Positions 1 through 46,190 of a stretch of 46,190 bases of DNA are shown here, piece by piece. The position numbers and the translations under genes are program-made. The notes beneath the pieces were generated by a model. It was not told where the DNA came from and made no database searches. It saw only the letters and a list, made by a program, of their open reading frames with translations. The stretch's first letter is position 1; each line of letters starts with the position of its first letter. Origin of the DNA: Euryarchaeota archaeon (lineage in GTDB: Archaea; Thermoplasmatota; SW-10-69-26; JACQPN01); contig JACQPN010000016.1 in NCBI GenBank assembly GCA_016207515.1, positions 1 to 46,190 of the forward strand. The letters are read 5' to 3'.

Positions 1-171
1 TACAAGGTGGGTCTTCGCTTGATCGGGCGGCGGGTCGAAGTCCTGCGCAAGGGTGCGGAAGTCCGAGTGTATCTTCCCGGGAATCGGGAGAAGGTTTTCA
101 AGGTCCGGCGTCGATACGGTCGCCGCCGGCCAGGGGGGTCGGTTTTAGAGTTACAAGGCGGGTCGGATTAG
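1..171 (+). CDS. C-terminal fragment of a transposase/integrase (5' end outside window)
   Basis: Frame 1 is open from the window edge to TAG at 169-171 and encodes 56 residues. The segment YKVGLRLIGRRVEVL followed by EVRVYLPG resembles the small beta-barrel Mu-type C-terminal domain that follows the DDE core in IS21/IS481-like transposases. Only this tail is visible, so the catalytic core and element family cannot be checked. It ends within four bases of the 3' end of the converging toxin gene, which itself looks cut short, so it is probably the edge of an insertion. It could instead be an unrelated protein tail; the call rests on a weak family pattern. Confidence 0.42.
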   Translation, partial: YKVGLRLIGRRVEVLRKGAEVRVYLPGNREKVFKVRRRYGRRRPGGSVLELQGGSD

Positions 172-704
172 CGAGTTACACGACACATGATGCTCCTCAA
201 CTTCTCGACCAGAATCTCGTTTGACGTGTAGACGAGGGCCGTGAAGCTTGGGACGTCGTCGTAAGCCGGTTTTACCGTGACGTTCGCAGGTGGTTCCACG
301 AGCTTCTCCGTGAGGGAGATGTCGAGTTTGATCGTGTTCTTGTGGCGCAGCGGACCGAGGAACTGGATGCGCGCCTGAATGTAGTAGGGCTTGGAGTGGA
401 ATTGGACGAACTCGAGCTTCAGGCCGCTCTGGTCGCTGAGGCGGGCGAATATCTTTTCGAAGCCTTTGCGCACCGTAGTTGATTTGACACTCTTGACTAT
501 GGTAAAGTCGAGGTCTTCCGAGAGGCGCCATTCGGGGGCGTAGATTTTCCGGATGGCTGTGCCGCCCTTGAATATGAGGACGTCGGCCAGCGGAGGGCCC
601 GCGTAGATGCCTTGGATGAGCCATGTGAGCGCGTAGTCCTTTTCGAGCGCAGAGACGTCGAAACCTGTCCGTCCCGCCAGCCTGCGCAGCGCGTCCGCGT
701 CCAT
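168..704 (-). CDS. abiEii: AbiEii-like nucleotidyltransferase toxin, 3'-truncated
   Basis: This 178-residue protein matches the AbiEii/DUF1814 nucleotidyltransferase toxin of type IV AbiE toxin-antitoxin systems. The nucleotidyltransferase signature is visible: KGGTAIRKIY at about residues 46-55 and LSEDLDF at 61-67, with KLDISL further on. Family members are usually 250-300 residues and continue after an E-I-L-x-E-K-L-R helix into an R-D-L-Y-D-L-type segment. Here the protein stops directly after EILVEKLRSIMCRVTR, so the C-terminal part is missing. The start is the ATG at 704, overlapping the AbiEi stop by one base (TGATG), as expected for the antitoxin-toxin operon. An open frame continues upstream of this ATG but is a shadow of abiEi. 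It is probably inactive or altered in activity (inference). Confidence 0.75.
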   Translation of the reverse strand: MDADALRRLAGRTGFDVSALEKDYALTWLIQGIYAGPPLADVLIFKGGTAIRKIYAPEWRLSEDLDFTIVKSVKSTTVRKGFEKIFARLSDQSGLKLEFVQFHSKPYYIQARIQFLGPLRHKNTIKLDISLTEKLVEPPANVTVKPAYDDVPSFTALVYTSNEILVEKLRSIMCRVTR

Positions 705-1519
705 CAGGTTCCTCTCCAAGAGAGCAGTTCGGTTCGGGTGCGGTTCAGTATGAGTCCGTACTTTTTCGAGTAGGCCAGTCGCTTGGTCGGACCCTTGGGG
801 TCGAGCCACATGTAGTCGTTGAACTTCGTGCTCGCGATTTTCTTGCGGACGGTCTTTGCGAGATCGAGGACTTCGAGAATGTAGCCGAGCCGACGTATCA
901 GTGCGCTTACGCCGTTGCGCTTGGCGTAGTTCAGGAGTTTGGCGAAGTCCAGCTCGTCGCGTCCTTCCCAGAGCGCCTTGATTGTTTCGCTCATGCCGCC
1001 GGCGTAGTCGGGGAGGTCGAGGCAGTCGATGATCGTCTTCTCGCGGTCGGAGACCTTGAATGATCCGCCTGCCATCTGCGTCTCGGTCCATCCGAAGAAC
1101 TTCTTCTTGGAGAGCGTGACGAACTTGAATGTGGTCGCGCCGTAAGTTACCTCTGTCTTGCGCTTTGTCGTGGCCACGAAGATGGTGCGGGGAACCTGTT
1201 CTGTCAGGCCCCAATAGTTGAGAGCCGTCCAGAACCCCACGTAGTAGGCATCGACGAGCGTGGGTACTAGCAGGTAGGGCACCTCTGACCAGGATCCTTC
1301 CACGCCGGCCCGAGCAGGAATGAGGACGTACTTGCCCTTCTCGAGTTCTTCGATTCGGCCCTTCTTCTTGAGACGCTTCAGGACGCTCTTGATCGAGTCG
1401 TTGGTTGAGCCGAGGATCCTGCGTGCGTCCGCGAACCGGAAATTCTCAATGCCCTCCTTTTCGAGTGTGAAGAGGAGCTTGAGCTCCCGTGGGCCAAGTG
1501 TTAATTTTCGTGTAGGCAT
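704..1519 (-). CDS. abiEi: AbiEi-like antitoxin (winged-helix repressor)
   Basis: 271 residues from ATG 1519. The N-terminal ~70 residues form a winged-helix domain (ELKLLFTLEKEG...FADARRILG...SIKSVLKRLKKKGRIEELEKGKYVL). This is followed by the AbiEi core: DAYYVGFWTALNYWGLTEQVP, FVATTKRK, and VSDREKTIIDCLDLPDYAGG. AbiEi proteins bind inverted repeats at their own promoter and neutralise AbiEii, usually without direct toxin contact. A GTG at 1537 is in frame, but it lies inside a perfect inverted repeat and before the transcription start predicted from the TATA box, so ATG 1519 is preferred. The gene appears intact although its toxin partner is truncated. Confidence 0.8.
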   Translation of the reverse strand: MPTRKLTLGPRELKLLFTLEKEGIENFRFADARRILGSTNDSIKSVLKRLKKKGRIEELEKGKYVLIPARAGVEGSWSEVPYLLVPTLVDAYYVGFWTALNYWGLTEQVPRTIFVATTKRKTEVTYGATTFKFVTLSKKKFFGWTETQMAGGSFKVSDREKTIIDCLDLPDYAGGMSETIKALWEGRDELDFAKLLNYAKRNGVSALIRRLGYILEVLDLAKTVRKKIASTKFNDYMWLDPKGPTKRLAYSKKYGLILNRTRTELLSWRGT

Positions 1520-1538
1520 AGTGTCGCCTGACGACACT
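1520..1538 (-). promoter_or_regulatory. Inverted-repeat operator of the abiE pair
   Basis: AGTGTCGTCAGGCGACACT is a perfect inverted repeat: 7-base arms AGTGTCG/CGACACT around TCAGG. It sits directly upstream of ATG 1519 and about 14 bases downstream of the TATA box, over the expected transcription start. AbiEi proteins are known to autoregulate through inverted repeats, so this is a good operator candidate. Confidence 0.6.
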
Positions 1539-1551
1539 TCAATGGCACGAG

Positions 1552-1559
1552 TATTAAAA
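1552..1559 (-). promoter_or_regulatory. TATA box of the abiE pair
   Basis: TTTTAATA on the minus strand, centred ~36 bases upstream of ATG 1519. With the usual -26/-27 position, transcription would start near 1529, inside the inverted repeat. Confidence 0.5.
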
Positions 1560-1610
1560 GGTTTTCCGTCGGGTGTCGCCCACGACGGGATTCGTATTCG
1601 CGTCGTCCCT

Positions 1611-1776
1611 TGGACGCCCAGAATATGAGCTGGGTACGAGAACCGTGCCGCGAGGGTCGCCAGGCGTCACACCATGATCCCATTCATCTTGAGGAGTTCA
1701 CGGCTCTTCGGGCATCCTCACCCATGGCGTTGGAGCGCGCCAGTATAAGCTTTGTACGAACGCCGTTCCGCGAGGA
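1611..1776. repeat. Diverged direct repeat, two copies 120 bases apart
   Basis: Bases 1611-1656 and 1731-1776 align without gaps at an offset of exactly 120 (31 of 46 identical by eye). Read on the minus strand both encode C-x-A-(W/Y)-x-x-S-R-(H/N)-G-x-R-T-(Q/K)-L-I, and many differences are silent or conservative. This suggests tandem copies of a once-coding segment. Confidence 0.4.
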
Positions 1777-1896
1777 CCAGTAGTACGCGTGGCAGCGTGC
1801 GGCGCAACTGATGCGCGCGTCGGCCACGGTCCAACCTTCCGGGACAAACGCCTTGCCGTAGTTCGTCCAATCGTCACTATTGGCATCTACGCACAT
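1684..1896 (-). CDS. Hypothetical protein of 70 residues
   Basis: Not recognised. The ORF starts at ATG 1896 and encodes an acidic N-terminus, a W/Y-containing centre with two cysteines (ISCAARCHAYYW) and a segment (SRNGVRTKLILARS) whose relative is found again just downstream in a shorter frame. An AT-rich TATA-like stretch lies only ~18 bases upstream, which is short for a leaderless start. It may be a remnant of an accessory gene. Low confidence that it is expressed. Confidence 0.28.
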   Translation of the reverse strand: MCVDANSDDWTNYGKAFVPEGWTVADARISCAARCHAYYWSSRNGVRTKLILARSNAMGEDARRAVNSSR

Positions 1897-1919
1897 TCTA
1901 CGTAGAAATACCTAAATAG
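1896..1919. promoter_or_regulatory. Palindrome plus bidirectional TATA-like stretch upstream of the toxin-antitoxin pair
   Basis: TTCTACGTAGAA (1896-1907) is a perfect 12-base palindrome. It adjoins AAATACCTAAATAG (1906-1919), which reads as a TATA-like element for the rightward pair at 1932-2722 and in reverse for the leftward ORF at 1896. Antitoxins of the MqsA type repress through palindromes at their promoter, so this is the likely operator (inference). Confidence 0.45.
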
Positions 1920-1931
1920 TGCTGATGACAG

Positions 1932-2246
1932 ATGGGTACGCGTGTATTCCGAAACATGCGCGAGCTTCGCGCCAAGGTGCGTCGTGTTTGTGAGGCCGAC
2001 CGCGTTGTCCTGTCGCTCCACGCCCGCCGCACGCATCCAGAACTGCTTCAACGCGACAAGATCGATGTGGTCCGGTATGGCGAGCGCGACAGACCGGCGG
2101 CAAACAGGCCTCCGGATTCAGGAGTCTACGTCTGTTGGACGCGCCTACGACGGCATGGTCTTTGCCGGGGCGTGTATGCGATTGTCCGGTCGGGGCACGA
2201 GGAGTTTGTCCTCGTCATCACGGCGTTTCCGGAGGGACACCGATGA
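1932..2246 (+). CDS. Possible toxin of a two-gene module (DUF4258/RelE-fold-like)
   Basis: 104 residues from ATG 1932; an ATG at 1956 (MRELRAK...) is equally possible from the TATA position. The pattern of an N-terminal helix, VVLSLHARRTHPELLQRDKIDVVRYGE, then GLCRGVYAIV and FVLVITAFPE is like small RelE/DUF4258-type proteins. Those proteins pair with YgiT/MqsA-type zinc-finger antitoxins. The main support is context: its TGA overlaps the ATG of the zinc-finger gene (ATGA, 2243-2246). No catalytic residue can be assigned from the sequence alone. An unknown partner protein is the alternative. Confidence 0.5.
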   Translation: MGTRVFRNMRELRAKVRRVCEADRVVLSLHARRTHPELLQRDKIDVVRYGERDRPAANRPPDSGVYVCWTRLRRHGLCRGVYAIVRSGHEEFVLVITAFPEGHR

Positions 2247-2722
2247 ACGATGAGATTCCCCCCGACGCCGGCGAAGTGCATGAAGTCACCCCGGAAGAAA
2301 GCGAGGATACGCGACGCAGGATCCTCGCCGCCAAGGGAAAACCCCTCCACCGCACGGGCACCGTGACGGAATGCCCCATGTGCGGCGGCCGCATGCTCAC
2401 GACCAACAACCTGAGCCACACCATCCCCACGCCACGCGGCCTCCTCACACTCACGCGGCTTTCCGGCGCCGAGTGCCTCGACTGCGACGAGAAGGAATAC
2501 GACATGGCAGCCATTGCAGTCATGACGGAACACGAGAACGATGAGATCGTCGCAGACTACGAGACGCGGGTCACGACGACCGGGGGAAAGACATTGGGGA
2601 CCTATTTCAAGGAGGACCTCCGGAGGGTTCTCGGGCTCAAGGGGAAGGAGAAACTAAGCTGGAAAGTGATGGACGCGGATCACGCGTACGTCACCGTCGA
2701 TCGCGCCGCACGGCGTAAGTGA
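2243..2722 (+). CDS. YgiT/MqsA-type zinc-finger antitoxin with AbrB-like C-terminus
   Basis: 159 residues from ATG 2243, preceded by GGAGGG (2230-2235). Residues 40-85 form a YgiT/MqsA-type zinc finger with C44-P-M-C47 and C78-L-D-C81. The usual C-terminus of MqsA is a helix-turn-helix domain. Here residues ~115-155 instead read TTGGKTLGTYFKEDLRRVLGL then KEKLSWKVMDADHAYVTVDR. That is the spacing of an AbrB/SpoVT swapped-hairpin domain (polar turn, hydrophobic helix L-R-x-x-L-G-L, then W-x-V...V-T-V). It overlaps the upstream gene by four bases, so the two are one translational unit. Likely role: antitoxin and autorepressor (inference from family and layout). Confidence 0.7.
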   Translation: MNDEIPPDAGEVHEVTPEESEDTRRRILAAKGKPLHRTGTVTECPMCGGRMLTTNNLSHTIPTPRGLLTLTRLSGAECLDCDEKEYDMAAIAVMTEHENDEIVADYETRVTTTGGKTLGTYFKEDLRRVLGLKGKEKLSWKVMDADHAYVTVDRAARRK

Positions 2723-2783
2723 CGCAACTAAGGCCCGCGGGGACGGGAACGTCCGTTGCTGGCCTCCGAAACTCGCCGAAAAC

Positions 2784-2885
2784 CTACTTCCCGCGCCCGT
2801 ACTTGTAGATAGGGCGCCCAGGCGCCGCTGGCGTGTCTACCGGGTTTTTCGGAGGCGGCTTCAACGTCTCGGCCACGGCCTTCAT
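2784..2885 (-). CDS. Pro-rich mini-protein, copy 2 (33 residues)
   Basis: This short ORF from ATG 2885 ends with LKPPPKNPVDTPAAPGRPI, then YKYGRGK. It aligns without gaps over its last ~26 residues with the mini-protein at 3040-3147 (shared P-P-P-x-x-P-x-D-x-P-A-A-P-G-R-P-I-x-K-x-G-R). Many base differences between the two are at third codon positions (for example cgc/cga, cct/cca, atc/att), as expected if the peptide is under selection. A TATA-like AATACTTATG lies just upstream. A GTG four codons upstream is an alternative start. No function is known to me; see the membrane protein at 3156-3683. Confidence 0.5.
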   Translation of the reverse strand: MKAVAETLKPPPKNPVDTPAAPGRPIYKYGRGK

Positions 2886-3039
2886 TTGGGCCCCCACGCC
2901 ATAAGTATTGCGGCGTCGTGGAGAGAAGGGCAACGACGACGGACGCTAGCGACGACTTGCAGAGAGGGCCACCACGGCGCCGGGAAACGCATGTAAGATT
3001 CGACTATTCTGCTGCCGCGCGGGCAAAAGAAGCACGCCC

Positions 3040-3147
3040 TCACCCGGCCCTCGGTCGCCCGCCCTTGACAATTGGTCGCCCAGGCGCGGCTGGCGCATCC
3101 CTGGGGTCCGGCGGTGGGGGTCTCACTTTATCGCTCACGAGTCTCAT
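3040..3147 (-). CDS. Pro-rich mini-protein, copy 1 (35 residues)
   Basis: The ORF runs from ATG 3147 to TGA at 3040 and starts 8 bases after the stop of the membrane-protein gene at 3156-3683, on the same strand, so it is very likely its operon partner. The N-terminus is short and charged (MRLVSDKV), followed by RPPPPDPRDAPAAPGRPI and a basic Gly/Arg tail. The Pro-rich core recurs in the second copy at 2784-2885. It has no membrane segment and no cysteines, and low complexity. The protein may be an unstructured ligand or tail partner of the membrane protein (inference). Confidence 0.55.
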   Translation of the reverse strand: MRLVSDKVRPPPPDPRDAPAAPGRPIVKGGRPRAG

Positions 3148-3155
3148 TTGGTTTC

Positions 3156-3683
3156 TCACCTTAAGAATATTACGACGCCGTACAGGAAAAGGCTCACGAA
3201 TAGGGCGACGAGCCCCAGGCGACGCAGCGACCCTACGCGCACCAATTCCCCCTGATTCTCGGTCGCACGGTCCTTCAGCCCTTTGATCGTGGAGAACTGG
3301 ATGTGGGCCATCGTCCACCGAGGCTCCAGGGCGACCTCCGCAAGCCATGCCGGGTCGGCGCCCGGTCCGATCTGTGGGGCGCGCGCGGGGAGAATCCCGA
3401 CGTAGGCGTCAAGGAAAAGAGACGCTGAAATGAGATTGACCACCAAACTGAGAACCAGTAATGCGGCGGACGGCGTCAAAATCGGGTCGCCTCCCACCAG
3501 GGCAGTAGGTTGCGAGAGAAGAAGGGCCAAGCCGCCGCCAAAGGAAGCTACCGCCAGGGCAAGGAGCTGTTCGATCTTGTCGTCCAACTCCTCGGCGACC
3601 GTTATCTGATGATCCACGTAGCGCTCCATCTGGCGTATCACCTCTCCCAACCGTCGTTCGTCAAGCGACTCCACGCCAGCCAT
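3156..3683 (-). CDS. Coiled-coil, three-TM membrane protein of unknown function
   Basis: 175 residues from ATG 3683. Residues 1-42 are a charged amphipathic helix (LGEVIRQMERYVDHQITVAEELDDKIEQLL). Two membrane segments follow at about 43-62 and 72-95, then a ~55-residue soluble part (ILPARAPQIGP...FSTIKGLKDRATENQ), and a third membrane segment closes the protein (LGLVALFVSLFLYGVVIFLR). The E-x-L-D-x-K-x-x-x-L-L-x-L-A start is common in small membrane proteins found in defence-type islands and resembles SLATT-like two-TM effectors, but I cannot assign a family. It lies beside two toxin-antitoxin-like modules and is followed by a Pro-rich mini-protein. Confidence 0.75.
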   Translation of the reverse strand: MAGVESLDERRLGEVIRQMERYVDHQITVAEELDDKIEQLLALAVASFGGGLALLLSQPTALVGGDPILTPSAALLVLSLVVNLISASLFLDAYVGILPARAPQIGPGADPAWLAEVALEPRWTMAHIQFSTIKGLKDRATENQGELVRVGSLRRLGLVALFVSLFLYGVVIFLR

Positions 3684-3901
3684 TCTCCGAGTGCCTCACG
3701 TTGTCAGACGCACGGCTTATCATTTTTCCCGGAATCGTCGAACACGCCAGACCGTCGGAGGCGCGCAAACTTCGAAAGCAAGACGTCTGCATCACCCGCA
3801 CTTCGTAAACGGAAGCAACACCGTGAGGGGAGCGTCGGGTGGGTCGATTCTCAATGCGGAGTTGATGTAAGCGAAGAAACCACTTTGGCGGCTCGCGCGC
3901 C

Positions 3902-4333
3902 TCAGCAGGCCGCAACGATCATCCCAAGCAACACCACGTTCACCGCCTGCCCGAAGAAACAAAGCGCGCAGAACACCTTCAGACGATACCTCAACGACCA
4001 CCACAGAAAAACGCTCACCCAGACCGTTACGATGGAGACGGCGGTCATTTCAAGGCAATAGGGCAATGCACCCGTGACCAGCCCAATGACTGCGGCCCCG
4101 CCCGCGAGCAAGTACCATCCCATCCCGTAGACCGAATTCGGCAACCCGAAGAGCCGCGCGTACCTGGAATCAACGACGCTCGCGCACGTCCTTCCGTCCA
4201 TCCTGCAGAACTTCGGCACGATTCGCGAATCGGGGGCGATGCGGCGGTAGGTCACGAGCGTGAAGTAGAGCGCGTTGAGGAAGCCGAGGCTTGCGAGGAC
4301 GATTAGCGCGTAAAAGGTCCCTTCGGGTGCCAC
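3902..4333 (-). CDS. VKOR-family thiol-disulfide oxidoreductase
   Basis: 143 residues, GTG start at 4333. It carries the vitamin K epoxide reductase family layout: four predicted membrane helices, loop cysteines C43 and C50 (KFCRMDGRTC), the conserved S-x-Y-A-x-x-F-G-x-P-N-S stretch (DSRYARLFGLPNS, 55-67), and the redox pair C122-A-L-C125 near the last helix. Bacterial and archaeal homologues reoxidise DsbA-like partners using quinone and so support disulfide formation outside the membrane. There is no fused thioredoxin domain, and no thioredoxin-like partner is seen nearby. It is divergent from the APC permease gene. Confidence 0.87.
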   Translation of the reverse strand: MAPEGTFYALIVLASLGFLNALYFTLVTYRRIAPDSRIVPKFCRMDGRTCASVVDSRYARLFGLPNSVYGMGWYLLAGGAAVIGLVTGALPYCLEMTAVSIVTVWVSVFLWWSLRYRLKVFCALCFFGQAVNVVLLGMIVAAC

Positions 4334-4423
4334 AAGCGGGAAACACTATAGTGGTAGATGAGCGGAACGCAAATCGCCAGGCCTCCTTTTCCGACGGCCA
4401 CGGCTCCGCAAACTCCCAAGTTT

Positions 4424-4430
4424 CTTTATC
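4424..4430 (+). promoter_or_regulatory. TATA box of the APC permease
   Basis: CTTTATC is centred 24 bases upstream of GTG 4451, the spacing of a leaderless archaeal gene. This supports GTG 4451 over the upstream ATG 4358. Confidence 0.5.
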
Positions 4431-4450
4431 CCATCGGTGGCTTCAGAATC

Positions 4451-5803
4451 GTGTCGGGCCTCAGGCGCGAGCTTGGCCTCTTCGAGGCGACCACGATAAC
4501 GGTGGGGAGCATGATCGGCTCCGGGATATTCTTCGTCCCCAATCTCGTTGCCCGCGAATTCCCGGACACGAACAGCATCCTCGCGATATGGATACTCGGC
4601 GGTCTGTTCTCACTCACCGGCGCCTTGACCGTCGCGGAGCTTTCCGCGATGTATCCGCGCTCCGGCGGTCCGTACCGTTTCGTCAAGGAGGCGTTCGGCG
4701 AAGGCCCCGCGTTCTTCGTGGGTTGGGGGTACTTTCTCCTTGCCAAGGCCGGCATCGGGGCGGCGGTCGCCTACGTCTTCGCCGTGTATCTCTCCTACTT
4801 CATTCCGTTGAGCGGCCTGGGGATCACCCTGATGGCCGCGTGGTCGCTCGCGGCGCTCACGTTCGTTAATTGGCTCGGTGTAAAACAATCCGGCGGCCTA
4901 CAGAACGGTCTCACGGTCTTGAAGGCCGCATCGCTCGTAGCGCTGGTCGGGGCCGCGATCGTGATCGTCCCGACAGGCGCTCCTTCAACCGCGCAACTCG
5001 TTGCCGGCGGGAGTCTTTCCGCCGCCTTCATCGCCGTCCTCTTCTCCTACAACGCGTGGATCAACGCTACGTTCGTCGCTGAGGAGGTGAAGGACCCCGA
5101 GCGCACGCTGCCGAAAGCGTTAGCATTGGGCGTGGGCATCGTCACGGTCCTCTATGTGGCCGCGAACCTCGCGTACTTGAAAATCCTGGGCGCCGCGGGT
5201 GTGGCTTCGTCCCAACTCGTCGGGACAGACGCGGCAAGCAAGCTTCTTCCCCTCGGTGGCGCGTTCATCGCGGCCGCGGTCCTCGTCTCCACCTTCGGAA
5301 ACCTCAACGGCGGCCTTCTCACCGGCGCCCGGTTGCCGATGGCTATGAGCCAGGACGGCTTGCTCCCACGCCGGTTGTCCTCCTTGTCACGCTCGGGAAC
5401 GCCGGCGGCGGCACTCGGTCTCCAGATGCTAGCGTCCATCGCGCTGGTCCTCACCGGATCGTTCCAGGGGATCATCACGTTCTCGATCTTCGTCATCTGG
5501 GGAAGCCTCCTGCTCATCGCTCTTGCCATCTTCAAACTCCGGCGCGACAAGCCAGATGCGCCGCGACCGTACCGCGTCGTCGGCTATCCAGTGACGCCGG
5601 CGATCTTCGTGGCCGCCGCAGGATTCGTCATGGTCCAGACATTGATCGACCAACCGCTTTCGGCGGCGTATGGGATCGGGATAGTCCTGACAGGAGTGCC
5701 GGTCTACGTCTGGATGCGAAGGAAAAGGACGCGGGGAAACGGCCCAATGCCTGACGGCGAACCTGGGAGGCGCATCGTCCTCAGGCCGATCGACGAGGAT
5801 TGA
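4451..5803 (+). CDS. APC-family amino acid permease
   Basis: 450 residues from GTG 4451. The protein starts SGLRRELGLFEATTITVGSMIG, the usual N-terminus of amino acid-polyamine-organocation transporters, with the substrate-binding G-S-G-I-F of TM1 near residues 22-28 and about 12 membrane segments in total. GGPYRFVKEAFGEGPAFFVGW (TM3 region) and SYNAWINATFVAEEVKDPERTLPKAL (TM6 region) are also typical. The frame is open back to ATG 4358, but that 31-residue extension lacks family similarity and contains the TATA box. It probably imports amino acids by proton or cation symport; the substrate cannot be told. Its 3' end overlaps the converging DUF998 gene by 23 bases. Confidence 0.9.
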   Translation: MSGLRRELGLFEATTITVGSMIGSGIFFVPNLVAREFPDTNSILAIWILGGLFSLTGALTVAELSAMYPRSGGPYRFVKEAFGEGPAFFVGWGYFLLAKAGIGAAVAYVFAVYLSYFIPLSGLGITLMAAWSLAALTFVNWLGVKQSGGLQNGLTVLKAASLVALVGAAIVIVPTGAPSTAQLVAGGSLSAAFIAVLFSYNAWINATFVAEEVKDPERTLPKALALGVGIVTVLYVAANLAYLKILGAAGVASSQLVGTDAASKLLPLGGAFIAAAVLVSTFGNLNGGLLTGARLPMAMSQDGLLPRRLSSLSRSGTPAAALGLQMLASIALVLTGSFQGIITFSIFVIWGSLLLIALAIFKLRRDKPDAPRPYRVVGYPVTPAIFVAAAGFVMVQTLIDQPLSAAYGIGIVLTGVPVYVWMRRKRTRGNGPMPDGEPGRRIVLRPIDED

Positions 5804-6434
5804 GGCGAAGAAGCCACCAGCCCGAAGCGAAAACGGCGATGGCGATGGCGGTCGCGGGAAACATCTCGGAGACGGCCTTGCCGACGTAGGCACCCCGGAG
5901 CACGTAGAAGGGAAGACCAAGGAAGGCGACGAACGCAAGCGCGAATGCACCTCTTGATAGCCATCGCGGCGATCGACCGCGAAAGGCAAGGCCCGAAGCG
6001 AAGAGGGCAATGGTCACGGAGAAGAAGAAGACGCGGGAAACGAGGCCATGTGCGTCGCCTAGCGTCTCGGGGAGAAGCCCGATCAGGGAAAGACTGGCCG
6101 CAGACATGTAGGCGAACGCGGCCGCGAGGCGCCCCGCGTCGCCTCCTTCCCGCAGGTGCGGCGCCATGCCGTGGGCCCAGAGAAGTGCTACGAGGCCGGC
6201 AAGAAGAAGACCCGCGTTGAAAAGGATCGAGGTGATGCCCCGCGATGCCCAGATGTCCCCCGAACCGGGAACGCCCCCTAGGTCGGAAAGGAAATTGTCC
6301 GTCCACGAGAACCACGGAGCCGTCGCAACGGCTGCGAAGATGCCTCCGAAGGCAAGAAGCGGAGCGAGTAGGCCGGCGTAACCCGCGAGGCGGTCATCGA
6401 CGATGGGCACCGGGCCTCCCCACGGGCAGGCCAT
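5781..6434 (-). CDS. DUF998-family membrane protein
   Basis: 217 residues with six predicted membrane helices. The family pattern is visible: W-F-S-W-T-D-N-F-L-S-D-L-G (residues ~40-52), a polar loop, I-x-F-N-x-G-L-L (~70-77) and a final helix with a WW. DUF998 proteins are widespread in archaea and of unknown function. A GTG at 6410 (PIVDDRLAGYAG) is an alternative start that would remove an odd MACPWGGP leader. It is the last gene of a leftward cluster, 33 bases after the lemA-like gene. Confidence 0.78.
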   Translation of the reverse strand: MACPWGGPVPIVDDRLAGYAGLLAPLLAFGGIFAAVATAPWFSWTDNFLSDLGGVPGSGDIWASRGITSILFNAGLLLAGLVALLWAHGMAPHLREGGDAGRLAAAFAYMSAASLSLIGLLPETLGDAHGLVSRVFFFSVTIALFASGLAFRGRSPRWLSRGAFALAFVAFLGLPFYVLRGAYVGKAVSEMFPATAIAIAVFASGWWLLRLNPRRSA

Positions 6435-6467
6435 CGAAGCGCATTGCGGTGGCCATTTCGATCCCTC

Positions 6468-7037
6468 TCAAAACTGCACGGTGACGTCCGCCCTGTCGGT
6501 CTCGGCCACTTTGAAGAGGTCCTGCTTCGTGTAATGCAGCATGCTCGCGACGAACATGTCGGGGACGGATTGGATGCGGATATTGTACGTGTTCACGGAG
6601 TCGTTGTAGAACTCGCGTCTGTCGGCGATCTGGTCCTCCACCTCGCTTACCCGGTGCTGGAAATTGACGAACGATGTGTCGGCCTTCAACTGCGGATAGT
6701 TCTCGGCCACGGCAAAGAGGGTCTTCAAAGTCGACGTCATGATGTTGTCCGCGGCCGCTTTTTCCGGCACACTCTTCGCATTCATGAACGCGGTGCGCGC
6801 CTCGGTCACCTTGACCAGCACCTCTTTCTCGTAGTCCCGGTATCCCTTGACGGTCGCCAAGAGCTTCGTCAACTCGTCGTGGCGCTGTTTGAGGAGGACG
6901 TCGATGTTCGACCACGCCTTGTCGATGTTGTTCCGCAGCCGAACTAGGCTATTGTAGATCGAGAAGAAGAGCCCTACGAAGAGGACCACCATCAAGAGCA
7001 GTACGAGGCCGATGACCAGTTCCAATTCGCCCGCCAT
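6468..7037 (-). CDS. lemA: LemA family protein
   Basis: 189 residues. One N-terminal membrane helix (ELVIGLVLLLMVVLFVGLFFSIYNSLVRLRN) is followed by a long helical domain with the LemA signature NNIDKAWSNIDVLLKQRHDELTKL, then LKADTSFVNFQHRVSEVEDQIADRREFYNDSVNTYN. LemA proteins are membrane-anchored helical bundles that occur with TPM or GIDE partners and are linked to envelope stress; the biochemical role is unknown. The GIDE-domain gene ends 4 bases upstream, so the two are almost certainly co-translated. Confidence 0.92.
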   Translation of the reverse strand: MAGELELVIGLVLLLMVVLFVGLFFSIYNSLVRLRNNIDKAWSNIDVLLKQRHDELTKLLATVKGYRDYEKEVLVKVTEARTAFMNAKSVPEKAAADNIMTSTLKTLFAVAENYPQLKADTSFVNFQHRVSEVEDQIADRREFYNDSVNTYNIRIQSVPDMFVASMLHYTKQDLFKVAETDRADVTVQF

Positions 7038-7041
7038 TTTC

Positions 7042-7863
7042 TCAACCCAGGGAAACCACGTTCACCGATATCAGCGCACCGATGACGACGATGATGGCGC
7101 CCCCCGCAAACCAGCCCAACGTCTCCCACTTCAGGCCCCTGACGAGGTCGGTCTCGCTTCGATCGGAGATCATGAAGGTCCGTTCGTTGTCGCCCTTCTT
7201 CACGGAGACACCTCCGGGTGCCTTCGGGTCGATCGAGGCCGTGCCGAGGACGAAGACGTTCTCGCCTGGTTCGATGAGGTATTCGAAGTACTTCCGGTCC
7301 CCCACGCTTGCGCCCCACGTCCGGTGGGCGCCCGGCTTCAATGGCGTGAGGGACCAACCGGACACGTCCATTTCGCGTTCCCGGCCCGAGTGCCACGCGT
7401 CGAGGAGTCCAAGGATCCTGGGAAACGCGGCCCCGACCCCCGAGCGTTGGAGGTAGACGCCCGACAGGGGCGTGTGCACCTCGGCTCCAGCCGGGTCGAC
7501 GTACGCGCGGCCCGTGTCGTCCTTGGCGTAAAACGGCGTCGCGCGGTCGCCGGCGGCGATCGTGTCCCAACTGTAACTGGTCCTCACCTGGCCCTTGGGC
7601 CCGCGCGAGACGTGCTTGCGGTACTCTTGCACGTCGTACTTGTAGTAGACGCAGGGTTTACGCGAAAAGGGGGACGTGAGGAAGGACTCGGCCTCGGCCG
7701 AGCCTTGGATCTCCACGAGTCCCATCGCCATCGAGCGCACCTTCGAGCGCGGCGTGTCCTCGATGAGGCGCCACTTGCGCCACTTGTTGAATCCGAAGTA
7801 GAAGACCAAGGCGCCACCGGCTCCCATTACGAGGCCGATCACCATCTGCTCCATGGCGGCCAT
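7042..7863 (-). CDS. GIDE-domain (MULAN-like, RING-less) membrane protein
   Basis: 273 residues with a membrane helix at each end (about 6-24 and 248-270). Between them is a beta-rich domain with the features of the GIDE/BAM domain of mitochondrial MULAN E3 ligases: RSMAMGLVEIQGSAEAE, TSPFSRKPCVYYKYDVQEY, a D-D-T-G-R-A-Y-V-D-P element, and YFEYLIEPGENVFVLGTAS. The C-terminal RING finger of eukaryotic MULAN is absent, as is usual for prokaryotic homologues. It pairs with LemA, a recurrent association. The likely role is in membrane-protein assembly or stress at the cell surface (inference). Confidence 0.82.
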   Translation of the reverse strand: MAAMEQMVIGLVMGAGGALVFYFGFNKWRKWRLIEDTPRSKVRSMAMGLVEIQGSAEAESFLTSPFSRKPCVYYKYDVQEYRKHVSRGPKGQVRTSYSWDTIAAGDRATPFYAKDDTGRAYVDPAGAEVHTPLSGVYLQRSGVGAAFPRILGLLDAWHSGREREMDVSGWSLTPLKPGAHRTWGASVGDRKYFEYLIEPGENVFVLGTASIDPKAPGGVSVKKGDNERTFMISDRSETDLVRGLKWETLGWFAGGAIIVVIGALISVNVVSLG

Positions 7864-8032
7864 GGCGGGTCAGAGCCTCACGGCAATGAAGAACCTTGTG
7901 AAAGTCCCCTTTTCCATTTCAAGGAGGGCCGCCCGGAGGCCGCGTGTCGGGAGCGCCCACTGAACGGTGGAACGGCCCCCAGCGTCCCGTCCCGGCGGAG
8001 GAAACATGGAATCGCCCCGGCCTGGCGCGTCC

Positions 8033-9565
8033 TCAGAGGTCGAACTCTCGCCGCCGCATCGTCCACGCCGAGAGGGCGAGGAAGGCGACGCCGGCGAGTA
8101 CGACGATCCGTAAGGCACCCATCGAAGGCTCGTCCGACGGGAGCCACTGCAACCCCTCATCCAGTTTCCAGCTCTTCGCCGCTTCCTGGATGTAATTGCC
8201 TATGGTGAGGGTCTTCACCCACGGGACGAAGAGCCCGGCGATCGTCTCCCAACCGAGGACGAAAGCGACGCCGAGCAAGTACGGTCGGTCGACGACGATG
8301 CCGAGGAGCGTGAAGAAGCCACCATATACGAAGAGCGTCACGAGGCTTGCAAACAACGGCGTCGTGAGGAAGCCGACGTTGCCCTCCGGTGTCCCGAAGA
8401 GGATGAGGAACGTAACGACTATCCCGACGCTCACGGCAGCGGCGGCGACGACGAAACCGGCGAGGAACTTCGCGATCGGTATGGCGGAGCGCGACAACGG
8501 CCTCGTGAGCAGGTACGGAAGCGTGCCCGCTTCCTTCTCGTCCGCGATCACACCGCCCGCGTAGAACAGGGCTATGAACGGGATCAATATCCGCAGGTGG
8601 AGAAGGCCGAGGATGCTCGCGTAGAAATCCTTTATAGTGAGCCGGTCGGGAGGCGTTGGCGGCTTGTCGCTAGTGGGCCTTGGATCGACGACGAGGGAGG
8701 CGACCTCCATGTTGTTCGTCCCATCGGGATCGCTCGCCGAATCGCCCGGGTCGACGTACGCTTGCGCCCAATACGGGCCTTCCGTGGCGTCGCGCCAGAG
8801 AAGTTGTATCTCCTTCGATTCGCCGGCGGCGAGATCAACTTGCGTGATGTTCTCACTGAACGCGGCGAGGGGCCCGCCAAACCCGCGCCCGACCCGGAGC
8901 GCTACGGTGACGTTCGTCACGGCCACGGCCCCCGTGTTGGTCACGGTGGAAACGAAGGTGAGGTTGTCGCCGCGCACGTGGCTACCGGGCGGTAGGCGAA
9001 GGCCGGTCATCGTGAGGTCGGCCGTGACGGGCGCCGAGTCGTTTCCTGTGAGATTGTTCGGTGGCGTCGGGGCGGTGAGCGCTGACGGAGGCCGATACCC
9101 GACGACCACGGGGACGAGTTTCTGGTTGTTGAACTCCTCCTTCTCGCCGACCGTGTCGGCCGAATCGGTGTCGGCGAGGATCCACCAACTGCCGGCCTTC
9201 GCGGTCCAATCGACGGTGACGAGCGCACTCGCTCCCGGCGCGAGGCCGCTCACGATATCCTCCTTCGTCGCGTCGGGGATCAATTGATTGCCCGACACGC
9301 GCCCGATCGAGAGCGATGCGTTGAAATTGCCTGCATTCGAGGTCCCGATGTTGCGCACCGCGACCGTGAGGACGACGGGGTCCCCCTCCTTGATGGAGGT
9401 GAGGGAAAGAGTGGGCTCGTCGGGCGAGATGTCCGCCTGGTGCGTCACCACCCACGCGCCGACGAGCACGACGGGAAGAAGCCCGGCCAAAGCGACGATC
9501 AGGAATCCCTTTGCGGAGGCCCAGCTTCGTAGGTGCGTCTTGAATAGGGTCATCGTCGCGCCCAT
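8033..9565 (-). CDS. ABC-2 type permease with two CARDB ectodomains
   Basis: 510 residues. An N-terminal helix (~20-42) is followed by two CARDB-like immunoglobulin-fold repeats: PTLSLTSIKEGDPVVLTVAVRNIG (~50-150) and LRLPPGSHVRGDNLTFVSTVTNTG (~190-295). The rest is an ABC-2 membrane part with about five helices (315-505) and the E-K-E-A-G-T-L-P-Y-L-L-T-R-P element typical of NosY-like permeases. The repeats lie between helices 1 and 2, so they would face outside. The start ATG abuts the stop of the ATPase gene (TAGATG), so the two form one transporter. The function of the extracellular domains is unknown. Confidence 0.85.
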   Translation of the reverse strand: MGATMTLFKTHLRSWASAKGFLIVALAGLLPVVLVGAWVVTHQADISPDEPTLSLTSIKEGDPVVLTVAVRNIGTSNAGNFNASLSIGRVSGNQLIPDATKEDIVSGLAPGASALVTVDWTAKAGSWWILADTDSADTVGEKEEFNNQKLVPVVVGYRPPSALTAPTPPNNLTGNDSAPVTADLTMTGLRLPPGSHVRGDNLTFVSTVTNTGAVAVTNVTVALRVGRGFGGPLAAFSENITQVDLAAGESKEIQLLWRDATEGPYWAQAYVDPGDSASDPDGTNNMEVASLVVDPRPTSDKPPTPPDRLTIKDFYASILGLLHLRILIPFIALFYAGGVIADEKEAGTLPYLLTRPLSRSAIPIAKFLAGFVVAAAAVSVGIVVTFLILFGTPEGNVGFLTTPLFASLVTLFVYGGFFTLLGIVVDRPYLLGVAFVLGWETIAGLFVPWVKTLTIGNYIQEAAKSWKLDEGLQWLPSDEPSMGALRIVVLAGVAFLALSAWTMRRREFDL

Positions 9566-10480
9566 CTAGCTCACCAGGTACTGGAAGATCGCTTCCACGT
9601 TGTCGTCAAGGGAGGTCACCGAGGTGAATGGAAGCCTCTTGGCCATGAGCAGGTTCTGGAGTTCCGCGTGGAATTCCTTCGGCCGCTTCGTCTTCACGAC
9701 CACGGCCCCCTCTTCTCGTTGGAGGGAAAGCACTGTGTCCCAGCCCCAAAGGAGCGCGCCAAGCTCTACGGCGTTGGTCGTCGCGATGCGGACGGTCCGT
9801 GGATAGCGGTCGAGAAGGTCGCGCACTTCGTCGATACGACCGTGCGCCATCAACCGGCCGTGGTTCATGAGCATGATCCGATCCGTCATCGCCTCGACGT
9901 CGGGAAGCACGTGGGTCGAGACGATGACGCTTTTTCCGGATGAGGCCAGGCCTCTGATGAGTTGTATGAGGTCACGTCGAGCGAGGGGGTCGCTTCCAAG
10001 CAGCGGCTCGTCGAGGATCAGGAGTTCGGGTTCATTGAGTAGCGCCAACGCGAGTTTCAACTTCTGGCGCATCCCGCGGCTGTACGTCTCGACGCGCCTG
10101 TCGGCCACACCCGAGAGGCCTACTTGGCGCAAGGCCCTCTCCGCCGCCTCGCTTGCGGCGGCGCGCGACAGCCCTCCAAGCTCGCCCGAAAGGACCGCGA
10201 CTTCCGTCCCCGTGCGTTCGCGCCACGGGGCGTCGCCCTCGGGGACGAAGCCTACGCGGGAAAGGAGCTTCGGGTTCGACCAGGGTCTCTCGCCGAGGAC
10301 GAGCAGTTCGCCCTGCGACGGTTCGACAAGCCCCATCGCCATCTTCATGAGCGTTGATTTCCCGGCACCGTTCGGGCCAAGAAGCCCCGTGACACCGGGC
10401 AAGACGTCGAGCGTCACGTCGTTCACGGCGATGACGTCGCCGTACCATTTTGACACGGCCCTGGCCTCAAGCACCGCCAC
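9566..10480 (-). CDS. ABC transporter ATPase (pair B)
   Basis: 304 residues, GTG start. Walker A GPNGAGKST at about 35-43, signature YSRGMRQKL, Walker B ELLILDEPLLGSDP and the switch histidine in VSTHVLPDVEAM are all present. The C-terminal ~75 residues are the accessory domain common in ABC-2 exporters (CcmA/NatA type). The stop of the upstream permease gene overlaps the GTG by one base (TAGTG). The gene pairs with the CARDB permease downstream; the substrate is unknown. Confidence 0.92.
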   Translation of the reverse strand: MAVLEARAVSKWYGDVIAVNDVTLDVLPGVTGLLGPNGAGKSTLMKMAMGLVEPSQGELLVLGERPWSNPKLLSRVGFVPEGDAPWRERTGTEVAVLSGELGGLSRAAASEAAERALRQVGLSGVADRRVETYSRGMRQKLKLALALLNEPELLILDEPLLGSDPLARRDLIQLIRGLASSGKSVIVSTHVLPDVEAMTDRIMLMNHGRLMAHGRIDEVRDLLDRYPRTVRIATTNAVELGALLWGWDTVLSLQREEGAVVVKTKRPKEFHAELQNLLMAKRLPFTSVTSLDDNVEAIFQYLVS

Positions 10481-11307
10481 TACGTCTCACCTGCCAGGCG
10501 CGGGTGCTTCCATGCGACGAAGCCCCAACCGATGAGCACCAGCACCGAGAGTTCGATGAGCCCCCACCACGCAGGGACGGCGCCGGTGGGGGGGAGGGCG
10601 AATATCCATTCGACCTGGGCTGCCGCGGCGGAGAACGGGGACAGGAGCTGCATGTTCGGGTCCCGGGTGATGCCCTGAAGGAGGTTCGCGACGATCACGT
10701 CGGCCACGGCGAAGCCGCCGAAGAGGATCAACGTGGCGGCCCGGCTTGATTTCGCGACACACGATAGGCCGAGCCCCAAGCCGGAGACCACCAGGCCCCA
10801 CATGAGGCCATAAACGAGGGCGCGTAACGGCATGAGGTTCCAATCCTGCGGCTGTACCGTGAAGAAGACGAATGACATTGCGAAGTAGAGAAGGGCGGGG
10901 ATGAAGACGGCGAGTGTCGTGACCCCGACGATCGCGAGCACTTTTCCGGCAAGGTAATCGAGGCGCGTCACCGCCCTCGAAAGGTAGAGTTCCAAGGCCC
11001 CGCGGCGCGAATCCTCAAGAAGCGCCGGCCCCGCCATCGCCGCGCCGACGGCGAGTACACCCCATCTAAGGTTGTTCAGGAAGAAGAGGAAATTCTCCAT
11101 CGTGTGGACGCCGTCGCCGCGCCCCCGGGAAAGCGTGTACATACTCCCAAGGTACACGATGGTGTAAGCAAGCACCAGTGTGAGCGCCGTGCGGGACCAC
11201 GTGTTGTTGATCGCCTTCCTTATCTCCTCGGCCGCGACGACACCGACCGCTGGCCGGTTGTTGAGCACACCACCCCATCGCGGGTAACCCGTGACACCCT
11301 CAGGCAC
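10480..11307 (-). CDS. ABC-2 type permease (pair A)
   Basis: 275 residues with six predicted membrane helices (~35-55, 70-95, 115-145, 160-190, 205-225, 245-265) and a cytosolic S-R-R-G-A-L-E-L-Y-L-S-R-A-V-T-R loop after the second helix. That loop is the equivalent of the E-x-x-x-G-T-L-x-x-L-L element in ABC-2 permeases. It overlaps the upstream ATPase by 8 bases and the downstream ATPase by one. It lacks the CARDB insert of the second permease, so the four genes look like two different half-transporters that may form one complex (inference). Confidence 0.85.
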   Translation of the reverse strand: MPEGVTGYPRWGGVLNNRPAVGVVAAEEIRKAINNTWSRTALTLVLAYTIVYLGSMYTLSRGRGDGVHTMENFLFFLNNLRWGVLAVGAAMAGPALLEDSRRGALELYLSRAVTRLDYLAGKVLAIVGVTTLAVFIPALLYFAMSFVFFTVQPQDWNLMPLRALVYGLMWGLVVSGLGLGLSCVAKSSRAATLILFGGFAVADVIVANLLQGITRDPNMQLLSPFSAAAAQVEWIFALPPTGAVPAWWGLIELSVLVLIGWGFVAWKHPRLAGET

Positions 11308-12229
11308 TCGTGGTCACCCCCACGGAGGTCGGGGCCACCGCTTGTTGGAACGCCTCTTCGAGCGTCAGTTCAAGGGGAGCGATGTGGCGTACCACTAGAC
11401 CGCATTCGGAGGCGGCACGGAGTATCTGGTGCGGGTCGTCGGTGTTCACGCGGAGGTTCGGAAGCATCGGTTCGAACGTTATGCCTGCGGCGCCCAAGCG
11501 CTCCATCAAAGGCTCCATGGACCCCGTGGTGCGCACGAGGAACGCCTTCGTCGGTAACGACTTCAACTCCGAAAGGGGCCCTTGTGCGGCGGCCCGCCCC
11601 TCGTTGAGGACGACCGCGTACTCGGTGAGCTGTTCGACATCGTGGAGAAGATGCGAGGAGATGAGCGTCTTCAACCCGTGCTCTTTCTCGAGTTCGCGGA
11701 TGAGCCCGAGGATGTGCGCGCGTCCCTCCGGGTCGACGCCTTCCGTGGGCTCGTCAAGTATCAGGAGTTCGGGGTCGTGCACGAGGGCCTGCGCGAGTTT
11801 GAGGCGCTGCCTCATTCCCGTGCTGTACTTCTCGACAAGACGGTACCGTTCTTCGCCCAGTTCGACGTAGTCAAGGACTTGATGCGCCCGTTGTAGGGCG
11901 TCGGCGCTTCCCATCCCGACGAGGCGCCCTGCGAGGCCGACGGCCTCGACACCGGTCAACGCTGGAAAATGCGCGTCACCTTCCGGCGCGTACCCGATGC
12001 GTCGGCGTAGGCTCGTGTTCTTCCGCGAAACGTCTTCCCCGAGCACCCGGACCGTGCCCGATGTCGGTGGGACCATCCCAAGTAGGAGACGGATAAGGGT
12101 GCTCTTGCCGGCGCCGTTCGGTCCCAAGAGGCCGACCGAGGTCGACGGAACGGTGAGCGTGAGGGGTCCGAGCGCCTGTTGCGCGCCGTAGAACTTGGAG
12201 ACGTTTTCGAGTTCGACCAGGTTCGCCAT
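11300..12229 (-). CDS. ABC transporter ATPase (pair A)
   Basis: 309 residues. Walker A GPNGAGKST at ~36-44, Q-loop region YAPEGDAHFPALTGVEA, signature YSTGMRQRL, Walker B ELLILDEPTEGVDPEG and switch SSHLLHDVEQLTE are intact. The C-terminal ~80 residues are a NatA-like accessory domain. It is the first gene of the leftward cluster that runs to the lemA/DUF998 genes. A weak TATA (minus strand, near 12264) lies ~35 bases upstream of the ATG. Confidence 0.92.
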   Translation of the reverse strand: MANLVELENVSKFYGAQQALGPLTLTVPSTSVGLLGPNGAGKSTLIRLLLGMVPPTSGTVRVLGEDVSRKNTSLRRRIGYAPEGDAHFPALTGVEAVGLAGRLVGMGSADALQRAHQVLDYVELGEERYRLVEKYSTGMRQRLKLAQALVHDPELLILDEPTEGVDPEGRAHILGLIRELEKEHGLKTLISSHLLHDVEQLTEYAVVLNEGRAAAQGPLSELKSLPTKAFLVRTTGSMEPLMERLGAAGITFEPMLPNLRVNTDDPHQILRAASECGLVVRHIAPLELTLEEAFQQAVAPTSVGVTTSA

Positions 12230-12355
12230 TACACGCCTCGCGCCTTGAAGCGGACCACCCCTCTAAAGTCTTGCGGGATTCACATCATGCAAGGCCCCGA
12301 GGCGTACAGGGCTCTTCGCGGCGCGGCGGACGGATCGCTCGGGTGCCTTGCTCAC

Positions 12356-12415
12356 GGGGCGGTCAGACCGTCGCCCTATGGCTAGACGCGACCTGGTCCG
12401 CACGCTGACCGCCCC
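12356..12415. repeat. 11-base perfect inverted repeat in a divergent promoter region
   Basis: GGGGCGGTCAG (12356-12366) and CTGACCGCCCC (12405-12415) are perfectly complementary, with 38 bases between them. They lie in the gap between the leftward ABC operon (start 12229) and the rightward oxidoreductase operon (start 12490). They may be a two-site operator or an RNA stem. Confidence 0.45.
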
Positions 12416-12489
12416 ATGAATCACACCAAAGCCACCCCATAACCCTAAAATAACGACCTATCGTTCATTGCGCTGGGAGAACAGGCTCG

Positions 12490-13848
12490 TTGAAGGATTC
12501 GAGTGGCGCAGGTTCAAAGCCCCCCGTGGGCGGACTGAGCTTCACGTACAACGGCCGCACCATCGAAGCCTCCGCCAAGGACACCATCGCCTCCGCACTG
12601 TACCGGCGCGGGATCCGGATCTTCTCACGTAGCGTCAAGTACCACCGCCCGCGCGGGTTGACTTGTGTCGCAGGCCATTGCACGGCGTGCATGGTCGAGG
12701 TGGACGGCGTCCCGGATGTTCGGGCTTGCACGGCCTTGGCAAGGCCTTGCAAAGTGCGTTCACAGAACGTTTTCCCGAGTGTCAAGTGGGACCTGTTCTC
12801 GATCACCGATTATGCGTTCCCGAAGAACTTCGAGTATCAGAGGCGTTTCTTGCGGCCAAAGTCGGTGAACCGTGCGTTCTACTGGCTGGTGCGGCGGATG
12901 GCCGGTGTCGGTCGGTTCAAGGGTGACGAGCGGCCGTCGACGGCGGCGGCCCTTGAAACCATGGAAACGGAAGTGTTGGTGATCGGCGGTGGTGTTGCGG
13001 GCATGGCCGCGGCAAAAGCATCCGCGGAAAAGGGCGCCCGCACTATGCTTGTCGCAAGCGGTCTTGAGCTCGGGGGCGCAGCTCTCCATGCGACGATGCG
13101 TGTCCGATCGGCGAAGGGCGTCATCGCGACACTGCCTTCTTCGGTCCTCGCTTGGACCGGTTCGACGGCGTTGGGCTACTACGACGGCATGGTCCTCGTC
13201 GAGCGGGGCGGCCGGCTGGTGGAGGTCCGACCCCGAAGCGTCGTCGTCGCGGTGGGCGGCCACGAGGCCACGCCCCTTTTCCCGAACTGCGACCTTCCGG
13301 GCGTCATCTCCGCTCGCGTGGTGCGCTACCTTTGGGGGCGCTTCGGCGTCCCACCTGGTAAACGGGCCATCGTCGACCTCGGTCCCAACGGCGACGAGGG
13401 CGTCGTCTCGGATATCGCAGCCGCCGGAACGCAGGTCGTCAAGGTGATCCGCACCGACGCGGAGACGACGCAGGGGGAACGGTCGATCGTGCGTGCTCAC
13501 GGATTCACGACCCTCAAGGCGGTCACGGTCGACCAAGACGGAAGGCCCGAACGGATAAAGTGCGACCTCTACGTCTACGCGCACGGAGCAAGACCAGCAC
13601 CCGAACTATTCCAACAGGCGGGCTGCAGGATGCGATACTCAGAGAACTTGGGCGCGTATGTCCCCGAAACGGACGCTGTCGGGACGACGTCGAACGAGCG
13701 CGTCTTCGCCGCCGGACTTTCCGCCGGCTACACGGACGTCGACGAGTGTCTTCGGTCGGGCGGACTCGCCGGCGCCAAGGCAGCGGACATGGCGAACATG
13801 GACGGGAGGATCGGCGCGGGGAAGGGTGCCGAGGTGCCGGCGAGATGA
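12490..13848 (+). CDS. Amine/amino-acid dehydrogenase alpha-type subunit: Fer2 plus FAD/NAD domain
   Basis: 452 residues from TTG 12490; GTG 12526 (GGLSFTYNG) is an alternative. Residues ~15-100 are a Fer2_4 [2Fe-2S] domain (RGLTCVAGHCTACMVEVDGVPDVRACTALA). Residues ~155-420 form an FAD/NAD-binding oxidoreductase domain: dinucleotide motif VLVIGGGVAGMAAAKASAEKG, then VVVAVGGHEATPLFPNCDLPGV. This order matches the N-terminal part of heterotetrameric sarcosine oxidase alpha, HcnA+HcnB fused, and dye-linked proline dehydrogenase alpha. The folate-binding GcvT part of SoxA is absent. The BFD cluster domain usually fused behind is a separate gene here. The substrate cannot be told. Confidence 0.82.
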   Translation: MKDSSGAGSKPPVGGLSFTYNGRTIEASAKDTIASALYRRGIRIFSRSVKYHRPRGLTCVAGHCTACMVEVDGVPDVRACTALARPCKVRSQNVFPSVKWDLFSITDYAFPKNFEYQRRFLRPKSVNRAFYWLVRRMAGVGRFKGDERPSTAAALETMETEVLVIGGGVAGMAAAKASAEKGARTMLVASGLELGGAALHATMRVRSAKGVIATLPSSVLAWTGSTALGYYDGMVLVERGGRLVEVRPRSVVVAVGGHEATPLFPNCDLPGVISARVVRYLWGRFGVPPGKRAIVDLGPNGDEGVVSDIAAAGTQVVKVIRTDAETTQGERSIVRAHGFTTLKAVTVDQDGRPERIKCDLYVYAHGARPAPELFQQAGCRMRYSENLGAYVPETDAVGTTSNERVFAAGLSAGYTDVDECLRSGGLAGAKAADMANMDGRIGAGKGAEVPAR

Positions 13849-13874
13849 CGCGGGCGAAGGTGCTTGAGTCATGA
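13845..13874 (+). other. Nine-codon bridging ORF with ATGA overlaps at both ends
   Basis: ATG 13845 overlaps the stop of the upstream gene (ATGA, 13845-13848). Nine codons later its TGA overlaps the ATG of the BFD gene (ATGA, 13871-13874). It may only serve to carry ribosomes from one gene to the next; chance is also possible. Confidence 0.25.
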
Positions 13875-14149
13875 CGACGCCGAAATGCGTCGTCTGCCCG
13901 TGCGAGGACATCACGACCACCGAGATCGAGGACGCGATCGAGGTGGGACTTTCCGACGTCGAGTCGATCAAGCGCTACACGGGGGTCGCAACGGGTGCTT
14001 GCCAGGGGAAGATCTGCCTACCTGCATTGCGGACGATCATCGTGAGCGTAACGGGAAAGACCGTCGATGAGGTAGGGACGATGGTCCACAGGCCGCCATT
14101 GAGACCCGTCCCGATAGGAGAGCTGGCAGGAGAGGCGCCCCGTGGATGA
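13871..14149 (+). CDS. BFD-like [2Fe-2S] protein, small subunit of the dehydrogenase
   Basis: 92 residues. It has the bacterioferritin-associated-ferredoxin-like (Fer2_BFD) cysteine pattern: CVVC-PC near residues 6-10 (V-C-P-C-E-D-I-T) and GACQGKICLP near 42-51, giving C-x-C and C-x4-C ligands. In SoxA, HcnB and the small subunit of dye-linked proline dehydrogenase the same domain transfers electrons between flavin sites. Here it stands alone between the alpha-type and beta-type genes, so it is most likely the gamma subunit of the complex. Confidence 0.85.
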   Translation: MTTPKCVVCPCEDITTTEIEDAIEVGLSDVESIKRYTGVATGACQGKICLPALRTIIVSVTGKTVDEVGTMVHRPPLRPVPIGELAGEAPRG

Positions 14150-14245
14150 GAGGCAGGTCGGGGCTTGCGGCCCCGACAGGCGCATGGCCTGCGGTCCAGA
14201 GCTGACTCTAGCGGGTGTGACGGCGTTGGCGGGTGTTCTTGTCAT

Positions 14246-15391
14246 TTGACCGACCCGCGTAAGATCGTGGTCGTCGGCGCCGGTGTCTTGGGACTGGGCC
14301 TTGCATACCAATTGTCGAAACGAGGTGTGCGCGACATCACCGTGGTCGACAAGGGGTACATCCTCTCCGGCGCCTCGGGGCGTAACGGAGGCGGAGTCCG
14401 CGCACAGTGGACGACGCGCGATAACATAATCATGGCGCGCGAATCCATCTCGATGTTCAAAGGTCTCAGCGAGGAGCTTGGGATAAACAACTGGTTCCGA
14501 CAGGGCGGTTACCTGTTCCTCGCCTACGACGACGAGAAGCGACGTGCCCTTGAAAAAAGCGCGGCGTTCCAGCGGCAACACGGGGTGCCGACGCGGATGG
14601 TCGACGCCCGGGAGGCGCGGAAGATCGTTCCAGGCCTTGCCGTGGAAAAGGTCGTCGGGGCCTCATACAATCCAACGGACGGCATCATCTTCCCATGGCC
14701 GGTCGTCTGGGGTTATTGGCAGCGCTGCCGTGAGCGTGGCGTCAAGGTCATGACCGGGACGACGGTCACGGGCTTTGGAAAATCGTCTTCGTGGCTCTAC
14801 TCGGTGAAGACCGACAAGGGCGAACTCGAGGCCGACCTCGTGGTCAACGCCGCCGGGGGTTGGGCCAAGGGGATCGCAGCGCTCGCCGACGTGAAACTGC
14901 CGAACACAGCGATGCGCCACGAAATACTCGTCACCGAGCCACTCAAGGCGTTCCTTGGACCGATGGTGGTCGACACGCGAAACGGCCTCTATTTCAACCA
15001 GGTGATGCGAGGCGAGATCGTCGCCGGCATCAGCAATCCGACCGAAAAGCCGGGCATCAATTCGGCGTCGAGCCTGGAATTCATGAAATCCATCTCCAAA
15101 GCGATGCTCGACGTTCTGCCGGGCCTTCGGAGCGTCAGCGTCGTCCGCCAGTGGGCGGGGCTTTACGACCTCACGCCGGACGGCCACCCGATCATCGGTT
15201 CGACGCCCGATCTCATGAACATGTACCAACTGAACGGGTTCAGCGGACACGGGTTCATGCTCTCACCGTTCGTCACGAACCTCGCCGCCGACGCGATCAC
15301 GGGCAAAAGGACCGCGCTAGACATGAGCCGTTTCTCCTTGGAACGCTTCGCGAAAGGCGATGTCGAGAAGGAGACGATGGTGATCGGTTGA
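14246..15391 (+). CDS. FAD-dependent amine/amino-acid dehydrogenase beta-type subunit (DAO family)
   Basis: 381 residues from TTG 14246, which gives LTDPRKIVVVGAGVLGLGLA with the FAD GxGxxG motif at residues ~11-16. The frame is open to ATG 14165, but those 27 extra residues lack family similarity. The SGASGRNGGGVRAQW motif (SoxB/ThiO type, where the FAD is bound) and the C-terminal DGHPIIGSTPD...NGFSGHGFMLSP are typical of sarcosine oxidase beta, HcnC and proline dehydrogenase beta subunits. This subunit would oxidise the substrate amine, passing electrons to the two Fe-S/FAD partners upstream. L-proline, sarcosine, glycine or an opine are all possible substrates. Confidence 0.87.
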   Translation: MTDPRKIVVVGAGVLGLGLAYQLSKRGVRDITVVDKGYILSGASGRNGGGVRAQWTTRDNIIMARESISMFKGLSEELGINNWFRQGGYLFLAYDDEKRRALEKSAAFQRQHGVPTRMVDAREARKIVPGLAVEKVVGASYNPTDGIIFPWPVVWGYWQRCRERGVKVMTGTTVTGFGKSSSWLYSVKTDKGELEADLVVNAAGGWAKGIAALADVKLPNTAMRHEILVTEPLKAFLGPMVVDTRNGLYFNQVMRGEIVAGISNPTEKPGINSASSLEFMKSISKAMLDVLPGLRSVSVVRQWAGLYDLTPDGHPIIGSTPDLMNMYQLNGFSGHGFMLSPFVTNLAADAITGKRTALDMSRFSLERFAKGDVEKETMVIG

Positions 15392-15615
15392 TGAAAGCGA
15401 TCGACGGCATCGAGAATCGCATGACTCTCGATCAATTGGCGCGCGGACAGATCTCCTGCGCCGAAACGGCCGACGTTTTCCTGCCGCGGCTGCGACGAAA
15501 CACCCACGCGGCCACAAAATCTCGACACGAAACCACGCTTCACCTGTGTCCATTGGAGCTCTCGCAAATCTTTAATTATGGCTACCCCGCTATAGAAAAA
15601 AGGGTGGACTGTTGA
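15391..15615 (+). CDS. Doubtful 74-residue ORF after the dehydrogenase
   Basis: ATG 15391 overlaps the dehydrogenase stop by one base (TGATG). The ORF encodes a His/Thr-rich peptide without recognisable features. It contains the promoter region of the next gene (TTTAATTATGG near 15571) and overlaps that gene's TTG start, so it may simply be the intergenic leader. Reported because its start is coupled to the operon. Confidence 0.2.
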   Translation: MKAIDGIENRMTLDQLARGQISCAETADVFLPRLRRNTHAATKSRHETTLHLCPLELSQIFNYGYPAIEKRVDC

Positions 15616-15992
15616 AACGGAGAGATGCACCGACACTTGATGAAGCGGACCTTGAAGTCGTCACGCTTCTCACGAACCTGGGGATGGACCACAAACTCGC
15701 AAAGGTCATCACCTTCCTGTCGCAAGTGCCCGAGGGCAAGTCCACCGACATAGAGCGCGGGTGCAAGCTGCGCCAACCAGAAGTCTCCGTCGCCACGAAA
15801 CTGCTTCGCGACCGAGGCTGGATCGTCACCGAAGAGCGAAAGAAAGGCGGAAAAGGACGGCCCGTCCACTACTACCGGCTCGAAACGCCGCTGCCGAAGA
15901 TCGTAGACACGATCGAGCAGTCGAAGCGGCAGGAGATCGAGGGCGAACTCGAAAAGATCGGTCGCCTAAAGGGCATGGTAAACGGCAGCTGA
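15612..15992 (+). CDS. Winged-helix transcriptional regulator (ArsR/TrmB-like)
   Basis: 126 residues from TTG 15612 with GGGTGG upstream; no in-frame ATG is available. Residues ~20-95 form a winged helix: TLLTNLGMDHKLAKVITFLSQ, the HTH KSTDIERGCKLRQPEVSVATKLLRDRGWI, then wing VTEERKKGGKGRPVHYYRLE. A charged helix at 96-120 (IEQSKRQEIEGELEKIGRLKG) probably dimerises. This layout is common in archaeal one-domain regulators acting on neighbouring genes. The upstream dehydrogenase operon is the obvious candidate target, but no operator has been identified. Confidence 0.8.
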   Translation: MKRRDAPTLDEADLEVVTLLTNLGMDHKLAKVITFLSQVPEGKSTDIERGCKLRQPEVSVATKLLRDRGWIVTEERKKGGKGRPVHYYRLETPLPKIVDTIEQSKRQEIEGELEKIGRLKGMVNGS

Positions 15993-16099
15993 AGTGCACA
16001 GGTGGACGTTGACCAATGTCCTGATCCGACTACGGATTCACGTGAAATCTTAATATCCGCCAGGATCGAGTCTCCCCTTGGAAAACGGGAGACCCCTTG

Positions 16100-16387
16100 A
16101 TGTCCGCAGACCCTCCCAAACACAACGCTTCCCGCCGCCGACTCGTCTTCCTGCTCCTTATTGTCGCTGGCGCACTCGTTGCTTCAGGCGGCGCCGCAGC
16201 CCATACCGTCCACGGCGGCTGCGGTAAGTCGATTGCGCTCATGTACGACTACTTTGTCTACCTCATCGACGATCCGACGAACCCGGACCGTATCACGAGC
16301 GGTGTCGTCTATGTGGGAGGGCCGACATGCAGCGATTATTGGAGATGCGACGGCGACGGCTGTGCGCTCTTGCCGATCGGGGGTTGA
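16100..16387 (+). CDS. Small secreted Cys-containing protein of unknown function
   Basis: 95 residues from ATG 16100; a TTG directly before it is less likely. The N-terminus is a clear signal peptide: a basic RRR stretch, then LVFLLLIVAGALVASGGAAAH, with likely cleavage after A-A-A. The mature part (~65 residues) has four cysteines (GGCGKS, PTCSDYWRCDGDGCALL), enough for two disulfides, consistent with a cell that also has a VKOR protein. A TATA-like CTTAATAT lies ~48 bases upstream. I do not recognise the family. Confidence 0.55.
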   Translation: MSADPPKHNASRRRLVFLLLIVAGALVASGGAAAHTVHGGCGKSIALMYDYFVYLIDDPTNPDRITSGVVYVGGPTCSDYWRCDGDGCALLPIGG

Positions 16388-16454
16388 GGAAACCACACAC
16401 CATCTTGGCCTTGGAGCCACGCCTTCCCGGCCAAGAGCGAGGGGCCCCAATCTT

Positions 16455-16462
16455 CTTATAGG
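16455..16462 (+). promoter_or_regulatory. TATA box of rps17e
   Basis: CTTATAGG is centred ~36 bases upstream of ATG 16494, predicting a leader of about nine bases. Confidence 0.45.
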
Positions 16463-16493
16463 CCTTCCGCATTAGCGTGAATCCCGGTGCCAG

Positions 16494-16694
16494 ATGGGAA
16501 ACATCCGACCGACCTACATCAAGCGCGTCGCCGACGAACTGTTGGCCAAGTACCCGACCAGTTTCACCAGCGACTTCCAACTGAACAAGATGAAGGTCGG
16601 CGAGCTCACCGACGTGCAGGCCAAGGGCATGCGTAACCGCATCGCCGGCCTTGTCACGCGCCGTGTGCGAAGGCGCGACTCGACACCGCTTTGA
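16494..16694 (+). CDS. rps17e: Ribosomal protein S17e
   Basis: 66 residues, typical length for the archaeal protein. MGNIRPTYIKRVADELLAKY, then F-T-S-D-F-Q-L-N-K, GELTDVQAKGMRNRIAGLVT and a basic tail match the archaeal/eukaryotic S17e family almost residue for residue. It is a small-subunit component and appears monocistronic with its own TATA box. Confidence 0.95.
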   Translation: MGNIRPTYIKRVADELLAKYPTSFTSDFQLNKMKVGELTDVQAKGMRNRIAGLVTRRVRRRDSTPL

Positions 16695-16778
16695 TCCACG
16701 CTCTACGGGGGACCGGGCGTCTCCAGAGCCTCTCTTGTTGCCCCAACGCACCGTTACCCCGATTAGAGTAGTTACCAA

Positions 16779-16786
16779 TATTTTAA
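16779..16786 (+). promoter_or_regulatory. TATA box of the riboflavin operon
   Basis: TATTTTAA is centred 29 bases upstream of the GTG of ribB, implying a leaderless or nearly leaderless mRNA. No FMN riboswitch-like structure fits in this space. Confidence 0.55.
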
Positions 16787-16811
16787 GGGCCGCCTGTCTC
16801 CATCCGCCATT

Positions 16812-17549
16812 GTGAAAAAGACGCCGTCCCCGACCGTCCTCGAAACCGCGTTCGATGCATTGCGCCGAGGAAAGCCGATTCTCGTCTACGACGGGGACGG
16901 ACGCGAGGCGGAGACCGACATATTCTACGCGGCGCAATTCACCGACGCCGGACGCGTCGAGACGCTGCGCACCGTCGGCGGCGGACTGGTCTTTCTTGCG
17001 GTCGGCAACGAGATCGCACGGCGCATGGAGTTGCCGTTCCTCCAAGACCTCTACGCCGAGGACGCCAAACGCCACCCGGTACTTGCAAAACTCGCGGCAA
17101 ACGACATACGCTACGACGCCCGCTCCAGCTTCAGCCTCACGTTGAACCACCGGAAGACATTCACCGGGATCACCGACGAAGACCGGGCTCTCACGATCCG
17201 GCGCTTCGCGACACTCGCAGAGGAGATCGTCCTGGACCCGCGGCTCGACGGGGCGAGCTCTCTCGGCGCGGAGTTCAGAAGCCCCGGCCACGTGCACCTT
17301 TGCATCGCTTCGGCAAGACCCTTCATCGAGAGGAAGGGCCACACCGAACTCGGGGTCGCGCTCCTCGAAATGAGCGGTCTTACGCCCGTGATGGCGGGTT
17401 GCGAGATGCTCGGCAAGGGACGGGCGCTCGCGAAGGCGGAGGCTGCCCTTTACGCGAGAAAAACCGGCGCGCCGTTCCTCGAAGGAGCGACGATCGCCGC
17501 CGCCTATGAGAAGTATAAGAAAGGGAACGGAGATTCCGCGCCGAAATGA
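16812..17549 (+). CDS. ribB: 3,4-dihydroxy-2-butanone 4-phosphate synthase
   Basis: 245 residues from GTG 16812. It converts ribulose 5-phosphate to the four-carbon unit used by lumazine synthase. Diagnostic motifs are seen: GKPILVYDGDGREAETDIFY (the acidic Mg2+-binding loop with D and E residues), DARSSFSLTLNHRKTFTGITDEDRALT, and SPGHVHLCIA followed by R-x-G-H-T-E. Archaeal RibB is about this length and lacks the GTP cyclohydrolase II domain found fused in many bacteria, as here. First gene of ribB-ribL-ribC-ribH; its stop overlaps the next start. Confidence 0.95.
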   Translation: MKKTPSPTVLETAFDALRRGKPILVYDGDGREAETDIFYAAQFTDAGRVETLRTVGGGLVFLAVGNEIARRMELPFLQDLYAEDAKRHPVLAKLAANDIRYDARSSFSLTLNHRKTFTGITDEDRALTIRRFATLAEEIVLDPRLDGASSLGAEFRSPGHVHLCIASARPFIERKGHTELGVALLEMSGLTPVMAGCEMLGKGRALAKAEAALYARKTGAPFLEGATIAAAYEKYKKGNGDSAPK

Positions 17550-18097
17550 CGCCACGTCCCGAACCGGGAACGACCGGCCCCTCCACGAAAACGCCCCTGA
17601 AACGTGGGTCGAAAAAGAAACGGGTGCGTGTCATGGCCGTCGGCGTCTTCGACATCATCCACCTCGGCCACATCCACTACCTCGAAGCGGCCCGGGGCCT
17701 CGGCGACGAACTTGTCGTCGTCGTCTCCACCGACAAGATGGTGATGAAGAGGAAACACGTCCCCATAACGCCCCAGGAGATGCGGGTCCGTCTCGTCGGC
17801 GCCTTGAAACCCGTGGACAATGCGGTCTTGGGCCACACCGACGACCAACTGAAATCGGTCGAGGACGTCCGCCCCGACATCATCGCGCTCGGCTACGACG
17901 ACTACCACAACGTCGATGAGTTGAAACGCAAGCTTGCCGAACGGGGGCTCCACCCGGAGATCGTCCGCGTGAACGCGTTCAGGCATGACCTCGACGGAAC
18001 GAGGAAGATCATCCGCAAGATCTTCGACAGTGGCCTCTTCGAATCACCGGTCATAAGGGATCTGAAGCCCCAGAAGGAGGGGACCGAGGGCCAGTGA
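17546..18097 (+). CDS. ribL: Archaeal FAD synthetase (cytidylyltransferase-like)
   Basis: 183 residues, starting in an ATGA overlap with ribB. The first ~28 residues are a basic, Pro/Thr-rich extension. The nucleotidyltransferase core begins VRVMAVGVFDIIHLGHIHYL with the HxGH-type motif H-L-G-H, and continues with KRKHVPITPQEMR (K-rich switch) and LGYDDY. RibL adds AMP to FMN in archaea lacking bacterial RibF. The riboflavin-operon position supports FAD synthetase over glycerol-3-phosphate or other cytidylyltransferases. Confidence 0.88.
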   Translation: MTPRPEPGTTGPSTKTPLKRGSKKKRVRVMAVGVFDIIHLGHIHYLEAARGLGDELVVVVSTDKMVMKRKHVPITPQEMRVRLVGALKPVDNAVLGHTDDQLKSVEDVRPDIIALGYDDYHNVDELKRKLAERGLHPEIVRVNAFRHDLDGTRKIIRKIFDSGLFESPVIRDLKPQKEGTEGQ

Positions 18098-18630
18098 CGC
18101 GGATCGGTGTGGCGGACACGACGTTCGCGCGAGTCGACATGGCCGCCGAGGCCATCGAGGTGCTCTTGGCGAAGGCGACCGGCATCGAGCTTGTGCGCTA
18201 CACGGTCCCGGGCATCAAGGACCTCCCGGTCGCCTGCAAACGGTTGTTCGAGGTGAGCGGTTGCGAGCTCGTCATGGCGTTTGGGATGCCGGGCCCCGAG
18301 AGAATCGACAAGCAGTGCGCGCACGAGGCGTCGATGGGCCTTCAACAGGTCCAACTACTCACGAACAAGCATATCCTCGAGGTCTTCGTCCACATGGACG
18401 AGGTCGGATGCGACGCAGACCTCTACGAGTTGGCGCGTAATCGCGCCCGGGAACACGCCTTGAACGCCATCGCGCTCATCGAGGGGCCGACGGCGCTGAC
18501 GCCGCTTGCCGGGACGGGGCAACGTCAGGGATTCGGGGACGCGGGGCCCGTGAAGGCGACCGCGAAGCGTTCGACGGGACAACGTCCACAGAAGAAGAGG
18601 CACACGTCGCGGCGGGCGCGGGGGAATTGA
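18094..18630 (+). CDS. ribC: Archaeal-type riboflavin synthase
   Basis: 178 residues from GTG 18094, overlapping the ribL stop by four bases. The first ~150 residues match the archaeal riboflavin synthase family (related to lumazine synthase, not to bacterial RibE): MTRIGVADTTFARVDMAAEA, RYTVPGIKDLPVACKRL and AFGMPGPERIDKQCAHEASMG. The last ~35 residues are a basic tail (KATAKRSTGQRPQKKRHTSR) that the family normally lacks; it may be disordered. The enzyme dismutates two lumazines to riboflavin. Confidence 0.93.
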   Translation: MTRIGVADTTFARVDMAAEAIEVLLAKATGIELVRYTVPGIKDLPVACKRLFEVSGCELVMAFGMPGPERIDKQCAHEASMGLQQVQLLTNKHILEVFVHMDEVGCDADLYELARNRAREHALNAIALIEGPTALTPLAGTGQRQGFGDAGPVKATAKRSTGQRPQKKRHTSRRARGN

Positions 18631-18631
18631 C

Positions 18632-19090
18632 GTGAGCGGTGGAACCGCGACGCCCTCCGACCGGCCCCACGCGGAGGGTCGGGTGCGCGTAGCCTTCGTG
18701 GTCGCCGAGTTCAACTACGACATCACTTCCCGGATGCTGCAACTCGCGAGGGCCCACCTCAAGGAAAAAGGCGGCGATGAAGGGCCGGTGGCCCACGTGC
18801 CTGGTGCCTTCGACATCCCGGGCGTCGCCAAACATTTCCTCTCGCGGCCCGACATCGACGGCGTCGTCGCCATCGCTGCAGTCATCAAGGGCGAGACGGA
18901 CCACGATGTCCTGGTCGCCAATTCGGCGGCGCAAGCACTCATGGATCTCGTTTTGCAGACCGGAAAACCGGTGGGTCTCGCGATCCTAGGTCCTCGCGTC
19001 ACCAAGGCGCAGGCCGAGGCCCGGATCGACAACGCGAAGCGCGCCGTCGACGCTGTCTTACTGACCCACCGATGGAAACACACCCCATGA
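18632..19090 (+). CDS. ribH: 6,7-dimethyl-8-ribityllumazine synthase
   Basis: 152 residues from GTG 18632, two bases after the ribC stop. Conserved elements are the substrate-binding VVAEFNYDITSRML, VAHVPGAFDIPGVAKH, and the AAVIKGETDHDVLVANSAAQAL loop with the catalytic histidine, then GLAILGP. It condenses the RibB product with the ribitylaminopyrimidine. Genes for the early GTP-derived steps (arfA, arfB, arfC) are not in this window. Confidence 0.95.
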   Translation: MSGGTATPSDRPHAEGRVRVAFVVAEFNYDITSRMLQLARAHLKEKGGDEGPVAHVPGAFDIPGVAKHFLSRPDIDGVVAIAAVIKGETDHDVLVANSAAQALMDLVLQTGKPVGLAILGPRVTKAQAEARIDNAKRAVDAVLLTHRWKHTP

Positions 19091-19199
19091 TGCGACGCGC
19101 GTTGTCCATATCTTGGGCGGTGGCGAAGGTATTTTAAGGAGTTCCATGATGTTTAGCCCGCGCCCGGTTACGCGCCCCGAATCTAGGGAGTTCTAGTTC

Positions 19200-20306
19200 A
19201 TGCCTGATGAAGAACAAGCCTCCGGCGAAGAGGCATCCGCTTCGGATGCCGACGCCGGTAAGGTCGAGGAAAAGCGTGTCGAAAGCCCGCAGACGAACGA
19301 CGCCGCCACGTCCGACGACGCGCCGAAGGACGGCGGTTCCGGCGAGGCCAGCGGCGAAGGGGGCGGACGGGACGCCGAAAACGCGCCGGCGCCCGAGAGC
19401 GAACCCGAGCCCGTGTATTTTGACCCTAACCGGCCGATCGACGAGCAGGTCAACGAGATACTCGACAAGAAGGAGACCCTTAACCATCAGGCCGCGGCCC
19501 ACCGGCAACTACGCGACAACCTGAACGACGAGACGCGCGGGTGGGCGGGAAAGCGTGACGAGTTGAACGCCAAAGTGCGCGAACTCATCCGCCAGGCGAA
19601 CGACCACAAGGCGCGACGCGACCAATTGAACAAACAGGTCACGGACGCGAAGAAACTCCGAGACGAACTGAACAAGGCCGCCAACGAGAAGGCGGATGTC
19701 TTGAACGAACTCAAGAAGACGCGCCTTCCGAAAGACGGTGAGAGCCTCGGACGTCTCAAGATGAAGATGCGGCAGCTCGAGTACGAGCAGATGACGAAGG
19801 TCCTCACTCCGAAGAAGGAGAAGGAACTCATCGACATGCTTTCGGCGCTCCAGAAGGAGCTCAAAGCGAAGGAGAAGGCGTTCGACCAGGACAAGGAGGT
19901 CAAAGAAGCCTATCTTGGCATGAAGGAGGCCAAGAACAAGGCCGAGGACCAACACCGTGGCGTCACTGAACTCGCCGAACGGGCGCAGGAAGCGCACGAT
20001 TCGATGGTCCGCCTTTTCGAAGAGGCCGACAAGTTCCGAAAAGAGGCCGACGAGTCACAGGAGAAGTTCATAGCCGCGAAGATGGAGGCGGACAAGGTAC
20101 ACCACGAGTACATCATGATGGTGAACCAGATCCGCGATTACGAAAAAGCCATCATCGGCATGAAGGGAAAGCAGCGAAAGGACCGCGCAGACAGGGGCGA
20201 GGCCCACGCGAAGGACCAGGCCGAACTCATCATGGAGAAGTTCAAGAAGGGCGAGAAGCTCTCCGTGGACGACCTGATGACGCTGCAAAAAGCGGGCCTG
20301 ATGTAG
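19200..20306 (+). CDS. Archaeal coiled-coil protein (COG1340-like)
   Basis: 368 residues. The first ~85 are acidic and disordered (E/A/S/G-rich). From ~95 to 340 the protein is a nearly continuous charged coiled coil with the typical DKKETLNHQAAAHRQLRDNL and ELNAKVRELIRQANDHKARR repeats and the LDYEQMT-like RQLEYEQMTKVLTPKKEKEL motif. This layout matches the widespread archaeal COG1340 proteins, sometimes mislabelled as phosphoserine phosphatases. The function is unknown; a structural or chromosome-associated role has been suggested from the fold only. A TATA-like ATTTTAAG lies at 19131-19138, leaving a leader of ~40 bases. Confidence 0.82.
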   Translation: MPDEEQASGEEASASDADAGKVEEKRVESPQTNDAATSDDAPKDGGSGEASGEGGGRDAENAPAPESEPEPVYFDPNRPIDEQVNEILDKKETLNHQAAAHRQLRDNLNDETRGWAGKRDELNAKVRELIRQANDHKARRDQLNKQVTDAKKLRDELNKAANEKADVLNELKKTRLPKDGESLGRLKMKMRQLEYEQMTKVLTPKKEKELIDMLSALQKELKAKEKAFDQDKEVKEAYLGMKEAKNKAEDQHRGVTELAERAQEAHDSMVRLFEEADKFRKEADESQEKFIAAKMEADKVHHEYIMMVNQIRDYEKAIIGMKGKQRKDRADRGEAHAKDQAELIMEKFKKGEKLSVDDLMTLQKAGLM

Positions 20307-20460
20307 AAGGTCCTTTCGCAGGCTCCGGTGTCGGGCGAGGAATACCACGGGGAGGCCCCTGTGCGTTTATCCTTGGCGACAGGCCTCACTTGTTTTCGTC
20401 ACTTCTCCGAAGTACGCCTCCCATTGTGCACCTGGGGACAGATTGCCCGTTGATGGCCCC

Positions 20461-20468
20461 TTAATATC
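20461..20468 (+). promoter_or_regulatory. TATA box of the 87-residue gene
   Basis: TTAATATC is centred 30 bases upstream of ATG 20495, as for a leaderless gene. Confidence 0.5.
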
Positions 20469-20494
20469 GCGCAGACCAACTGCCGTATGATAGC

Positions 20495-20758
20495 ATGTTG
20501 AACCTCGCCTACAGCCCGATGGTCCCGACGTTCATGATCGATGCCATGGAATGGCATGGAAGAAGGCTCGGTGTGCCGCTCTCCGTCCTGGAAACGCTCG
20601 GCCAGGACGAGAACACGGTGAAGGGGTTCCTCGACGCTTGCGAAGTGGGGCGCGGGTACGACTACATCAATGCGACCATCCTCAACGACCTTACCAAGGC
20701 CGGGATCCTTTTCCCGAAGCGAAGCGAGAGGGCCGACGATGCCGCGAAGGCTCACTGA
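20495..20758 (+). CDS. Hypothetical 87-residue protein
   Basis: From ATG 20495 behind a well-placed TATA box. It has a hydrophobic N-terminus (MLNLAYSPMVPTFMIDAMEWHG), a helical middle (VPLSVLETLGQDENTVKGFLDA) and an unusual DYINATILNDLTKAGILFPKRSE end, which reads like a small helical or winged-helix fold. No family recognised. It is monocistronic and flanked by unrelated genes; the promoter and GC-rich third positions argue that it is real. Confidence 0.6.
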   Translation: MLNLAYSPMVPTFMIDAMEWHGRRLGVPLSVLETLGQDENTVKGFLDACEVGRGYDYINATILNDLTKAGILFPKRSERADDAAKAH

Positions 20759-20792
20759 AGAACGGCGCCGCAACCGGCCTTTGTAGGTCAAC

Positions 20793-20800
20793 GTTTTAAC
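20793..20800 (+). promoter_or_regulatory. TATA box of the thioesterase gene
   Basis: GTTTTAAC is centred 27 bases upstream of TTG 20823, which supports that non-ATG start. Confidence 0.5.
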
Positions 20801-20822
20801 GCTACGCGCCCTTCGCAACACG

Positions 20823-21341
20823 TTGGCAAGAAGGAGACGATCGACGACAAGACGTCGAGCCGCGACGAAAAGTGCGACGGCCACGAAGCGCCGGACCGCG
20901 CCACGACGTAAGAAGACCCGCAGCCGGGCCCAAAGACTGCCGCACCATCACCCGACGTCCCGCGCCGAGCGCATCGCGGCGAAGGTGCCGTCTTGGAACC
21001 TGCTCGGCCTTGAGATCGAACGTGCGGGGCGCACGGGCGCGGCGGTCCGGCTGAAGTACAAGCGCGGATTCTCGAACTCGTTCACGATCCACGGCGGGGT
21101 GATCGCCGGCATGATGGACAGCGCCGGCGCGATCGCGGTCGCCGCGCAGCACGTCCCGTTCGACCACTTCACGACCGTGGAGATGAAGGTGAACTACCTT
21201 CGCCCGGGACTTGAGCGTGATCTTCGGTGCACGGCGCGGGTACTGAAGATGGGCAGGACCCTCATCATAGTGGAAGCCGACGTCTTCGGCGAGGGGCAGC
21301 ACCTATCGCGTGGCCTCATCACGTACATGAAGATCGATTGA
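20823..21341 (+). CDS. PaaI-like hotdog thioesterase with basic N-terminal tail
   Basis: 172 residues from TTG 20823. Residues ~45-172 are a hotdog fold of the PaaI/DUF4442 type: F-T-I-H-G-G-V-I-A-G-M-M-D-S-A-G near 94-109 (the HGG motif at the active site), then VEMKVNYLRPG and CTARVLKMGRTL. The first ~42 residues are almost only R, K, T, A and S, with several RRR and KRR runs. Such a tail is unusual for this enzyme family and might bind nucleic acid or acidic lipid. The TATA position argues that the tail is translated. It likely hydrolyses an acyl-CoA; the substrate is unknown. Confidence 0.8.
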   Translation: MARRRRSTTRRRAATKSATATKRRTAPRRKKTRSRAQRLPHHHPTSRAERIAAKVPSWNLLGLEIERAGRTGAAVRLKYKRGFSNSFTIHGGVIAGMMDSAGAIAVAAQHVPFDHFTTVEMKVNYLRPGLERDLRCTARVLKMGRTLIIVEADVFGEGQHLSRGLITYMKID

Positions 21342-21463
21342 GGCGCGGCTGGGGAGAGCGCGGCCGGGCACCTTGCGCATCTTGGGCCGTCAGCGGGCCC
21401 CGGCGCGCCGACGCTTCACGCGAAGTGTAGCCCGCGGGGACCGCCAGCACCTCGTAACGCGCC

Positions 21464-21471
21464 TTTTTATC
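21464..21471 (+). promoter_or_regulatory. TATA box of trmI
   Basis: TTTTTATC is centred 26 bases upstream of ATG 21493, indicating a leaderless mRNA. Confidence 0.5.
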
Positions 21472-21492
21472 GGAAGCGCCCATTGACGGTCG

Positions 21493-22251
21493 ATGAGACG
21501 GATTGCGGCAGGCGAGCGCGTGGCCCTTGTCGCCGGGACCGACAGGTTCATCGCCGTCGTCGAACCCGGGGCGAAACGTTTCTCGCCCCTCGGCGTCGTC
21601 GATTTCACGCCGCTCATCGGCGCCGAATACGGGACCGTCTTCGAGCACGCGGGGAAGCGTTTCGCGGTCGTCGAACCCTCGATCCTCGACCTGCTCTCGG
21701 GGCTCGAACGAAAGCCCCAGATAATCCTTCCAAAGGACGCCGCCCAGATCCTTTTCAACTGCGACATCCGCTCGGGGCGCCGCGTGGTCGAAGCGGGCCT
21801 CGGTTCAGGGGCGTTTACCACGGCGCTCGCCTGGGCGGTTGCGCCGGACGGGAAAGTGCACTCGTACGAGAAGCGCGAGGACTTCTACGAGGTCGGCAAA
21901 CGAAACCTACAAAGAAACGGGCTTCTCGATCTTGTTGACGCGAAACTCGGGGACGTGACGCAGGGAATCGCCGAACGCGACGTCGATGCCGTCATCCTCG
22001 ACATGCCAGACCCAGAAAACGCGGTCGCGAACGCCTCCCACGCGCTACGCTCAGGCGGATACTTCGCGGCCTACACGCCGCTCATCCAACAAGCCGAGAA
22101 CGTGGTGGTCGCGCTTAGAAAGAGCGGCTTTTCGGACGTGCGCACGATGGAGACGCTTCAACGCGAGATGGAGATCGGCGAGCGCGGGTCAAGACCGAGT
22201 TTCGAGATGCTCGGGCACACGGCTTACCTCACGTTCGCAAGGCGGTTGTAG
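21493..22251 (+). CDS. trmI: tRNA (adenine-N1)-methyltransferase TrmI
   Basis: 252 residues. An N-terminal beta domain (MRRIAAGERVALVAGTDRF...PSILDLLSGLERKPQIILPKDAAQIL) is followed by a Rossmann SAM-dependent methyltransferase domain: motif I VVEAGLGSGAFTTALAWAV, acidic loop YEKREDFYEVGKRNL, motif IV VDAVILDMPDPENAV. The order and the P-K-D-A-A-Q-I linker match archaeal TrmI, which makes m1A at positions 57/58 of tRNA as a tetramer. Confidence 0.92.
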   Translation: MRRIAAGERVALVAGTDRFIAVVEPGAKRFSPLGVVDFTPLIGAEYGTVFEHAGKRFAVVEPSILDLLSGLERKPQIILPKDAAQILFNCDIRSGRRVVEAGLGSGAFTTALAWAVAPDGKVHSYEKREDFYEVGKRNLQRNGLLDLVDAKLGDVTQGIAERDVDAVILDMPDPENAVANASHALRSGGYFAAYTPLIQQAENVVVALRKSGFSDVRTMETLQREMEIGERGSRPSFEMLGHTAYLTFARRL

Positions 22252-22367
22252 GGCCCGCAGGCGCGAGCCTTGAGACCTCCATGTGGGAAGCCTGGCATTC
22301 GTGGACGAGAAGACATCAAGCAGGCGGCCCTGGCGCTGTGATCCGCACCGACAGACCGACAGGCGCG

Positions 22368-22745
22368 TTATTTCGCTTCGACCTTCGCCTTCGTCCGGTC
22401 GATGCGCACGCCCGCCGGCGTGATGATGAAGTACGACTTGCCCATCCCTGCGATGTCTCCGCCAACGTCGGCGACGACCTTCTTGAGTTCGCTCGTGAGC
22501 CGCTTGAGGACGATGTCCTCCTTGGCGACCGATGAGAAGTCGAGGATCAGCATATTGCCCTGGTAGACGTAGTTCTGGAAGGTCTTCAGGTCCTCGAAAC
22601 TATGGAGCTCCGCGACCTTGACTAGCATCTTCGCGGTCGAGGCCTCGCCACCGGTCTCCTGGACAGCGGCACCAAGGTCCCAATAGCTTTCCTCTGCGTC
22701 CTTTGACGTCTCAGGCGTGCCGAAGAGCATCTTGGCGAATCCCAT
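22368..22745 (-). CDS. sepF: Archaeal SepF cell-division protein
   Basis: 125 residues. It starts MGFAKMLFG, a candidate membrane-binding amphipathic segment. The core at ~40-120 is the SepF (DUF552) fold: LVKVAELHSFEDLKTFQNYV, Y-Q-G-N-M-L-I-L-D-F-S, then G-G-D-I-A-G-M-G-K-S-Y-F-I-I-T-P-A-G-V. Archaeal SepF anchors FtsZ1/FtsZ2 to the membrane, so this organism presumably divides by FtsZ. A TATA-like TTTATATC lies ~38 bases upstream of the ATG. Confidence 0.9.
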   Translation of the reverse strand: MGFAKMLFGTPETSKDAEESYWDLGAAVQETGGEASTAKMLVKVAELHSFEDLKTFQNYVYQGNMLILDFSSVAKEDIVLKRLTSELKKVVADVGGDIAGMGKSYFIITPAGVRIDRTKAKVEAK

Positions 22746-22851
22746 CTGTCATCCCTCGTCTTTGTTCAAGGCCTCGTTCGATATAAACATTATTAAATCA
22801 ATCTGGAAGCGTACGCGACGCCACCGGCGCGGGTGGCCGCGCGGGGACGAA

Positions 22852-23346
22852 TCAACCTTCGTACGTCCAAAGGTCGTCGCCGACGAAGTGGAGCGAGCGG
22901 ATGGCCTTCCCGGGTCGCTTCACCATCTGCGACGCGGCCACCAACGCCTCGCCGATGGCCAAGGGTTGGCCATTCTTCTGGTCGCGGATCCAAACGAGGT
23001 CCCCGGGGACAAGCGTTTCGTCGGCCTCCACTATCCCCGGGCCCATCACGTCCGCCCCGTTGGTAACGAACTTCACGGCGCCCATGTCGACCGTCACGTG
23101 GCGCTTCGGGGGGCGGTTCTTGAGGATTACCTTGAGGCTTGGGGCGGGGCGCTCCCGGTCCCCCTTGACGATGATGGCGACTATCATGGTCCCGACGAGC
23201 GCCACGTCGAAGTCGCCGGCTTCGGCGCGGTCGAGGTGCTCCCCGGGTTTCAAGACGCTGATTCCAAAATCGGTCTCCATGCGCTGAGCGAATTCACTTG
23301 CCTCTTTCTCTCGTAATCGGACGCGGTTACGTAGCTTCAACGCCAC
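22852..23346 (-). CDS. PUA-domain RNA-binding protein (MCT-1/Tma20-like)
   Basis: 164 residues from GTG 23346; another GTG at 23352 is equally possible. The longer open frame to 23481 has no family similarity. The N-terminal half (RLREKEASEFAQRMETDFGI) is the pre-PUA helical part. Residues ~75-160 are a PUA domain: KRHVTVDMGAVKFVTNGADV, MGPGIVEADETLVPGDLVWI and QPLAIGEALVAA. This corresponds to archaeal COG2016 proteins, related to MCT-1 and the eIF2D N-terminus, with presumed roles in translation or rRNA/tRNA binding. It is upstream of sepF on the same strand, with a ~106-base gap. Confidence 0.85.
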   Translation of the reverse strand: MALKLRNRVRLREKEASEFAQRMETDFGISVLKPGEHLDRAEAGDFDVALVGTMIVAIIVKGDRERPAPSLKVILKNRPPKRHVTVDMGAVKFVTNGADVMGPGIVEADETLVPGDLVWIRDQKNGQPLAIGEALVAASQMVKRPGKAIRSLHFVGDDLWTYEG

Positions 23347-23518
23347 GGGCACGAATCGGCGGCGGCATGAATACGTTTTCCCTCGACGAGGGATGGCCGC
23401 CGTCGAAGGGACACCCCATCGCGCGCCGACGCTTCGACCTGGGCCCCCGCACTGGCCAGACCGGGAGCCACGTCCCGCCATTGAGACGCTTGAAATGGTT
23501 CAAGGAGGCGTCCACAAC

Positions 23519-23526
23519 CTTTATTC
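23519..23526 (+). promoter_or_regulatory. TATA box of the lipoprotein gene
   Basis: CTTTATTC is centred 27 bases upstream of GTG 23550 and supports that start over the much longer open frame from 23298. Confidence 0.5.
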
Positions 23527-23549
23527 GACTTCATAGGGGTGAGGGGGAT

Positions 23550-24476
23550 GTGTTGGCAAAGGCGGGACCTCTTGGCATCGTGGCGGCGCTTCTACTTGCC
23601 GGATGCGTCACGCCGCCCCCCGAATCGGCCCTCGAGACATCTTCCCTCGCACCGTTGGAGGAGACGATCGCCGATCTCGGCGGTTTCCGCCTTGAAGCCA
23701 CGGATTGCGTGGAAGGCGGCGGGCATTCGGTCCACCCGAAGCTCAAGGACTACCTCCCCGCCCCTTGGGAACAGGAGGACATCCTCGAAGACGTGGGCAA
23801 GCACATGATCTACTCGGAAGCGCCCTACGACCCCGAATTTCCCGTCCCGACGACGGGCCACACGATGGGCAATTATCACGCGAACGTCGCTTGCAGATCG
23901 TGGACCTTGAACGGGGAGACGAAGGAGATGATGTTCGGCTTCGTCTCGATGCGGGTGAAGCCGCCGCCGTTTGACGACGGGAAAGCGAACCGCCACTACC
24001 TCACGACGGTGATCGCGACGAGCGACCATTGGCTCCACGAGTTCCTCCACAAGTGGGGCTTCCACGCGACGACCACGAAAGGCGGCATCGAGTGGCAGGG
24101 CGAGGTCTTCCACCACATCCTCGACACGACCGACCATGGAATCTACGAATCCGTCTACATGACCAAGGACGTGGGAGCAAAACGCGACGGCATCACGCGC
24201 CTCTGGTTCCAGATGGAGAACTCCGACGGTACTTTCAGCCCCGTGGCCATCGACATGATCGATTCGGGCGGCGGGAAACACTTGATCGCCGAGCCCGAAG
24301 GCTACTTCTCGCACCTGCGGACCGAAGACCACTACCAGGACCTCGGATTTGCAAAAGTGCCCATTCCGGGAGCGGCCGGACACATCGCGGGACTCACGTG
24401 GACCGGGTTCGACAGGACTTTCACGCTGGGGCCTCGCCCGGACGTGAGATTGAAAGCCGCGTACCTTCACGCGTAG
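23550..24476 (+). CDS. Putative lipoprotein of unknown function
   Basis: 308 residues from GTG 23550. The N-terminus LAKAGPLGIVAALLLAGC is a lipoprotein signal with a lipobox ending at C19. The mature part is rich in His, Trp and Tyr (GHTMGNYHANVACRSWTLNG, DHWLHEFLHKWGFHAT, VFHHILDTTDH), with pairs that could bind metal, then beta-rich segments to the end. No enzymatic family is recognised. The protein is probably anchored outside the membrane. The many histidines are the main clue and would fit metal binding (inference). Confidence 0.72.
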   Translation: MLAKAGPLGIVAALLLAGCVTPPPESALETSSLAPLEETIADLGGFRLEATDCVEGGGHSVHPKLKDYLPAPWEQEDILEDVGKHMIYSEAPYDPEFPVPTTGHTMGNYHANVACRSWTLNGETKEMMFGFVSMRVKPPPFDDGKANRHYLTTVIATSDHWLHEFLHKWGFHATTTKGGIEWQGEVFHHILDTTDHGIYESVYMTKDVGAKRDGITRLWFQMENSDGTFSPVAIDMIDSGGGKHLIAEPEGYFSHLRTEDHYQDLGFAKVPIPGAAGHIAGLTWTGFDRTFTLGPRPDVRLKAAYLHA

Positions 24477-24537
24477 GACGGCCCCACAGCGGCGCCTACG
24501 TTTTCGGTCGCGCGCGGGAGAATCGAAACGACCGCGC

Positions 24538-25779
24538 CTACAGGTTACCCGTCACCGCTTTCCCGAACTCGCTGCACTTGATCGGTGTGACGTCCTTCAT
24601 GTCGCGGGCGAGGTCGTAAGTGACCCTTTTCTGCGCGACCGTCTTGTTGACCGCATCCTTCACCAACTTCGCGGCCTCGCGCCAACCCATGAACTCGAGC
24701 ATCATGACGCCTGAAAGTATGACGGAGCCGGGGTTGACCTTGTCCTGGCCCGCGTACTTCGGCGCCGAACCGTGCGTTGCCTCGAAGATTCCTATCCCAT
24801 CGCCGATGTTCGAGCCGGGCGCCATGCCGAGCCCTCCTACCTGGCCCGCGGCAGCGTCCGAGAGATAATCGCCATTCAGGTTCGGGGCCGCGATGACGCT
24901 GTACTCCGAGGGGCGGATAAGCAGTTGTTGCAGCATGTTGTCGGCGATGCGGTCGTTCACGAGCACCTTGCCCGCGGGCATCTTCCCGTGGTGTTCGTCG
25001 GTGAGTTCCTTCTCCGTGACGATGTGCTCCCGGAACTCGGTCGTTGCGACCTCGTAGCCCCAATCGCGAAACGCGCCCTCCGTGTACTTCATGACGTTCC
25101 CCTTGTGGACGATCGTGACGACGGGTCTCTTCTCGTCGATCGCGTACCGTATTGCGCGGCGGACGAGGCGCTTCGTGCCGAAAGCGCTCATCGGCTTGAC
25201 ACCCACACCGGAATCCGCGCGGATGGTGACGCCGAATTCGCGCCTCATGAGCCCGATGAACCGGTCGGCTTCCGGGGAGCCGGCTTTCCATTCGATCCCC
25301 GCGTAGACGTCCTCGATGTTCTCGCGGAAGATCACTATGTCCAGTTTTTCGGGGCTTCTCACGGGGGCCGTTATCCCTTTGATCCAGTAAACGGGCCGGA
25401 TGCAGGCGTAGAGGTCGAGTTGTTGGCGTAACGCCACATTGACACTCCGGAACCCGCCGCCGATGGGGGTCGTCAACGGCCCCTTGATGGCCACACGGCA
25501 GTCCCGTATCGCCGCGAGCGTCGCCTTCGGCAGCAGTTCGCCGTACTCTTCGCCCGCCGCGGCCCCGGCCGGCACGTAGAACCAAACGAGTTCGCGCTTG
25601 CCGCCGTAGGCCTTCTTGACGGCGGCCTGTAGCACGGGAAGAGCGGCGCGGCAGATGTCGGGCCCGGTCCCGTCGCCTTCGATCACGGGGATGATCGGTC
25701 GATCCGGCACGACGAGCGCACCCTGCGCATAGGTGATCTTCTCGCCGGACGGATAGGAGAGCTTCAGTTCCTTGGTCAT
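24538..25779 (-). CDS. icd: Isocitrate dehydrogenase (NADP-type family)
   Basis: 413 residues from ATG 25779; a GTG at 25794 is in frame, but the TATA (CTTTTATGG, minus strand near 25815) fits the ATG with a short leader. Hallmarks of isocitrate dehydrogenase are present: [12 protein letters not shown], substrate loop [33 protein letters not shown], Mg2+-binding [19 protein letters not shown], and the cofactor loop [20 protein letters not shown]. It oxidises isocitrate to 2-oxoglutarate in the TCA cycle. Length and motif order fit the bacterial/archaeal IDH subfamily rather than isopropylmalate dehydrogenase. Confidence 0.95.
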
Positions 25780-25850
25780 TCTCGGATCGCCCACGCGATT
25801 ACTGAACCACCATAAAAGAGTGATGGGGGACGTCGTCCTCCGGAGGTATA

Positions 25851-26660
25851 ATGGTGCCTCGAAGCATTCGCGGCCGCGTGGGACAGGAGGCCAAGGAAGA
25901 GAAGACGCTCAAGGACCTCCAGGGCGAGCACAAGCCGCCGCCGACCGCGCGGCGCCAATCCCTTGTCGAGGAGGCCGGGGAGAAATCCGCGTTCAGGAAC
26001 TACGTGCGAGACCTCATCCTCGGATTCAACGACGGCATCGTCTCGGTCTATGCTGTCGTGGCGGGGCTCACGGGCGCCGGGTTTCTCGCTCGCGAGATCG
26101 CCGTCGCGGGGGTTGCGGCCTCGATCGCAGGCGCCATGTCGATGGGGCTAGGCGAGTACGTATCGACGAAGGGCCAAGCCGAGTACTATCGCGCGGAGGC
26201 CGAGCGCGAACGAAGGCACATCCGCACGCACCCGCAGTTGGAACGAGAGGAGATCCGCGAGATCCTCGAGAAGAAGGGGTTCCCGACGGCGACGATCGAG
26301 GACACGGTAGAATGGATCGCTTCCGACGAGGATCGGTTCGTGGATTTCATGATGCGCGAGGAGTTCGGGGTCGGCGACGAAAGCGGCCGGAGCCCGTTGA
26401 AAGCGATGGGGCTGGTGGTGGTCGCGTTCCTCGTCGGCGCTGGCCTATCCGTGCTCCCGTTCATCCTCATTGGCACCGCGACCTCGGCAGCGGCGGTCGC
26501 GACGACTTTGAGCCTCTCCGGCCTTTTCTTCGCGGGAGCGGTCCGCGGTCGGTCGAGCGGGCTCAACTGGGTCAAGACGGGCGGTGAAATGTTGATCCTG
26601 GGCGCGGCGGCCGCCATCGTGACCTTCGCCGTCGGGTCGTACTTCGGGGTGCGGGCGTAG
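25851..26660 (+). CDS. VIT/CCC1-family Fe/Mn transporter
   Basis: 269 residues; ATG 25851 has GGAGG eight bases upstream. After a ~50-residue charged N-terminus, TM1 carries the signature [21 protein letters not shown] (N-D-G), followed by [20 protein letters not shown] in TM2 and the cytosolic metal-binding helices with many Glu ([20 protein letters not shown]). Three more helices end the protein. VIT1/CCC1 proteins move Fe2+ or Mn2+ out of the cytosol. Divergent from icd, with ~70 bases between starts. Confidence 0.9.
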
Positions 26661-26726
26661 GCGCCGCCTCTCGGGCCCCCACGTGCCCGAACAATCTTGA
26701 TATAACGGGACCAAGAATGCCGTCCC

Positions 26727-27191
26727 ATGACCGATTCCAAGGGGGCGTTTGCGTCCGTCGACCCGGCGCCGCCGGCGCCTGAGGAGGACGTTCCTGGCCT
26801 GCGGACACGCCTTCTCGACCGATCGCTCCCGATGTTCCAAAGGATGCGCGCCGTGTTCTCACTCAGGTCGCTTTCGACGGGCCCCGCCATCGAGGCCATT
26901 TGCGAGGCGATGCTCGTCGACGACTCGGCGCTGCTTCGTCACGAGTGCGCGTTCGTACTCGGGCAACTCCAGGACCGTCGTGCGATCCCGGCGCTCAAGG
27001 AATCGATAAGGAAGGATGCGAACCCCATGGTGCGTCATGAGGCGTGTGAGGCCCTCGGAAACATGGGCACGGAGGAGATCGTCCCGCTCTTGGAGCATTA
27101 CAAGTTGCACGACCCCTCGTTCGAAGTCCGTCAATCGTGCGAGGTGGCGCTCGATAACATCGCGTACCTCAAGGACCCGACCGATTTCTGA
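26727..27191 (+). CDS. HEAT-repeat protein resembling one half of deoxyhypusine hydroxylase
   Basis: 154 residues with an acidic/Pro N-terminus of ~22 and about four HEAT-like repeats. Two contain His-Glu pairs in the deoxyhypusine hydroxylase (DOHH) context: LLRHECAFVLGQLQDRRAIP near 71-90 and PMVRHEACEALGNMGTEEIV near 101-120, then DPSFEVRQSCEVALDNIAYL. DOHH is built of two such halves, each giving two His-Glu motifs to a di-iron centre. This protein has one half only, so a homodimer could rebuild the four-motif site. It could also be a PBS-lyase-type HEAT scaffold without catalysis. Confidence 0.75.
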   Translation: MTDSKGAFASVDPAPPAPEEDVPGLRTRLLDRSLPMFQRMRAVFSLRSLSTGPAIEAICEAMLVDDSALLRHECAFVLGQLQDRRAIPALKESIRKDANPMVRHEACEALGNMGTEEIVPLLEHYKLHDPSFEVRQSCEVALDNIAYLKDPTDF

Positions 27192-27210
27192 CGTGTAGGT
27201 ACATGTACGT

Positions 27211-27225
27211 ATCTCGTGGTTTTTT
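27211..27225 (+). terminator. T-rich terminator of the HEAT gene
   Basis: A run of six T after CTCGTGG, just downstream of the short palindrome GTACATGTAC (27200-27210 region), lies ~30 bases after the stop codon and before the tRNA promoter. Archaeal terminators are T-rich, so this fits. Confidence 0.4.
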
Positions 27226-27238
27226 GGATGCGCGCTAT

Positions 27239-27246
27239 GCTTAAAG
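27239..27246 (+). promoter_or_regulatory. TATA box of tRNA-Val
   Basis: GCTTAAAG is centred 30 bases upstream of the mature tRNA 5' end. Confidence 0.4.
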
Positions 27247-27272
27247 CGGTAAACGGATTCGCGCCCACGTCG

Positions 27273-27346
27273 GGGCCTGTGGTCTAGTCGGTTATGACGT
27301 CGCTTTTACAAGGCGAAGGTCACCGGTTCGAATCCGGTCGGGCCCA
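27273..27346 (+). tRNA. tRNA-Val (anticodon TAC)
   Basis: 74 bases. The acceptor stem GGGCCTG pairs with CGGGCCC (one T-G pair), with discriminator A. The anticodon stem TCGCT/GGCGA encloses loop TTTACAA, giving TAC. The T-arm ACCGG-TTCGAAT-CCGGT is perfect. There is no intron and CCA is not encoded. Confidence 0.93.
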
Positions 27347-27352
27347 TCCGAA

Positions 27353-27417
27353 GGTCGAGCGCAAGCGAGACCGAGGATGGGACCGGACGGATTGAGATGG
27401 ATGACCGAAGGGAGTCC
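27353..27417 (+). ncRNA. Two tandem-GA hairpins in the tRNA-Val trailer
   Basis: 27353-27372 folds as stem GGTC/GACC enclosing GA-GC-GCAA-GC-GA, so two GA/GA mismatches lie outside a GC/GC stem with a GNRA loop. 27399-27417 folds as GGAT/GTCC enclosing GA-CC-GAA-GG-GA. The same design follows the other two tRNA genes (33783-33820 and 43520-43544). It may be a structured RNA, a protein-binding element or a mobile repeat. Confidence 0.4.
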
Positions 27418-27516
27418 AACGAGAATCAGGTCGGGCCCCCCTGGAAAACAGAGAGTACGCGGCCCCACGGGACTTCCGGCGAGTACCTCAACGAAAACCG
27501 ATGGATCGCGCAGAAT

Positions 27517-27759
27517 CTAGTTCCGAAGTCGGATGAGGAGGTCCTTGATCATGCCGACAGAGATGTCGGGAATCAACGCCTTCGCGCTTTGCGTGCTTGA
27601 TGTGGAGCCTGAACTGTTGGAGCAACTCGGATTCAAGGTCGCGCCGCTCCCGGATCCTGCCTCGACACAAGCCGCCTGCGCTTGCGAGGCGAAGGCTGTG
27701 ACAAGTATGAGCCCTGTGAGGGCCAATGTGCATGCTCGCCGCGTGTGGGCCAGGGGCAA
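27517..27759 (-). CDS. Possible small secreted protein
   Basis: 80 residues from TTG 27759. A signal peptide is clear (HTRRAC, then TLALTGLILVTAFASQAQAA). The mature part is Ser/Gly-rich (GSGSGATLNPSCSNSSGSTS) with two cysteines and a helical end (DISVGMIKDLLIRLRN). The frame continues to an ATG at 27930, but that part has no features. A TATA-like CCTTTTTAG lies ~45 bases upstream. No other gene is convincing in 27418-27948. I do not recognise the family. Confidence 0.4.
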   Translation of the reverse strand: MPLAHTRRACTLALTGLILVTAFASQAQAACVEAGSGSGATLNPSCSNSSGSTSSTQSAKALIPDISVGMIKDLLIRLRN

Positions 27760-27948
27760 TGTGCTTCTGATTCTCCCGACGAAGCAGTGGGTTACCAGGC
27801 TAAAAAGGTTTTCGGGAGGCCCTATTGGCGGGCACCGGTCCCTGGAATGACCGAAAATGGCGGTCGACAAAACCATTATGACTGTACAGGTCAATCGGTC
27901 TTGCGGGGAAGGTGAGGATAAAGCCCTCATCGTGACGAAGGTTTCGAG

Positions 27949-29655
27949 ATGAGACGGCTGGCAGTCTTGGTCGTATTGGCCATCATCGTCGCACCGGGTG
28001 GTCTCGCCGCGGAGGACGGTTCTGGAGCGTTCCTTGCTTTCCTACCGGCGGAGATACGCGGGCCCTCTTATTCCGAAGCGTCGTCCCCGACACTCTACCT
28101 CCATGGCGACCGAGACGCGGGCGTCTCGCCCGAGGGCGCTTTCTCCGCGGCGAAGGCCACCGTGACCCTGTTCACCGTCAAGTCGCGCGTGATCGTGTCG
28201 CCTGACGGCGTGGAGCAGACTGCCATCCACGAGAACGGGGGTGTCCCCACAGTGGAGACCACCACCTTCGGTTCCGCGATCCTTCGTTTCTCGTCGCTTC
28301 TCCCGTCGCCCCAGTACCGCGACGTCCCGGCGATCCAGGTATTGTTCTACCCCTCAGGTACTTCTTCCGAGGTGACTTTCGAGCCGTCCCAAGTCGGGTA
28401 TATTTCCAGCGCGAAGGACTTCACGGTCCGCGACCCGATGCGGGCGCCGGACGCTGTATCCTCCCAATCAAACGCATGGGATTTCGAGCACCGTATCCCC
28501 GGTGAAGTGCTCGCAGCGACCGGGAACGGACGCGTCACGATAGAGGGGGCGACCGACCTCTTCGTTTTCGGGGCGTCCTTCACGGTGGGGACGGGCACGA
28601 AGACCGCCTCTTACTCGACGGGGAAGACCTTCACGGACGAAGGCCCCGTGCGCGAGATGACGAGGTCGTGGGCGACCCTAAGGCTTGAGGGCGTGAGCGG
28701 CACGTTGGAGACGAAGGGTCTTGATGCGTCGCTTCTTTCGAATCGCGTTCTCACCAGCGTCGACGGCGAGGTGAGACTGGGCATGGCAGAGGGCTCGCTT
28801 GAGACCCCGACGCTGCTTTTCAGGACCGAGTCGGCGCGACCCGTGACGATTATGGGCGTTTTCCAGATGGAATCCGGCATCGGCGAGGATGGGCGTGGCG
28901 ACTTCCGCATCAGCGGATCGATCGCGAGCGTCTCTTGGGACGCGACGATGAAACCGGCCGCGGCGACCACGGTGCTTCCGTCGGCGGCCCTGCCGATCGG
29001 CGTTTTGGCCGTGGGCGTCGTCGGCATTGCAGCTTACATGGGGGCAAGACGGGGGAGTCTTGCGGGCGCGGGGCTTTGGACTTTCAGCCTCCGCAAAAAG
29101 CAACAGCCTCGCGCCCGAGACCCCTCGCCTGAGGATGCGTTGAACAGCCAAGACTTCGTCTTCGCCAACGAGGTGCGCGCCTTGGCCTACGAGCTTGTGG
29201 AGAAGCGCGCGGGCCTTACGAAGAGGGAGATAGTTTCGATAATCGGCAAGGCGGAGGCGGCCGCGGAGGTCGAGGGGCTGGTCGCAAAGGGCCTCATCCT
29301 TCGCCGGGCGGCGCCAGGCGGTGAGCGGTACTTCTTCCCGATGAGGCAAGTGGAGGAGAATTTCGAGCGCATCGCGTATCTACGTAGCGACAAGGCGAGC
29401 CGTGTCGCCGAGATCGTGTTGCTCTACGGGATAATCCCGGCCGAGGATGTGGAGGCGGCCGGGGGCACGGCGCAGCCGAGGATTTCGGCCCGCGAGGTGA
29501 GGAGGATCCTCGGAAGGTTGGAATCGCTCGGACTTGTGAGGCTGCTTGATGAGGGTGCGAAGCGCATGGTGGAGCCGACGCTCGCGCTTCAAGAATGCCT
29601 CGAACTCATGGGAACGGCCATTCCCGAGGCGCGCATCAGGGATTATTCGTCGTGA
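27949..29655 (+). CDS. Membrane-anchored protein: secreted ectodomain, one TM, cytosolic winged helices
   Basis: 568 residues. Signal peptide 1-20 (MRRLAVLVVLAIIVAPGGLA); a beta-rich ectodomain of ~320 residues without cysteines; one membrane helix at ~343-364 (SAALPIGVLAVGVVGIAAYM) followed by a basic stop-transfer RR. The cytosolic part contains a helix-turn-helix-like segment at ~405-455 (LVEKRAGLTKREIVSIIGKAEAAAEVEGLV) and a second one at ~480-550 (ISAREVRRILGRLESLGLVRLL) ending in a coil. This topology suggests a one-component sensor that could bind DNA from the membrane. The ligand is unknown. Its 3' end overlaps the converging ArsR-like gene by 20 bases. Confidence 0.75.
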   Translation: MRRLAVLVVLAIIVAPGGLAAEDGSGAFLAFLPAEIRGPSYSEASSPTLYLHGDRDAGVSPEGAFSAAKATVTLFTVKSRVIVSPDGVEQTAIHENGGVPTVETTTFGSAILRFSSLLPSPQYRDVPAIQVLFYPSGTSSEVTFEPSQVGYISSAKDFTVRDPMRAPDAVSSQSNAWDFEHRIPGEVLAATGNGRVTIEGATDLFVFGASFTVGTGTKTASYSTGKTFTDEGPVREMTRSWATLRLEGVSGTLETKGLDASLLSNRVLTSVDGEVRLGMAEGSLETPTLLFRTESARPVTIMGVFQMESGIGEDGRGDFRISGSIASVSWDATMKPAAATTVLPSAALPIGVLAVGVVGIAAYMGARRGSLAGAGLWTFSLRKKQQPRARDPSPEDALNSQDFVFANEVRALAYELVEKRAGLTKREIVSIIGKAEAAAEVEGLVAKGLILRRAAPGGERYFFPMRQVEENFERIAYLRSDKASRVAEIVLLYGIIPAEDVEAAGGTAQPRISAREVRRILGRLESLGLVRLLDEGAKRMVEPTLALQECLELMGTAIPEARIRDYSS

Positions 29656-29965
29656 TCTGGGGCTCTTCGGCCTTTGGTGCGTCGTCGTCCGTGAGAAGGC
29701 GGAGGTTCTTCTTGAGAAGCCACACGTAGAACTGGCCGTCCTTCTTTCCCAAGCGTACCACACCGGAGCGTTCCATGAGCTCGATGTGGTACCTTACCTG
29801 CACGTATGTCAGCCGGCCGGGCAGGCTCTTGATCGCAAGGGTGAACAGGTCCGTGAGCGTCATGTCGCCGTTTTCCTGGAGGATACGGTAGAACTGTACC
29901 CGTTTCTCATGGGAAAGGGCGGCACATAGGCCCGCCATCTCCTCGGCGCCCGTCACTTCTCGCAT
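29636..29965 (-). CDS. ArsR-like winged-helix repressor
   Basis: 109 residues from ATG 29965. The winged helix runs from AGLCAALSHEKRVQFYRILQ through the recognition region LTYVQVRYHIELMERSGVVRL and wing GKKDGQFYVWLL; the acidic C-terminus has no further domain. No metal-binding CxC is seen, so the effector is unknown. It has a well-placed TATA box inside a perfect inverted repeat, which indicates autoregulation. Confidence 0.85.
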   Translation of the reverse strand: MREVTGAEEMAGLCAALSHEKRVQFYRILQENGDMTLTDLFTLAIKSLPGRLTYVQVRYHIELMERSGVVRLGKKDGQFYVWLLKKNLRLLTDDDAPKAEEPQITTNNP

Positions 29966-29982
29966 CAGCTATGGAGTGTCGA

Positions 29983-30004
29983 GCAAAGTCTATATACTTT
30001 GCTG
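29983..30004. promoter_or_regulatory. Operator and TATA box of the ArsR-like gene
   Basis: AGCAAAGT (29983-29990) and ACTTTGCT (29997-30004) are perfect 8-base arms around CTATAT. The minus-strand TATA (AGTATATAG, 29991-29999) is inside the repeat and centred 30 bases upstream of ATG 29965. Binding here would block TBP, the classic design for archaeal repressors. Confidence 0.65.
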
Positions 30005-30334
30005 ACTATTGTATTCCAGTTAAGGAACCTGAAACATGGTTTCTTAAGAGGCTGCAGATGAGGCACGCGGGATTGAAGTCCTAAGTGCTGCGGAGGGACG
30101 CGCAAGCTTCCTCACCTCCCCCAAGCCCCCCCGGAAGTCGGGTCCTGAAAGAGCCCGATGGCGGTGCTTCATGCACCGCGGCTTGCCGCCCCCTCCCATC
30201 TACACCCATAATAGCCTTCGTTATGGGGCTAGGAAGCCCCAAAACCTCCTTCGCAAGATTTTCCGGCTTTGCTCCGATCTTCGGTAGCCGAAGCGCCGGA
30301 ATCGACATGCCGTTGCCATGACTCCGCGCGGACC
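30005..30334. other. Intergenic stretch without a convincing gene
   Basis: About 330 bases between the ArsR-like promoter and the 3' end of leuS. A 75-residue minus-strand ORF (30081-30308) begins MSIPALRLPKIGAKPENLAK but has no recognisable family and ends in low-complexity Gly/Pro. Several short GC-rich stems are present. Nothing can be assigned with confidence. Confidence 0.3.
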
Positions 30335-33274
30335 TTATTCCAGATAGATCGCGGGCCTTCCGGGAATAGCGGATTTCGCCTTCTGTGCGGCCGCCGGTGA
30401 CGCCTCTTCGGCCTCGACTATCCCGACCACGGCTCGTAGCTCTGTTTCCAAGAATTGCCGCGCATCGCCAAGCACGGCGGCCTCGTCGACGGGTTTGAGC
30501 CTTGATTCGATCTCGGCCTTGCCCATCGTGGAGAACTCTTTTCCCATCTGGCCCGCGACCTTGGGGAGCTCGGCCGCGTGCGGTTTCAATGCAGGGATCG
30601 CAAGGCTCTCTTTGATTATTGCGCCAACGTCAGGTCGACCGGTCGAAAGGACGCTTTTGGCCGCCGTCTTTGCGAGCAGGCGTTTCCATCCTGGAGCGAT
30701 CATCAATTCGACGCGCCTCGGACTCTTGCCAGTGACCTTCAAGATCTCGCGAACATCCTCTAACACGGAACGCACGAGCGCTTCGGCTCGTTCGGCGTCG
30801 CCGTCGATAAGCGACCCATCGGGCGTCGGATAAGGCGCGTCGATGACGAGCCCGATCCCGCCGAGCTCGTGCCACGCCTCCTCGGCAACGTGCGGGACGA
30901 GGGGAGCGAGGAGACGCGTCTGCACGTCCTTGAGGCCGGCTAGAAGGCCTGAATCGGGCTTTCCGCCGCATCTGCGGAGGTACCAAGCGTATTCGCGCGA
31001 CAGGTCGAAAAGCGACAGTTTCAGGGCCGTCCTGAAGCTCGCGTCCTCCATCGCCCTCCCCGCGTCGCGCACGATCCGGTTCATCGCGGATTCGAACCAT
31101 TTCTCCGCAAAACCGCGGGCTTGCGTCGTCGGCGGGCGCTCCCTTATGAAATCGAGCCACGAGAGGAGACGCCCGGCGCTTTGTCTTGCGAACTCCATCT
31201 CGAAGTTCGCATCATCAAGCCCCTCGCCGGCGTTCACCAAGGCGAGGCGCGTGGCGGATGATCCGAACTTGTCGAGCGCGTCGCGTAGCGTCACGAAGTT
31301 CCCGCGCGACTTCGACATCTTCTCCCCGTCCACGTTCACCCAACCGTTCACGCTGATCGAGCGCGGCCAGCGGTCGGGTTGGTCGGGCCATATCGCGACG
31401 TGGTTGAACACCATGAACGTGAGATGGTTCTGTACGAGGTCCTTGCCGGAGTTACGGTAATCCAACGGGTACCAATACAGGAAATCCCTTCGGCAATCGG
31501 TCACGAGTTCCGCCGTGACGGAGCCTTTGGCCGCGTCCTTGGCGGTGCCTTTTCCAAGGAGGACGTGGTCGAAGAAGGCATCGGTCAAGTCCTTGGGGTC
31601 GACACCCCTTCGGTCGCCGGCGGTGACGCTTCCCCGCTCCAACCGATGCGCGATCGTGTAATAGGCCATGTAGATGGTCGAATCGGAGAGCGATTCGATG
31701 ACCCACTTGTCGTCCCATGGGAGGCGTGTACCCAACCCGCCCTCGCGGGCACACGCCCACGAACGAAGCCAACCGACCACGTGGTCGAACTGTTTTCGGG
31801 CCTCCGGCGGATAGAGGCGCATCCCTTCGAAGGCCTCGCGCGTCTTCGCCTTCCATGCGGCGTCGCCGTACTTCGCGAACCACTGGTTCTCGACGATCTT
31901 CACCACACTCGGCGTGAGGCACCGGCAGACGACGGGCCCGGAGGGCCAATATCCGACCACGGCCTCGCCGCGGCCCGTGAGCCAATCGATGAGGCCGTCT
32001 TTCGCTTCTGCCGCTCTTTTTCCGGCGAACGGGCCCGCGTTCTCCAGCATCACGCCCTCGTAGAACCCCGCCTGGTACGCCTTCTCGGTGGCGAGCGCGA
32101 TCTTCGCAGCATCCCTGTGGTCGCGCGCTGCGACCTCCGCGACGGCCTTTGCGGCGCTCTCGGTCCCGTAGCGTTCGGTGCGGATGACGGGGATGGGCTT
32201 GATCGCTCTCGCCAATTCGCGCACATCCGGCGACACCTTCACCTGCCCGTCGACGACGGCTTTGAGCGAAAGGAGGTCTTGCGGAGAATCCGAAGGGACG
32301 CTGGTCACTATGCCGGTCCCCTTCGCGTCCGTGATGAACGCCGCGGGGAGGATCGGAACGAGCGTGTTCGTCGCCGCGGTCGTGACGCGCAGCCCCACCA
32401 GGGCACTGCCATTGATCATCTTGGATTCCGTGTGGGACGAGGCCAAGTCGGGGATCTGGAAACCGAGTTCTATTGCGGCTATCGGGCTCAATATCCACGT
32501 CTCGGCGCCGACGTTCAGCGCCGCATAGTCGTAGCCGGGATCCACCCAAACGTTTGTCTGGCCGAAGACGGTGTCGGGCCGCAGCGTCGCCGCGATGACG
32601 TAGACGTCGCCGGAAAGTCCGATTGCCTCCGGCCTTTCGAGATTCATCTTGTAAAGGACCCACTGTTGCGGCGTCTCGCCCTCGCCCGAATAGCGGTCGT
32701 GGTCGGCGACCGCCGCTTGATCCTTCGGGCACCAGATCACGGGGTGCTTGCCCTTGTCCACGTAACCGGCGGCCTTGAGCTTCCTGAACTGCCAACCGAT
32801 GAAGGCGTCGTAATGGGGATTGAGGTCCGTCGTGTAGAACTCGCGGCGCCAATCGATCGCGAGGCCAAGCCGGTCGACGTCCTTTCGCCACTCCTTCGGA
32901 AAGACCTTGATCCAATGGCTCGGCTCGGCGAACTTCGGGATATCCGATTCGGAGAACCCCTGCATCCGGAGGATCTCGACCTGCTTCTCCTCCCCCTCGC
33001 GCACCCTATTGGCCGCCGCCCAGATGGGCGTCCCCGTGAGGTGGAAACCGAATGGGAACAGGGTGTTGAACCCCTTCATCCTCTTGTAGCGCACCATGAC
33101 GTCGACGCGCATCATGGTGTACGCGTGGCCCACGTGCGCGTAACTGTTCATGTAAGAGTACGGGTAGGTCGCAAAGAACTTGGGCCGGGACGGGTCGACG
33201 GAGGGTTCGTGGGCGTGGCCGTCGGCCCACACCTTCGACCATTTGGCCTCGAGAGTCCCAAGGGCATCTTTCAT
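30335..33274 (-). CDS. leuS: Leucyl-tRNA synthetase (archaeal type)
   Basis: 979 residues, typical for archaeal/eukaryotic LeuRS. Class I motifs are present: the HIGH equivalent HVGH near residue 47 in YMNSYAHVGHAYTMMRVDVM, and the KMSKS loop EKMSKSRGN near 650. The CP1 editing domain lies between (TLRPDTVFGQTN, then G-T-G-I-V-T-S-V-P-S-D-S-P-Q-D near 310-330). The catalytic region contains DKWVIESLSDSTIYMAYYTI, which is specific to LeuRS. The C-terminal part carries the anticodon-binding and extended C-terminal domains. The gene is divergent from tRNA-Lys and the polymerase operon, with a TATA (CTATTTAAACG, minus strand 33369-33379) leaving a leader of ~74 bases. Confidence 0.97.
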   Translation of the reverse strand: MKDALGTLEAKWSKVWADGHAHEPSVDPSRPKFFATYPYSYMNSYAHVGHAYTMMRVDVMVRYKRMKGFNTLFPFGFHLTGTPIWAAANRVREGEEKQVEILRMQGFSESDIPKFAEPSHWIKVFPKEWRKDVDRLGLAIDWRREFYTTDLNPHYDAFIGWQFRKLKAAGYVDKGKHPVIWCPKDQAAVADHDRYSGEGETPQQWVLYKMNLERPEAIGLSGDVYVIAATLRPDTVFGQTNVWVDPGYDYAALNVGAETWILSPIAAIELGFQIPDLASSHTESKMINGSALVGLRVTTAATNTLVPILPAAFITDAKGTGIVTSVPSDSPQDLLSLKAVVDGQVKVSPDVRELARAIKPIPVIRTERYGTESAAKAVAEVAARDHRDAAKIALATEKAYQAGFYEGVMLENAGPFAGKRAAEAKDGLIDWLTGRGEAVVGYWPSGPVVCRCLTPSVVKIVENQWFAKYGDAAWKAKTREAFEGMRLYPPEARKQFDHVVGWLRSWACAREGGLGTRLPWDDKWVIESLSDSTIYMAYYTIAHRLERGSVTAGDRRGVDPKDLTDAFFDHVLLGKGTAKDAAKGSVTAELVTDCRRDFLYWYPLDYRNSGKDLVQNHLTFMVFNHVAIWPDQPDRWPRSISVNGWVNVDGEKMSKSRGNFVTLRDALDKFGSSATRLALVNAGEGLDDANFEMEFARQSAGRLLSWLDFIRERPPTTQARGFAEKWFESAMNRIVRDAGRAMEDASFRTALKLSLFDLSREYAWYLRRCGGKPDSGLLAGLKDVQTRLLAPLVPHVAEEAWHELGGIGLVIDAPYPTPDGSLIDGDAERAEALVRSVLEDVREILKVTGKSPRRVELMIAPGWKRLLAKTAAKSVLSTGRPDVGAIIKESLAIPALKPHAAELPKVAGQMGKEFSTMGKAEIESRLKPVDEAAVLGDARQFLETELRAVVGIVEAEEASPAAAQKAKSAIPGRPAIYLE

Positions 33275-33678
33275 AAGACGGGCGGGAAAGCGGGGGCGGG
33301 CTCATGTGCTTTTCTGGACTTGTGAGCGAGGCGGCACCACTTCGTGGCAAGGACACCCGACCCCAGTAACGTTTAAATAGGGTAGTCGTATTACCGGCGC
33401 TACCGCCAGCCGTGCCGCGTCGCCTCGTCGTGCCTTGGAGAAAGTCTCGAACTTCACTAGGTCCGCTCCATCAATCGCGCTCGCTGTCGGTCAAGGGTGC
33501 TGCCGTGGACGAGAAAAAAGCGTTTGGTTCCAGTTTTTCCGCCGCACCTCTCATCATCGTTCCCTCTCCGTTCTCATTTCGCCTGCCGAAGGCGGTTTTC
33601 GGCAAAGTCGGTAAAGGCTGCTAACGAGGCTCGGGCTCTGCTTCGCCTCCCGGCGATGCCGGGCCGGGCGAGAAAACA
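33275..33678. other. Intergenic region with bidirectional TATA and no clear gene
   Basis: GTTTAAATAGG near 33368-33379 reads as a TATA box in both directions. Leftward it serves leuS. Rightward, transcription would start near 33400, about 280 bases before tRNA-Lys, with no convincing ORF between. The stretch contains several GC-rich stems, for example around 33590-33610 (CTGCCGAAGGCGG) and 33630-33665. It may hold an unrecognised small RNA or a long tRNA leader. Confidence 0.35.
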
Positions 33679-33752
33679 GGGCTCATAGCTCAGTTAGGTA
33701 GAGCATCCGGCTTTTAACCGGGTGGTCGAGGGTTCGAATCCCTCTGAGCCCG
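33679..33752 (+). tRNA. tRNA-Lys (anticodon TTT)
   Basis: 74 bases. Acceptor GGGCTCA pairs with TGAGCCC, discriminator G. The D-arm is normal. Anticodon stem TCCGG/CCGGG encloses loop CTTTTAA, giving TTT. T-arm GAGGG-TTCGAAT-CCCTC is perfect. No intron and no encoded CCA. Confidence 0.93.
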
Positions 33753-33782
33753 TCGACGGAGGGCGCACAGCCCGACGGCGAC

Positions 33783-33840
33783 GGGCACGGATGACGACCG
33801 AAGGGAGTCATCCAGTGCCCGAGCGCCCCCGTGGGGGCGC
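33783..33840 (+). ncRNA. Strong double hairpin between tRNA-Lys and rpoH
   Basis: 33783-33820 forms a 13-pair stem (arms GGGCACGGATGAC and GTCATCC-A-GTGCCC, one bulged A) capped by GA-CC-GAA-GG-GA, the same tandem-GA cap as in the tRNA-Val trailer. 33823-33840 forms a second stem, GCGCCCCC/GGGGGCGC. They could separate the tRNA from the polymerase mRNA, end transcription or act as an RNA element. Confidence 0.45.
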
Positions 33841-33926
33841 GAGTAGCGAATAAGGAGAGCCCGATGGGCGAGAACGGCCGGAGAACCGTTTCTCGTCATC
33901 GATCGAAGTCACAGGAGTGTCACCCC

Positions 33927-34169
33927 ATGCCCCAAAAATTCGACGTGATGAAACACGCGCTTGTCCCCCGCCACGAGATCGTGTCGCAGAAGGAGTTCAA
34001 CGAGCTCATGACGCGGTACAAGATCGTAGCCGACCAGCTCCCGAAGATCTTGACGACCGATCCCGTGGTGAAGGCCATCAAGGCGAAGCCCGGGCAACTT
34101 GTGAGGATCAAGCGGGATAGCCAGACGGCGGGGCAAGCGATCGCCTACCGGCTAGTCGTGGAGGGATGA
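33927..34169 (+). CDS. rpoH: RNA polymerase subunit H (RpoH/Rpo5)
   Basis: 80 residues from ATG 33927. MKHALVPRHEIVSQKEFNEL, then YKIVADQLPKILTTDPVVKA and [25 protein letters not shown] are textbook archaeal RpoH (the C-terminal part of eukaryotic RPB5). An open frame extends upstream to a GTG at 33831 but lacks similarity and overlaps the hairpin. The gene overlaps rpoB'' by four bases (ATGA). Confidence 0.96.
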   Translation: MPQKFDVMKHALVPRHEIVSQKEFNELMTRYKIVADQLPKILTTDPVVKAIKAKPGQLVRIKRDSQTAGQAIAYRLVVEG

Positions 34170-35755
34170 ACTTGAGGGAACTTGTCGACGCATTCTACGG
34201 GGAGCGAAGCCTCGCCAACCATCACATCATGAGCTACAACGACTTCGTCGATCACTGGCTCCAGGGCATCATCGACAACACGCGAGTCGGCGAGGACGAG
34301 GCGGAGCGCGGCGTCATCCGGACCGATATCGAGGGCTACGAGGTCAAGCTTGGAAAGATCCGGGTCGGCAATCCCGTTGTCAAGGAAGCCGACGGGTCGA
34401 CGCGCCTTCTCACACCGATGGAGGCGCGATTGAGGAATCTCACGTACGAGGCCCCCATCTATCTCGAATTCATACCCATCATCGAGGGGGTCGAGCACGA
34501 GCCCGAAGAGGTGCGCATCGGCGACATGCCCATCATGGCGAAGTCGTCGAAGTGCAACATCACGAAGTCCAACCTCGAGCGCCAGCTCGGCCACCAGCTC
34601 TCCGCGGGCGAATACCAACGGAAGCTCATGGAACTCCAGGAGGACCCGATGGACCCCGGCGGCTACTTCGTCATCAACGGGACCGAGCGCGTCCTGATCA
34701 GTCTTGAGGATCTCGCCCCGAACCGTGTGCTCGTGGAGTTCAACAAGCGCTACGGCCGCGAGGTCGAGGTCGCGAAGGTGTTCTCGCAGCGCGAAGGTTA
34801 CAGGGCACTCGTGATCGTCGAGAAGAAGAAGGATGGTACGCTCATGGTCTCCGTTCCCGCGGCGTCGGGGCAGATCCCGTTCGTCGTTCTCCTGAGAGCT
34901 CTCGGGATGGAGTCGGACGAGGACATCACGAACTCCGTCGTCACGGAGCCGGAGATGCTGTTGTACGTCCTTTCCAACCTCGAGGACGCCCAGAACGAAC
35001 ATCAAGTCACGAACCAGGAGGAAGCGATAAACTTCCTAGGAAAGAAACTGGCCGGCGGCCAGGCGAAGGAGTACCGCATCAAGCGCGTCGAGTCGTTGAT
35101 GGACCGATCGCTCTTGCCGCACCTCGGAAACGACCCGGACGACCGCATGAAGAAAGCGATCTTCCTGTGCAGGATGAGCCGGGCCGTCCTTGAGCTCGCC
35201 CTCGGCAAGGTCAAAGAGGACGACAAGGACCACTACGCGAACAAGCGGTTGAAACTCGCAGGCGACCTCATGGAGGACCTCTTCCGCGTCGCGTTCACGG
35301 GGCTTGTGAAGGACCTCAAGTACCAACTAGAGCGGGCCCACAGCAGGAACCGCGAGCTCAAGGTCTCGACCGCCGTGCGCTCCGACGTCCTTTCACAGCG
35401 CCTTCTCCACGCGCTTGCGACCGGCAACTGGGTGGGCGGAAGGGCGGGCGTTTCACAGCTTCTTGACCGGACTTGCAACCTCGCGACGCTCTCGCACTTG
35501 AGGCGCGTCATCTCGCCCCTCACGCGATCACAGCCTCACTTCGAGGCGCGTGACCTTCACCCGACGCAATGGGGGCGGCTTTGCCCCAACGAGACGCCGG
35601 AAGGACCTAACTGCGGTCTTGTGAAGAACATGGCACTGATGACCGAGATCTCCGAAGGCTACGATGTGCACGAAGTGATGCAGGTCGTGAAGGACTTCGG
35701 GACGCGCGAGATCCACAGTAAACCGTTCAACCCACAGGCGGTGGAGCCACAATGA
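34166..35755 (+). CDS. rpoB2: RNA polymerase subunit B'' (N-terminal half of B)
   Basis: 529 residues with GGAGG in front of ATG 34166. It covers the protrusion, lobe and fork regions: [44 protein letters not shown] and the [25 protein letters not shown] element, which ends the B'' part. A separately encoded B' follows in an ATGA overlap (35752-35755), so the second-largest subunit is split, as in many Euryarchaeota. Confidence 0.97.
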
Positions 35756-37572
35756 CCGAAGGCATCGGAGGCGCAAAGGTCTACGTGAACGGAGACCTCG
35801 CCGGTGTTGTGGACAACCCACGTGAACTCGTCGAGAAGATCCGCTCGAGGCGTCGCCAAGGGCTTCTCTCGACCGAGGTCAACGTGCGCCTCGACGAGGC
35901 GACGAACGACGTCTTCATCAACTGCGACCCCGGAAGGGCGCGCCGTCCGCTCATCGTCGTCAAGGACGGAAAACCCGCCGTCACGGACGAGCACTTGAGA
36001 GATCTTCGCGAGAACAAGCTCACGTGGAGCGACCTCATCCGCGAGGGTGTGGTCGAGTACGTCGACGCCGAGGAAGAGGAGAACATCTACGTCGCGATAA
36101 ACGAAGGTGCCGTCACCCCGGACCACTCACACATGGAAGTGGACCCGATGGTCATCCTTGGGATAGCCACGTCGATCGTGCCGTACCCGGAGCATAACTC
36201 CGCGCCGCGTAACACGATGGGCGCTGGAATGGGTAAGCAGAGCCTGGGTTTTGCGCAGAGCAATTTCCGCCTACGGCCCGAGACCCGAGGCCATTTCCTC
36301 CATTACCCTCAGGCGCCGATGTGCCGCACGAAGGGGATGGACTACATCAATTTCGACCGCCGGCCCTCGGGCCAGAACTTCGTGGTCGCCGTCCTGTCCT
36401 TCCACGGCTACAACATGGAAGACGCCTTGATCATGAACAAGGCCTCCATCGAGCGGGGCCTTGGACGGTCGAGCTTCTTCCGAACGTACGCCGCCGAAGA
36501 GCGGCGCTACCCGGGCGGTCAGGAAGACCACTTCGAGATCCCCTCCCCGGAGGTCAAGGGCGCTCGAGCGCCGGAGATGTACTCTAAGATCGCCGAGGAC
36601 GGCCTCATCAATCCCGAGACCGACGTCGGGCCCGGGGACGTCTTGATCGGCAAGACCAGTCCGCCTCGTTTCCTTGAGGAGCCGAGCGATTTCCTTACAC
36701 CACAGAAGCGCCGCGAAACGTCCGTCACCGTCCGCCACGGCGAGGCGGGGACCGTCGATACCGTGATGGTCACGGAGTCTTCGAACGGCTCACGGCTCGT
36801 CAAGGTGAAGGTGCGCGACAACCGCATCCCGGAGCTTGGCGACAAGTTCGCTTCGCGCCACGGCCAAAAAGGCGTCATCGGGCTCATTGTCCCCGCGGAG
36901 TCTATGCCTTTCGGGGAAGGCGGCCTCACGCCGGACCTCGTCATCAACCCGCACGCCATCCCGTCGCGCATGACCGTCGCACACGTCTTGGAGATGCTCG
37001 GCGGCAAGGTCGGCTGCATGGAGGGCCGCTCCATCGACGGAACGCCTTTCTCCGGCGAGAACGAGGAGAACCTCCGCGAAGCGCTCATGAAGAACGGCTT
37101 CGTCCACACTGCGAAGGAAGTACTATACGATGGGCAGACCGGGGAACGGATCCCCGCCGACATCTTCGTCGGCGTGATCTATTACCAGAAGCTCCACCAC
37201 ATGGTGTCCGGCAAGATGCACGCCCGCAGCCGCGGCCCCGTCCAGATCCTCACGCGTCAGCCGACGGAAGGCCGAGCGCGTGACGGAGGACTCAGGTTCG
37301 GTGAGATGGAAAGGGACTGCCTCATCGGGCACGGAGCGGCCATGGTCATCAAGGACCGGCTTCTCGACGAGTCCGACCGTGTCACCGAGCTCGTCTGCAA
37401 GAACTGCGGCCACGTTGCGATGCAGGACCGACGCGGCTTCATGCGCTGCGCCAAGTGCGGAGACGAGTCCGACATCTACCCGGTCGAGATGAGCTACGCT
37501 TTCAAGCTCCTCCTCGACGAGTTGAAGTCCTTGACTGTGGCACCACGGATCCAACTGGAGGACCTGATATGA
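35752..37572 (+). CDS. rpoB1: RNA polymerase subunit B' (C-terminal half of B)
   Basis: 606 residues. Conserved B' elements: [67 protein letters not shown] (active-centre side) and the clamp end with a zinc site, C549/C552 and C566/C569 (CKNCG...CAKCG). The end is [21 protein letters not shown]. The stop (ATATGA) overlaps the ATG of a 27-residue ORF that leads to rpoA'. Confidence 0.97.
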
Positions 37573-37652
37573 CGTGGAACTCGCTCGCACGGCTCGCTCG
37601 TCCCACTACATCTACGCGTTCACTCGCGAAGATGTCGGAGGTGACCGCGTAG
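37569..37652 (+). CDS. 27-residue bridging ORF between rpoB' and rpoA'
   Basis: ATG 37569 overlaps the rpoB' stop (ATGA). Its own TAG (37650-37652) is directly followed by the ATG of rpoA' (TAGATG). The peptide is Ser/Thr/Arg/Ala-rich without a family. It fills the only gap in the otherwise tightly packed operon, so it may keep ribosomes coupled from B' to A', or encode a genuine micro-protein. Confidence 0.35.
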
Positions 37653-40481
37653 ATGATCACGAACGCCCCCAAGAAGATCGGGAGCATCGCCTTCGCGCTG
37701 CTCTCGCCCACCGAGATCCGCGCGCTTTCGGCGACGAAGATCATCACGGCCGACACCTACGACGATGACGGGTTCCCCATCGACATGGGGCTCATGGACC
37801 CGCGCCTAGGGGTCATCGAGCCGGGACTTCGCTGCAAGACCTGCGGTCGCACGGTCGGCGACTGTCCCGGACACTTCGGCCACATCGATCTCGCGATGCC
37901 GGTGATCCATGTCGGGTACACGAAGATCATCAAAGGTCTTCTCAAATCCGCTTGCAGAGCATGCGGCAAGATCCTCCTTCCGAAGGAGACCGCGGAGAAG
38001 CACTACGCGGAGTTCAAGCGGATCAAGGAAGCGAACGAGGACACGGGTTACCTGCTCTCGGTCGTCGCCAAGGAGGTCGCAAAGCCCGCGGGCGCTGCGT
38101 GCCCCCGCTGCGGCGAGTCGATAAAGAAGATCGACTTCGAAAAACCGACGACCTTCCGCGAAGAGGGCCATAAACTGACCCCCGTCGACATCCGGGAGTG
38201 GCTGGAGAAGGTCAGTAACGAAGACCTGGAGCTTCTCAACATCAACACGAAAGTCGCTCGACCCGAGTGGATGATCCTCACCGTGCTTCCGGTGCCGCCG
38301 GTGACGATGCGTCCGTCGATCACCCTCGAATCAGGTGAGAGGAGCGAGGACGACCTCACTCACAAGCTGGTGGACGTTCTGCGCATCAACCAGCGTCTTC
38401 AAGAGAACCGCGACGCCGGGGCCCCGCAACTCATCGTCGAGGACCTTTGGGAGTTGCTCCAGTACCACATCACGACCTATATGGACAACCAGACGTCCGG
38501 GATACCGCCCGCAAGGCACCGTTCGGGCCGGCCCTTGAAGACCTTGAGCCAGCGGCTCAAGGGCAAGGAAGGCCGGTTCAGGTCCAACCTCTCGGGAAAG
38601 CGGGTGAATTTCAGCGCGAGGACGGTCGTCTCGCCCGACCCGAACATCAGCATCAACGAGGTCGGCGTGCCATTGGAAGCCGCGATGGAACTCACGGTGC
38701 CGATGAAGATCACCGTGTACAACATCGAGAAAGCGAAGGAACTGGTGGCCAACGGGCCGGACAAGCACCCGGGCGTGAACTACGTCGTGCGATCCGATGG
38801 ACGGCGAATCAAGACGACCGCGCAAAACGCGGAGGAAGTCGCGAAGAGGCTCGAACCCGGTTTCATCGTCGAGCGCCACTTGATGGACGGGGACATCGTC
38901 CTCTTCAACCGGCAACCGTCGCTACACCGGATGTCCATGATGGCGCACGAAGTGCGCATCATGCCGCACAAGACGTTCCGCGTCAACCTCTCCGTGTGTC
39001 CGCCGTACAACGCTGATTTCGACGGCGACGAGATGAACCTCCACGTGCTCCAAGGCGAAGAGGCACGGGCGGAGGCCAGGATACTGATGCGCGTTCAGGA
39101 GCACATCCTCAGTCCGCGCTTCGGCGGTCCCATCATCGGTGCGATCCACGACGAGATCACCGGCGCGTTCCTCCTGACGTTCCGCGACCAGTTCTTCACG
39201 CGCGGGCAAACGCTCGCTATCCTTGCGAAGATCAACCAGAGGAACGTCAAGTACCCGCCAGCCTTCAAGGCAGGCGACAAGCTCCCAGACGGGACGAAAG
39301 CCATCGAGGATCTCTGGACGGGAAAACAGGTGTTCAGCCATGTCCTTCCGGAGGGCCTCTCGATGAGGTTCCACCCGGAGATACGCGAAGGCGAATCGTG
39401 CGCGGAGGACAATCTCCCCATCTCGACGGGCGCCAAGGCCGGAAAACCCGGCGTCGACTACTGCCAATACGGCGGTTACACGGTCATCGAGGACGGCCTG
39501 CTCATCCACGGCCCCATCGACGAGAAGGCGATCGGCGCTTTCAAGGGCGAGATCCTGAACAAGGTGATCAGGAAGCACGGGGCCGACGGGGCAAGGGCCT
39601 TCATCGACAACGTGACGAAGCTCTGCATCGGAGCGATCATGGTCCAGGGTTTCACGACCGGCATCGACGACGAGGACATCCCCGTGGAGGCGCGCCGCCA
39701 GATCGACGGGCTTCTTACGGAACAGATGGACAAGGTCGAGAAGCTCGTCGCGGCGTACCACGCGGGCCAGCTCGACCAGATGCCGGGCCGCTCTCTGGAG
39801 GAGACGCTTGAGATCAACATCATGCGTGAACTCGGCAAGGCCCGTGACGGAGCCGGAAAGATCGCCGGTGGTCACTTGGGGCTTGACAACTCGGCCGTCA
39901 TCATGGCCAAATCGGGCGCCCGTGGTTCGATGCTCAACCTGTCGCAGATGGCGGGTTGCGTCGGGCAACAGGCCGTCCGTGGCGAACGCATCAGCAGGGG
40001 CTACCAGAACAGGACGCTCCCGCACTTCAAGCGCGGCGATCTGGGCGCCTCCGCTAAGGGCTTCGTGAAATCGAGCTACAAGACCGGGCTCTCGCCAGTC
40101 GAGTACTTCTTCCACTCGATGGGTGGTCGTGAAGGTCTCGTCGACACGGCCGTTCGGACATCGCGCTCAGGCTACATGCAAAGACGCCTCATCAACGCTC
40201 TCGAAGACCTGAAAGTCGAATACGACGGCACGGTAAGGAACACCGTCGGCACCATCATCCAATTCGACTACGGAGAGGACGGCGTCGACCCCACGCGGTC
40301 GCTACGCGGCAAGTCCGTGAACCTCAACGAGGCGATACGCGAGGTCCTCGGCATCGACGTTGGTCCGGAGAAGACGACGCGTGGGCGCTCGACTTACGAC
40401 CGTGAGGACGTGGAACTCACCCGATCGATGCTCGACGAGCTTTCTGAAAACGACGAAGACACCGACTACGGAGGCGAGTAA
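37653..40481 (+). CDS. rpoA1: RNA polymerase subunit A' (largest subunit, N-terminal part)
   Basis: 942 residues. The N-terminal zinc-binding clamp is present ([17 protein letters not shown], then CRACGK and CPRCGES). The lid/rudder region [22 protein letters not shown] is clear. The catalytic Mg2+ loop [11 protein letters not shown] has D455, D457 and D459. The bridge-helix region ([18 protein letters not shown]...[21 protein letters not shown]) and trigger-loop neighbourhood ([21 protein letters not shown]) follow. It ends at the normal A'/A'' split point. Confidence 0.97.
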
Positions 40482-40482
40482 A

Positions 40483-42438
40483 GTGGCAAAGAAAGAGGAC
40501 AAGAAGGAAAAGAAGGCCTCCGCGAAACCAGAGAAGGTCGAAAAGAAAGCGAAGCCCGCAACGAAGGACGAACTGCGCGGCGCCAAGAAAATCGAAAAGA
40601 AGGACGACAAGAAGGCCGCCAAAGAGGACGCTATCTCGAAGGCGGGCAAGAAGGGAAAGAAGGGAAAGGCCGAAGAAGGACCTCACGTCGAGCGCGACAT
40701 CGCCGAACTCCAATCCATCAAGGGGATGGAAGACGACGTCGCCGCCGGGCTCTACGATGCGGGCTTCCGCACAAAGGCGGACATCAAGAGGGCCTCGATG
40801 GAGGAACTCCTCGAAGTGGAGCTCCTAAACGAAGAGACCATCCAACAGCTCAAGGACCAGGTCATCGACGTCGAGCAGACGATCGAGGAGTTCACCGAGA
40901 TCCCCGGCATCTCCAAGACCAAGGCCGACGCGTTGATCGAAGCGGGCTACAAGACCATCTTCGACCTCCAACGCGCGACGATCGAGGAACTCGCGGAAGT
41001 GAACGGCATCGGCGAATCGCTCGCCGAACTCCTCAAAGAGCACGTGGGCGAGTACAAGCCGTTCAAGGCACCGGTCTCCGCCGCGGAAGAGCTTGAATTC
41101 ATCGCCTCGACCGGGCCGGAACCGGCCCGCAAGATGAGTGCTCTCGAGAAGAGGGTGCGCGAGATCGCCAAGAAGGCGAAGATCAAGTTGCCGGAGAACG
41201 TCGTCCTCGAACTCTGTACGACCATCGGGGATCGGCGACTCTCTGACGAACGCATCAAGCAACTCCTCGAGGCGTTGAACCGCCAATACTCGCACAACCG
41301 CATCGACCCGACCGAGGCCGCAGGGATCATCGGCGCCCAATCGATCGGCGAACCCGGCACCCAGATGACCATGCGTACTTTCCACTACGCCGGCGTCGCT
41401 GAGATCAACGTCACCTTAGGGCTTCCCCGCCTAATAGAGGTCGTTGACGCCCGACGCGTGCCGTCGACGCCGATGATGGAAGTACACCTCGACCTGGAGC
41501 ACCGGGCGAGCCAGGAGAAGGCCCAACAGGTGGCGGCCGAGATGGAGGCGACGCACCTCATCGACATCGCCTCCGTCGACACGGACCTCGGTACTCGCGA
41601 GGTCGTCATCGTCCCGGACGAGAAGAAGACGAAGCTCAAGAACATCACGGTCGACGGGATCGCGGAGAAACTCAAGAAGCTCAAGAACTCCGTCGTCGAG
41701 GTACGCGGCGACAGGGTCGTCGTGAAGCCCGTCGTCGAGTCCTACAAGGCCCTGATGACGCTCGCAAGCGAGGCGAAACGCAGCCAGATCAAGGGGATAG
41801 CCGACATCACGCGCGTCGTGATGAGGCGCGAGGAGGACGGCTACGTCATCTATACGGAAGGCTCGAACCTCGCGAAGGTCATCCAGATCCCGGGCGTCGA
41901 CACGACATCGACGCACACGAACAACTTCCGCGAGATCTACGAGGTCTTGGGGATAGAGGCCGCGCGCCGCGCCATCATGAACGAGGCCCACAAGACGCTG
42001 TCAGAGCAAGGTCTCACCGTCGACATCAGGCACTTGATGCTTGTCGCGGACGTGATGACCGTCGATGGAAACATCCGCGCGATCGGCAGGCACGGTATCT
42101 CGGGAGAGAAATCGTCGGTCCTTGCCCGCGCCGCGTTCGAGATCACCGTGAACCACCTCTTGGAGGCCGCCCTCATAGGCGAGGTCGACCCGCTGGAGGG
42201 AGTCGCCGAGAACATCATCGTGGGCCAACCCGTCTCCCTAGGTACCGGGGCCGTGAGCCTTGCGATGAAACCCGGCAGTTTCACGAAGATGGCCGCGAGG
42301 AAGAAGGAGTGGATACCGCCGCCACCGCCGGTAATCGAGGCGCCGCCCGCAGAGGCGGCGCCTGCGCCTGAAGCCACGGACGCCGACTCCACGGAGGAAG
42401 CGCCTGACGCGACCGAGGAAGAGAAGGAGGCACAATAG
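40483..42438 (+). CDS. rpoA2: RNA polymerase subunit A'' with extra N-terminal helix-hairpin-helix region
   Basis: 651 residues from GTG 40483, one base after the rpoA' stop; family members are usually ~380-400. Residues 1-65 are a Lys/Glu/Ala tail. Residues ~70-118 and ~124-180 are two HhH units ([55 protein letters not shown]). The normal A'' core starts near 208 ([20 protein letters not shown]) and contains [40 protein letters not shown] and the cleft/clamp end. The last ~50 residues are a Pro/Ala/Glu tail. The frame is open further upstream, but that region belongs to rpoA'. Confidence 0.95.
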
Positions 42439-42741
42439 ATGGACGTCAACAGATCTTTGAAAGTGGCCGCAACGACCGGGAAAGTCCTCATCGGGACGAA
42501 GGAGACCGCCGAAGCCATTAGGGCCAAGAAAGCGAAGCTCATCGTCCTCGCCGCGAACACGCCTGCCGACTGGAAGACGAAGATCGAGACGGAAGCGAAG
42601 AGCCACCATATCCCCGTCTACAACTTCACGGGGACAAGCGTCGAACTCGGCACCGTCTGCGGAAAGCCCTTCAGTGTGGCGGCGCTTTCCATCCTTGAGG
42701 CCGGGGAAAGCGACGTGCTGCAGCTCGCCCGGGCGCGTTAG
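42439..42741 (+). CDS. rpl30e: Ribosomal protein L30e
   Basis: 100 residues, ATG directly after the rpoA'' stop (TAGATG). VNRSLKVAATTGKVLIGTKE, then KAKLIVLAANTPADWKTKIE, HHIPVYNFTGTSVELGTVCGK and PFSVAALSILEAGESDVL are canonical L30e. It binds kink-turns in rRNA. The position between rpoA'' and nusA is the standard archaeal order. Confidence 0.96.
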   Translation: MDVNRSLKVAATTGKVLIGTKETAEAIRAKKAKLIVLAANTPADWKTKIETEAKSHHIPVYNFTGTSVELGTVCGKPFSVAALSILEAGESDVLQLARAR

Positions 42742-42835
42742 CGACGTGTTGAGACGGATGGCCGTAGGAGTCGACCCGGCGAAAACGCACGGAAGTCCAT
42801 AGGCGGTATCAAGACTGACCGAAGTCAAGCTCACG

Positions 42836-43243
42836 ATGGAATCGATGCGTCTCATCGCGGCGTTCCAGTCGATGACCCAATCGAGCGTTAGGGACTGTGT
42901 CGACGAGCCCGACCGCTTGGTCTTCGTGGTCGACGAGACCGACATCGGCCGCGCGATCGGGAAGGGCGGAGCCCACCTCGAACGCGTCAAGAACTATTTC
43001 AAGCGCGATGTGGAGATAATCGCGTACAACCCCGACCCCGCGACGTTCGTCGGGAACATCTTCAGGCGCCACGACGTGCAGAAAGTAGAGATATACGACC
43101 GAGGCGGAGGCGTCAAGCGAGCGACCGTCACCGTCGACCCAAGGTCGAAGGGAAAGGCCATCGGCAAGGGTGGGCGGAACATCAAGCTCGCGAGGCTTCT
43201 CGCCGAGCGCCACCATGGCATTCTAGAAGTCGCGGTGGAGTAG
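42836..43243 (+). CDS. nusA: Archaeal NusA (two KH domains)
   Basis: 135 residues if started at ATG 42836. KH1 has D-I-G-R-A-I-G-K-G-G-A-H (residues ~38-49) and KH2 has GKAIGKGGRNIKLARLLAE (~103-121). It is a transcription-elongation RNA-binding factor lacking the bacterial N-terminal and S1 domains, as in archaea. Similarity to archaeal NusA (V-K-L-T...) extends five to seven codons upstream to CTG 42815, where no ATG, GTG or TTG exists before a TAG. The true start may therefore be non-standard. The usual downstream rps12 and rps7 are absent here. Confidence 0.93.
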   Translation: MESMRLIAAFQSMTQSSVRDCVDEPDRLVFVVDETDIGRAIGKGGAHLERVKNYFKRDVEIIAYNPDPATFVGNIFRRHDVQKVEIYDRGGGVKRATVTVDPRSKGKAIGKGGRNIKLARLLAERHHGILEVAVE

Positions 43244-43296
43244 GGCACGCGAAGACCCCAGATTACATTACCCGGATTCCACTTCCCCGCACACCC

Positions 43297-43406
43297 GTCG
43301 GGGTGGCTTTAGACTGGTAGCGCTGGCGGGTTCGCCATGCTCACCCGCCGCGGCTCGCCCATCCTTCGGATGGTCATCGCAGCGACGGACTCATTAACCC
43401 CTTCTG
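43297..43406 (+). pseudogene. Interrupted, degenerate tRNA-Met copy
   Basis: 43297-43320 copies the 5' part of the tRNA-Met gene at 43423 (GTCGGGGTGGC, then AGACTGGTAG). 43381-43393 copies the following segment (AGCGACGGACTCA). Exactly 60 bases (43321-43380) are inserted between them. The insert folds into two stems: GGCGGGT/ACCCGCC and CCATCC-TTCG-GGATGG. The 3' half of the anticodon stem and the T-arm are missing, so no working tRNA can form. Confidence 0.6.
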
Positions 43407-43422
43407 TATTCGAAACGCACCC

Positions 43423-43496
43423 GTCGGGGTGGCTCAGACTGGTAGAGCGACGGACTCATAATCCGTAAGTCAGGGGTTCAAATCCCCTCCCCGACA
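43423..43496 (+). tRNA. tRNA-Met (anticodon CAT)
   Basis: 74 bases. Acceptor GTCGGGG pairs with CCCCGAC, discriminator A. Anticodon stem ACGGA/TCCGT encloses loop CTCATAA (CAT). T-arm AGGGG-TTCAAAT-CCCCT is perfect. The sequence resembles archaeal elongator tRNA-Met; an initiator would begin AGCGGG. Modification to tRNA-Ile2 cannot be excluded. Confidence 0.92.
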
Positions 43497-43575
43497 CTTC
43501 TGGATTTGAACCGCTGCAAGCGGACGGAGCAAAGCGAAGTCCGCGCAGAAGGGGTTCAAATCCCCTCCCCGACAC
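43473..43575 (+). repeat. Duplicated tRNA-Met 3' end (25 bases, 78 apart)
   Basis: 43473-43497 (T-arm and acceptor 3' strand of the tRNA) is repeated exactly at 43551-43575. Between the copies are GGATTTGAACC (43502-43512), the reverse complement of part of the T-arm, and a tandem-GA hairpin at 43520-43544 (stem GCGGAC/GTCCGC). Repeats of a tRNA 3' end are typical of attachment sites, but the enclosed segment is tiny. Confidence 0.6.
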
Positions 43576-43711
43576 CGCCGATCAATCTAGGTGAAGGCAC
43601 AACCGACAGACGCTGTGTGTTTTTTGAGAGGATGCATGCACTCCCAGCATCTCGCCGCCGCCAAGAATCCGACCCGCGGCCACGCTCCCCGACAGGCGCA
43701 TCGCCTTGGCA

Positions 43712-43939
43712 TCAGGCGTCGGGCCCCGAGAATGACGCGGGGTCGCCGTCCGGCACCTCTTCGAATGGCGCTTGTTCCGGGAACGGGCCATCGACGTAGA
43801 TGCAGCCCGGCCGGCATTCGTCCTCGGCGGCGTGGCCGTGGCGGTGCTGGATGCGTGCTTCAAGGTCCTTGTGCGCTTGCGACTCGAATCTGGAGACGCA
43901 GGCGCTTGCGAACCCACCGTAGTGTATGAGTGGTTTCAT
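43712..43939 (-). CDS. Hypothetical 75-residue protein
   Basis: ATG 43939 is preceded by GGGGGGATGAT, a plausible ribosome-binding site. The peptide has IHYGGFASACVSRFESQAHK, a His/Arg/Glu-rich centre and DECRPGCIYVDGPFPEQAPF with two close cysteines, then an acidic tail. Third codon positions are GC-rich as in real genes of this genome. No family recognised. It follows a 37-residue ORF on the same strand by 19 bases. Confidence 0.45.
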   Translation of the reverse strand: MKPLIHYGGFASACVSRFESQAHKDLEARIQHRHGHAAEDECRPGCIYVDGPFPEQAPFEEVPDGDPASFSGPDA

Positions 43940-43958
43940 GGATCATCCCCCCGAGTAT

Positions 43959-44072
43959 TCAGTTAAGGCTTCGGGTCCCGTCGCCGCCGAATTTCCGGAC
44001 TGTCAGGTTGCTTGCTCGGTTGTCGAAGCGGCGGTCCATCTGGACCTTCAGGTCGAACTTCATTGTGTGCAT
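43959..44072 (-). CDS. Hypothetical 37-residue protein
   Basis: From ATG 44072 (or ATG 44063). It reads M-K-F-D-L-K-V-Q-M-D-R-R-F-D-N-R-A-S-N-L and ends in a basic/Gly tail. Its position just upstream of the 75-residue gene, on the same strand, suggests a two-gene unit. The frame is open to ATG 44147, but that extension is low-complexity Arg/Pro. Confidence 0.3.
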   Translation of the reverse strand: MHTMKFDLKVQMDRRFDNRASNLTVRKFGGDGTRSLN

Positions 44073-44223
44073 CCATCCTATGCGCCGTCGGCATTTGACC
44101 GTCCCCCGGGGGCGTGGCCGAAAGTTTTCTCTCGTGCCGAAGGGCAAAAAGATAACACGGGCCGCGCAGTATTATAAGTTTACGAAAATAGTTCGCGGCC
44201 CATCAACCCGCTCTCCGCCCGGC

Positions 44224-44352
44224 TCACAGCTCGCCTTTCGCCTTCTTGATCTCCGCCCAATCGTAGTACTTCCCGCAGCTCTTGCATCGCCACTTATTGG
44301 CGAGCATGAAGACCACGGTGCGTTCGCCGCAGGCGGTGCAGGTCTCGGGCAT
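44224..44352 (-). CDS. Small zinc-ribbon protein (42 residues)
   Basis: ATG 44352 lies 33 bases from the centre of a strong TATA (CTTATATA). The protein is essentially one zinc ribbon: C-T-A-C-G near residues 5-8 and CKSCGKYYDW near 27-36, followed by a basic helix (AEIKKAKGEL). This layout resembles RpoP/RpoM-like or ribosomal small zinc ribbons, but the spacing is not diagnostic for RpoP. The strong promoter suggests high expression. It is divergent from the DHH phosphoesterase gene. Confidence 0.72.
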   Translation of the reverse strand: MPETCTACGERTVVFMLANKWRCKSCGKYYDWAEIKKAKGEL

Positions 44353-44381
44353 TCTCCCGTTTTTTGAACGAGGGCGAGGCG

Positions 44382-44389
44382 TATATAAG
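44382..44389 (-). promoter_or_regulatory. TATA box of the small zinc-ribbon gene
   Basis: CTTATATA on the minus strand is the best TATA match in this part of the window; it predicts a leader of about six bases. Confidence 0.6.
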
Positions 44390-44545
44390 GTTTGTAATGG
44401 CCTCGCCTTACATTTCGTGGTTTCTTGAAAGACTGCACCGCGGGGTCGCCTCCACATGGAGGCCCCGGACGGACCCGCCGGAAATGCGCCCGGGTCACGC
44501 TCTGCGAAGGGACTTTTAAGAGCACGCCCGCGCTTGACCGGGACC

Positions 44546-45958
44546 GTGTACGTCATCCTGGGCTGCGGCTCCGTGGGCTTCAACGTGGCCAAGATGCTCA
44601 AAGAGCGGGGCCACGAACTCCTCATCATCGACAACAACAAGAAACGCGTCGAGAACCTCCGGGATTTCGAGCTCGAATCGGTCGTCGGGGACCTCCATAA
44701 CCTCGCTGCGCACCTTGCGGCGCTACGCCGGGCCGATGCCATCCTTCTTCTTGGAAGCAACATGGAAGCGAACCTCAGCGCCCTGAAATTCATTAACCGC
44801 GAGCTTCCGCAGAAGTTCTCAATCGCCCGTGCTTTGGACCCGGTCTCGGCGGAGGCGTTCGAGAAGGTCGGCGGCAATTCCGTCCTACAGCCGAGCGAGG
44901 TCATCGCCCGATCGGTCGTTCGTGAGGTGGAGGCCTTCGAAGTGCAACGCACCGGCTCCGCCCTCACGGAGATAATCAAGGGGGCGAGGTCCGTTGCGAT
45001 CGTGCTCCACAGCAACCCCGACCCGGATGCCTTGGCCTCGGGCCTAGCCCTCAAGGCGATCTGCACCCTTTTCAACGCGGACGCGACGATCTACTACGGC
45101 GGCAACATCGGACACCAGGAGAACCGGGCGTTCGTGAACCTACTCGAACTGGACCTCGTGCGAGTGGCGCCCAAGGACGACGTCGCGGAGGCGCTTGCAA
45201 AGCACGACCGCGTGGCGCTCGTCGAGGCGAACGAACCGGGCCGCTACAACGTCCTCCCGAAGGGCACCAAGCCTCACATGGTGTTCGACCACCACCCGCC
45301 ACTCGATGGCGGCGTCCACGCTGATTTCGCGGACGTCCGCCCCGCCGTGGGAGCGACGTCCACCATCATGACGCGCTACCTCCAACAACTGAACGTCCCG
45401 GTGGACGCGCGCCTCGCGACGGCGCTCCTCCACGGGATCCGGACGGACACCGCCGTGTTCACGCGCGGAGCGACGTCCGAGGACATGACCGCGGCGACGT
45501 TCCTTTCCGCCTTCGCCGACATGGATCTCCTCGCGAGGATCGAGGAGCCGCCGCTTGCGTCCGAGACCGTCGACGTCCTTGGAAAGGCCATCCGGAACCG
45601 CGAGGTGCATGGGTCGCATCTTCTCACCTGTGTCGAGTTCATCCGGGACCGTGACACCCTCCCGCAGGCCGCAGACTTCCTACTGAAACTCGAAGGCATC
45701 ACGACCGTCATCGTCTTCGGCATCCAAGACGACACGCTTCACATCAGCGGCCGCAGCCAGGACGTGCGCGTGAACCTCGGCGACGCCTTGGCGAAGGCCT
45801 TCGGTAAGCAGAACGCCGGGGGCCATGCGCAAAGTGCCGGCGCGAGCATCAAACTCGGCATATTCGGGGACGTGGAAGACCAAGAGGCATTGGTCCGCCT
45901 AGCGAAGGACGCCGTCCGCAAGCAGTACTTGGCCGTCCTCGGCGTGGAAGAGCAGTGA
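44546..45958 (+). CDS. RCK (TrkA-N)-DHH-DHHA1 phosphoesterase
   Basis: 470 residues from GTG 44546, chosen because TATA ACTTTTAAG (44512-44520) is ~30 bases upstream; TTG 44534 is the alternative. Residues 1-125 are a TrkA-N Rossmann domain (VYVILGCGSVGFNVAKML, LLIIDNNKKR, ADAILLLGSN). A DHH domain follows with LHSNPDPDALASG (~154-166) and FDHHPP (~246), and the DHHA1 end with GGHAQSAG (~425). DHH-DHHA1 enzymes include c-di-AMP phosphodiesterases and nanoRNases. RCK domains bind nucleotides including c-di-AMP, so a nucleotide-controlled phosphodiesterase is likely (inference). Confidence 0.9.
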   Translation: MYVILGCGSVGFNVAKMLKERGHELLIIDNNKKRVENLRDFELESVVGDLHNLAAHLAALRRADAILLLGSNMEANLSALKFINRELPQKFSIARALDPVSAEAFEKVGGNSVLQPSEVIARSVVREVEAFEVQRTGSALTEIIKGARSVAIVLHSNPDPDALASGLALKAICTLFNADATIYYGGNIGHQENRAFVNLLELDLVRVAPKDDVAEALAKHDRVALVEANEPGRYNVLPKGTKPHMVFDHHPPLDGGVHADFADVRPAVGATSTIMTRYLQQLNVPVDARLATALLHGIRTDTAVFTRGATSEDMTAATFLSAFADMDLLARIEEPPLASETVDVLGKAIRNREVHGSHLLTCVEFIRDRDTLPQAADFLLKLEGITTVIVFGIQDDTLHISGRSQDVRVNLGDALAKAFGKQNAGGHAQSAGASIKLGIFGDVEDQEALVRLAKDAVRKQYLAVLGVEEQ

Positions 45959-46082
45959 CCGGGCCGGCCGTAGGTCATGGGGGACGCGCCACGGGAGGCC
46001 AGGCGCCTCGCCGCGAACTCTTAGCGTTTGGTGTCATCCATGATATGCCCCGAGACTGTCAAGTTAACCCCATCTTCATGTT

Positions 46083-46190
46083 GTGAAATCCCCCGAACGC
46101 TTCGCCCCACCGGAGCAGACTCGCCACAGTCGAGCGGTGGGGGAAGTATTCCAGGAATACGCGGTACCGGCGATCCATCGGGCTGAAGTA
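46083..46190 (+). CDS. Possible N-terminus of a transposase, cut by the window edge
   Basis: An open frame from GTG 46083 runs to the last base. It encodes KSPERFAPPEQTRHSRAVGE, then VFQEYAVPAIHRAEV. The F-Q-E-Y segment followed by a helix resembles the start of IS91-like transposases, but only 36 residues are visible. Alternatively it is chance coding in intergenic DNA. Confidence 0.25.
   Translation, partial: MKSPERFAPPEQTRHSRAVGEVFQEYAVPAIHRAEV

Follow-up and report, generated by a model that had tools for sequence, protein, structure and literature searches.

A half-length archaeal homologue of deoxyhypusine hydroxylase in Thermoplasmatota, predicted to act as a homodimeric di-iron enzyme

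Eukaryotic deoxyhypusine hydroxylase (DOHH) consists of two symmetric halves, whose four His-Glu motifs bind two irons. The active-site pairs of the human enzyme are H56-E57, H89-E90, H207-E208 and H240-E241; six of these residues anchor iron, and E57, E90, E208, E241, G65 and G214 are described as substrate-binding residues (PMC9117371). The human di-iron centre is formed by two arms in cooperation (PMC8153317), so one half chain alone should not suffice. Some archaea have hypusine, yet passages of two reports state that a DOHH orthologue is found in no archaeal genome (PMC5178350, PMC6105217), and a passage of a third calls DOHH absent from archaea and bacteria (PMC3306375). A report of an archaeal DOHH was not found in the searchable full-text literature, a collection that largely excludes subscription papers and preprints.

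Here we describe a gene (half-DOHH; protein P0001, 154 aa) at positions 26727-27191 of the plus strand, running from ATG to TGA, in a window of 46,190 bases that is the whole of contig G000:C16 from a genome of 2.67 Mb (98.4% complete). The initial annotation took the product for a half-sized DOHH-like HEAT protein and pointed to two His-Glu motifs (LLRHECAFVLGQLQD, residues 69-83, and MVRHEACEALGNMG, residues 101-114) followed by DPSFEVRQSCEVALDNI (residues 129-145) as matches to DOHH segments; both statements were confirmed by the database searches, the alignment and the residue conservation reported below. P0001 has one domain with four HEAT repeats. On the plus strand, the coding sequence specifies an SVDPAPP motif (residues 10-16; 26754-26774), which had gone unmentioned in the initial annotation and which matches the linker before the human DOHH C-half, a first His-Glu pair H72-E73 (26940-26945) aligned with human H56-E57 and H207-E208, G79 (26961-26963) aligned with the substrate-binding G214, a second pair H104-E105 (27036-27041) aligned with human H89-E90 and H240-E241, and the C-terminal repeat signature QSCEVALD (27132-27155), for which most relatives and the human C-half have ESCEVALD. 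The glycine of the human N-half that aligns with G79 is position 63 by our count and is printed as 65 in the source (PMC9117371). A TATA-like ttgatataac (26697-26706, plus strand), read by eye about 26 bases 5' of the ATG, may be the gene's own promoter. The upstream neighbour, 66 bases away, encodes a VIT1-family transporter (PF01988 by Pfam; 25851-26660, plus strand); an iron link through this neighbour was considered and rejected, as none of the other contexts examined showed it. A tRNA-Val lies downstream of half-DOHH, and other neighbours in the window include an isocitrate/isopropylmalate dehydrogenase family gene and genes for a PUA-domain protein, a SepF homologue and a GCD14-type tRNA methyltransferase. 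The window also encodes a 568-aa protein (27949-29655, plus strand) with no Pfam match; by eye, its start is signal-like, a single membrane stretch is present and the C-terminal part resembles a winged-helix regulator.

In a phmmer search of the PDB, the best match of P0001 was human DOHH (4d4z, E 5.4e-59), both halves of which align over nearly all of the query (N-half 93.0 bits, C-half 108.7 bits). The next match was a synthetic alphaRep fusion with a whole-chain E of 2.1e-38 and 14.8-37.6 bits per stretch. A profile of 11 sequences (P0001 and ten relatives) found 4d4z at E 1.2e-98, with 153.7 bits for the N-half and 174.4 bits for the C-half; the designed trimer 6veh received 83.3 bits as a whole chain, a phycocyanobilin lyase subunit 36.4 and MTH187 31.0, and as whole chains several multi-repeat alphaRep designs reached higher scores, with a maximum of 216.2 bits over seven stretches. 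When the human halves were used as queries against the frames of the fetched loci, half proteins gave 72-141 bits and generic HEAT proteins of the same phylum at most 45 bits. The SVDPAPP motif near the N-terminus of P0001 is also found in human DOHH at the point where the C-half begins, and this likeness is not due to repeat convergence because the motif lies outside any HEAT repeat. Homology to DOHH extends across a whole half. We concluded that P0001 is shown, at the level of sequence, to be homologous to DOHH and not to be a generic HEAT protein.

The domain names assigned to P0001 by Pfam are those of HEAT families only (HEAT_2, 62.8 bits; HEAT_PBS, 56.7 bits), and both families are matched in 67/67 members of alignment A3 (P0001 and 66 of the other 77 sequences). 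These matches favor a non-catalytic HEAT-repeat scaffold, or a chaperone-like protein of the PBS-lyase kind. We consider such a protein very improbable: the HEAT names are uninformative because no DOHH model was among the Pfam results, the NCBIfam equivalog models of PBS-lyase proteins score far below their cut-offs (NblB 35.8 of 300 bits, CpcE 18.7 of 330, CpcF 14.5 of 220), and among the invariant columns of the half proteins are the residues that bind iron and substrate in DOHH, which are absent from the aligned generic HEAT segments. To our knowledge, the DOHH His-Glu pairs are not expected in PBS-lyase HEAT proteins. A PBS-lyase scaffold was rejected on the equivalog scores and residue conservation. 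The comparison of DOHH with PBS-lyase HEAT proteins that had been proposed with the initial annotation thus came out in favor of human DOHH, the best match by sequence and by fold. The phylogeny proposed alongside it placed both human halves among the archaeal half proteins and the generic HEAT segments at saturated distance (branches 8-10), and because of this saturation the tree shows only that the human halves group apart from generic HEAT. The gene may have been overlooked because profile libraries recognise nothing in it but HEAT or PBS-lyase repeats. One further HEAT_2 protein, and no others, was found in the genome (G000:C12:19396-22676; L150:396-3677); from its sequence it appears to be an M1-type aminopeptidase that ends in a HEAT tail.

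AlphaFold2 modeling of P0001 (67 sequences) gave a mean pLDDT of 92.9 and a pTM of 0.86, with eight helices in four hairpins, i.e., four HEAT repeats. The best Foldseek match of the model was again 4d4z (E 1.3e-9, 48% identity over 143 columns), followed by an alphaRep design (8.6e-5). The model therefore has the HEAT-repeat fold of a DOHH half according to AlphaFold and Foldseek, and in VIA-align 4d4z came first at Z 20.4 in what amounts to a tie with alphaRep (19.5). Because of this tie the fold alone would not identify DOHH, and it is the sequence that does. In the loci examined, one matched domain was present in 121/121 frames and a second DOHH domain was found in none of them; as all are single-domain, no archaeal chain among the 121 frames could form the site alone. 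A fusion to a larger protein, suggested by frames 320, 650 and about 215 aa long, was rejected, since the matched domain ends long stop-free stretches.

Residues H72, E73, G79, H104 and E105 are invariant in 78/78 half proteins of the alignment, as are D12 and P13. Three of 80 loci (L023, L060, L089) had been left out of this alignment for a stop or an X. The 78-sequence set was fetched by patterns that contained one or the other His-Glu pair, and conservation was for this reason recounted on 40 distinct rows found without motif patterns, which came from protein or profile searches or were cut from stretches around such matches. The same five residues are invariant in 40/40 of these rows. The His-Glu pairs were not seen in the aligned generic HEAT segments. 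From the invariant ligand residues we predict a di-iron centre and O2 activation in half-DOHH.

The partners of hypusine formation are encoded in the same genome. It had been proposed to look there for deoxyhypusine synthase (DHS), and two DHS-family genes were found: one scores above the archaeal DHS equivalog cut-off (404.6 vs 350 bits; nearest PDB entry 8put), and the other (G000:C24:25064-25948; L002) is a divergent paralogue under all equivalog cut-offs. A search of 20 genomes found this divergent gene in most of them; it perhaps serves polyamine synthesis. DHS was found in 20/20 genomes examined, including nine Poseidoniales without half-DOHH. The window genome also encodes aIF5A with the target lysine (SKPGKHG loop); aIF5A was found in 19/20 genomes searched. 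The loop is invariant in 18/18 aligned aIF5A sequences, with or without half-DOHH, and no loop feature that tracks the presence of half-DOHH was seen among them. In Sulfolobus acidocaldarius, an archaeon reported to have hypusine and used here as a control, a HEAT_2 protein was not found. Crenarchaeal hypusine must thus come from another enzyme, and half-DOHH is not a general archaeal solution.

Taken together, P0001 is probably a half-length deoxyhypusine hydroxylase, that is, a homodimeric di-iron enzyme that would make hypusine on aIF5A, the dimer, the iron and the substrate being assigned by homology. This function is supported by the homology to DOHH, the conserved catalytic residues and the presence of DHS and aIF5A in the genome. 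Because the gene is present as a single copy and each chain has two invariant His-Glu pairs, a homodimer would have as many pairs as human DOHH, namely four. Each chain has four HEAT repeats, and according to the sequence and the predicted fold the two in the middle carry one His-Glu pair apiece. Two identical chains would pair face to face like the halves of human DOHH, and H72/E73 and H104/E105 of both chains would hold two irons. The same His-Glu residues together with G79 may hold the deoxyhypusine side chain. Once the DHS of the same genome has made deoxyhypusine at Lys36 of aIF5A, the di-iron centre would react with O2 to give a peroxo species and would hydroxylate this residue. The observation made in the initial annotation was right, and its interpretation, a homodimer that could build the di-iron site and hydroxylate aIF5A, is the best explanation and a well-supported functional prediction.

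Genomic context does not name aIF5A as the substrate, and in Poseidoniales it points in another direction, to a DOHH-type di-iron hydroxylase with a different substrate, e.g., in quinone biosynthesis. Immediately upstream of the Poseidoniales gene lies mqnD, which belongs to the futalosine menaquinone pathway (we take the names mqnD and mqnA from our reading of PF02621 and the sequence). Among 81 records examined, an mqnD-like PF02621 gene was found upstream on the same strand in 67/67 loci with both genes called, at a spacing of -47 to +54 bases in 66 of those 67, and the pair is retained where the flanking genes are inverted. The remaining records comprise seven with a PF02621 gene in which half-DOHH is uncalled (overlaps or gene calling) and seven without a PF02621 neighbour (the window, L018, L019, L020, L030, L042 and L066). 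In some Poseidoniales loci (e.g., L075:4058-6250) a PF02621 gene, half-DOHH and a second PF02621 gene stand together, the first two overlapping or nearly so. Against another substrate, which we regard as unlikely, G062 (92% complete) and the less complete genomes G003, G151 and G213 have half-DOHH and no PF02621 gene, PF02621 genes are kept without half-DOHH in seven Poseidoniales genomes, the PF02621 genes of the window genome sit on another contig (C23), and half-DOHH retains all the glutamates and the glycine with which DOHH binds its substrate. PF02621 was absent from 4/9 of the non-Poseidoniales half-DOHH genomes tested, and a shared half-DOHH neighbour was not seen in eight loci outside Poseidoniales. 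A menaquinone enzyme is weakened as a candidate by the genomes that have one gene but lack the other. We read the pairing of the mqnD-like gene with half-DOHH as a lineage-specific operon, which leaves room for another substrate.

To describe the distribution of half-DOHH, a family profile was searched against 389 genomes of the phylum. There were 109 matches at 1e-10, and five of them (G183, G195, G236, G365 and G377; 42-49 bits) were excluded, being generic HEAT. The 104 genomes kept are mostly marine Poseidoniales and include partial or broken genes (e.g., in G346, G123, G333, G190, G279, G105 and G097; the matches in G097 and G105 carry internal stops). They belong to eight families (f17, 56 genomes; f25, 39; f2, f3 and f31, two each; f1, f32 and f39, one each). 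Since homologues of the same architecture occur in 104/389 genomes, we concluded that the reading frame is a conserved gene. A search with P0001 matched 14 of 60 relatives, ten of them full-length besides the gene's own genome. In a genome-contig scan, among the best 80 of 236 relatives, the titles that name a group are thermoplasmatotal or euryarchaeal except for three bacterial labels. These three (L018, L040 and L077, titled Proteobacteria, Rhodobiaceae and Deltaproteobacteria, respectively) carry an archaeal half-DOHH; L018 corresponds to G004, a genome placed with the order to which the window belongs, so the submitters' labels look wrong. Viral contigs gave 36 pattern matches, none confirmed as half-DOHH, no carrier was found among phages, and a haloarchaeal plasmid gave one weak partial match (37%). 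Viral or plasmid carriers were rejected on these results.

The predicted enzyme would use O2, and we compared its distribution with that of COX1 (PF00115), which passed the E-value limit in 191/389 genomes (the COX1 set omits G070, where the match fell below the cut-off). COX1 is present in 95/104 half-DOHH genomes; the nine without it are all in f17 and f25, where COX1 is otherwise common. COX1 occurs without half-DOHH in 96 genomes and neither is found in 189 (Fisher p 4e-26, kinship ignored). All eight half-DOHH families fall within the 16 COX1 families. The co-occurrence fits an O2-using enzyme and is no proof of one, being confounded by kinship.

Signs of gene loss were seen among the seven Poseidoniales genomes that have a PF02621 gene and no half-DOHH. 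In G077 (L165, minus strand 1-1434) a 478-aa frame downstream of the PF02621 gene starts with 25 half-DOHH residues, including GSVDPAPPSS, and continues as an unrelated protein, i.e., a deletion-fusion relic. A stop-broken half-DOHH remnant stands behind the PF02621 gene of G091 (L170, about 2351-2500), which looks like loss in progress. In G126, two PF02621 genes are adjacent with nothing between them. As several Poseidoniales without the gene keep DHS, and remnants are seen, half-DOHH is dispensable in some members of this group. Yeast DOHH is likewise dispensable, lia1 deletion mutants being described as viable (PMC8153317).

The relation of P0001 to the two human halves bears on its origin. 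Sequence identity of P0001 is 48.9% with the human C-half and 43.8% with the N-half, compared with 39.8% between the two human halves. The closer match to the C-half, together with the SVDPAPP linker that precedes the C-half in human DOHH, would suit a one-half DOHH fragment derived from a eukaryote and now having another role or none. The tree leaves room for it too, with an ambiguous branching order of the halves: the two human halves as one clade were neither rejected by a topology test (p-AU 0.355) nor shown. Nevertheless, a eukaryotic fragment is highly unlikely, since P0001 is nearer to both human halves than these are to each other, the gene is spread over eight families of the phylum at 45-61% identity and is thus old, and both His-Glu pairs are kept throughout, which a functionless fragment would not show. 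Returning to the homodimeric enzyme, we tentatively suggest that it may complete aIF5A hypusine in oxygen-respiring Thermoplasmatota and may preserve the state before the duplication and fusion behind the two-halved eukaryotic protein. Such a protein would be expected to descend from a half chain that paired with itself, and half-DOHH in this way bears on the origin of eukaryotic DOHH. It is a candidate, directly testable enzyme for archaeal hypusine in a group that includes abundant marine archaea, and if the prediction is true it would supply, for one archaeal group, the enzyme that papers report missing from archaea.

Among the systems compared, the PBS-lyase HEAT proteins (CpcE/CpcF and NblB) have HEAT_PBS repeats in common with half-DOHH, which in contrast to them scores far under their equivalog cut-offs. 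YfcM (EpmC), the EF-P hydroxylase of bacteria, carries out what would be the analogous step on the bacterial counterpart of aIF5A and is described as having a non-canonical hydroxylase structure (PMC4231759). Haloferax volcanii, an example of archaea with deoxyhypusine only, has DHS and aIF5A like the half-DOHH genome, and differs in that its aIF5A is about 99% deoxyhypusinylated, with no DOHH homologue reported (PMC5178350). The closest systems are human DOHH (4d4z) and yeast Lia1, with which half-DOHH shares the HEAT fold, the His-Glu pairs in the second and third repeats, the substrate glycine, the SVDPAPP linker, the ESCEVALD signature and 44-49% identity. It differs from eukaryotic DOHH in being archaeal and half as long: where the eukaryotic chain has eight HEAT repeats in two symmetric halves and four His-Glu pairs, P0001 has four repeats in 154 aa and two pairs, both at DOHH positions. 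A strict definition, with eight repeats and four pairs per chain, excludes half-DOHH from the eukaryotic-type DOHH enzymes, and we class it as a half-length variant of them.

What the first reader, a model, noticed from the sequence alone, without database searches (positions are those of the whole stretch)
40483..41103. RpoA'' carries a ~200-residue N-terminal extension: Lys-rich tail plus two HhH units
Seen: A'' of 651 residues, with residues 1-65 rich in K/E/A and residues ~70-180 reading as two helix-hairpin-helix motifs (I-K-G-M..., I-P-G-I..., V-N-G-I-G). Known: archaeal A'' is normally ~380-400 residues and begins with the equivalent of residue ~208 here. HhH units bind DNA backbone nonspecifically. 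Inference: a DNA-binding module attached where A' and A'' meet could grip upstream or downstream DNA or replace a separate factor. An accidental fusion of a former small HhH gene is also possible.
Basis: partly seen in the sequence, partly recalled or inferred. Interest (0 to 1): 0.75.

Follow-up and report, generated by a model that had tools for sequence, protein, structure and literature searches.

The report
RNA polymerase subunit with hairpin-helix tail
The archaeal RNA-polymerase subunit A'' in this genome carries a real, conserved extra arm of two small hairpin-helix domains and a lysine-rich tail, one form of a little-noticed add-on that most families of this archaeal phylum attach at this site, probably to dock partner proteins or to hold nucleic acid.

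Summary
Confirmed and broadened. rpoA2 (40483-42438, GTG start, conserved Shine-Dalgarno) encodes 651 aa. The conventional A'' begins at residue ~222. Before it lie a Lys-rich tail (1-72) and two complete (HhH)2 domains of the HHH_5 type (73-129, 133-191), i.e. four hairpin positions. It is not an artefact: six other genomes of the same class, assembled separately, have one unbroken A'' frame with two or three such domains, and domain 2 is nearly as conserved as the catalytic core. It is not unique either: 26 of 42 family-level groups sampled in the phylum (Thermoplasmatota by its named members) carry an HhH domain here, eight carry an unrelated domain without a Pfam or PDB match (two have both), and eight have little or nothing. 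Methanosarcinia, Archaeoglobi and all solved archaeal polymerases lack it. It fills the slot where Pol II has its foot. Each window HhH domain has net charge -8; the only strong structural match is NusA, in the tandem acidic-repeat region, which docks proteins. I therefore favour a tethered protein-docking arm over simple DNA gripping; neither was shown. The same HHH_5 unit is also attached to ribosomal proteins uS3 and eL32 here, but a link to the polymerase arm has no phylogenetically independent support.

The parts
40483..42438 (+). rpoA2, RNA polymerase subunit A'' (Rpo1C), 651 aa, GTG start
   Evidence: TIGR02389 481.7 bits at residues 236-596; PF04998
40470..40474 (+). Shine-Dalgarno GGAGG, 8 nt before the GTG start
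   Evidence: read directly; the same motif precedes the start in L002-L005 and a related one in L006, L007, L033, L155
40483..40698 (+). Lys-rich N-terminal tail, residues 1-72, net charge +11, 35% Lys
   Evidence: 28-38% identical to order relatives; absent in f4 (L006, L007)
40699..40869 (+). HHH_5 domain 1, residues 73-129, net -8, degenerate hairpins, 35-47% identical to order relatives
40879..41055 (+). HHH_5 domain 2, residues 133-191, net -8, hairpins IPGIS and VNGIG, 59-69% identical to order relatives (core 69-73%)
41056..41136 (+). linker, residues 192-218, poorly conserved and low-confidence in the model
41137..42273 (+). conserved A'' core, residues 219-597
42274..42435 (+). Pro/Ala/Glu-rich acidic C-terminal tail, residues 598-651
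37653..40481 (+). rpoA1, subunit A' (Rpo1N), 942 aa; its C-terminal end is the other side of the junction
   Evidence: TIGR02390 1365.7 bits

Best explanation
Subunit A'' of this archaeon carries a selected, lineage-specific N-terminal arm: a flexible Lys-rich tail followed by two acidic (HhH)2 domains, hinged to the polymerase body at the A'/A'' junction, which is the slot that Pol II fills with its foot. Shown: the arm exists, is in frame, is conserved across the class, and belongs to a phylum-wide set of add-ons at this site. Inferred: it works as a tethered docking arm, as NusA's tandem acidic repeats do, binding a protein partner of the elongating polymerase through the faces of the HhH domains, while the Lys tail (where present) adds loose nucleic-acid affinity. 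Domain 2 would be the main contact, because it is the conserved one.
For: One ORF in seven genomes of the class with two or three HHH_5 domains. Domain 2 is 59-69% identical to order relatives against 69-73% for the core, while tail and linker drift. Model of residues 66-276: HhH pair mostly pLDDT 80-94, two five-helix (HhH)2 domains. The only Foldseek PDB match with E<0.001 is NusA in an E. coli coupling complex, 136 columns; phmmer matches NusA over both domains (2e-5) and eL32 over domain 2 (3e-9); TIGR01954 NusA repeat 9.9e-9. Net -8 per domain. NusA AR2 is a dual HhH that binds SuhB or alpha-CTD as a protein partner (PMC6614801). The junction maps to yeast Rpb1 876/1033; the foot is a multihelical domain reported to dock capping enzyme in yeast (PMC6107522). 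An HhH domain at this site in 26 of 42 families; the phylum-wide 'DT' unit is related to the window domains by profile (prob. 95%) and has the same five-helix order.
Against: No partner is identified and nothing was tested biochemically. The Foldseek match rests on fold and tandem order (TM 0.29, rmsd 14 A over two hinged domains); the HhH fold is shared by many DNA-binding proteins, which fill most other ranks (LigA, Topo V, RadA, Hjm). In family f29 the corresponding domains are near neutral or slightly basic with canonical hairpins, which suits nucleic acid. Acidity may partly reflect proteome-wide acidity in some members. The NusA repeat model scores below its own cut-off (35.2 against 48.15 bits).
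Confidence: 0.5

Rival explanations
1. Nucleic-acid grip: the (HhH)2 domains and the Lys tail bind DNA backbone (downstream or upstream) or the nascent RNA non-specifically and raise processivity or promoter affinity, a cis counterpart of bacterial alpha-CTD.
For: HHH_5 is mostly a DNA-binding domain (general knowledge); the first hairpin of domain 2 ([16 protein letters not shown] in relatives) looks canonical; Lys tail net +11; f29 relatives have near-neutral to basic domains with GIG hairpins; weak match to RNA_pol_A_CTD (0.0023).
Against: Net -8 per domain; conserved Glu in the second hairpin of domain 2; degenerate hairpins in domain 1; f4 lacks the Lys tail and its domains are down to -13; the alpha-CTD model is below its cut-off (18 against 23.8 bits).
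Confidence: 0.3
2. Ribosome coupling: the A'' HhH domains pair with HhH domains attached to uS3 and/or eL32, tying polymerase to ribosome.
For: In this genome the same HHH_5 unit is attached to the uS3 C-terminus and eL32 N-terminus; every genome checked with two or more A'' HHH_5 domains and a readable uS3 also has it on uS3; an HhH-HhH contact between a factor and RNAP is known (NusA AR2 with alpha-CTD, PMC6614801); uS3 is part of the ribosomal helicase that receives mRNA from RNAP (PMC8116511).
Against: The association is not phylogenetically independent (no independent pair in the same direction); G007 has uS3 HhH with no A'' arm, G018 has uS3 and eL32 HhH with only a Lys-rich A'' tail, G013 has an A'' HHH_5 without uS3 HhH; HHH_5 is common in these genomes.
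Confidence: 0.1
3. Passive accretion or structural spacer: the A'/A'' junction is a permissive surface site where mobile domains accumulate with little function beyond stabilising the subunit junction, a foot substitute.
For: Many different contents at this site, including none, in one phylum; about ten state changes on the tree.
Against: Domain 2 is nearly as conserved as the core across divergent families; an HhH domain is retained in most families; the unrelated B domain is kept throughout its clade.
Confidence: 0.09
4. Artefact: frameshift, assembly join or wrong start.
For: None found.
Against: Seven separate assemblies agree, conserved Shine-Dalgarno and start, matching GC3, no stops.
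Confidence: 0.01

Closest known systems
NusA acidic repeats AR1-AR2 (bacteria)
   Same: Tandem acidic (HhH)2 domains attached to the transcription elongation machinery; only PDB fold match with E<0.001; phmmer 2e-5 over both domains
   Different: Sits on RNAP subunit A'' itself, not on NusA; N-terminal; below the NusA-repeat model cut-off; the archaeal nusA homologue encoded in the same window (42836-43243, 135 aa) is too short to carry such repeats
Haloarchaeal eL32 N-terminal HhH
   Same: Closest sequence match in the PDB (3e-9); an HHH_5 unit added to a core archaeal gene-expression protein; eL32 of this genome has one too
   Different: Single domain, on the ribosome, other host protein
Bacterial RNAP alpha-subunit CTD
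   Same: HhH-type domain flexibly tethered to RNAP
   Different: C-terminal, on alpha, DNA-binding (general knowledge); sequence model not met
Pol II Rpb1 foot
   Same: Same position in the subunit (between Rpb1 876 and 1033); helical add-on that docks proteins
   Different: Part of one continuous chain; no HhH match found; not homologous on present evidence
Sulfolobales Rpo13
   Same: Lineage-specific helical addition to archaeal RNAP (PMC2675907)
   Different: Separate subunit near Rpo5 and the clamp head, HTH fold

Membership tests
RpoA'' (Rpo1C, TIGR02389) | Model score above the equivalog cut-off | tested here: met
   481.7 against 420.65 bits
RpoA'' (Rpo1C, TIGR02389) | Gene directly follows rpoA1 in the rpoH-B-B-A'-A'' cluster | tested here: met
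   GTG 1 nt after the rpoA1 stop
HHH_5 (PF14520) | Score above gathering cut-off | tested here: met
   69.7 against 27 bits, two stretches
HHH_5 (PF14520) | Five-helix (HhH)2 fold | tested here: met
   AlphaFold2 model, HhH pair mostly pLDDT 80-94
DNA-binding (HhH)2 proteins | Basic surface and G-h-G hairpins with K/R contacts | tested here: inconclusive
   One near-canonical hairpin in domain 2, others acidic or degenerate; net -8 per domain
DNA-binding (HhH)2 proteins | Measured DNA binding | not testable with these tools
   needs gel shift or fluorescence anisotropy
NusA acidic repeat (TIGR01954) | Score above cut-off 48.15 bits | tested here: not met
   35.2 bits, E 9.9e-9: works-like is possible, membership is not claimed
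Bacterial alpha-CTD (PF03118) | Score above cut-off 23.8 bits | tested here: not met
   18 bits
Pol II foot | Same place in the largest subunit | tested here: met
   flanks align to Rpb1 876 and 1033; foot limits 871-1058 from general knowledge
Pol II foot | Homologous sequence or fold | tested here: inconclusive
   the arm has no sequence match to Rpb1 in the PDB and no Rpb1 among the Foldseek rows shown

The most novel reading that the evidence does not exclude
The A'' arm supplies in cis the tandem acidic-repeat part of NusA that archaeal KH-only NusA lacks, completing a scattered NusA (Rpo7 S1 + aNusA KH + A'' HhH pair), and through HhH-HhH contacts with tagged uS3/eL32 it may link RNAP to the ribosome.
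Probability: 0.1. Interest if true: 0.88.

Novelty: new variant of a known kind. Interest (0 to 1): 0.6.

Why it matters
Archaeal RNA polymerase structures come from Thermococcales and Sulfolobales, whose A'' has no such arm. Most families of a whole archaeal phylum appear to carry extra domains on this catalytic subunit, at the place where Pol II has its foot, and the widespread ones (the 'DT' HhH unit and the B domain) have no Pfam match above cut-off. If the arm docks factors, it makes open questions of archaeal elongation control and transcription-translation coupling testable in culturable members such as Methanomassiliicoccales and Thermoplasmatales. No Thermoplasmatota polymerase was recognisable among the PDB matches shown.

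Tried and rejected
Internal start near 41103/41133: no Shine-Dalgarno, the Met is not conserved (sequence). Separate HhH gene or frameshift: refuted. Fold or family of the B domain: no Pfam match above cut-off and no significant PDB match (best E 0.15, AcrIF14). Co-occurrence of A'' HHH_5 with uS3 HhH: strong raw table (6/1/4/44) but no phylogenetically independent pair supports it. Literature: three searches aimed at the arm found no description of an A'' HhH extension or of a Thermoplasma A'' extension; one further query was malformed and returned nothing. The library lacks most subscription papers, so an old note on the T. acidophilum rpoA sequence cannot be excluded.

Full report
What is there. 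The gene at 40483-42438 (+) encodes a 651-aa subunit A'' of archaeal RNA polymerase. NCBIfam TIGR02389 matches residues 236-596 with 481.7 bits (cut-off 420.65) and solved archaeal A'' chains (391-397 aa) align from residue 222 on, Thermococcus residue 4 falling on residue 222. So about 220 residues precede the conventional subunit. The start is GTG 40483, one nucleotide after the rpoA1 stop, with GGAGG at 40470-40474; the same arrangement is kept in class relatives. The frame has no stop, the other two forward frames have 3 and 1 stops over 40483-41103, and third-position GC of the HhH part equals that of the core (0.86).

Anatomy of the extra part. Residues 1-72 are a Lys-rich tail (35% Lys, net +11). 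Residues 73-129 and 133-191 are two HHH_5 domains (Pfam E 1e-18 on residues 1-207, two stretches). AlphaFold2 on residues 66-276 with three relatives gives two five-helix (HhH)2 domains, mostly pLDDT 80-94, and a low-confidence linker. Each domain holds two hairpin positions, four in all; domain 1 is degenerate ([14 protein letters not shown]), domain 2 has IPGISKTKA and VNGIGESLA. Each domain has net charge -8.

It is not an artefact or a private fusion. Six other genomes of the class (G001-G006) have the same single frame with two (f1, f2) or three (f3, f4) HHH_5 domains, and they form one clade on a tree of the A'' core (SH-aLRT 98). Against order-level relatives, domain 2 is 59-69% identical, the core 69-73%, domain 1 35-47%, the tail about 30%. 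Family f4 has lost or never had the Lys tail (N-tail 20-24 aa, net -8 to -12), so the HhH array, not the tail, is the constant part.

The phylum. Contigs of some of these anonymous genomes have the same lengths as named records: G003 = JAIVGT010000213 (called Halobacteriales), G004 = JAJPHT010000046 (called a proteobacterium, evidently a misnomer), G025 = JASEEW010000120 (Thermoplasmatales); together with the many Thermoplasmata and Methanomassiliicoccales neighbours this places the window in Thermoplasmatota (inference). Among 42 family-level groups with a complete A'' start, 26 have an HhH domain at the N-terminus, 8 have a different domain (B/BL; two of these also have HhH), 8 have only a short stub, and a few have only a long tail without a recognised domain. 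The common HhH form is a ~55-aa unit beginning (M)AKKDTxxALxxRG, followed by a Lys-rich linker ('DT'). It has no Pfam match above cut-off, is related to the window domains by profile comparison (probability 95%, single-comparison E 2e-8) and is predicted with the same order of five helices. HHH_5 arrays on A'' arose about three times (class f1-f4; f29, where they follow a DT unit; f11, a single domain). The profiles used were built from members of these sets, so the seed members match by construction; the counts rest on the other members too. The B domain (motif WKDxxxNxxxI...PxxYAVDF...GYIT) is kept throughout a clade with families f23, f27, f34 and f41, and has no Pfam match above cut-off and no significant PDB match. 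Methanosarcinia and Archaeoglobi have 0-5 extra residues.

Where it sits. Aligning the flanks to eukaryotic subunits puts the A' side at yeast Rpb1 876 and the A'' side at Rpb1 1033, that is, within the foot of Pol II (limits from general knowledge). In yeast the foot is described as multihelical and as a proposed docking surface for capping enzyme (PMC6107522).

How it probably works. Sequence and fold both point first to HhH domains on other gene-expression proteins: haloarchaeal eL32 N-terminus (3e-9) and NusA acidic repeats (2e-5) by phmmer, NusA by Foldseek (the only E<0.001). NusA AR2 is a dual HhH that binds SuhB or the alpha-CTD (PMC6614801). Acidity, a conserved Glu in a hairpin, and conservation concentrated in domain 2 suit a protein-docking arm. 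DNA or RNA gripping remains a serious rival: most HHH_5 domains bind DNA, the Lys tail is basic, and the f29 version is less acidic. A review of archaeal coupling notes that archaeal NusA has only KH domains and that Rpo7 S1 plus aNusA KH may together stand for bacterial NusA (PMC8116511); an acidic HhH pair on A'' would fill the remaining gap. This is a hypothesis.

The ribosome link. In this genome the same HHH_5 unit is attached to uS3 (C-terminus) and eL32 (N-terminus). Across 55 genomes scored for both (uS3 unread in G002, A'' unread in G056), the raw table A'' HHH_5 / uS3 HhH is 6 both, 1 A'' only, 4 uS3 only, 44 neither, but no phylogenetically independent pair goes the same way, and there are exceptions on both sides (G007, G018, G013). 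I do not claim a functional link.

Verdict. Observation confirmed; 'unusual attachment' is right for archaeal RNAP in general, but the phenomenon is phylum-wide and modular, which is the more interesting result. Function remains inferred.

Noticed in passing
L181 (G000:C25) 4296-5222 and 9805-10545: Ribosomal protein uS3 has an added C-terminal HHH_5 domain and eL32 an added N-terminal one, in the same ribosomal cluster; also in class relatives and in a few other families.
   Followed up: partly
L022, L110, L111-L115, L134, L138-L140, L161, L162, L172, L173, L179 (B) and L020, L025-L027, L030, L148, L154, L180 (BL): N-terminus of A'': An ~130-165-aa domain without a Pfam match above cut-off or a significant PDB match (WKD...PxxYAVDF...GYIT) replaces or joins the HhH domain on A''; kept throughout one clade, duplicated in L179.
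   Followed up: partly
42274-42435: A'' ends in a Pro/Ala/Glu-rich acidic tail of ~54 aa ([14 protein letters not shown]...), variable in class relatives, at the end of the subunit from which Pol II's CTD emerges.
   Followed up: no
40335-40478: A' has ~45 residues after the conserved end (DGVDPT...), an acidic tail on the other side of the same junction.
   Followed up: no
L026, L027, L030 (family f12): Before the BL domain, f12 A'' has another conserved stretch (..DLPKDGVLKLLGPDSEHSLEEVL..GISGKRF.R.FAWV) that may be a further divergent HhH unit.
   Followed up: no
L097 residues ~70-170: A'' extension with a Thr/Lys/Ala repeat run ((TTTKAATK)n) between the DT unit and the core.
   Followed up: no
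L031, L032 (records JAIVGT010000213, JAJPHT010000046): Public records of close relatives are labelled Halobacteriales and Proteobacteria; their RNA polymerase places them with the window's class, so the labels look wrong.
   Followed up: partly
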